Assembly: GCA_023264015.1 (NCBI GenBank)
Contig: JALQTJ010000013.1
Span: 1 to 35,044, forward strand
DNA: 35,044 bases
Direction of reading: 5' to 3'
From: Flavobacteriaceae bacterium
GTDB taxonomy: Bacteria > Bacteroidota > Bacteroidia > Flavobacteriales > Flavobacteriaceae
Position numbers and translations under genes: made by a program. The notes below the pieces were generated by a model. It had not been told where the DNA came from. It saw only the letters and a program-made list of their open reading frames with translations, and ran no database searches. Shown here in pieces: positions 1-35,044 of the stretch (its first letter is position 1; the number at the start of each line of letters is the position of its first letter).

Positions 1-97
1 AACATGTTGAAAATAGCTTCAAGAACACAGGCTACGCCTGTGCATTTGATAAAAAAACAAAAGCCCAAACAAGCAAGGCTTGATGGGCTTTAATTCT
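1..97. repeat. Direct repeat copy 1 (97 bp)
   Basis: This copy matches 154-250 base for base. It contains a perfect hairpin (CACAGGC, loop TAC, GCCTGTG) at 26-42 and a terminator-like palindrome near 60-92 (AAGCCCA ... TGGGCTT with inner CAAGC/GCTTG). The window starts at the first base of the repeat, so the true left edge and any further copies upstream cannot be seen. The first base after the repeat differs from copy 2: here it runs into a 56-bp spacer, while in copy 2 it continues toward the tRNA. Confidence 0.95.
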
Positions 98-113
98 CCT
101 TGCAAGAATTCGG

Positions 114-149
114 GTGGGAGATCATTGACCTATCGGCCAATGTTCCCAC
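114..149. other. Imperfect 36-nt stem-loop in repeat spacer
   Basis: Outer stem GTGGGA/TCCCAC and inner stem CATTG/CAATG plus CC/GG close on a TATC loop, with a one-base mismatch and a short asymmetric bulge. It fills most of the 56-bp spacer between the two repeat copies. I do not recognise it as a known RNA family. Confidence 0.6.
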
Positions 150-153
150 TGCG

Positions 154-250
154 AACATGTTGAAAATAGCTTCAAGAACACAGGCTACGCCTGTGCATTT
201 GATAAAAAAACAAAAGCCCAAACAAGCAAGGCTTGATGGGCTTTAATTCT
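154..250. repeat. Direct repeat copy 2 (97 bp)
   Basis: Identical to 1-97, with a period of 153 bp. Here the repeat continues into 251-285 and completes a nested inverted repeat: AGCTTCAAG (168-176) with CTTGAAGCT (277-285), TTGAT with ATCAA, and AAAGCCCA with TGGGCTTT around a central CAAGC-AAG-GCTTG. Side hairpins sit in both arms (179-195 and 261-275). Read on the minus strand, the GGGCTTTTG plus T-run makes a good terminator for the tRNA-Leu transcript. Confidence 0.93.
214..246 (-). terminator. Terminator-like palindrome downstream of tRNA-Leu
   Basis: AAAGCCCA and TGGGCTTT enclose a second stem, CAAGC-AAG-GCTTG. On the minus strand the stem is followed by a T-rich tract (TTGTTTTTTT), as expected for Rho-independent termination of the tRNA-Leu transcript. 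The plus-strand reading is followed only by TAATTCTTTT, so termination is more likely on the minus strand. Confidence 0.6.
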
Positions 251-294
251 TTTATCAAAACAGCCCTAAGGGCTGGCTTGAAGCTGCGTATTTG

Positions 295-376
295 TACCTT
301 GGGTGGGAATCGAACCCACACTTCCGAAGAAACTGGATTTTGAATCCAGCGCGTCTACCAATTCCGCCACCAAGGC
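295..376 (-). tRNA. tRNA-Leu, anticodon CAA
   Basis: The minus strand folds into a class II tRNA of about 82 nt. The acceptor stem GCCTTGG pairs with CCAAGGT (one G-T pair), followed by discriminator A. The anticodon stem CTGGA/TCCAG holds the loop TTCAAAA, which gives anticodon CAA and reads UUG. There is a variable arm, and the T-arm reads GTGGGTTCGATTCCCAC. CCA is not encoded. The gene points toward the repeats at 1-250 and is divergent from prs. Confidence 0.96.
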
Positions 377-386
377 AAGTGGACGG

Positions 387-394
387 CAAAATTA
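387..394 (-). promoter_or_regulatory. -7 element for tRNA-Leu
   Basis: TAATTTTG on the minus strand fits the Bacteroidota -7 consensus TAnnTTTG. It lies 10 nt before the tRNA 5' end. No clear -33 element was found. Confidence 0.6.
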
Positions 395-459
395 GTAAAT
401 ATTTTGTGTTTAACGGCTGGTTTTTTAAGTAGGTATGCTGGGTAGGTGAATTATTTATT

Positions 460-467
460 TAAATTTG
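460..467 (+). promoter_or_regulatory. -7 element for prs
   Basis: TAAATTTG fits TAnnTTTG and lies 27 nt before the prs ATG, in the divergent spacer with tRNA-Leu. The -33 element is not obvious. Confidence 0.6.
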
Positions 468-494
468 CACCTCTCTTAAAATGAGGCGATTCGC

Positions 495-1436
495 ATGTCT
501 AGCACTACACTCACCCCAAAGATTTTTGCCTGTACGCAGAGTACTGCTCTCGCTGAGCGCATAGCAAAGGCCTACGGTATGCCTTTAGGTAAGGTGAATT
601 TTTCGAGATATTCAGACGGTGAATTCCAGCCTAGCTTTGAAGAATCGGTTCGAGGCACACGCGTTTTCATTATCGGATCTACCAATCCGAGCTCAGAAAA
701 TTTGATGGAAATGTTGTTGATGCTTGATGCCGCAAAACGCGCTTCGGCAAGGCATATTACAGCGGTCATGCCTTACTTCGGATGGGCACGACAAGACCGT
801 AAAGACAAGCCAAGAGTTCCGATTGCAGCTAAACTCGTTGCTAAGATGCTCGAAACCGCTGGGGCAACGCGCATCATCACCATGGATCTTCACGCAGACC
901 AGATCCAGGGCTTCTTTGAGAAACCTGTTGACCATCTTTTTGCCTCTACCATTTTTCTGCCTTATATCAAGAATCTAAACTTGCCTAATTTGTGTATGGC
1001 CTCACCTGATATGGGTGGTTCTAAGCGTGCGTACATGTATTCGAAAGGTTTAGAATCTGATGTAGTTATTTGTTACAAACAAAGAGAGAAAGCCAATGTA
1101 GTTACCCATATGGAGCTCATTGGTGAAGTGGAAGGTAAGAACGTAGTGCTCGTAGATGACATGGTGGATACCGCCGGTACGCTGACTCGTGCAGCCGATC
1201 TCATGATCGAGAGAGGAGCTTTGAGTGTTAGAGCCATTACCACTCACGGTATCTTATCTGGCGATGCTTACAAGAAAATAGAACAATCGAAATTGAGTGA
1301 GTTGATCATTACAGATTCGATTGACAAGAAACATGAATCAGAAAAGATTAAGGTGCTCGGTTGCGCAGAGTTATTTGCCGATGTCATGCATCGCGTGCAC
1401 AACAACACCTCAATCTCATCAAAGTTTATACTTTAA
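495..1436 (+). CDS. prs: Ribose-phosphate pyrophosphokinase
   Basis: Makes PRPP from ribose 5-phosphate and ATP in the cytoplasm, feeding purine, pyrimidine, histidine, tryptophan and NAD synthesis. At 313 aa it has the usual length. The catalytic flexible loop segment RQDRKDKPRVPI lies near residues 99-110, and the motif DLHADQIQGFF follows. The PRPP-binding loop VVLVDDMVDTAGTL spans about residues 217-230. The ATG start sits 27 nt after a -7 element. rplY follows after 9 nt, so the two are probably co-transcribed, an arrangement seen in many bacteria. Identification is certain at family level. Confidence 0.97.
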   Translation: MSSTTLTPKIFACTQSTALAERIAKAYGMPLGKVNFSRYSDGEFQPSFEESVRGTRVFIIGSTNPSSENLMEMLLMLDAAKRASARHITAVMPYFGWARQDRKDKPRVPIAAKLVAKMLETAGATRIITMDLHADQIQGFFEKPVDHLFASTIFLPYIKNLNLPNLCMASPDMGGSKRAYMYSKGLESDVVICYKQREKANVVTHMELIGEVEGKNVVLVDDMVDTAGTLTRAADLMIERGALSVRAITTHGILSGDAYKKIEQSKLSELIITDSIDKKHESEKIKVLGCAELFADVMHRVHNNTSISSKFIL

Positions 1437-1445
1437 TTTTTATAC

Positions 1446-2081
1446 ATGCAATCAATTACAATCAAAGGATCTAAAAGAGAAAGCGTGGGCAAGAAGGCTA
1501 GTAAGGCCCTACGTAATGCTGAAATGGTCCCTTGCGTGCTTTACGGGGGGGATTCGCCAATTCATTTTACGGCAGAAGAAAAAAGCTTCAAATCCCTAGT
1601 GTACACTGCTAATGCACACACTGCGGTAATTGAGCTTAACGACGGAGGAAGTTTTGAAGCAGTACTTCAAGACATCCAATTTCATCCGGTTACTGACAAA
1701 ATTCTTCACATTGATTTCTATCAATTATTTGAAGACAAACCTGTAACCATGAACATTCCTGTTAAATTAAACGGAAATGCTCCTGGGGTGATGAATGGAG
1801 GTCGCTTGATGTTCAGAAACAGAAAGCTTACTGTAAAGGCTCTTCCGGCCAACCTTCCAGATGTTATCAATGTTGACATTTCGAAGCTTCGTATCGGAGG
1901 CACTATTTCAGTTGGGGATGTGCTTTCAGAAGAATACACTTTTATGCATCCTGATAACACTTCTATCGTTCAGGTTAAAACTTCTAGAAACGCGGTTGCG
2001 GAGGAAGAAGAAGAAACTGAAGAAGGTGCTGAAGGTGCTGCTGAAGGTGCTGCTGAAGAAAGTTCTGAAGCGGCTGAATAA
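1446..2081 (+). CDS. rplY: 50S ribosomal protein L25 (Ctc type)
   Basis: Binds 5S rRNA in the large ribosomal subunit. At 211 aa it is the long, two-domain Ctc form: an N-terminal L25 domain (about residues 1-90) with [16 protein letters not shown], then a C-terminal beta domain (about 95-180). The last roughly 30 residues are a low-complexity acidic Glu/Gly/Ala tail encoded by repeated GAAGGTGCT-like units, common in Bacteroidota L25 proteins. It follows prs by 9 nt and is closed by a strong terminator at 2115-2149. Confidence 0.95.
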
Positions 2082-2114
2082 ACAACAGTCAGACTTCATA
2101 TTTGAATAACGCAG

Positions 2115-2149
2115 GACTAGCCCCCTTTTACAGGGGGCTAGTCTTTTTT
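2115..2149 (+). terminator. Rho-independent terminator of prs-rplY
   Basis: An 11-bp perfect stem, GACTAGCCCCC (2115-2125) with GGGGGCTAGTC (2133-2143), is followed by TTTTTT. It ends the prs-rplY unit just before the pth promoter element. Confidence 0.93.
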
Positions 2150-2150
2150 C

Positions 2151-2158
2151 TAAATTTG
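2151..2158 (+). promoter_or_regulatory. -7 element for pth-ribF
   Basis: TAAATTTG fits TAnnTTTG. It lies directly after the rplY terminator and 29 nt before the pth ATG. Confidence 0.6.
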
Positions 2159-2187
2159 CTTTGCTTCTAGCGATTGCAATCTAGCTC

Positions 2188-2754
2188 ATGAAAAAGTTCC
2201 TCATTGTCGGTTTAGGAAACATCGGTCCAGAATACGAAGAGACGCGCCACAATATCGGCTTCAAGATCGTTGACACCCTAAATACAGATCTAGCGGGAAG
2301 CTATGAAGAGGTGAAACACGGGAGTCTTTCACAGGTGCGTTATAAAGGACGTGAACTCTTCTTGCTCAAGCCGAATACCTATATGAACCTCAGTGGAAAG
2401 GCCGTGAGCTATTGGATGCAACAAGAGAAAATAGGGCTCGACGGATTGCTCATCGTAACTGATGATTTGAATCTCCCGTTCGGAACCCTCCGAATCAAGG
2501 CGAAAGGAAGTGATGGAGGGCATAACGGCTTAAAGGACATTCAAGCACGCTTAGGCACCATCAACTATCCGCGTTTTAGATTCGGCATTGGGGCAGACTT
2601 TTCTAAAGGGCAACAGGTCGATTATGTTCTCGGAAGTTGGGATTCAACAGAAAAAGAGCAGCTAGGTGAACGACTCACTAAAGCGAGCGAAGCTATTAAA
2701 ACCTTCGTCTTTAATGGCTTAGAGGCAACCATGAACACATTTAATAATACGTAG
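2188..2754 (+). CDS. pth: Peptidyl-tRNA hydrolase
   Basis: Releases tRNA from peptidyl-tRNAs that drop off ribosomes. The 188 aa match the bacterial Pth family in length. Visible motifs are GLGNIGPEYEETRHNIGF near the N-terminus (with the catalytic His), NTYMNLSG, and GSDGGHNGLKDI in the conserved C-terminal half. It has its own -7 element and is followed by ribF about 17 nt later, so it probably shares that transcript. The L25-Pth neighbourhood is common in bacteria. Confidence 0.96.
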   Translation: MKKFLIVGLGNIGPEYEETRHNIGFKIVDTLNTDLAGSYEEVKHGSLSQVRYKGRELFLLKPNTYMNLSGKAVSYWMQQEKIGLDGLLIVTDDLNLPFGTLRIKAKGSDGGHNGLKDIQARLGTINYPRFRFGIGADFSKGQQVDYVLGSWDSTEKEQLGERLTKASEAIKTFVFNGLEATMNTFNNT

Positions 2755-2771
2755 TTGACGTCTTGCAATTG

Positions 2772-3710
2772 ATGGAGAGATTCGACCATATCAATGACTT
2801 CACGAGCACTAAAGGAACCGTTCTGACGATCGGAACCTTCGACGGTGTACATATTGGCCATCAAAAAATCATTGAACAGGTGGTTCAAGTGGCCGGTAAA
2901 GAACACTTAAATCCCTGTCTTCTCACCTTCTCACCACATCCAAGAGAAGTGTTGCAAAAAGATACGCATATCAAGATGCTTTCTACCCTAGAAGAGAAGG
3001 CTGATCGATTGCAATCCTTGGGGCTACAAAGCATGGTCGTACACCCTTTTTCTAAAGAATTCTCAAGGCTTACTGCACGCGAATATGTAGAGGACGTCTT
3101 AGTGTCAAAATTAAAGGTCAAACACCTGATTGTAGGATACGATCACCGTTTCGGTCGCAACCGAGAGGCAGACATAGTAGACCTTCATTATTTCGCTAAG
3201 CGCTTTGATTTTAAAGTAACCGAAATCGAAGCACAAGACATCGATGATGTAGCGGTGAGCTCCACTAAAATTCGAACAGCACTCTCTGAGGGCGTGGTTC
3301 ACAAAGCCAATCAGTACCTCGGTTACCACTACGGTATAAGCGGTACTGTTTCAAAAGGTAAGGGTTTGGGCAAAACACTTGGTTTTCCGACTGCCAATCT
3401 TGAGCAGATCGATCCGAAGAAACTACTGCCCGCAAATGGCGTTTACATCATAAGCGTCAACCTAGACGGAATATCGGTAAAAGGAATGATGAATATCGGT
3501 ATCAATCCAACGGTTAATCAAGGTGGATTACATGCTGAGGTACATCTTCTTGATTTCGATTCAGACCTTTACAACAGGCGCATAAGCGTTTCTTTTCACA
3601 AGCGTCTTCGAAGCGAAAAACGCTTTGAATCTCTAAAAGCACTTAGTGCCCAACTCCATGAGGATAAATCAATGACGCTTAAGTACTTCAAAGAAGGGCT
3701 TCTTTCTTAG
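2772..3710 (+). CDS. ribF: Bifunctional riboflavin kinase / FAD synthetase
   Basis: Phosphorylates riboflavin to FMN and adenylates FMN to FAD. The N-terminal FAD-synthetase (nucleotidyltransferase) domain carries TIGTFDGVHIGHQKII, a HxGH-type motif, and the C-terminal riboflavin-kinase domain carries GKGLGKTLGFPTANLE and GVYIISV. I prefer ATG 2772 (312 aa) over TTG 2763, because the protein then begins MERFDHINDF like other RibF proteins. It lies 17 nt after pth. Confidence 0.94.
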   Translation: MERFDHINDFTSTKGTVLTIGTFDGVHIGHQKIIEQVVQVAGKEHLNPCLLTFSPHPREVLQKDTHIKMLSTLEEKADRLQSLGLQSMVVHPFSKEFSRLTAREYVEDVLVSKLKVKHLIVGYDHRFGRNREADIVDLHYFAKRFDFKVTEIEAQDIDDVAVSSTKIRTALSEGVVHKANQYLGYHYGISGTVSKGKGLGKTLGFPTANLEQIDPKKLLPANGVYIISVNLDGISVKGMMNIGINPTVNQGGLHAEVHLLDFDSDLYNRRISVSFHKRLRSEKRFESLKALSAQLHEDKSMTLKYFKEGLLS

Positions 3711-3717
3711 GTTTTTC

Positions 3718-3725
3718 TACTTTTG
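3718..3725 (+). promoter_or_regulatory. -7 element for the serS operon
   Basis: TACTTTTG fits TAnnTTTG and lies 16 nt before the serS ATG. It would start the five-gene run serS to the hydroxyacid dehydrogenase, with a very short leader. Confidence 0.58.
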
Positions 3726-3741
3726 CTGCAAATTCTAATTC

Positions 3742-5013
3742 ATGCTTGAACTTCACACCCTACGCGAGTCTAAAGAAACAGTGGTGGCCGCTCTTAAAAA
3801 AAGAGGACTTGATGCTGCTGAATCCATCGATGCATTACTTGCATTAGACGAATCGCGCCGATCACTTCAAGCAGAGCTAGATACTGTTTTAGCCGAAGCT
3901 AATCACTTGGCGAAAGAGATAGGTATGCTCTTTAAGGCCGGTAAAGGTGCTGAAGCAGAAGCACTAAAAACCAAAACAGCCGACCTCAAAGAGCGCTCTA
4001 AAGTGCTTCAAGAAGCGCTGAACGAAAAGGCCGAGGCGTTAACCGATGCCTTGTACCACCTTCCGAATACCCCACACGAATCAGTTCCTTCGGGAAAAAA
4101 CGAAACGGATAACAAAGAAGTTTTCAGCGCAGCTGAACTCCCTGAATTGGATCAAGAGGCGCTTCCGCATTGGGAATTAGCTAAAAAATACGACCTGATT
4201 GATTTTGAATTAGGGGTGAAAATTGCAGGTGCCGGATTTCCGGTGTATAAAGGAAAAGGCGCACGCTTACAACGAGCGCTCATAAGCTTTTTCTTAGACA
4301 AGAATATAGAAGCCGGATATCAAGAAATACAACCTCCTCATGTGGTAAATGCCGCTTCGGGCTACGGCACGGGTCAATTACCAGATAAAGAAGGTCAGAT
4401 GTACCACATCACCAACGACGACCTATACCTTATCCCGACTGCTGAGGTCCCTGTAACGAATATTTTGAGAGATGTCATGCTCAACGAATCTGAGCTTCCG
4501 ATTGCAATGACTGCCTATACCCCATGTTTCCGCCGCGAAGCCGGTAGCTACGGCTCTGACGTGCGCGGATTGAATCGCTTGCATCAGTTCGACAAGGTAG
4601 AGATTGTGCGCGTTGAGAAACCTGAAAATTCATACCAAGCCCTAGAGGGTATGGTTGAACATGTCAAAACCCTACTTGAAGCCCTTGAGCTGCCCTACCG
4701 CATCTTACAATTATGTGGTGGAGACCTTGGCTTTACCTCTGCGCTAACCTATGACTTTGAGGTCTACTCGGCCGCCCAAAAAAGATGGTTAGAAATCAGC
4801 TCGGTTTCAAACTTCGAGACCTTTCAAGCGAATCGCTTGAAGCTTAGAATCAAAGACCATCAAGGAAAGAAAACCCTAGCACACACCCTAAATGGAAGTG
4901 CACTTGCACTGCCAAGGGTTCTAGCGGCTTTACTTGAAAACCATCAAACCTCTGATGGGATATACATACCAAAGGCACTAGTGCCTTACACCCATTTTGA
5001 GCGGATTGATTAA
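3742..5013 (+). CDS. serS: Seryl-tRNA synthetase
   Basis: Class II aminoacyl-tRNA synthetase that charges tRNA-Ser (and tRNA-Sec where present). At 423 aa the length is standard. Residues about 25-105 form the charged, heptad-rich coiled-coil arm that grips the tRNA long variable arm. Motif 2 is seen in CFRREAGSYGSDVRGLNRLH and motif 3 in TLNGSALALPRVLAALLEN near the C-terminus. DUF4286 follows after 2 nt, starting an operon with overlapping genes. Confidence 0.97.
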   Translation: MLELHTLRESKETVVAALKKRGLDAAESIDALLALDESRRSLQAELDTVLAEANHLAKEIGMLFKAGKGAEAEALKTKTADLKERSKVLQEALNEKAEALTDALYHLPNTPHESVPSGKNETDNKEVFSAAELPELDQEALPHWELAKKYDLIDFELGVKIAGAGFPVYKGKGARLQRALISFFLDKNIEAGYQEIQPPHVVNAASGYGTGQLPDKEGQMYHITNDDLYLIPTAEVPVTNILRDVMLNESELPIAMTAYTPCFRREAGSYGSDVRGLNRLHQFDKVEIVRVEKPENSYQALEGMVEHVKTLLEALELPYRILQLCGGDLGFTSALTYDFEVYSAAQKRWLEISSVSNFETFQANRLKLRIKDHQGKKTLAHTLNGSALALPRVLAALLENHQTSDGIYIPKALVPYTHFERID

Positions 5014-5015
5014 GG

Positions 5016-5345
5016 ATGGTTATTTACAACGTCACCACGCATATAGACAAACACATTGAAGAAGAATGGGTGGCGCACATGCGTGAGACCCATATTCCAA
5101 TGATGCTCTCGACCGGTAAGTTTAGAGAAGCTACATTCACTCGAATTCTATCTGAACAAGAAGAAGACGGTCTGAACTTTTCAGTGCAATACCTCTGCCC
5201 TAACAAAGCCACTTTAGATCATTTTTTGGCCGAAGAACATCCGCGTTTCGAGCGTCAACTTCACGACCTATTCGGCACCAAAGCCTTGACCTTTTCTACA
5301 GAACTTGAGCTTATTGGAAGAGCCCAATTAAATGTCCCCTCGTGA
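5016..5345 (+). CDS. DUF4286 family protein
   Basis: A 109-aa protein beginning MVIYNVTTHID and containing HIPMMLSTGKF, typical of the DUF4286 family found mainly in Bacteroidota. It is probably a ferredoxin-like, dimeric alpha/beta fold of unknown function (fold is inference). There is no signal peptide or membrane segment. It starts 2 nt after serS and its stop overlaps the GTG start of rsmA by 4 nt, so it should be translated with both. Its constant association with rsmA in this phylum hints at a translation-related role, but nothing in the sequence shows one. Confidence 0.88.
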   Translation: MVIYNVTTHIDKHIEEEWVAHMRETHIPMMLSTGKFREATFTRILSEQEEDGLNFSVQYLCPNKATLDHFLAEEHPRFERQLHDLFGTKALTFSTELELIGRAQLNVPS

Positions 5346-6154
5346 GCGGAAGGCACCATAATTCTGACGGCGTTCGTCCAAAAAAACAGCTCGGTCAACA
5401 TTTCTTAACTAGTGATGTCATCGCTGAGCGCATTGCCAACACCCTGAGTCTTGAAGGTTATAAACATGTCATTGAAATCGGACCAGGAACAGGGGTATTA
5501 ACAAAATTCCTTGTCCAAAAACCCATTGAACTTGAAGCTATAGATCTAGATGAAGAATCTATTGCCTATTTAAATTCCACATTCAAAAACACGTATGAGC
5601 CGGCCAATTTGAATGTCCGATATGCGGATATCCTAAAATTGGACTTAGATACTGTATTTCCAGGTCATCCCATCGCTATTACGGGTAACTATCCCTATAA
5701 CATCTCTTCACAGATCGTTTTTAAAATGCTCGAACATAGAAACCGTGTGGCAGAATTTACGGGTATGTTTCAAAAAGAGGTCGCGAAAAGAATCTGCGAA
5801 AAACCAGGCTCAAAAACCTACGGTATATTGAGTGTTCTCGTTCAAGCCTATTACGAGGCCCACTATGACTTTACCGTTCATCCTGAAGTCTTTAATCCGC
5901 CGCCAAAAGTACAATCAGGAGTGATCGTTCTTAAGCGTAAAAGTACTATCGAATTGTCCTGCAGCTATAACACCTTAAAACTGGTGGTGAAAACGGCCTT
6001 TAATCAAAGGCGCAAGACGCTGAGAAATAGTCTAAAAGGTTTAAACATTCCATTAAGTCTTACAGAAGATGCTATCTTTGATCTGCGACCCGAACAGCTT
6101 GCTGTGGACGCGTTTGTAGAACTAAGCACACGCATTGAACATGGAGCCCTTTAA
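5342..6154 (+). CDS. rsmA: 16S rRNA dimethyladenosine transferase
   Basis: KsgA/RsmA methylates the two adjacent adenosines in helix 45 of 16S rRNA late in small-subunit assembly. The 270 aa include KKQLGQHFLTSDVIAERIA, the SAM-binding VIEIGPGTGVLTKFL, and the catalytic NYPYNISSQIVFKML (the NxPY-type motif). The C-terminal NQRRKTLRNSLKGL is also typical. The start is GTG 5342, overlapping the previous stop by 4 nt. Its 3' end overlaps mgtE by 14 nt. Confidence 0.96.
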   Translation: MSGRHHNSDGVRPKKQLGQHFLTSDVIAERIANTLSLEGYKHVIEIGPGTGVLTKFLVQKPIELEAIDLDEESIAYLNSTFKNTYEPANLNVRYADILKLDLDTVFPGHPIAITGNYPYNISSQIVFKMLEHRNRVAEFTGMFQKEVAKRICEKPGSKTYGILSVLVQAYYEAHYDFTVHPEVFNPPPKVQSGVIVLKRKSTIELSCSYNTLKLVVKTAFNQRRKTLRNSLKGLNIPLSLTEDAIFDLRPEQLAVDAFVELSTRIEHGAL

Positions 6155-7493
6155 ACTCACCCAAGAAACTTTAGACGAGATCAGATCGTTGATTGGGGCA
6201 CAAAATACAGGGGCGCTCCAAGAATTCTTCAACGACTTTCACTACGCCGATATTGCAGAGATTGCGAATGAGCTTCAACTCGAAGAAGCCCTATTCTTAA
6301 TCCGTACACTCGATTCTGAACGCACGGGTGATGTTTTGACAGAGTTAGACGAAGACCTACGCGAAGAAATACTTAGCGAATTAAGTGCGGTTGAAATCGC
6401 CTCAGAGCTTGCAGAATTAGATACCGATGACGCTGCTGATATCATTACCGAGCTCCCGTCAGAATTAGCACAAGAGGTAATCTCTGAAATCGAAGATCGC
6501 GAACACGCTGCTGAGATCATCGAACTCTTACGCTACGATGAAAACTCCGCGGGTGGGTTGATGGCTAAAGAGCTTATCAAGGTAAATGAGAACTGGACGG
6601 TGACCACCTGTGTTCGAGAGATGAGAGCCCAGGCTGAATATGTGACTCGTGTACATTCGATTTATGTGGTTGACAATGAAAACATCCTAAAAGGAAGACT
6701 CTCTTTAAAGGACCTGCTCATCAGCCCAAACAACGCTCACATTAAGGATGTTTATATTCCTAAAGTAGACTACGTCAGTGTCAATGAAGATCCTGAAGAG
6801 GTAGCAAAGATCATGGCCAAATACGATCTTGAGGCCATTCCTGTAGTTGATGAAATGAAGCGTTTAGTGGGCCGTATCACCATTGATGATATTGTCGATG
6901 TAATTAAAGAAGAGGCCGACAAAGACTATCAACAGATGGCGGGTATTGCGCAAGATGTCTATGCCGATGACAGTATCTTAGACCTTACTCGAGCCCGCTT
7001 ACCATGGCTTATTGTGGGTCTAGTTGGAGGACTGGGAGCCGCCTTTATTATGGGAACCTTCGAGTCAATCATCAGTGAACATGCTATCTTATTTTTCTTT
7101 ACTCCACTAATCGCAGCAATGGCCGGAAATGTAGGGGTGCAATCTAGTGCCATCATTGTGCAGGGTATTGCTAACGACGACATCAAGGGAAGTATTGGAG
7201 CTAGACTTTCTAAAGAGTTATTTCTCTCGCTCCTCAACGGACTGATTTTGGCTGTTCTATTATTCCTCAGTACTTGGGTATGGAAGGGTGAGTTGCTCAC
7301 GGCATCTGCCGTTTCTCTATCCTTAATCGCAGTAATCATCATTGCCGGCCTTATAGGCACCTTCATTCCGCTCTTTTTAAACAAACGCGGAATTGATCCT
7401 GCAGTAGCTACCGGACCTTTTATCACCACGAGCAATGACATCTTCGGAATCCTGATCTATTTCTGGATTGCAAAATTGATCTTAGGACTATGA
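6141..7493 (+). CDS. mgtE: MgtE family magnesium transporter
   Basis: Inner-membrane Mg2+ channel gated by cytosolic Mg2+. The 450 aa show the expected order: an acidic helical N domain (about 1-130), two CBS domains (about 135-255), a plug helix, and a five-helix pore domain (about 285-450) with the signature MAGNVGVQSSAIIVQG and, near the end, GPFITTSNDIFGILIYFWIA. I chose ATG 6141 over TTG 6135. It overlaps rsmA by 14 nt, and the next gene overlaps its stop by 4 nt. Confidence 0.95.
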   Translation: MEPFKLTQETLDEIRSLIGAQNTGALQEFFNDFHYADIAEIANELQLEEALFLIRTLDSERTGDVLTELDEDLREEILSELSAVEIASELAELDTDDAADIITELPSELAQEVISEIEDREHAAEIIELLRYDENSAGGLMAKELIKVNENWTVTTCVREMRAQAEYVTRVHSIYVVDNENILKGRLSLKDLLISPNNAHIKDVYIPKVDYVSVNEDPEEVAKIMAKYDLEAIPVVDEMKRLVGRITIDDIVDVIKEEADKDYQQMAGIAQDVYADDSILDLTRARLPWLIVGLVGGLGAAFIMGTFESIISEHAILFFFTPLIAAMAGNVGVQSSAIIVQGIANDDIKGSIGARLSKELFLSLLNGLILAVLLFLSTWVWKGELLTASAVSLSLIAVIIIAGLIGTFIPLFLNKRGIDPAVATGPFITTSNDIFGILIYFWIAKLILGL

Positions 7494-8425
7494 GAAAGGT
7501 GCTGCATCTCGACGAAAATCACGAGGTGCTTTGGAATGGGCTTGAAGCCCTGAATTACCAAAACGAAGCAGATTATACCTCTTCATACACATCGCTTTTA
7601 GAAAAGATAGCCGACTACACAGGCCTCATTATTCGATCTCGGATTCCAATAGATCGAGCGCTATTACAAAAAGCAGAGCAACTGCAATTCATCGGACGCG
7701 TGGGTGCTGGGCTTGAAAACATAGACCTTGAGGCCGCTGCCGAACAACAGGTAGCAATCGTTTCAGCGCCTGAAGGCAACCGTAACGCCGTAGCAGAGCA
7801 TGCCCTCGGAATGCTTTTGAACTTACTCAACAACCTTAGAAGAGCCGATCAAGAAGTCCGCTCAGGAGTGTGGAAAAGGGCTGAGAACCGAGGCATAGAA
7901 CTTTCGAACCTGACTGTAGGTATAATCGGATACGGCCATATGGGAAAGCAATTTGCCAAACGTCTCTCAGGCTTTGACTGCGAAGTACTTTGCCTTGATA
8001 TTCTTGCAGGCGTCGAAAATGAACACGCCCGTCAAGTCAATTGGGAGGAATTTTTAGAAAAGGTAGATGTGGTGAGTCTACATACACCTCAAACCCCTCA
8101 AACCACTCCCCTAATTGATGCTGAATTTATCGCAACTATACGCAAGCCCTTCTGGCTTATCAATACGGCTAGAGGGAGCGCTGTAGATACCCGCGCGCTC
8201 TTAAAAGGGTTAGATAGCGGAAAAATTAAAGGTGCCGGACTCGACGTTCTCGAATACGAAAACAAGGCATTCACTGCATTCTTTGACCAAGAAAATGTAG
8301 CCGAAGAACTTAAAGTGCTCCTGAAGCGAAATGATGTGTTGTTGAGTCCGCACATTGCAGGATGGACACATGACAGCCATTACTTGTTGGCTAAAACAGT
8401 CCTTGATAAAATTGCCAAGTTGTAG
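7490..8425 (+). CDS. D-2-hydroxyacid dehydrogenase (SerA-like)
   Basis: NAD-dependent oxidoreductase of the D-isomer-specific 2-hydroxyacid dehydrogenase family, 311 aa. The Rossmann motif GIIGYGHMGKQ is followed by an acidic residue at the second strand end (CLDI), which fits NAD rather than NADP. Catalytic positions are recognisable as Arg in INTARGSAVD, Glu in LDVLEYEN and His in SPHIAGWT. It lacks the C-terminal ACT domain of long 3-phosphoglycerate dehydrogenases. The substrate could be 3-phosphoglycerate or another 2-hydroxyacid; sequence alone does not decide. Its ATG overlaps the mgtE stop by 4 nt, and it ends the operon. Confidence 0.88.
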   Translation: MRKVLHLDENHEVLWNGLEALNYQNEADYTSSYTSLLEKIADYTGLIIRSRIPIDRALLQKAEQLQFIGRVGAGLENIDLEAAAEQQVAIVSAPEGNRNAVAEHALGMLLNLLNNLRRADQEVRSGVWKRAENRGIELSNLTVGIIGYGHMGKQFAKRLSGFDCEVLCLDILAGVENEHARQVNWEEFLEKVDVVSLHTPQTPQTTPLIDAEFIATIRKPFWLINTARGSAVDTRALLKGLDSGKIKGAGLDVLEYENKAFTAFFDQENVAEELKVLLKRNDVLLSPHIAGWTHDSHYLLAKTVLDKIAKL

Positions 8426-8457
8426 AAAATCACAAGAAGAAATTCCGGATTATATGT

Positions 8458-8465
8458 TACCTTTG
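8458..8465 (+). promoter_or_regulatory. Orphan -7 element in convergent spacer
   Basis: TACCTTTG fits TAnnTTTG but has no downstream ORF on this strand. It is followed by two hairpins and a T-tract, so it could drive a small RNA. It could also be a chance match. Confidence 0.3.
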
Positions 8466-8481
8466 TTAACGATTTTTTAAC

Positions 8482-8510
8482 CTAGTGGTTTTTTTTGGGT
8501 TTACCACTAG
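8482..8510. terminator. Hairpin in convergent spacer
   Basis: CTAGTGGT (8482-8489) pairs perfectly with ACCACTAG (8503-8510) around a T-rich loop. No T-tract follows on the plus strand, so it is a weak terminator on its own. It may be part of an RNA spanning about 8470-8600 or belong to the 3' end of the preceding operon. Confidence 0.45.
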
Positions 8511-8518
8511 AAGAACTT

Positions 8519-8599
8519 AAAAGGGCAACAGAAGGTCAGCTTTAAATTGGGTTTGTTTGGTATCATTTTTATGATATTTGTTGGCCTTCTGCTCTTTTT
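8519..8599. terminator. Long hairpin with T-tract between convergent genes
   Basis: AGAAGG (8530-8535) pairs with CCTTCT (8585-8590), and an outer stem joins 8519-8526 to 8591-8598 after an AAC bulge. An inner hairpin TATCAT-TTTT-ATGATA occupies 8561-8576. The right arm ends in TTTTT. The complementary A-run at the left arm lets it act in both directions, which fits its place between the plus-strand dehydrogenase and the minus-strand aspartate kinase. Confidence 0.65.
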
Positions 8600-8625
8600 A
8601 AGACCTTCCAACCAATTACCCCCGC

Positions 8626-9909
8626 TTATTCTCCGGCTACAATCTGAAGTGTTTCTCCCGTGCGTTGTTCTAAAATGATTTTAGATCCTTCAGGCAATGC
8701 CTCGTAGGCCTTGTCGTCAAAATGTCGAATGGTGTAAAGTGAGACTCCTTTTTGGAACTTCATGGCATACTGTGCCGCTAGTTCTTGAGAAAGTGCATCA
8801 AATTGATCAAAGCGATTATCAAGGCATACCCTAAAACTAATTGCCGAATTCTGAATCAAATCTACTTTAAGACGGTACTTCGAAAACAATTCAAATACAG
8901 AACTCAAATGATGCTCTGCCATAAAAGAGAAATCTTGGGTGGCCAATTCTAACAATACCTGATTCTTTTTGACAATATAGCAGGGCACCTCAGGTACAAG
9001 CGGTGAACCCGCAGTGACACAAGTACCTTGGTTTTCGAGATCGAGAAAACTTCTTACATAAAGGGGAATGCCTTTGCGTTGAAGAGGCTGAAGTGTTTTG
9101 GGGTGAATCACCGAAGCCCCGTAAAAAGCCAATTCAATCGCTTCTGTATACGACACTTGATGCAATTGAATAGCATTCTGAAAGGCGCGTGGATCAGCAT
9201 TTAGAACCCCGGGCACGTCCTTCCAGATGCTTACCGATTCTGCATCGAATCCGTAGGCCAAGATCGCTGCTGTGTAATCAGATCCTTCGCGGCCAAGAGT
9301 AGTGGTGAAATTGTTCGAATCACTTCCTAAAAATCCTTGAGTAACAAGTAATTCTTTAGAAGAAGAAAGTGCCTTTAAACGTTCATTGGTCTCTTCCCAT
9401 TGTACCGAGGCATCACGATACGAACTGTCTGTTTTAATGTATTGACGAATATCTATGAATCGATTGGCGATACCTTGATGCGCCAGATAAGCACTTACAA
9501 TGGTAGTTGACAATAATTCACCGTATCCGACGATCTGATCGTAAATAAAGGAATGATTCAACGATTTGTTCCAGGCTAGAAAGCCAAACATTTCTTCAAA
9601 AAGCACCGCTACACTAGCTTTTATTTCATCTGCTGAAGATCCAAAAAGATCATCAATGATTTGTTCGTGATAAGCCTTGACAGGACTCAATGCCTCGTTG
9701 ACGATAGGTATCAATTGATCGGAGTTCGATTTTTTGGCTTTGTAGTAACTGGCCACCACCTCTTCCATAGCATTGGTCGTTTTACCCATGGCAGAAACAA
9801 CCATACATACATCTTGAGCACCTTGATGCTGCAACACACGCAACACGTTGCGAACGCCTTCTGCATCTTTCACAGAGGCCCCTCCGAACTTAAAAAGTCT
9901 TTTAATCAT
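8626..9909 (-). CDS. Aspartate kinase (monofunctional)
   Basis: Phosphorylates L-aspartate, the first step toward lysine/diaminopimelate, threonine and methionine. The 427 aa begin with MIKRLFKFGGASVKDAEGV, the amino-acid kinase signature. Further on are TLGREGSDYTAAILA and the WKDVPGVLNADPR segment, and the C-terminal third (about 300-415) looks like paired ACT regulatory domains. There is no fused homoserine dehydrogenase. Its ATG overlaps the stop of the upstream acetyltransferase (ATGA), so the two form one minus-strand operon. Confidence 0.93.
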   Translation of the reverse strand: MIKRLFKFGGASVKDAEGVRNVLRVLQHQGAQDVCMVVSAMGKTTNAMEEVVASYYKAKKSNSDQLIPIVNEALSPVKAYHEQIIDDLFGSSADEIKASVAVLFEEMFGFLAWNKSLNHSFIYDQIVGYGELLSTTIVSAYLAHQGIANRFIDIRQYIKTDSSYRDASVQWEETNERLKALSSSKELLVTQGFLGSDSNNFTTTLGREGSDYTAAILAYGFDAESVSIWKDVPGVLNADPRAFQNAIQLHQVSYTEAIELAFYGASVIHPKTLQPLQRKGIPLYVRSFLDLENQGTCVTAGSPLVPEVPCYIVKKNQVLLELATQDFSFMAEHHLSSVFELFSKYRLKVDLIQNSAISFRVCLDNRFDQFDALSQELAAQYAMKFQKGVSLYTIRHFDDKAYEALPEGSKIILEQRTGETLQIVAGE

Positions 9910-10391
9910 TTTTTGGCTGTATTGAAGGCGATTCCCTTCTCATCAAGTTGAACAACGTACCACTCTTTGAGCACTTTGGCACCTTTACTTTCATAGAGTG
10001 CTATGGCCGAAGTATTCCAATCGAGTACCTCCCATCCTATGCGTCGAACCCCAAGAGAGGCTCCGTAATGGATGATGTGGTCTAGAAGCGCACTACCGAT
10101 TCCTTGCCCCCTGAAAGCGTCCTTTACAATAAGATCCTCGAGGTGCAGTGCCTTGCCCTTCCAGGTAGAGTAACGCAAATAGGTCAGTGCGATTCCGACT
10201 ACCTCTGCTGTTGATTTCATTTCAGCAACAAAGCAATGAAAAAGTGGCTTAGAACCAAATCCGTCTTCAACGAGTTCTTCGAGTGTAAGCACCATCTCAT
10301 CGGCAGCTTTCTCAAACACTGCTAGGTCTTTGATCAATTCTATGATTTTTGGACCATCTGTAATCTCGGCTGGGCGGATTGTATATTCCAT
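9906..10391 (-). CDS. GNAT N-acetyltransferase, SSAT-like
   Basis: An acetyl-CoA-dependent N-acetyltransferase of 161 aa. It has the acetyl-CoA loop DAFRGQGIGSALLDHII (the R/Q-x-x-G-x-G/A pattern) preceded by LHLEDLIVK, and then the late motif VLDWNTSAIALYESKGAK. This arrangement resembles spermidine/spermine or thialysine acetyltransferases, so a diamine or a lysine-like amine is a reasonable guess. The substrate is not shown by the sequence. It is the first gene of the operon with aspartate kinase. A near-consensus -7 element ends only 5 nt before the ATG. Confidence 0.85.
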   Translation of the reverse strand: MEYTIRPAEITDGPKIIELIKDLAVFEKAADEMVLTLEELVEDGFGSKPLFHCFVAEMKSTAEVVGIALTYLRYSTWKGKALHLEDLIVKDAFRGQGIGSALLDHIIHYGASLGVRRIGWEVLDWNTSAIALYESKGAKVLKEWYVVQLDEKGIAFNTAKK

Positions 10392-10396
10392 GGGCG

Positions 10397-10404
10397 CGAA
10401 GGTA
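10397..10404 (-). promoter_or_regulatory. Near-consensus -7 element for acetyltransferase-aspartate kinase
   Basis: TACCTTCG on the minus strand differs from TAnnTTTG at one base. A TTTTG about 20 nt upstream could be the -33 element. It ends 5 nt before the ATG, which would leave almost no leader. Confidence 0.45.
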
Positions 10405-10501
10405 TACTAAATGCGCTTTTGGTTCAAAATAGGAGCGGTCTTGATCACAAAAGGGGCGTAAAATGTTGTAGTTTAGAGTGCTTGACCTCCAGTCAGCGGC
10501 T

Positions 10502-11512
10502 ATGAAAAGAACTTTACTCGAATTTACAGATTCAGGCATTTATTGTCCGAAAGCAGACGTGTATTTAGATCCTTGGAAACCTGTGTCAAAGGCGCTTATT
10601 TCCCATGCGCATGCAGATCACAGTCGATGGGGACACCAACACTATATTTCACATGAGTATAGCACTCCTATCATCAAACATCGATTGGGAGGAGTAGAAA
10701 TCGCCTCGAAGAAATGGGGAGAGCGTTTTTCTATTCAAGGTGTTCATTTCTCGTTTCATCCGGCCGGACACATTGTAGGTTCTTCACAAATCAAGGTAGA
10801 GTACAAAGGTGAAACTTGGGTCTTTTCAGGAGATTACAAAACCTATGACGACGGATTTACCACTCCCTTTGAGCCTCAAAAATGCGATGTGTTCATTACC
10901 GAGTGTACCTTCGGAATACCAGCATTTAAATGGCCCAGTCAAGAGCTTGTTTTTGATCAGATCCAACAGTGGTGGAAAGAAAATGCAGAAAAAGGTATCA
11001 CTTCGGTACTCTTCGGATACTCCTTAGGAAAAGCACAAAGGCTAAGCTTTCATCTTCGTGAAGAGGTGGGGCCCCTCTTATTGCATCCCGTGATTCACGC
11101 TCACAACGAAGTGGTGGGTTCCGTCAAACCGTTACCTCACCATCAAAAACTTGACAAAAACTTAGACCCAAAAAAATTAAAGACAGCACTAATTCTTGCT
11201 CCTCCAAATGCTCAAGACGCCAGTTGGTTGAAAAAATGGATGCCCTATAAAACCGCGGCAGCAAGTGGATGGATGGCCACGCGTGGAGCAAGGCGGAGAA
11301 GAGGATACGACACAGGTTTTGTACTGAGTGATCACGCTGATTTTTACGAGCTAACCAATGCCATTAAAGCCACAGAGGCACAACACGTCATCTGCACTCA
11401 TGGATACACCGATATCTATGCGCGCTTTTTGAATTCAAAAGGAATTTACGCGACTACAGCAGACACGCCTTTTGAAGACGAACCGGTCACTACAGAAGAG
11501 AGAACATCATGA
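10502..11512 (+). CDS. Ligase-associated MBL-fold DNA exonuclease
   Basis: A metallo-beta-lactamase/beta-CASP-like nuclease of the Bacteroidota and Proteobacteria repair cluster that also carries an ATP-dependent ligase, an Lhr helicase and a phosphoesterase. With ATG 10502 the protein has 336 aa and begins MKRTLLEFTDSGIYCP, like its relatives; GTG 10478 would add eight residues. The metal motif SHAHADH has H35, H37, D39 and H40, with further ligands in HPAGHIVGS, FSGDYK and LSDHADF. The stop overlaps the ligase ATG by 4 nt. Confidence 0.93.
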   Translation: MKRTLLEFTDSGIYCPKADVYLDPWKPVSKALISHAHADHSRWGHQHYISHEYSTPIIKHRLGGVEIASKKWGERFSIQGVHFSFHPAGHIVGSSQIKVEYKGETWVFSGDYKTYDDGFTTPFEPQKCDVFITECTFGIPAFKWPSQELVFDQIQQWWKENAEKGITSVLFGYSLGKAQRLSFHLREEVGPLLLHPVIHAHNEVVGSVKPLPHHQKLDKNLDPKKLKTALILAPPNAQDASWLKKWMPYKTAAASGWMATRGARRRRGYDTGFVLSDHADFYELTNAIKATEAQHVICTHGYTDIYARFLNSKGIYATTADTPFEDEPVTTEERTS

Positions 11513-13104
11513 ATACTTTTGCTCAGCTCATCGCTTCACTTGACCAGACGACCAAAACCAGCGAAAAAATTGGGGCGCTTGCGGCCTACTTCGATACGGC
11601 CACCAATCAAGACAAGGTTTGGGTAATTGCATTACTCTCAGGAAGAAGACCCCCTAGAGCAATCAATACGCGTTTGCTTCGCGAATGGGCGGCAGAGCTT
11701 GCTCAAATAGAACCTTGGCTCTTTGAAGAGACCTATCACATCGTTGGAGACCTTGCAGAAACCATCGCCCTGCTTGTTCACAATGCTCAGCCAAAAAAGT
11801 CAAGCACTACCCCCCTTTGTAGCATTTTAAACCGACTGCATTCTCTTAAGACTGAAGATGAAACTGAAAAGAAATCCTATGTACTCAGTTTCTGGAAGCA
11901 AAACGACTATTTAAGCTGCTTCGCCTTCACCAAATTTTTTACTGGAGGATTCAGGCTTGGGGTGAGCCAACGACTCATGACCAAAGCCTTAGAAAAGAGC
12001 ACGGGAATTCCAGCTGATGAACTCGCTATGAAACTCATGGGTGATTGGGATCCGCGCACGATAAGTTTCGACGAACTTGTACTCTCTAAAGTGGATGCTG
12101 CTCAAGAAGCAAAGCCTTATCCGTTCTTTCTCGCTTACCCGCTCGAAGAAGCATTTGATGCACTCGGAGAGGTGACTCAGTGGGCGATAGAACACAAATG
12201 GGATGGAATAAGAGCGCAACTCGTATATCGAGGTGGAGCTGTATATCTATGGTCTCGTGGAGAGGAACTTGTCAACCATCAATTTCCTGAAATCGAAGCA
12301 CTTCAAGATCAATTGCCTGTCAGCTGCGTATTAGATGGTGAACTTTTGGCACATGACAAAAACAGGCCTTTATCTTTTGGTGCTCTACAAAAGCGCCTAG
12401 GAAGAAAGAACGTTAGCGAAAAGCTACTAGCTGAGTACCCTGTAGTCTTCAAAGCGTACGACCTTTTAGAATACGACCTGAAAGACCTAAGAAGCCAAAC
12501 CTATGAGGCGCGAAGAACCCTATTAGAACGCTTCAATTTTAACGGAAAACTGTTACTTTCAGAACGCATCATGCCGCAGCATTGGAATCAAGTTAGGGCC
12601 GAGAAAGAACGCGCTTCTGAAGTTAGAAGTGAAGGATTAATGCTCAAACGCCTCGATTCAATATACCAAGTAGGGCGAAAGAAAGGGGGTTGGTACAAGT
12701 CGAAGGTAGATCCGATGACCATCGATGCTGTACTCACCTTTGCGATGAGAGGGCATGGAAGGCGAAGTAATTTATACACCGACTTTACCTTTGGACTCTG
12801 GCGTGAAAATGAAGAAGGAATAGCTGAGCTGGTGACATTCGCCAAAGCGTATTCTGGACTAACCGATAAAGAATTTGCAGCGGTAAATCAATGGATAAAG
12901 AAGAATACAGTAGCGCGCTTTGGGCCTGTGCGTCAGGTAAATCCAGAACTGGTGTTTGAAATCGCCTTTGAGGGTATCTCAAAATCAGGACGTCACAAGA
13001 GCGGATACGCGACCCGTTTCCCTAGAATTTTGCGCTGGCGTACCGATAAAAGCGCAAAAGAAGCGAATAGCATCAGTGATCTAGAATCTTTGGTAATCGA
13101 ATGA
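11509..13104 (+). CDS. ATP-dependent DNA ligase (ligase-associated repair operon)
   Basis: Seals DNA nicks with ATP, in addition to the NAD-dependent LigA expected elsewhere in the genome. The 531 aa comprise an N-terminal DNA-binding domain (about 1-205), then the nucleotidyltransferase domain with the adenylation motif EHKWDGIRAQ (Lys230), LDGELLAHD and SEGLMLKRLDS, and an OB domain with WYKSKVDPMTID (motif V) and FPRILRWRTDK near the end. It overlaps the exonuclease and the helicase by 4 nt on either side, so the set is translated from one mRNA. Confidence 0.95.
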   Translation: MNTFAQLIASLDQTTKTSEKIGALAAYFDTATNQDKVWVIALLSGRRPPRAINTRLLREWAAELAQIEPWLFEETYHIVGDLAETIALLVHNAQPKKSSTTPLCSILNRLHSLKTEDETEKKSYVLSFWKQNDYLSCFAFTKFFTGGFRLGVSQRLMTKALEKSTGIPADELAMKLMGDWDPRTISFDELVLSKVDAAQEAKPYPFFLAYPLEEAFDALGEVTQWAIEHKWDGIRAQLVYRGGAVYLWSRGEELVNHQFPEIEALQDQLPVSCVLDGELLAHDKNRPLSFGALQKRLGRKNVSEKLLAEYPVVFKAYDLLEYDLKDLRSQTYEARRTLLERFNFNGKLLLSERIMPQHWNQVRAEKERASEVRSEGLMLKRLDSIYQVGRKKGGWYKSKVDPMTIDAVLTFAMRGHGRRSNLYTDFTFGLWRENEEGIAELVTFAKAYSGLTDKEFAAVNQWIKKNTVARFGPVRQVNPELVFEIAFEGISKSGRHKSGYATRFPRILRWRTDKSAKEANSISDLESLVIE

Positions 13105-15125
13105 TCTCTTACTCAGCCATATCGTCCTTCAAAGCGCTAGGTTACACTCCCCACGATTTTCAATTAGAGTGCTGGAAGAAGACCTCTGCTGGCATGAATG
13201 GACTACTCATGGCTCCTACTGGTTCAGGAAAAACCTACGCCCTAGGCTTACCCATGCTCTTAAAAGCCGATCCGAGACAAAAGCGTTTGCAGGGTATCTG
13301 GATTACCCCTTTAAGGGCCTTATCTCACGAAATTTATGCAGCGCTGGAACGAGCCAACCAAACCTTGAATTTAGGACTAGACATTGCATTGCGAAATGCA
13401 GACACTTCTCCTAAAGAGCGCCAGAAGCAACAGCGGCAATCGCCGCATATTTTGGTAACAACACCTGAGAGTTTACACCTGTTATTGGCCGCTAAAGGAT
13501 ACCCCAAATACTTAGGCGCTTTAACAATGACTGTCATTGATGAATGGCACGATTTAATGGGAAGCAAAAGAGGAGTCCTCATAGAATTGGCCTTATCAAG
13601 ACTGAAGCGTATCAATCAAGAGCTAATGATCTGGGGGATTTCAGCCACTTTAAAGCATCCCAAACAAGCCATTGAAGTATTAGCGGGCAATGAGCATATT
13701 CAAAATGAATGGACGCTTATTAAAGCTCAATGGGAAAAACATATTGAGATTCGATCAGTACTACCTGAGACCATGGAGCGTTTTCCGTGGCGCGGTCATC
13801 TAGGAATCCATCTTATCGAACAGGTCATCCCCTTGATTGAGGCCCATAAAACCGTTCTTATTTTCACCAATACCAGAAGTCAATGCGAGATATGGTATCA
13901 GAAAATACTCGAAACAGCTCCTGAATATGCGGGGCAGATTGCGATGCATCACAGTTCTATCGACAAATCGACTAGACTTTGGGTAGAACAGGCAATTAAA
14001 AATGAATCGCTTAAAGCAGTGGTTTGTACATCAAGTCTCGATCTAGGCGTTGACTTTGCACCGGTTGAGGCCATCGTTCAGATTGGAGGGCCAAAGGGAA
14101 TAGCCCGTTTTATGCAAAGGGCCGGCAGAAGTGGACATCAACCAGGAGCTAAAAGCATAGTGTACTTTGTACCCACTCATGCCATTGAACTTATAGAGGC
14201 TGCCGCGCTTAGGAGAGCTATAGCCGAACACCTCATTGAAAACCCTACCCCCTATTTACTGTGTTACGACGTTCTTATTCAGTACTGTTGCACATTAGCG
14301 GTGTCAGAAGGATATCATCCGCACAAGGTCTTCGAAGAGGTACGATCTACTCACTGTTTTCAGTCCATGACGATAGACGAATGGAAATGGATTCAAAATT
14401 TTCTCGAGTATGGAAGCCAAAGCCTAGCAAGCTATGACGAGTACAAAAAAGTAACGCGAAGCGATGATCAGCGTATGGTAATCGAAAATCGTGGAGTGGC
14501 TATGCGTCATCGACTGCAGATCGGCACCATTGTGTCCGATGCTTCTCTACAAGTAGTTTTTCAAAGTGGAGGTTATATCGGTACGGTTGAAGAGTGGTTT
14601 GCCTCGCAACTTAAGGCTGGTGATCTCTTTACATTCGCAGGCCGAACACTTGAATTTATCCGTTTAAAGGAGCTCAAGGTTATCGTTAGGCGCTCTTCTT
14701 CAAAACCCACTAAAGTTCCTTCATGGATGGGCGGACGGCTTTCGTTTACCTCTGAAATGTCTTGGCTTTTAAAAAGCAGTCTGCAACAAGCACTAGATCC
14801 GAGTCCTATTCAAGATCCAGAACTTCAGGCTTTACGTCCCATTTTTGAGCGCCAAACCAAAGAGAGTTATCTTCCGAAAACGGACGAGTTTTTAGTTGAA
14901 GTATTTCAAACTCGAGAGGGTCATCACCACGTTTTCTATCCATTTGAAGGACGCTTTGTTCATGAAGCCATGGCGAGTCTATTGGCCTATCGTATCAGCC
15001 TTTTGGGTCCTTTGAGTTGCACCCTTGCCTATAACGATTACGGTTTCGAAGTTTTGAGCGATCAGCCCATAGCCATTGAAACCATTTGGGATAATAACTT
15101 ATGGGACACCAAACATTTGAACTAG
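13101..15125 (+). CDS. Lhr-type DEXH helicase, truncated by in-frame TAG
   Basis: An Lhr-Core-like ATP-dependent 3'-to-5' DNA helicase of the ligase-associated operon. Visible motifs are motif I APTGSGKT (38-45), DEWH (147-150), ISATL, and motif VI QRAGRSGH (339-346). A winged-helix and beta-barrel region follows, ending in GPLSCTLAYNDYGFEVLSD. The frame stops at TAG 15123-15125 after 674 codons, whereas relatives run to roughly 800 aa. The same reading frame continues after the stop for 10 codons and then the ORF at 15156-15527, which carries the missing C-terminal segment. The gene overlaps the ligase by 4 nt. Confidence 0.93.
   Translation: MISYSAISSFKALGYTPHDFQLECWKKTSAGMNGLLMAPTGSGKTYALGLPMLLKADPRQKRLQGIWITPLRALSHEIYAALERANQTLNLGLDIALRNADTSPKERQKQQRQSPHILVTTPESLHLLLAAKGYPKYLGALTMTVIDEWHDLMGSKRGVLIELALSRLKRINQELMIWGISATLKHPKQAIEVLAGNEHIQNEWTLIKAQWEKHIEIRSVLPETMERFPWRGHLGIHLIEQVIPLIEAHKTVLIFTNTRSQCEIWYQKILETAPEYAGQIAMHHSSIDKSTRLWVEQAIKNESLKAVVCTSSLDLGVDFAPVEAIVQIGGPKGIARFMQRAGRSGHQPGAKSIVYFVPTHAIELIEAAALRRAIAEHLIENPTPYLLCYDVLIQYCCTLAVSEGYHPHKVFEEVRSTHCFQSMTIDEWKWIQNFLEYGSQSLASYDEYKKVTRSDDQRMVIENRGVAMRHRLQIGTIVSDASLQVVFQSGGYIGTVEEWFASQLKAGDLFTFAGRTLEFIRLKELKVIVRRSSSKPTKVPSWMGGRLSFTSEMSWLLKSSLQQALDPSPIQDPELQALRPIFERQTKESYLPKTDEFLVEVFQTREGHHHVFYPFEGRFVHEAMASLLAYRISLLGPLSCTLAYNDYGFEVLSDQPIAIETIWDNNLWDTKHLN
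15123..15125 (+). other. In-frame amber codon splitting the helicase
   Basis: TAG sits between AAC (Asn674) and GAT. Reading through gives DLYKSINITE and then the ORF starting at ATG 15156, with no frame change. The joined product would be 808 codons including the TAG, close to the usual length of ligase-associated Lhr helicases. One base change from GAG, AAG or CAG would produce it. Confidence 0.9.
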
Positions 15126-15155
15126 GATCTCTATAAGAGTATCAATATCACCGAA

Positions 15156-15527
15156 ATGTCGCGAAGAACCTTTCGAGATATAGCCGTAATCAGCCAACTC
15201 GTATTTAGCGGATACCCTACCAAAGCCATTAAGACAAAACATCTTCAAGGAAGCAGTCAACTGCTTTACGAAGTGTTCAAGTCACACGAACCCAACAATC
15301 TGCTTTACCTGCAGTCTTTACGAGAAACCTTAGAACACAAATTAGAAGAGGGAAGACTTCAACAGGCTCTAAAACGCATCAATAAGGCGAAAGTTTTAAT
15401 CGCTCATTGCGAAACACCCACCCCTTTCTCGTTTCCGATCATTACCGATAGATTGAGAGAGAAACTCTCCAATGAGAGTCTAGCCGAGCGTATTCGAAAA
15501 ATGACCGAAAAACTAGAACGTACATGA
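15156..15527 (+). CDS. C-terminal fragment of the Lhr-type helicase
   Basis: Read alone it is a 123-aa ORF starting MSRRTFRDIAVISQLVFSG. From memory of the family, this matches the conserved C-terminal part of ligase-associated Lhr helicases: a RxFRDIAxIxxLVFxGYP segment, a KTKHLQxSSxLLYxVF segment, and the closing PTPFSFP and LAERIRKMTEKLE. It is in the same frame as the upstream helicase ORF, 30 nt beyond its TAG. Whether it is made separately, by readthrough, or not at all is unknown. I see no promoter or clear ribosome site for ATG 15156. Its stop overlaps the next gene by 4 nt, which preserves the operon layout. Confidence 0.85.
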   Translation: MSRRTFRDIAVISQLVFSGYPTKAIKTKHLQGSSQLLYEVFKSHEPNNLLYLQSLRETLEHKLEEGRLQQALKRINKAKVLIAHCETPTPFSFPIITDRLREKLSNESLAERIRKMTEKLERT

Positions 15528-16156
15528 GCACCCCCTTTTCTTTTGCCAACGAAGATTTTGAGCTCGATTCGAGCGGAGCACTCTTTTGGCCTGATCAAAG
15601 CTGCTTGATTTTAAGTGATGTTCATCTTGGAAAAATTCAGCATTTTCGCAAGAATGGCGCTGCCATACCGCTACAAGCACAAGAAGAAAACTACCTGCGT
15701 CTTGAAGGTGTCATCAGTAAATACGCTCCTAAAACCTTATTGGTAATAGGTGACTTGTTCCACGCTGAATGGAATCGCGAATGGACTCTTTTTGAAGCCT
15801 TCGTCAAGAAACAACAGCTTGACATCATTCTCGTTGCCGGAAATCATGACATCATTGATCACAAACACTTTGAAGCTTTGGGCATGGAGGTGGTATCGGC
15901 CAAAAAACTCAAAAACATTCAATTTTCCCATTATCCAGAACACGACACTTCACAATTTCAAATTAGCGGCCATCTGCATCCCGCGGTTCGCATTCAGCTT
16001 GGGGCCAAAGAGAAGAGAACACTGAAGTGCTTTTACCGCAAGAACAACCAATTTGTTCTCCCATCCTTCGGGTATTTTACCGGAAACGCTCGCGTAAATA
16101 AACACGAGCTTGATGAGATCTTTGTGATTGCCGAAGATGAAGTAATTCGCATTTAG
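15524..16156 (+). CDS. pdeM: Ligase-associated metallophosphoesterase (MPE/PdeM)
   Basis: A calcineurin-like metallophosphoesterase. The Pseudomonas putida homologue MPE is a manganese-dependent single-strand DNA endonuclease from an equivalent cluster. The 210 aa hold the full set of metal motifs: D32-V-H34, G76-D77-L-F-H80, G106-N107-H108-D109 and G149-H150-L-H152-P153. It overlaps the helicase C-terminal ORF by 4 nt and closes the ligase-associated operon. mfd follows on the same strand with its own -7 element. Confidence 0.93.
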   Translation: MSTPFSFANEDFELDSSGALFWPDQSCLILSDVHLGKIQHFRKNGAAIPLQAQEENYLRLEGVISKYAPKTLLVIGDLFHAEWNREWTLFEAFVKKQQLDIILVAGNHDIIDHKHFEALGMEVVSAKKLKNIQFSHYPEHDTSQFQISGHLHPAVRIQLGAKEKRTLKCFYRKNNQFVLPSFGYFTGNARVNKHELDEIFVIAEDEVIRI

Positions 16157-16160
16157 CACG

Positions 16161-16168
16161 TATATTTG
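16161..16168 (+). promoter_or_regulatory. -7 element for mfd; decides its start
   Basis: TATATTTG fits TAnnTTTG and ends 9 nt before ATG 16178. It overlaps the alternative TTG 16166, so that upstream start is unlikely. The predicted transcript has a leader of only a few nucleotides. Confidence 0.55.
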
Positions 16169-16177
16169 GCGCGCGCT

Positions 16178-19100
16178 ATGAGTAAGGGTCTCGACGATAT
16201 TTTACAGTTATTTTCTGAGGGAAAAACCTTTAAAGATCTTGTAGCTCAACTTTCCTCTAAAAAGGGCTTAACCGTAGACGGTCTTGTGGGTAGTGCCTTC
16301 GCTTTAAATAGCGCTGCGCTGCACCTACATCAAAACAAGTCTCAACTTATCATCGCTCAAGACAAAGAGCAAGCCGCCTATCTACAAAATGACTTGCAAC
16401 GCCTCTTACCCAAGAGCGAGATTTTATTTTATCCCGCTTCACATCGCCGTCCATATGAGATAGAAGAAGTTGATAATGCTAATGTTGTGCTAAGATCTGA
16501 GGTGATTCAGGCACTGCAACAAGCGAAACCCACTCCCTTGATGGTGGTCACCTACGCCGATGCTCTTTTAGAAAAGACCATCAGTAGTCAACAGTTCGAA
16601 CAGAAGCATCTCAGTCTCAGAGTGGCCGATAACCTCTCGCTTGATTTTTTGAATGAGACCCTTTTTGAGTATGCCTTTGAGCGCGTTGACTTCGTGAGCG
16701 AACCCGGTGATTTTTCGGTTCGTGGAGGTATCGTAGACGTCTACTCCTACGCTAATGATCTTCCGTTTCGCATAGAGTTTTTCGGAGATCAAATCGAAAG
16801 TATTCGAACCTTTGATCCGCAGACACAACTGTCAACGGCTTCGTTTGATCACATAGAATTAGTAGCAAATATTGATCGTTACGAATCGAGCGAGGTTAAA
16901 ACGCGTATTCCTTTTCTAGAACATTTCAATCCTGAAGAAACGCTGCTCATCACTCAAGAAAGAGCACTCATCAGCGAACAATTACAGCGTTTGTATAAGA
17001 AAGGAGAAAAACGCTTTAAAGAACTCAAAAGTCCTTTAAAGCATGCTGCACCTGAAGACTTGTTTTGTGACGGAGAAGCTTTTAACGCCTTATGTAGCGC
17101 CTTTGGCGGTTTTGATCACAGTGCGCAATCTACTGCAGCAATACGCTTTAATCAAAAACCTCAACCTGCTTTCAATAAACGCTTTGACCTGCTTTGGGAA
17201 GACCTTGATCAAAAGGCCTCAGCAGGATATCAAAACTACATTATGTGCTCCTCAGCGCATCAAGTAGAACGCTTTCACGAGATTCATGCTTCACACGACA
17301 ACGAGGTTGCATACAACGCCATCATTCTGGCCCTGCACGAAGGATTTATCGATACAGAACTCAAGCTTTCGTGCTATACCGATCATCAAATCTTTGAGCG
17401 CTATCACAAATTCAGCGTTAGAGGTTCTTCTTCAAAGAACCAAGGCCTATCTCTCAAAGAGCTGAATAATTTAGAGATCGGAGACTATGTTACACACATG
17501 GATCACGGTATCGGAAAGTTTGCTGGTCTTCAGAAAATCGAAGTAGAAGGCAAGTGGCAAGAGGCTATTAAGCTGATCTATGGAGATAGAGATATACTTT
17601 ATGTGAGTATTCATGCACTCCATAAAATCTCAAAATTCAACGGAAAGGATGGCGCCCCAGTAAAATTGTACAAACTTGGAAGCGGAGCCTGGAAGAAGGT
17701 CAAACACAAGACGAAAGAGCACGTCAAAAAGGTGGCCTTTGATCTTATAGAGGTCTACGCCAAAAGGAAGATGCGAAAAGGTTTCGCCTACGCCCCTGAC
17801 AGTTACTTGCAACATGAACTAGAGGCTTCGTTTATTTATGAAGACACCCCAGATCAAGAAAAAGCCACTCTTGAGATCAAGGCAGACATGGAAAGCGAGC
17901 GCCCAATGGATCGACTTGTTTGTGGTGATGTCGGATTTGGTAAAACAGAGGTAGCCATACGAGCGGCCTTCAAGGCTGTTGACAACGGCAAACAGGTAGC
18001 CGTACTCGTCCCCACAACCATCTTGGCCTTTCAACATGCCAATACGTTTCGCAAACGCCTTGAAAACCTGCCCGTCACGGTAGACTTTTTAAACCGATTC
18101 CGAACAGCAAAAGAAAAAAAAGAGGTACTCGAAAAACTAGAAAAAGGTCAAATTGACATCCTCATTGGTACGCATCAAATTGTCAATAAGGGGGTGAAGT
18201 TTAAAGACCTTGGCCTACTTATCGTTGATGAAGAACAGAAGTTCGGAGTGTCTGTAAAAGAAAAAATAAAATCTTTTAAAGCCGAAATAGATGTGCTCAC
18301 GCTAACGGCCACTCCTATACCACGTACACTTCAATTCAGCCTAATGGCCGCTAGAGACTTGTCGGTCATTAGTACCCCGCCTCCAAATCGCTATCCCATT
18401 GAGAGTAGGGTCGTTCGCTTCGATTTAGAAGTGATCAGAGACGCCATCCGTGAAGAGATAGAACGCTCTGGTCAGGTATATTTCATCCACAACCGAATAG
18501 AAAATATCAAAGAGGTAGCGGGTATGTTACAGCAGTTGGTGCCCGATGCACGAATTCGAACAGGTCACGGACAAATGGATGGCAATGCACTTGAAGAGTT
18601 AATGCTAGATTTCATCAACGGTGCCTTTGACGTCTTGGTCTCGACTACCATTGTAGAAAGTGGACTAGATATCCCCAATGCGAACACTATTCTCATTCAC
18701 AATGCACACACCTTCGGATTGAGTGACCTCCATCAGATGCGCGGACGTGTAGGTAGAACAAACAAAAAAGCCTTCTGCTACTTCATTACAGACAGCTTTG
18801 AAGCCCTCACTCCAGAGGCCAGAAAACGCATGGAAGCCTTAGCGCGCTATACCGAGCTCGGAAGCGGATTCCAAATTGCCATGAAAGACCTAGAGATTAG
18901 AGGTGCCGGAGACCTGTTGGGGGGTGCTCAAAGCGGATTTATCAATGAGATCGGATTTGATACCTATCAAAAAATAGTAGCTGAGGCCATAGAAGAACTG
19001 AAGCAGAATGAATTCAAATCACTCTACAAGGAAGAAGAAGAGGAAGACGAATCTCCTGTATATGTGAGTGAAGTGACCATCGACACCGACAGCGAACTGC

Positions 19101-19522
19101 TCTTTCCAGATCATTATATCAATGCCGTGACCGAGCGTCTTGCCTTGTACAGAGAACTCAGCGAACTGCACACACAAGAAGAACTATCGGCCTTTGAATC
19201 GCGTCTTATTGACCGTTTTGGTCCATTACCCGAGGAGGCTCAAGGTTTACTGCAGTCGATACTCCTTAAAGAACGCGCAAAAAGTCTTGGCCTCGAAAAG
19301 GTGGTTTATAAGCGTGAAACTCTTCTGGGATACTTTATTGCTGATGGTCAATCTTCGTTTTTTCAGAGCTCAGCCTTTCAAACCATTTTAAAGAAGTCTG
19401 CAACCCTTGATTGCCAACTCAAAGAAAAGACCACCAAAGCCGGACCAACGCTATTGATCCGCTTCGACAAAATTCCTTCAATGACCGCAGCCATTGAAGC
19501 CCTCGAATCTCTTAAAGAATAA
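16178..19522 (+). CDS. mfd: Transcription-repair coupling factor
   Basis: Removes RNA polymerase stalled at DNA damage and recruits UvrA. The 1114 aa follow the family order: a UvrB-like N-terminal region (about 1-330), the RNA-polymerase-interaction domain around residues 430-510 ([15 protein letters not shown]), a RecG-like motor with Walker A GDVGFGKT (583-590), DEEQ box (684-687), TATPIPRTL and QMRGRVGR, and the C-terminal D7 domain. The start is ATG 16178; TTG 16166 lies inside the promoter element. It follows the ligase-associated operon by 21 nt and ends 1 nt from the convergent gene. Confidence 0.96.
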
Positions 19523-19523
19523 C

Positions 19524-20183
19524 CTATAAGGTTTTAAGCGCCTTAATTACCGTGAAAGCGCGATCGGCCTCAGGATCGTCGACGATGATGGTGAATTCAT
19601 TGGTGGTGGATATCACCTCGTGCAGCACGATACCCTCCCAAGCTAAGCGTTGAAATATGAAGTAATAAATGCCGGGGACCACGACATTTTCATTAGGCAG
19701 TCTTACCGTGACAGAGGCTAGATTCTTTACCTTTTGCGTAAGACGCTCGTGTTTAAAAAGCTCATCGATATAAGACTCTAATCGTTCACTCGTCACAATA
19801 TTGATCTCGTTGACTCCCCTTGAAGAAGTGTAAAACACATCAGGAGTACGGTGAATTTCACGCATCAACTCAGCCTGTTTTTCTAGAATCGATTCAGAGG
19901 TCAAAAAAGTATAATCCACTAGCGAAGAGCGAACCGTAATTTCGCCTATGTCTTTTAACACCTTAACAATTTTATGCGTTGCTCGAAATTCGAGATGCTC
20001 AGAAAGGCGTTTCAATGCCATGACGATCGCACCTTCGCGCACATCCTTGCCTAAGACCTCTTCGATCTCTGGTTTAATCTGACGTGAGAGAGAGGTTAGA
20101 TTGATGATGCCTTCTGCAAGAGCAGACTGTAAAAAGGGTTTTCTGTGAATGACGTTTTCAACTACAGAAGAGATCGTTTTCAT
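19524..20183 (-). CDS. ACT-domain-like protein, function unknown
   Basis: A 219-aa cytoplasmic protein (ATG 20183; TTG 20189 is also possible). Residues about 1-60 look like a small helical or winged domain (IKPEIEEVLGKDVREGAIVMALKRL), and the rest has ACT-like alternating strands and helices, closing with TTNEFTIIVDDPEADRAFTVIKAL. Similar short proteins in Bacteroidota are often labelled aspartate kinase from ACT similarity, but there is no kinase domain here. A role as an amino-acid sensor is inference. Its stop lies 1 nt from the mfd stop on the opposite strand. Confidence 0.75.
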   Translation of the reverse strand: MKTISSVVENVIHRKPFLQSALAEGIINLTSLSRQIKPEIEEVLGKDVREGAIVMALKRLSEHLEFRATHKIVKVLKDIGEITVRSSLVDYTFLTSESILEKQAELMREIHRTPDVFYTSSRGVNEINIVTSERLESYIDELFKHERLTQKVKNLASVTVRLPNENVVVPGIYYFIFQRLAWEGIVLHEVISTTNEFTIIVDDPEADRAFTVIKALKTL

Positions 20184-20229
20184 GGCCAATGAATATTATT
20201 CAACTAGTTGTTTTATTTAAAACATTTTG

Positions 20230-20583
20230 TCAAATATACATCGAAATGTCTTCATAATGCGCAATCTGCTCTGTTCCGTTTAAAGGCAAATGAATCAGTA
20301 TCAGATCTATACGCAATTCATCCACATCTTCTCTTTGCTTTATCACATAAGAACCAATCCCTAAAAGCCTTGCGTACTGGGCCCTAGAAAAACGCGCTGG
20401 ATCAAACAGCGCCGGCCTCCTTGTACTGGTTTTGACCTCCACAATAACGAGTGTTTTGCCATGCTTCATCACCAGATCGGCCTCCCAATGCCCTAATCGC
20501 CTATTTTGTTCTAAAGCCTTGTACCCTTTTTTCTCGAGAAAAGCCAAGGCCATTTGTTCCCCTTGAATTCCGATCGATTTCAC
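20230..20583 (-). CDS. YraN family (UPF0102) endonuclease-like protein
   Basis: A small protein of the restriction-endonuclease-like fold, 117 aa, start GTG 20583. Core residues fit the family: GYKALEQNRRLGHWEADLV, then the EVK of VIVEVKTSTRRP, matching the PD-(D/E)xK pattern. The role of this family is unclear; Holliday-junction-resolvase-like activity has been proposed. A -7 element ends 4 nt before the GTG, so the mRNA is probably leaderless. It is divergent from metG. Confidence 0.88.
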   Translation of the reverse strand: MKSIGIQGEQMALAFLEKKGYKALEQNRRLGHWEADLVMKHGKTLVIVEVKTSTRRPALFDPARFSRAQYARLLGIGSYVIKQREDVDELRIDLILIHLPLNGTEQIAHYEDISMYI

Positions 20584-20587
20584 GACA

Positions 20588-20595
20588 CAAACCTA
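20588..20595 (-). promoter_or_regulatory. -7 element for yraN-family gene
   Basis: TAGGTTTG on the minus strand fits TAnnTTTG, with only 4 nt to the GTG start. Transcription would begin at or within a base or two of the start codon. Confidence 0.5.
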
Positions 20596-20619
20596 TACCT
20601 CCCCCAAAGATTAAAAGGT

Positions 20620-20643
20620 TTTTAAAACGTCTATAAACGTTTA
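20620..20643. promoter_or_regulatory. 24-bp near-palindromic motif, copy A
   Basis: TTTTAAAACG, then TCTATAAA, then CGTTTA. The core is the inverted repeat AAACGT-N6-ACGTTT at 20625-20642. It matches copy B (24055-24078) at 20 of 24 positions. It lies between the divergent yraN-family gene and metG, over the expected -33 region of metG. A shared regulator site is inference. Confidence 0.55.
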
Positions 20644-20657
20644 GCCTAGTAAAATGG

Positions 20658-20665
20658 TATTTTTG
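20658..20665 (+). promoter_or_regulatory. -7 element for metG; decides its start
   Basis: TATTTTTG fits TAnnTTTG. It lies inside the ORF extension that begins at ATG 20654, so the real start is the next in-frame ATG, 20687, 21 nt downstream. Confidence 0.58.
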
Positions 20666-20686
20666 AGCTCCTCAAAGTCGATCAGA

Positions 20687-22747
20687 ATGAGCCAAAATAA
20701 GAGACGCATTACGATAACTGCAGCACTCCCCTACACCAATGGTCCGATACACATTGGCCACCTTGCAGGGGTATATGTTCCTGCTGATATCTATGCACGA
20801 TACCAGCGCCTAGAAGGAAACGATGTAGCCTTTATTTGCGGAAGTGACGAGCACGGAGTAGCTATCTCAATGAAGGCTAGAAAAGAGGAGACAACCCCTC
20901 AACAGATTATCGATACTTACGATGCGATCATTAGAAAGTCATTCGCTGATTTTGGAATTTCATTCGACAACTATTCGAGAACTTCAAGACAAGTTCATCA
21001 CGACACGGCCAGCAATTTTTTTACCACTCTTTATAAAAAAGGGGCCTTTGAAGAGCATACAAATCAGCAACTATACGACGCCGAAGCAGACCAGTTCTTA
21101 GCAGACCGTTTTGTCATAGGCACCTGTCCGCGCTGTCAAAACGAAGAGGCCTACGGCGACCAATGCGAGAAATGTGGTGCTTCTTTAAACGCTACTGATC
21201 TTATTAATCCGAAAAGTACTTTAACAGGAAGCATTCCAGTGATGAGAGAAACCACGCACTGGTACCTTCCATTAGATCGAAGTGAAGCATTTTTAAAATC
21301 CTGGATTTTAGAGGGGCATAAAAGCGATTGGAAGCCCAACGTTTATGGTCAGTGCAAGTCTTGGATCGACGATGGTTTGAAACCAAGGGCAGTAACGCGT
21401 GATTTAGATTGGGGAATCGATGTTCCATTAGAAGAAGCAGCAGGCAAAAAACTTTACGTATGGTTCGAAGCGCCTATCGGTTATGTTTCATCTACAATTG
21501 AATGGGCCAAAGAAAAAGGTATAGATTGGGAACCGTACTGGAAGGACGAAAACACCGAATTAGTACACTTCATCGGAAAGGATAACATCGTTTTTCACTG
21601 TATCATATTTCCGGCCATACTCAAAGAACACGGCGGATACATTCTCCCTAAAAATGTACCCGCAAATGAATTCTTAAACCTTGAAGGGCAAAAGCTTTCC
21701 ACTTCAAAAAACTGGGCCGTATGGCTACACGAATACCTTGAAGACTTCAGCGATATGCAAGATGCTTTGCGCTATGTTTTAACCATTAACGCTCCAGAAA
21801 CCAAGGATAATGATTTTACCTGGAATGATTTTCAGGCACGCGTGAATAACGAACTTGTTGCCGTTTACGGGAATTTTGTGAATCGCGTGGTGGTACTCAC
21901 GCAAAAATACTACGAAGGTCAGGTGCCCCAACCCGAAGCCTTCTCTGCCGAAGACCTTACCCTGTTAGAAGAAATAAAAAATTTACCTAGCCAACTCGCA
22001 CAGGCATTTGAGCATTATAGATTCCGAGAATCTGCTCAAATTTTCATGGGTCTCGCAAGAAGCGGAAATAAATACTTAGCCGACCAAGAGCCTTGGAAGC
22101 TTATCAAAACTGAGCCTTCACGAGTTCAAACCATTTTATATGTCGCACTTCAGGTGGCAGCCGCTTTAGCTCATCTTGGCGAACCTCTTCTGCCGCATAG
22201 CTCTAAAAAACTAAAAGAAATGCTGAATCTCAAAGTAGACACACGCTCCTTTGACTCTATTTCAGCAGCTAACGAGCTTATCGCCCCTAACCATCAACTC
22301 GGAACTTCTCAGCTTCTGTTTAGAAAAATTGAAGACGCCGAGATTGAGAAGCAACTAGAAAAGCTTCGCTCTACTGACACATCCCCTTCTACAAATCAAC
22401 AAACACATCCTCCCGTGAAAGAACTTATAAATTTTGATCAGTTCAGTGCCTTGGATTTAAGAGTTGGAACAATCGTTTCGGCTGAAAAAATGCCCAAAGC
22501 AGATAAGCTTCTCGTGCTCAAGGTTGACCTAGGCTTTGAAGAAAGAACCATTGTTTCAGGTATCGCAGAATTCTTTGATCCTGCGGCCATTGTCGGACAA
22601 CAAGTTAGTGTCGTTGTTAACCTTGCACCAAGAAAATTAAGAGGTGTTGAAAGCCAAGGAATGATTCTAATGGCTACCCGTGCTGACGGTCAACTTGAAT
22701 TCATGGCACCTGAGAATCAAACCGAAAACGGGAGTCTTATTTCATAG
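20687..22747 (+). CDS. metG: Methionyl-tRNA synthetase
   Basis: Class I synthetase charging initiator and elongator tRNA-Met. The 686 aa show HIGH at 22-25 (NGPIHIGHLAG), the zinc knuckle CPRCQNEEAYGDQCEKCG, and the KMSKS-type loop as KLSTS at 336-340. A C-terminal Trbp111-like dimerisation and tRNA-binding domain spans about the last 110 residues (FSALDLRVGTIVSAEKMPKA). The 20654 start would add 11 residues but is ruled against by the promoter element. The next gene begins immediately after its stop. Confidence 0.96.
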   Translation: MSQNKRRITITAALPYTNGPIHIGHLAGVYVPADIYARYQRLEGNDVAFICGSDEHGVAISMKARKEETTPQQIIDTYDAIIRKSFADFGISFDNYSRTSRQVHHDTASNFFTTLYKKGAFEEHTNQQLYDAEADQFLADRFVIGTCPRCQNEEAYGDQCEKCGASLNATDLINPKSTLTGSIPVMRETTHWYLPLDRSEAFLKSWILEGHKSDWKPNVYGQCKSWIDDGLKPRAVTRDLDWGIDVPLEEAAGKKLYVWFEAPIGYVSSTIEWAKEKGIDWEPYWKDENTELVHFIGKDNIVFHCIIFPAILKEHGGYILPKNVPANEFLNLEGQKLSTSKNWAVWLHEYLEDFSDMQDALRYVLTINAPETKDNDFTWNDFQARVNNELVAVYGNFVNRVVVLTQKYYEGQVPQPEAFSAEDLTLLEEIKNLPSQLAQAFEHYRFRESAQIFMGLARSGNKYLADQEPWKLIKTEPSRVQTILYVALQVAAALAHLGEPLLPHSSKKLKEMLNLKVDTRSFDSISAANELIAPNHQLGTSQLLFRKIEDAEIEKQLEKLRSTDTSPSTNQQTHPPVKELINFDQFSALDLRVGTIVSAEKMPKADKLLVLKVDLGFEERTIVSGIAEFFDPAAIVGQQVSVVVNLAPRKLRGVESQGMILMATRADGQLEFMAPENQTENGSLIS

Positions 22748-23650
22748 ATGATCTTCATTGCGTCAGACCCTTCTTTCGCTCACCCTCTTCCAGAAGGCCA
22801 TAGGTTTCCAATGCTCAAATACGAGCTATTGCCTCGGCAACTTTTACACGAAGGAACATGCACCGCAGAACAATTTTTTAGTCCTGACCTTATCGATTTA
22901 AGTCATGTACTGAAAACTCATGACGAGGCCTATGTGCAACGACTTCTCACAGAAGAATTAGACCCGAAAGAGGTGCGCAAGATTGGATTTCCGCTGAGCA
23001 CAGCCCTGGTTGACCGTGAACTTCGAATCGCCCAGGGAACCATAGACGGGGCATTGAAGGCCATCGAATACGGGGTGGCACTCAATATAGCGGGTGGCAC
23101 TCACCACGCATATCCCGATAGAGGTGAAGCCTTTTGTTTGCTCAATGATCAGGCCATCGCGGCAAACTACCTTTTAAATCACACCTCAACTGAGCGCATA
23201 CTGATCGTCGACTTAGATGTACACCAGGGGAACGGAACAGCAGTTATTTTTCAAGATAAGCCCGAGGTCTTTACGTTTTCAATGCATGGGAAAGCCAACT
23301 ACCCCTTTAAAAAAGAAGCGTCAGATCTCGATATTGAATTGGAGCGTGGTACCGATGACCGCACTTATCTTCAGCTGTTACAAGAGCAACTTGAAACCCT
23401 ATTTGAACGTATACATCCAGACTTTGTATTCTACCTCAGCGGGGTTGACATTTTGGCCACCGATAAGTTAGGTACGCTTGGCTTAACGCTAGAAGGCTGT
23501 AAAAAAAGAGACGCCCTTGTCTTTCAAATGGCTTATGACAGAGGCGTCCCTATTCAATGTTCAATGGGCGGAGGATACTCGAAAGACATACGCGTCATTG
23601 TAGAAGCGCACGCGAATACCTATAGAATCGCCCACAGTATTTACAGCTAA
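22748..23650 (+). CDS. Histone-deacetylase-family hydrolase
   Basis: A zinc hydrolase of the class I/AcuC-like histone deacetylase superfamily, 300 aa. It starts with FAHPLPEGHRFPMLKYELL and carries AGGTHHAYPDRGEAFCLLND (active-site His pair) and IVDLDVHQGNGTA (zinc ligands Asp and His), plus YLSGVDILATDKLG further on. Bacterial members deacetylate acetyl-lysine proteins, polyamines or other small amides; the substrate here is unknown. ATG 22748 abuts the metG TAG with no spacer. Its TAA overlaps the convergent ssb stop. Confidence 0.9.
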   Translation: MIFIASDPSFAHPLPEGHRFPMLKYELLPRQLLHEGTCTAEQFFSPDLIDLSHVLKTHDEAYVQRLLTEELDPKEVRKIGFPLSTALVDRELRIAQGTIDGALKAIEYGVALNIAGGTHHAYPDRGEAFCLLNDQAIAANYLLNHTSTERILIVDLDVHQGNGTAVIFQDKPEVFTFSMHGKANYPFKKEASDLDIELERGTDDRTYLQLLQEQLETLFERIHPDFVFYLSGVDILATDKLGTLGLTLEGCKKRDALVFQMAYDRGVPIQCSMGGGYSKDIRVIVEAHANTYRIAHSIYS

Positions 23651-24006
23651 ACGAGCTCTTCTATTTTTGCCTCAGGCTTCCCCAAGAGTAATAACTCGGC
23701 GCATTTGATTTCTGTAATGTACTTTTTAACGCCTGCAGCATCTTCATAAGAGCGTGTTTGAATCCTACCCGAAACGGCTACCTCTCGACCGGTTTGAACG
23801 AATTTTTCAACGACTTCTGCTTGACGGTCCCATGCAATAATAGTATGCCACTGGGTGTCTACCACGCGCTCGCCAGAAGCATCGGTATAGGTTTCGTTAG
23901 TTGCCAAACTAAACTTAGCCCTTTTCTTACCGCTTTCTAGGTCCATGATTTCAGGTTCATTGCCAACATACCCGATTAACTGTGCTTGATTTCTTAATGC
24001 ATTCAT
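23647..24006 (-). CDS. ssb: Short single-strand DNA-binding protein without acidic tail
   Basis: An OB-fold SSB of 119 aa: LIGYVGNEPEIMDLESGKKRAKFSLATNE, then DTQWHTIIAWDRQAEVVEKFVQTGREVAVSGRI and TRSYEDAAGVKKYITEI. It stops right after the OB fold at KIEELV and lacks the linker and the DDDIPF-like tip that recruits partner proteins in standard SSB. It is therefore likely a paralogue rather than the replication SSB. Its TAG is nested with the TAA of the convergent gene in CTAA. A weak -7 (TTAATTTG, 24024-24031) lies upstream. Confidence 0.9.
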   Translation of the reverse strand: MNALRNQAQLIGYVGNEPEIMDLESGKKRAKFSLATNETYTDASGERVVDTQWHTIIAWDRQAEVVEKFVQTGREVAVSGRIQTRSYEDAAGVKKYITEIKCAELLLLGKPEAKIEELV

Positions 24007-24054
24007 ATGATTTGATTTTGGGCCAAATTAAATAGCTCGACAACCGTCAACCGC

Positions 24055-24078
24055 TTTTAAAACGAATACAATCGTTTA
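24055..24078. promoter_or_regulatory. 24-bp near-palindromic motif, copy B
   Basis: TTTTAAAACG, then AATACAAT, then CGTTTA, with inverted repeat AAACGA-N6-TCGTTT at 24060-24077. It matches copy A (20620-20643) at 20 of 24 positions. It lies between the divergent ssb and Zn-ribbon genes. Confidence 0.55.
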
Positions 24079-24082
24079 TAAG

Positions 24083-24100
24083 CGTTTAGCACACTAAACG
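24083..24100. promoter_or_regulatory. Perfect small palindrome beside motif copy B
   Basis: CGTTTAG, loop CACA, CTAAACG. It repeats the CGTTTA half-site of the neighbouring motif, so it may be a further operator half-site or a short RNA hairpin in the leader of the Zn-ribbon gene. Confidence 0.4.
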
Positions 24101-24155
24101 CCCTACTGCATGCTTCTTTCAGCCCTAGAGTTGAAATTGCTCACAAAACCACATC

Positions 24156-24578
24156 ATGAAGCGCAGCTGTATACAATGCGACGAACCATTATACGGCAGA
24201 AGCGATCAACGCTTTTGCAGTACTTCTTGCCGCAGTCACTATCACAATCACAAAAGAGAAATTGAAAACAAGACCTTTTATGCCGCCCATAAACATCTTA
24301 TCACAAACTATAAAATGCTTACAAAGATCCTTGAACAACATCCGCATATTGCCAGTATCAACCAACTCGTACGTTTTGGATTCGTAGCTTCAAAAATTAC
24401 AGAGATAGAACTTGAAGGGCCTAATGCACGTCCACTATTTTACCTGTACGATATCGGTTACAGATACCTAGATCAAAAACATATTGAGGTATTCAAGTGT
24501 TCTAAAGATCGCTCATGGCATTCCAATAGGCAATTAAGGCCTGATTGGTTTGATTCACTTCAGAAAGCGCCCCTTTGA
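24156..24578 (+). CDS. Zn-ribbon protein of a Bacteroidota-type family, unknown function
   Basis: A 140-aa protein with an N-terminal zinc ribbon of two CxxC/CxxxC pairs (CIQCDEPLYGRSDQRFCSTSC, residues 5-25), then a His/Lys-rich helix. A C-terminal part (LVRFGFVASKITEIE ... FYLYDIGYRYLD) resembles a small protein family common in Flavobacteriia. It is cytoplasmic, with no signal sequence. The Zn ribbon suggests nucleic-acid or protein binding, and the divergent partner is ssb, but no function can be assigned. The last 77 nt overlap the convergent lipoprotein gene. Confidence 0.75.
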   Translation: MKRSCIQCDEPLYGRSDQRFCSTSCRSHYHNHKREIENKTFYAAHKHLITNYKMLTKILEQHPHIASINQLVRFGFVASKITEIELEGPNARPLFYLYDIGYRYLDQKHIEVFKCSKDRSWHSNRQLRPDWFDSLQKAPL

Positions 24579-24954
24579 CATTATCGTTTTCTTCGAGTGC
24601 ACCCTTGAGCTGTAAAAGATAGGTCCGGAGCAGTTTCAAACGACTTTTTAATCCGCGGTTGGTCCATACTTCGGGTTCAGCTCGCGCCTCTAACTCTTGA
24701 ATCTTAAGTGCAATGCTGTTCAGTTGCTCGACGAGTTCTTCGGGCGAGGTGAATCCTGAAAGGGCCTCTAATTCTTGCTGAAGAGAACGCATCGGAAAGT
24801 TTTGTTCAGACAACGTATCTATGACCTCTTCGGTACGTTCAAAACCTAGTTCGTAAGAATTTTCAGCTACAGCTTTTTGCACTGGTTTTGGAGCAGAAAC
24901 TGAGGTACACGAAGCAAAACCGAATAGGATAAGAACAGAAAAAAACTCTTTCAT
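24502..24954 (-). CDS. Predicted lipoprotein, function unknown
   Basis: A 150-aa protein with a lipoprotein signal: a short charged start, a hydrophobic stretch and the lipobox FASC, giving a mature Cys at residue 16. The rest is helical and charged with heptad-like spacing (LQQELEALSGF ... LVEQLNSIALKIQELEARAE), consistent with a coiled coil. I do not recognise the family. A near-consensus -7 (TAATTTCG, 24960-24967) ends 5 nt before the ATG. Its 3' 77 nt lie antisense to the Zn-ribbon gene. Confidence 0.7.
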   Translation of the reverse strand: MKEFFSVLILFGFASCTSVSAPKPVQKAVAENSYELGFERTEEVIDTLSEQNFPMRSLQQELEALSGFTSPEELVEQLNSIALKIQELEARAEPEVWTNRGLKSRLKLLRTYLLQLKGALEENDNVKGALSEVNQTNQALIAYWNAMSDL

Positions 24955-24983
24955 AGGAACGAAATTACGACAATCTAAAAGAG

Positions 24984-24991
24984 TATTTTTG
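24984..24991 (+). promoter_or_regulatory. -7 element for threonine dehydrogenase
   Basis: TATTTTTG fits TAnnTTTG and lies 25 nt before the ATG at 25017, in the divergent spacer with the lipoprotein gene. Confidence 0.55.
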
Positions 24992-25016
24992 GTGCGTTAA
25001 AAGGTTTAAGTCTCAT

Positions 25017-25940
25017 ATGCAAAAGTCGGTTTTAGTTATTGGATCTGAGGGACAAATAGGCACTGAATTGTGTGATGCATTAGGGGTTCAAGGGAACAGG
25101 GTAATCCGTGCAGATATCCGCTTACAAACCGATGAAGCGAAGCTGCACTATCAACTAGATGCAACCGATAAAGAGGCCATCGAGCGTATCGTAGAAGAAC
25201 ACGACATCGAGGTAGTATATCTCATGGCTGCAATGCTAAGCGCTACCGCTGAAAAGCATCCGCAAAAGGCGTGGGAACTCAATATGCAAAGCCTATTGCA
25301 CGTGTTGGATCTGGCTAAAGAGAAAAAAATTAAAAAGCTCTTTTGGCCCTCTAGTATTGCAATTTTCGGACCTGATACTCCAAAGAAAAACACTCCGCAA
25401 GAGACCGTGATTCACCCAAGTACAGTTTACGGTATCAGCAAAAGAGCTGGCGAAATGTGGTGTGCTTATTACCATAGCGTTTTCGGTGTCGATGTACGCA
25501 GCCTCAGGTATCCGGGTATCATAAGTTATAAGACAGCTCCAGGCGGAGGTACTACAGATTATGCCATAGAGATTTTTAAATCCGCCAAAGGTCAAGGCCG
25601 TTATACCTCCTTTATTGAAGCCCAAACGATAACTCCCATGATTTATATGAGCGATGCCATCACGGCCACCATTGCCCTAATGGAAGCTCCGGTTGAGTCT
25701 ATTACGGTGCGAACCTCTTATAATCTTGATGGTCTAGCGGTGAGCCCGCAGAAGCTTGAAGAAGAAATCAAAAGGCATCTTCCGGATTTCAAAGTCGACT
25801 ACGCTACCGATTACAGGCAAGCAATTGCCGCTTCATGGCCCGAGAGCATTAATGATGAACTCGCGAGATCGGACTGGGGGTATACCATTTACACCGACTT
25901 TCAGCGCCTTGTCCAAGAGATGCTTACACATATCGAATAG
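25017..25940 (+). CDS. L-threonine 3-dehydrogenase, SDR type
   Basis: An extended short-chain dehydrogenase (NAD-dependent epimerase family) of 307 aa. The Rossmann loop is G9-S-E-G12-Q-I-G15, and the catalytic Tyr/Lys are Y138 and K142 in VYGISKRAGE. The segment PGGGTTDYAIEIF and the later TPMIYMSDAITATIALMEAP are characteristic of the SDR-type threonine dehydrogenases that oxidise L-threonine to 2-amino-3-ketobutyrate. The partner ligase (Kbl) is not in this window. It appears to be monocistronic, since the next gene has its own -7 element. Confidence 0.87.
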   Translation: MQKSVLVIGSEGQIGTELCDALGVQGNRVIRADIRLQTDEAKLHYQLDATDKEAIERIVEEHDIEVVYLMAAMLSATAEKHPQKAWELNMQSLLHVLDLAKEKKIKKLFWPSSIAIFGPDTPKKNTPQETVIHPSTVYGISKRAGEMWCAYYHSVFGVDVRSLRYPGIISYKTAPGGGTTDYAIEIFKSAKGQGRYTSFIEAQTITPMIYMSDAITATIALMEAPVESITVRTSYNLDGLAVSPQKLEEEIKRHLPDFKVDYATDYRQAIAASWPESINDELARSDWGYTIYTDFQRLVQEMLTHIE

Positions 25941-25960
25941 TTCAATCGCCTGAAAGGATG

Positions 25961-25968
25961 TAATTTTG
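25961..25968 (+). promoter_or_regulatory. -7 element for sterol desaturase-family gene
   Basis: TAATTTTG fits TAnnTTTG and is followed by only 4 nt (CACT) before the ATG at 25973, predicting a leaderless mRNA. Confidence 0.55.
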
Positions 25969-25972
25969 CACT

Positions 25973-26851
25973 ATGCTTAGTTCGATTGTGTCCGTTATTT
26001 GGGAGAGCTTTATTGGCACCCTCAACTATTACAAGGCATCGTTTTTATTTGAGGTTCCTTGGCATCAAAACTACGCCTACGGTCTGCTCTTGATTTCGCT
26101 TGTAGTTTGGGGACTCGAAATCGCTTTTCCGTGGAGAAAAAACCAAGCGGTCTTTAGAAAAGATTTCTTCTTAGATCTAGGCCACATGGTGTTCAATTTC
26201 TTTTTATTCTCAGCGGCCATAAGCGGTTTTTATGCCCTTGCTGAAAACGGATTTGCGGCGATCGGAATCCAACTCAACTCCTTCGCATTAATCTCACTTC
26301 AAACACTGCCTGTAGGCATTCAATTGCTGCTTTTTTTTGTGTTGCTTGATTTTGTTCAGTGGGCTACTCACGTCGCATTGCACCGCTTTGAATGGCTCTG
26401 GCGTTTTCATCAGCTTCACCACAGTGTAAAAGAAATGGGGTTTGCCGCACACTTTAGATACCACTGGATGGAGAACGTATTGTACAAGCCGCTGAAGACT
26501 ATTGCAATCATGCTTTTAGGCGGATTCGAGCCTGAACAAGCTTACCTTGTTCACTTTGCAGCAATCACTATTGGGCACCTAAATCACGCCAATTTAGGCT
26601 TCACCTACGGACCTTTGAAATACCTATTGAACAATCCGGTAATGCACCTCTATCACCATGCCAAAGCACTACCCGAGGATCATCCCTACGGGGTAAATTT
26701 TGGGATCAGTTTGAGCATTTGGGATTACTTGTTTAACTCTTCATTTGTTCCAAAAAAAGATCCCCATCTCGAACTGGGTTACGATGGAGATGAAAAGATG
26801 CCAAGCGGATTTTTCAAACAACAGGGCTACGGTTTTAAACAACATTCATGA
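25973..26851 (+). CDS. Sterol desaturase / fatty-acid hydroxylase family membrane protein
   Basis: An integral-membrane di-iron hydroxylase-like protein, 292 aa. Hydrophobic segments lie near residues 30-45, 60-85 and 100-125. Histidine clusters are typical: HVALHRFEWLWRFHQLHHSV (HxxxH and HxxHH) and, later, HLNHANLG and HLYHHAKALP. Family members hydroxylate or desaturate lipids; the substrate here is unknown. It is overlapped by the DUF3109 gene (ATGA) and so forms a two-gene operon with it. Confidence 0.88.
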   Translation: MLSSIVSVIWESFIGTLNYYKASFLFEVPWHQNYAYGLLLISLVVWGLEIAFPWRKNQAVFRKDFFLDLGHMVFNFFLFSAAISGFYALAENGFAAIGIQLNSFALISLQTLPVGIQLLLFFVLLDFVQWATHVALHRFEWLWRFHQLHHSVKEMGFAAHFRYHWMENVLYKPLKTIAIMLLGGFEPEQAYLVHFAAITIGHLNHANLGFTYGPLKYLLNNPVMHLYHHAKALPEDHPYGVNFGISLSIWDYLFNSSFVPKKDPHLELGYDGDEKMPSGFFKQQGYGFKQHS

Positions 26852-27423
26852 TTCAGATTGGCGATACCCTAGTTTCTGACGAACTGCTTTCAGAAGCCTT
26901 TGTTTGCGATCTGAACGCATGTAAAGGAGCCTGTTGTGTTGAAGGAGAGTACGGAGCTCCCCTAGAGCAAGAAGAGGCCGATGAGCTTAAAGAAAAAGCA
27001 GCGCGTATTGCCCCTTACCTGAGTGAGAACGGTCGCAAGGCTATTGCTCAACAGGGTGCCTGGGTCAAAGGAGAAGACGGTGATTTAGAAACCCCTCTGA
27101 TGCAAAGCGGACATTGTGCTTATGTGATAGAGGATGAACATAAGACACTGAAATGCGGCCTAGAACGCGTACATGAAGAAGGGCATATCAATTTCAAAAA
27201 ACCCATCAGTTGTCATTTATATCCGGTACGTGTAAAACGCTACACCTCGTTCGAAGCGGTTAATTACCATCGTTGGAATATCTGCAATCCGGCCTGTTCA
27301 CTCGGAAGCGCTTTGAATACCAAAATCTATGTATTTGTCAAGGAGGCTTTAATTCGAAAATACGGACAAGCCTGGTACGATCAACTAGAAGAAGCAGCGG
27401 CACTTTGGAATAAAAAATCTTAG
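26848..27423 (+). CDS. DUF3109 family cysteine-rich protein
   Basis: A 191-aa protein starting MIQIGDTLVSDELLSEAF with the cluster CDLNACKGACC, then conserved cysteines in GHCAYVI, KCGLERVHEEG, SCHLYPVRVKRY and WNICNPACSLG. The pattern matches DUF3109, a YkgJ-like family thought to bind a metal or an Fe-S cluster (inference from cysteines). There is no signal peptide. It overlaps the upstream hydroxylase by 4 nt. Confidence 0.87.
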   Translation: MIQIGDTLVSDELLSEAFVCDLNACKGACCVEGEYGAPLEQEEADELKEKAARIAPYLSENGRKAIAQQGAWVKGEDGDLETPLMQSGHCAYVIEDEHKTLKCGLERVHEEGHINFKKPISCHLYPVRVKRYTSFEAVNYHRWNICNPACSLGSALNTKIYVFVKEALIRKYGQAWYDQLEEAAALWNKKS

Positions 27424-27570
27424 GCTGTTTAAGGGATTTTTTGAGTCGTTAAAAAAATGAGATCTCGTATCGCAGCGCTGACAAGTGCTCAACTCACATT
27501 TCAACATTTTCTGTTAAAAACTTATCGTTGAACGCCTTCGCAGGCTCTTTCGACGAGGGAGGTATTTTTC

Positions 27571-27578
27571 CATCTTTG
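27571..27578 (+). promoter_or_regulatory. Possible -7 element for nrdBA
   Basis: CATCTTTG differs from TAnnTTTG at its first base and lies 52 nt before the nrdB ATG. A small CCC-GCGA-GGG hairpin follows in the leader. I found no convincing NrdR box in the 207-bp spacer. Confidence 0.35.
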
Positions 27579-27630
27579 TTAGTCCCGCGAGGGGTCAATC
27601 CTGTCTTTAATTTCTAAAATAAATTGCACT

Positions 27631-28620
27631 ATGTCAGCAGCTGTCGAGCCTATTCTACAAGACAATCCAGACCGATTTGTCATCTTTCCTATCCAACATC
27701 ACGATTTGTGGCAATGGTATAAAACCTCTGAGGCCTCTTTTTGGACGGCTGAAGAAATCGATTTGTCTCAAGATGCGAACGACTGGGAAAATAAGCTGAC
27801 CGATGATGAGCGCTATTTTGTAAAACACATTCTCGCTTTCTTCGCAGCCTCTGACGGGATCGTAAACGAAAACCTCGCAGAGAATTTCGTCAACGAAGTG
27901 CAGTATTCAGAAGCCAAGTTCTTTTACGGCTTTCAGATCATGATGGAAAACATTCATTCTGAAACCTATTCGCTTCTTATCGACACCTATGTAAAAGACG
28001 AAAAAGAAAAGAACACCTTGTTCAAGGCCATCGAAAACTTTCCGGCCATCAAGAAGAAAGCCGATTGGGCATTGAAGTGGATTGAGTCTCCGAGCTTTGC
28101 CGAAAGATTGATCGCATTTGCGGCTGTAGAAGGGATTTTCTTCTCAGGAGCATTCTGTTCAATCTTCTGGTTGAAAAAACGCGGACTAATGCCAGGACTT
28201 ACCTTCTCAAACGAACTCATCTCAAGAGACGAAGGGATGCACTGTGACTTCGCGGTTCACCTGCATAACAACCACCTGGTTAACAAAGTGCCTAAAGAGC
28301 GTATCAAAGAAATCATCACCAACGCCCTTGATATTGAGCGCGAGTTCATCACCGAGTCACTGCCAGTGAGTCTCATCGGGATGAATGCCAAGCTGATGAC
28401 ACAATACCTTGAATTCGTTACAGATCGTCTACTCGTTGAGTTGAACTGTGAGAAAGTCTACAATGCGACAAATCCTTTCGACTTCATGGATATGATTTCG
28501 CTTCAAGGAAAGACCAACTTCTTCGAAAAGAAGGTAAGCGAGTACCAAAAAGCTGGAGTCAAGCAACAAGAAAAACAAGCCAAAGAAGAAGATCCGTTCG
28601 CATTCGATGCCGATTTTTAA
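27631..28620 (+). CDS. nrdB: Class Ia ribonucleotide reductase, small subunit
   Basis: Carries the diferric-tyrosyl radical cofactor that starts nucleotide reduction in NrdA. At 329 aa it has the usual length. Metal and radical positions are seen in MENIHSETY: Glu106, His109 and Tyr113 in the E-x2-H-x3-Y spacing of class Ia R2. Further ligands lie in [14 protein letters not shown] and [13 protein letters not shown]. The C-terminus (DPFAFDADF) is the flexible tail that docks on NrdA. nrdA follows 46 nt later, the gene order typical of Bacteroidota. Confidence 0.96.
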
Positions 28621-28666
28621 AATGGAATAAACCTAACTGCCTCATCACCCCTAAGAACCCACAACT

Positions 28667-31117
28667 ATGCAAGTAATTAAAAGAGACGGGCGCCATGAAC
28701 CCGTAATGTTCGACAAAATCACGACACGTATTCAAAAGCTTTGTTACGGATTGAACGAACTCGTTGATCCAGTCAAAGTAGCGATGCGCGTGATTGACGG
28801 GCTTTACGACGGCGTGACCACTTCAGAGCTAGACAACCTAGCAGCCGAGGTAGCGGCAACTATGACGACGACGCATCCAGATTTCGCCCAACTCGCAGCG
28901 CGTATCTCTGTGTCAAACTTGCATAAGAACACCAAAAAATCGTTCTCAGAAACGATGGCAGATCTCTATAATTACGTCAATCCTAGAACCGGAAAGAAGG
29001 GGCCGTTACTCTCGGATGAAGTACACGAAGTTATACAAGCAAATGCCGAACGACTAGACTCAACTATCATTTACGACCGCGACTTCGGATACGATTATTT
29101 TGGATTTAAAACCTTAGAGCGTTCGTATCTACTAAAGATTAACGGTAAGATCGTAGAACGCCCTCAGCACATGTTGATGCGTGTTTCTGTGGGGATACAT
29201 CCGACAGATCTCGATGCTGCCATCGAGACCTACGAGCTCATGTCGAAGCGTTACTTCACGCATGCGACGCCGACCCTGTTTAACTCGGGTACACCAAAAC
29301 CTCAGATGTCTTCGTGTTTCTTGCTCACCATGAAAGACGATAGTATTGATGGCATCTACGACACTTTAAAACAAACGGCAAAGATTTCACAATCGGCCGG
29401 AGGAATAGGTCTATCTATCCACAACGTTCGCGCCACCGGATCATACATCTCGGGCACGAACGGTACGTCTAACGGAATCGTCCCAATGCTTCGCGTGTAC
29501 AATGACACGGCGCGCTACGTAGATCAAGGAGGCGGAAAAAGAAAAGGAAGTTTTGCGATTTATCTCGAGCCATGGCATGCAGATATCTACGACTTCTTAG
29601 ACCTAAAGAAAAACCACGGAAAAGAAGAGATGCGTGCACGCGACCTCTTTTATGCCATGTGGATTCCAGACTTATTCATGAAGCGTGTTGAGGCAAATGC
29701 AGAATGGACCTTAATGTGTCCTAACGAATGTCCGGGTCTTTTTGATAACCACAGTGAAGCCTTCGACGAACTTTACCTCAAATACGAGTCAGAAGGGCGT
29801 GGAAGAAAAACAGTAAAGGCGAGAGATCTCTGGGAAAAAATATTAGAATCTCAAATCGAAACCGGAACGCCGTACATGCTGTACAAAGATGCAGCGAACC
29901 GTAAGAGCAATCAGAAAAACCTCGGAACCATCCGTTCTTCTAACCTCTGTACAGAAATCTTAGAGTATACCTCTGAAGATGAAGTGGCGGTCTGTAATCT
30001 AGCATCTATTGCATTACCGATGTTTGTCAAGGACGGACAATTCGATCACCAAGAACTCTTTGACGTTACCAAACGTGTAACGCGCAACCTCAACAAGGTA
30101 ATCGACCGCAACTACTATCCAGTGAAAGAGGCTGAGAACTCGAATATGAGACACCGTCCTGTGGGTCTTGGAGTACAGGGTTTGGCAGACACTTTCATTA
30201 TGATGCGCCTACCCTTCACCTCTGACGAAGCTAAGACGCTCAATCAAGAGATCTTTGAGACCCTCTATTTTGCTGCGGTAACCGCATCTATGGAGATGGC
30301 CAAAGAAGAAGGTCCTTATAGCAGCTTCAAAGGATCTCCTATCTCAGAAGGGAAGTTCCAATACGAGCTTTGGGGAATCAAAGACGAAGATCTTTCAGGT
30401 CGTTGGGACTGGGAAGGTCTTAGAAAGCAAGTCCTTAAAAATGGAGTGCGCAACTCGCTACTAGTAGCGCCAATGCCTACGGCTTCAACTTCTCAGATAC
30501 TAGGAAACAACGAGTGTTTCGAGCCATATACCTCAAACCTTTATACCCGCCGTGTACTCTCAGGAGAATTTATCGTGGTGAACAAGCATCTCCTTCACGA
30601 TCTCGTAGAACGCGGATTATGGAACGAGGCGATGAAGCAAGAATTGATGCGTGCAAACGGATCAGTGCAACACATTGACGGTATTCCGGAAGATCTCAAA
30701 GAACTCTACAAGACCGCTTGGGAGCTCAGCATGAAAGATATCATCGACATGAGCCGTCAGCGCGGATACTTCATTGATCAGTCGCAATCGCTGAACTTGT
30801 TCATGGAGAATGCGAACTTTAGTAAACTTACCTCGATGCACTTCTATGCATGGAAGAGCGGACTTAAAACAGGAATGTACTACCTAAGAACAAAGGCTGC
30901 TACCGATGCGATCAAGTTTACCCTTGACAACACCAAGAAGAGCGCTCCAGTTGAGGTTACTGCAGAGGCAACCGTTAAAACGGCAAAGCAGGATGAAAAA
31001 TCGATTCGCGAACAAGAGGTAGATATTCAGCCGATGAGCGAAGAAGAAATGAAGGCCCTTATTGCTAAAGCCAAAGAAGGACAGGGCGACGACGATTGTT
31101 TAATGTGTGGATCTTAA
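28667..31117 (+). CDS. nrdA: Class Ia ribonucleotide reductase, large subunit
   Basis: Reduces ribonucleoside diphosphates to deoxyribonucleotides. The 816 aa start with an ATP-cone allosteric domain ([22 protein letters not shown]). The catalytic barrel follows with the cysteine segment SSCFLL, the NLCTEI and [13 protein letters not shown] segments, and [19 protein letters not shown]. The C-terminal CLMC (Cys811, Cys814) is the thioredoxin-linked re-reduction pair. It pairs with the upstream nrdB and ends in a strong terminator. Confidence 0.96.
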
Positions 31118-31157
31118 TCATTGATTGGATACAACTGCACAGGACTAACCACCAAAC

Positions 31158-31186
31158 AAAAAACCCCGCCATTGGCGGGGTTTTTT
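31158..31186. terminator. Bidirectional terminator between nrdA and GMC cluster
   Basis: CCCCGCC (31164-31170), loop ATT, GGCGGGG (31174-31180), flanked by an A-run on the left and TTTTTT on the right. It serves nrdA on the plus strand and the convergent small-subunit gene on the minus strand. Confidence 0.93.
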
Positions 31187-31205
31187 ATAATCACATTCTT
31201 AAAGC

Positions 31206-31781
31206 TTATTCGGCCCAAGCGACTCCACCTGTAAGTGTATCTAGATCGTCACAAGGGATGTACTCACCAGGCACTGGTAAGTAGGCGAGAACGTTTTCTC
31301 CGACGTATTCAGAGCTTTTATAGGCATCAATTACCATACCTCTGAATTGTCCGGCAAAACCGTAGGCTTCCCCATCTATAGCGTCGGTGCGCTCTCCATA
31401 AAGAGCTTGGTAAGCCTCGTCAATTTGGGCTTCACTTACGCTTGATAAAGAAGATGCACCTGAGATCGAGAGAATCGCAGCAGTGAAAGCGTCGAATCCT
31501 TTTCTAACACGTGCTTTTGCCTCTTCATTGTAAGTCTCAGCAATCAACTTATCCATGAACACATGAACGTTTACTTCAGAGGCAGACGGAGTGTCTGTTT
31601 TCGGAAGCAATACATCCACAGCTTTGGTCAAGAAAGATCCCTCTTCTGCACTAAAATAAGCAGGGGTCCAACTTGCGGTATCAACTGATCCACAGCTTTC
31701 GAGAATCGAAATAACTGTTGGGGTGGCTACGGCAAATCCGAAGGCCTTTCCGATGTTCTTAAGGGCTATTCTTCTTTCCAT
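31206..31781 (-). CDS. Gluconate 2-dehydrogenase subunit 3 family protein
   Basis: The small subunit that accompanies GMC-type sugar dehydrogenases. The 191 aa begin MERRIALKNIGKAFGF, a twin-arginine (Tat) signal, and then ISILESCGS, a plausible lipobox, so it is probably exported and anchored. The rest matches the helical subunit-3 domain. Its ATG overlaps the stop of the GMC gene (TAATG), so the pair is translationally coupled; the large subunit lacks its own signal and could be exported together with this one (inference). Confidence 0.87.
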   Translation of the reverse strand: MERRIALKNIGKAFGFAVATPTVISILESCGSVDTASWTPAYFSAEEGSFLTKAVDVLLPKTDTPSASEVNVHVFMDKLIAETYNEEAKARVRKGFDAFTAAILSISGASSLSSVSEAQIDEAYQALYGERTDAIDGEAYGFAGQFRGMVIDAYKSSEYVGENVLAYLPVPGEYIPCDDLDTLTGGVAWAE

Positions 31782-33499
31782 TATATATTTCCGTTTTTAA
31801 GTTCAGAAACCGCGTGGTTTGCGGCACGTGCTGTAAAGGCCATATAAGTAAGAGATGGATTCACACAGGCAGCAGAGGCCATAAATGATCCGTCAGTTAC
31901 ATAAACGTTTTTACATGCGTGAACTTGGTTATGACCATTGAGTACTGAAGTCTTAGGATCGCGACCCATACGTGCTGTACCCATCTCGTGGATACCAAGA
32001 CCTAAGGCGTATGGACGATCGTAAGGCGTAATGTTCTTGGCTCCTGCAACTTCAAGCATTTTAACGGCTTGATCTTGCATGTCCTTACGCATCGCATATT
32101 CGTTCTCTCCAATTTCTGCATTGAATCGGGCGGTCGGAAGACCCCATTGATCTAAGTTGTCATAGTCGAGTACGAAACGGTTGTCTTCGTTCGGAAGCAC
32201 CTCACCAAAGGCTAAGAAGTTCGCAGTCCATTTTCCTGGATCCAGAATGGCATCTTTAAGTTGAGAACCGTACTTGGCCTCAGCAACCAATTCAGAGATA
32301 TCACCGCGACCTCCACCACCTTGGTAGCCGTATCCGCGTTTAAACTCTTTCATATTGGTATTACCTCCAATATTTCTGAATCGTGGAACGTACCATCCGT
32401 TTGGACGTCTTCCTTTGTAGTACTTGTCTTCGTAACCTTCAAAGGTTCCAGCCGCTCCTACTAAGAAGTGGTGGTCCATGATGTTTCTACCCAGCTGACC
32501 TGAGTCGTTACCTAAACCATTAGGGAAACGATCAGAACGCGAATTCATCAAAATTGAAGTAGATCCGATGGCTGAAGCACACAAGAAAATTACCTTCGCT
32601 TTGAAAACGAATTCTTCTTTGGTTTCAGCATCGATGACTTTAACACCGGTAGCCTTCTGCGTATCAGCATCGTAAATCACCTCACTTACAATTGAATCAG
32701 CGCGCAAGGTTAAGTTCCCGGTACGCTCAGCTACAGGTAATGTAGAAGAAAGGCTGCTGAAATAGGCTCCAAAAGGGCATCCTCTCACACAGCGGTTACG
32801 GTATTGGCAACGGATACGTCCGTCTCCATCAAATTTCTTATCGCTTGTGATGTGAGCCACACGCCCAGAAGTCACCACTCGGTCTTCGAATGCCGCTTCA
32901 ACGCGCTCACGAACGTCTTGCTCTACACAGTTTAATGGCATAGCAGGTTCGAACTCACTATCTGGAAGTTGTGGTAGGTTAAGGGCCTCACCCGAAACAC
33001 TGATAAACTTCTCTACCTTAGAATACCAAGGTGCAATGTCTTTGTAGCGAACTGGCCAGTCTACCCCAATACCTTCGCGACCATTGGCCTCAAAATCGAT
33101 ATCACTGTGACGGTACACTTGGCGTCCCCACATGATTGAACGTCCACCCACGTGGTATCCACGCATCCAGTCGAAACGCTTGTCTTCGCTGTAGGGGTGT
33201 TTAATATCATCAACAAACCAATGCGAGCTCGCAAACCCAGTCGTGTAACCTGTGCGCGCTTGCTTTTGTTGACGCTCTTGACTCTCTAGGGTTGGTCGTC
33301 CCCCATTTGGCATATCCCATTTGTCAAGGTTAGCCGTTGGATAGTCTTCGCGGTGCTTCTTCATTGGTCCGCGCTCAAGCACAAGGGTCTTCAAACCATT
33401 CTCGCACAACTCTTTAGCAGCCCAGCCTCCGCTGATACCAGAGCCGACTACTATCGCGTCGTACGATTCTTGCTCTTCATTGAAATAAAATTTGCTCAT
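31781..33499 (-). CDS. GMC family FAD-dependent oxidoreductase
   Basis: A glucose-methanol-choline type oxidoreductase of 572 aa. The FAD-binding motif is G19-x-G21-x-x-G24 in IVVGSGISGGWAAKEL, followed by VLERGP. The catalytic His lies in HEMGTARMG and the catalytic Asn in CVNPSLTYMAFTARAA near the C-terminus. Members with a subunit-3 partner oxidise sugars or glycosides, some to 3-keto sugars. It has no signal peptide of its own. The AT-rich divergent spacer (33500-33637) separates it from the MFS permease. Confidence 0.9.
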   Translation of the reverse strand: MSKFYFNEEQESYDAIVVGSGISGGWAAKELCENGLKTLVLERGPMKKHREDYPTANLDKWDMPNGGRPTLESQERQQKQARTGYTTGFASSHWFVDDIKHPYSEDKRFDWMRGYHVGGRSIMWGRQVYRHSDIDFEANGREGIGVDWPVRYKDIAPWYSKVEKFISVSGEALNLPQLPDSEFEPAMPLNCVEQDVRERVEAAFEDRVVTSGRVAHITSDKKFDGDGRIRCQYRNRCVRGCPFGAYFSSLSSTLPVAERTGNLTLRADSIVSEVIYDADTQKATGVKVIDAETKEEFVFKAKVIFLCASAIGSTSILMNSRSDRFPNGLGNDSGQLGRNIMDHHFLVGAAGTFEGYEDKYYKGRRPNGWYVPRFRNIGGNTNMKEFKRGYGYQGGGGRGDISELVAEAKYGSQLKDAILDPGKWTANFLAFGEVLPNEDNRFVLDYDNLDQWGLPTARFNAEIGENEYAMRKDMQDQAVKMLEVAGAKNITPYDRPYALGLGIHEMGTARMGRDPKTSVLNGHNQVHACKNVYVTDGSFMASAACVNPSLTYMAFTARAANHAVSELKNGNI

Positions 33500-33637
33500 T
33501 GTTTTTCAATAGTTTAGTTGGTCCAATTTATAGAAAGCAGCCTAATTTTTCTACATTTAGTTCGTTTTACTTCAAAATTTAACGATTTAACCGCAAAATT
33601 TTTAGCATTTTACATTCTTGTTTGAAAATCTAACCTT

Positions 33638-34864
33638 ATGAAAACTACAACTCGAATTCAACTCTCCTTTATGATGTTCCTCGAATTCTTTATTTGGGGA
33701 GGATGGTTTGTTACCATGGGAATCTTTTTGCCTAGCACATTAAACGCGAGTGGTGCCGAAAGCGCATTGGCCTATTCAACTCAATCATGGGGAGCCATCA
33801 TCGCTCCGTTCATCATCGGTCTCATCGCTGACCGCTACTTCAACGCCGAGCGCATTTTGGGAGTATTGCACCTTTTAGGAGCCGTACTTATGTATCAGAT
33901 GGCAACGGCTGAGAATTTTGCAGTCTTCTATCCCTATGTACTAGGATACATGATCGCCTACATGCCGACATTGGCACTAGTGAATTCAGTTTCGTTCAAT
34001 CAAATGACCAATCCAGCAACCGAATTCTCTCCGATACGTGTATTCGGAACAATCGGATGGATTATCGCTGGATTATCAATCAGTTATATATTCAAGTGGG
34101 ATTCACCTGACGCTATTGCGAATGGAGCGCTGCGCAATACCTTTTTAATGACAGGGGTAGCTTCGCTCATTCTCGGAATCTTTAGCTTCACCCTTCCTAA
34201 GACTCCGCCAAAAGGCAAGCAAGAAGAAGTTACGGTAAGTGGGATTCTAGGTCTTGACGCCCTCAAACTCTTAAAGGATCGTAACTTCTTGGTATTCTTT
34301 GTTTCGTCGGTACTTATTTGTATCCCATTGGCTTTCTACTACCAACACGCCGCCCAATTCTTAGGTGAGATTTCAGTAGAAAATCCTGCAGGTAAAATGA
34401 CTATCGGACAGATCTCAGAAGTACTTTTCATGCTCTTACTCCCGGTATTCTTTACACGTTTTGGCTTTAAGAAAACCATATTGGTAGGAATGCTCGCATG
34501 GACGATTCGCTATTTCTTATTCTCAATTGGAGATGCAGGTTCTGGTGTTTATCTACTCCTAATCGGTATTGCCCTGCATGGAATCTGTTACGACTTCTTC
34601 TTTGTTTCGGGTCAGATTTATACCGATTCAAAGGCAGGCGACAGTGTTAAGAGCGCTGCTCAAGGACTCATTACCTTGGCAACTTACGGGGTAGGTATGC
34701 TCATTGGTTTTGCGATCGCCGGACAGATTACTGACGCTTACGCTCTTGCAGATGGAGGACACGATTGGAAACAAATCTGGACCTTCCCAGCCTTATTTGC
34801 CATTGGGGTTTTTGCTCTTTTTGCAATATTTTTCAAGAAAGAAAAAGTAGCCTATAAATCATAA
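33638..34864 (+). CDS. MFS permease, nucleoside/sugar symporter-like
   Basis: A 12-helix inner-membrane transporter of 408 aa. The N-terminus MTTTRIQ-like start leads into FLEFFIWGGWFVTMGIFLP, and APFIIGLIADRYF in the first cytoplasmic loop is typical of the NupG-like nucleoside:H+ symporter branch of the MFS. The gene context (GMC oxidoreductase and a Gfo/Idh/MocA enzyme) makes a sugar, glycoside or nucleoside plausible as substrate. The next gene starts 6 nt after its stop. Confidence 0.88.
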   Translation: MKTTTRIQLSFMMFLEFFIWGGWFVTMGIFLPSTLNASGAESALAYSTQSWGAIIAPFIIGLIADRYFNAERILGVLHLLGAVLMYQMATAENFAVFYPYVLGYMIAYMPTLALVNSVSFNQMTNPATEFSPIRVFGTIGWIIAGLSISYIFKWDSPDAIANGALRNTFLMTGVASLILGIFSFTLPKTPPKGKQEEVTVSGILGLDALKLLKDRNFLVFFVSSVLICIPLAFYYQHAAQFLGEISVENPAGKMTIGQISEVLFMLLLPVFFTRFGFKKTILVGMLAWTIRYFLFSIGDAGSGVYLLLIGIALHGICYDFFFVSGQIYTDSKAGDSVKSAAQGLITLATYGVGMLIGFAIAGQITDAYALADGGHDWKQIWTFPALFAIGVFALFAIFFKKEKVAYKS

Positions 34865-34870
34865 AACACT

Positions 34871-35044
34871 ATGCCGAAAAAAATCAGACTAGGAATACTA
34901 GGAGGAGGGGGTGATTCACTTATTGGAATTGTCCATAGAATCGCCTCATTTATGAATGACAACTACAGTATTGTCGGAGGGGTATTTAATCCAGACCCAG
35001 CGATCAGTGTTGAATTTGCCAAGGAGATTGATATTCCTACCAAC
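34871..35044 (+). CDS. Gfo/Idh/MocA family oxidoreductase (partial, 5' end)
   Basis: Only the first 58 codons are in the window. They read MPKKIRLGILGGGGDSLIG, a nucleotide-binding glycine loop, then IVHRIASFMNDNYSIVGGVF, matching the N-terminus of NAD(P)-dependent sugar oxidoreductases of this family. The gene lies 6 nt after the MFS permease, so they share an operon. The remaining length and any signal or lipid anchor cannot be seen. Confidence 0.85.
   Translation, partial: MPKKIRLGILGGGGDSLIGIVHRIASFMNDNYSIVGGVFNPDPAISVEFAKEIDIPTN

Follow-up and report, generated by a model that had tools for sequence, protein, structure and literature searches.

The window analysed here, a stretch of 35,044 nucleotides from a Flavobacteriaceae bacterium, is an entire contig (C44) of a draft genome of 1.57 Mb that comprises 148 contigs and is 97.2% complete. 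A tRNA-Leu gene (anticodon CAA) lies near the contig end, at 294-376 on the minus strand. Further inside, a set of four genes encoding an exonuclease, a DNA ligase, an Lhr helicase and the phosphoesterase PdeM is arranged on the plus strand, with a single in-frame stop codon in the helicase gene:

10478..11512, plus strand: ligase-associated exonuclease (TIGR04122), 411.5 bits against a cut-off of 325, first of the four-gene set
11509..13104, plus strand: ATP-dependent DNA ligase (TIGR04120), 584.4 bits against a cut-off of 400
13101..15125, plus strand: Lhr head, 674 aa ending in TAG, with RecA1, RecA2, the winged helix and the first half of Domain 4
15123..15125, plus strand: in-frame TAG, codon 675, at a variable position that holds a sense codon in 8 intact same-genus relatives and in the 26 aligned ones
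15126..15527, plus strand: Lhr tail, 133 codons plus TGA, corresponding to the mainly helical C-terminal half of Domain 4
15156-15527, plus strand: 123-aa ORF within the Lhr tail, starting at a Met codon of the family (15156)
15524..16156, plus strand: PdeM phosphoesterase (TIGR04123), 217.9 bits against a cut-off of 150

The exonuclease, ligase and PdeM neighbours of Lhr all score above their curated cut-offs; in comparisons, the exonuclease was read from the ATG at 10505. A sequence-only reading of the window had described a helicase ORF that stops at TAG 15123-15125 after 674 codons, a frame that then continues for ten codons into a 123-aa ORF, a joined length of about 808 codons, and intact 4-nt overlaps with both neighbours. 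All of these are reproduced: past the TAG the frame runs through DLYKSINITE (15126-15155) into the 123-aa ORF, the gene read through comprises 808 codons plus the final stop, with the TAG roughly five-sixths into it, and both neighbours still overlap it by 4 nt, the ligase at 13101-13104 and pdeM at 15524-15527. A second intact Lhr was not found in the genome, where anything else matched only weakly (E 2.9e-13 at best). Between 10300 and 16300, scans for promoters and terminators returned 5 and 3 sites against shuffle means of 8.7 and 6.1, respectively, none of them within 600 bases of the stop.

Profile comparisons bear out the assignment of the gene to the ligase-associated Lhr helicases and of the 123-aa ORF to their C-terminal end, both proposed in the sequence-only reading. 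The head matches TIGR04121 (ligase-associated DNA damage response DEXH helicase) at model positions 7-670 of 804 with 871.2 bits, above the curated cut-off of 850, and the tail matches positions 673-803 with 142.4 bits (E 1.2e-41), with no sign that it is non-homologous; read through, the whole gene covers positions 7-803 at 1033.3 bits. The winged helix WH_Lhr (PF19306) is present (199.2 bits, 1-167 of 168), and DEAD_assoc (PF08494) is cut in two by the TAG, into matches to positions 1-69 and 89-191 of 191. Since a single family model accommodates head and tail in adjoining stretches, and the tail also fits DEAD_assoc, the possibility that the tail is an unrelated or chance ORF is ruled out. 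The Lhr translation contains GSGKT and DEWH, which we take to be SF2 motifs, and their positions are invariant in a 27-row alignment, save the Ser of GSGKT (90% or more). Because a complete Domain 4 or DEAD_assoc in a single open frame is absent, the window gene, judged from its sequence, is an interrupted member of TIGR04121, not an intact one.

A model of the read-through protein, built with an alignment of 26 relatives, has a mean pLDDT of 80.4 and a pTM of 0.77. Most matches in a structure search span residues 1-549 and few extend beyond, among them Mycobacterium smegmatis Lhr (5v9x), which superimposes on residues 1-783 with a Z score of 40.0 and an rmsd of 3.1 (710 aligned residues). In the model, codon 675 is predicted to fall early in a short helix (673-679) that follows a loop, where the strand-rich part of Domain 4 meets the mainly helical one. 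A study of an archaeal Lhr2 (PMC8301817) describes Domain 4 as essential for unwinding, and its deletion from Thermococcus barophilus aLhr2 as lowering ATPase efficiency and leaving residual unwinding and annealing only; that deletion took the whole Domain 4 of an archaeal protein, whereas the window Lhr, of the ligase-associated family, loses half. Because the TAG falls inside a domain reported to be needed for unwinding in this archaeal relative, the 674-aa product would probably be a poor helicase with crippled unwinding.

None of the relatives sampled has the break of the window genome. The sequence-only reading had pointed to the same position in related genomes as the comparison to make, and it holds a sense codon (Glu, Ile or Ser) in all eight same-genus orthologues, which come from eight of ten further genus genomes searched and each form one unbroken frame of 816-825 codons. 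A single base separates the TAG from the sense codon that the nearest relative has there, and the flanking codons are intact. Among named genomes, 43 loci were collected with the head as sole query, two of which are cut by a contig edge; none of the 41 testable loci carries an internal stop in Lhr, and all reach the normal C-terminus, although two of them (JM.27 and M30B26) are probably the same sequences as G007:C22 and G005:C2 of the genus set. Of the named genomes found, that of isolate JM.27, a Flavobacteriaceae MAG, is the nearest relative. In two larger and overlapping samples, TIGR04121 matches over the cut-off occur in 68 of 199 genomes of the bacterial family and in 100 of 395 genomes of the phylum; a stop lies inside the match in 2 of the 68 (the window genome, G000, and G082) and, in the phylum sample, only in the window genome. 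For comparison, a stop interrupts 1 of the 60 matches to the partner ligase in the bacterial family at E 1e-100, and none of the 59 over the cut-off. A separate oddity of the phylum sample is found at G516:C10:234867-238628, where a single frame of 1267 codons holds two TIGR04121 matches that overlap (3-549 and 103-803), an Lhr with an apparent internal duplication.

Within the genus sample (G000-G010), the four-gene set is all-or-nothing: 9 of the 11 genomes match all four genes, the window genome with its interrupted Lhr included, and two, G009 and G010, match none of exonuclease, ligase, Lhr and PdeM. The next gene, mfd, also gave no match in these two at E 1e-100, in a search run without a positive control. 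Because mfd is unmatched too and the assemblies are incomplete (75% and 89%), an assembly gap is as likely in G009 and G010 as loss of the whole operon.

How long the stop has stood was approached through substitutions, with the stop codon itself excluded from the counts. Against the nearest relative, whose head is 95% identical, head, tail and pdeM have dN/dS values of 0.074, 0.136 and 0.132, respectively. The point value of the tail is nearly twice that of the head, but the difference is not significant (Fisher P 0.30, all changes), and it falls within the range of five 133-codon pieces of the head (0.024-0.176). When changes are polarised with G005, the window-lineage tail has 2 nonsynonymous and 3 synonymous changes, and 3 further nonsynonymous ones are unpolarisable, giving a maximum of 5. 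For a tail released from selection when the two lineages parted, rates that include the head predict 22-38 nonsynonymous changes (P(<=5) 1.6e-5 or less). The weakest form of this test, which uses the tail's own 3 synonymous changes, is borderline, with an expectation of 10.5, P(<=5) = 0.05 and P(<=2) = 0.0018. The neutral share of the window branch has a 95% upper bound of 11-39%, depending on the counts used. Across 27 aligned sequences, the mean majority identity is 0.69 in the tail versus 0.70 in the RecA part, and 19 tail residues are invariant; the interrupted position itself is variable. The tail looks constrained by these measures, and from its few nonsynonymous changes we infer either a young stop or a tail that remains in use.

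In our assessment, the most likely reading of the locus (probability about 0.68) is that an accessory repair gene suffered a nonsense mutation, either recently or at strain level. An ordinary ligase-associated Lhr-core helicase gene would have gained one nonsense substitution recently on the window lineage, with the TAG either fixed in the lineage or confined to the sampled strain. Ribosomes would halt at codon 675 and release a 674-aa product that retains RecA1, RecA2, the winged helix and half of Domain 4, without its mainly helical C-terminal half; such a product would at best have a weakened ATPase and would have lost unwinding, and the tail would probably be made little or not at all. Ligase, exonuclease and PdeM would still be encoded. 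An intact, constrained tail would also be expected were the tail still translated, which counts against a simple recent-nonsense reading. Of the origins listed in the sequence-only reading, recent nonsense mutation and base-call error are the best supported, and a natural two-piece gene and amber readthrough found no positive support.

The second-ranked reading, rather unlikely in our judgement, is a consensus or assembly error, in which the draft carries an incorrect base and the organism itself has a sense codon in place of the TAG. It would account for a single base out of line in a locus otherwise intact, in a genome assembled into 148 contigs. Its wider consequences were sought in a survey of 419,700 bases of the genome including the window (~27%), queried with 613 G005:C2 ORFs no shorter than 150 aa; these were called mechanically, and some may not be genes. 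At 45% identity or more, with weaker matches dropped, 279 of the 613 ORFs matched over 105,277 aligned residues. Six alignments contain a stop: five have it within the first 32 or last 12 columns, taken as start or end differences, and the remaining one is Lhr. The 279 matches thus include no further mid-gene stop and none divided into two neighbouring pieces as by a frameshift, which speaks against an error-rich assembly, yet one random stop in ~105,000 aligned residues would need only a low substitution-error rate. Polarised changes in 17 gene segments, a count that omits four genes of the nearest-relative dN/dS comparison, likewise reveal no marked nonsynonymous excess on the window lineage (129 versus 125 on the sister lineage, with 497 versus 462 synonymous changes). 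Nor do the changes bear the marks of widespread error or oxidation, as G>T and C>A together number 26 on the window lineage against 53 on the sister, although this substitution-spectrum test is blind to a handful of errors.

Less probable still is a working two-piece Lhr, in which the 674-aa head and a 123-aa tail, reinitiated at ATG 15156, associate and rebuild Domain 4. The ATG lies just 30 nt past the stop, the modelled break sits where a loop gives way to a short helix, at the junction of the strand-rich and mainly helical halves of Domain 4, and the apparent constraint on the tail is what a used subunit would display. However, the ATG is not a new start, as intact same-genus relatives have Met (5 of 8) or Leu (3 of 8) at this codon, and the stretch between stop and ATG is nearly identical in the intact nearest relative. 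The break is common to 0 of the 8 same-genus orthologues and 0 of the 41 testable loci, and the other single-TAG case in the family sample, G082, breaks elsewhere; the natural split into two subunits entertained in the sequence-only reading therefore fares poorly. More doubtful still is its recently born form, with a stop at the Domain 4 hinge, a tail reinitiated at a pre-existing Met codon and a helicase that still works. A two-piece Lhr, if true, would show studies of the Lhr-specific Domain 4 where it can naturally be split.

Least probable of all is that amber readthrough or a suppressor tRNA yields some full-length helicase, an option raised in the sequence-only reading: the frame is open beyond the TAG and the tail looks constrained, but RF1 is present (505.8 bits), TAG terminates 10 of the 31 other listed ORFs of the window and by this usage is a normal terminator in the genome, no other mid-gene TAG occurs among the 279 ORF matches, no tRNA with a CTA anticodon is among the 19 tRNA genes found (an incomplete set with several isotypes missing), and the RNA after the stop has no unusual fold (z -1.15). 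The same RF1, terminator usage and lack of other mid-gene TAGs rule out an alternative genetic code, and the unremarkable fold rules out structure-driven readthrough.

Two other genomes of the same bacterial family also carry a ligase-associated Lhr that is interrupted in an otherwise conserved gene, at break points different from that of the window. In G082 (L066, G082:C1:268000-278000, locus 3328-5754), a single TAG occupies codon 565 of the stretch that matches, and the frame then stays open for 245 codons. In G113 (L067, G113:C2:43000-51000), Lhr lies in two reading frames of 600 and 245 codons with the frame change in the N-terminal third, a break consistent with a frameshift; this Lhr is below the TIGR04121 cut-off and was seen among the family matches listed. 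A literature search returned no title on an interrupted ligase-associated Lhr among the matches listed, which is weak evidence of absence. If the recent nonsense mutation is the right account, the window adds one more young interrupted gene in a helicase family that is itself well known. Together with G082 and G113, it suggests that the ligase-associated Lhr is occasionally broken, here with its ligase, exonuclease and PdeM partners intact, a pattern that would fit a dispensable accessory role.

Compared with M. smegmatis Lhr (5v9x), the window protein shares the fold over modelled residues 1-783, and its tail aligns by sequence too, yet identity in the structural alignment is just 22%. The M. 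smegmatis chain 7lhl_A, linked to 5v9x by the same letters in the alignment, is 1508 aa long and has a further C-terminal region that is absent from the window Lhr. The closer likeness is to the Lhr-core type of TIGR04121, with which the joined parts share near-full model coverage, domain order and the exonuclease, ligase and PdeM neighbours; the window Lhr differs from this type in that one internal stop leaves its main ORF without the last 133 residues.
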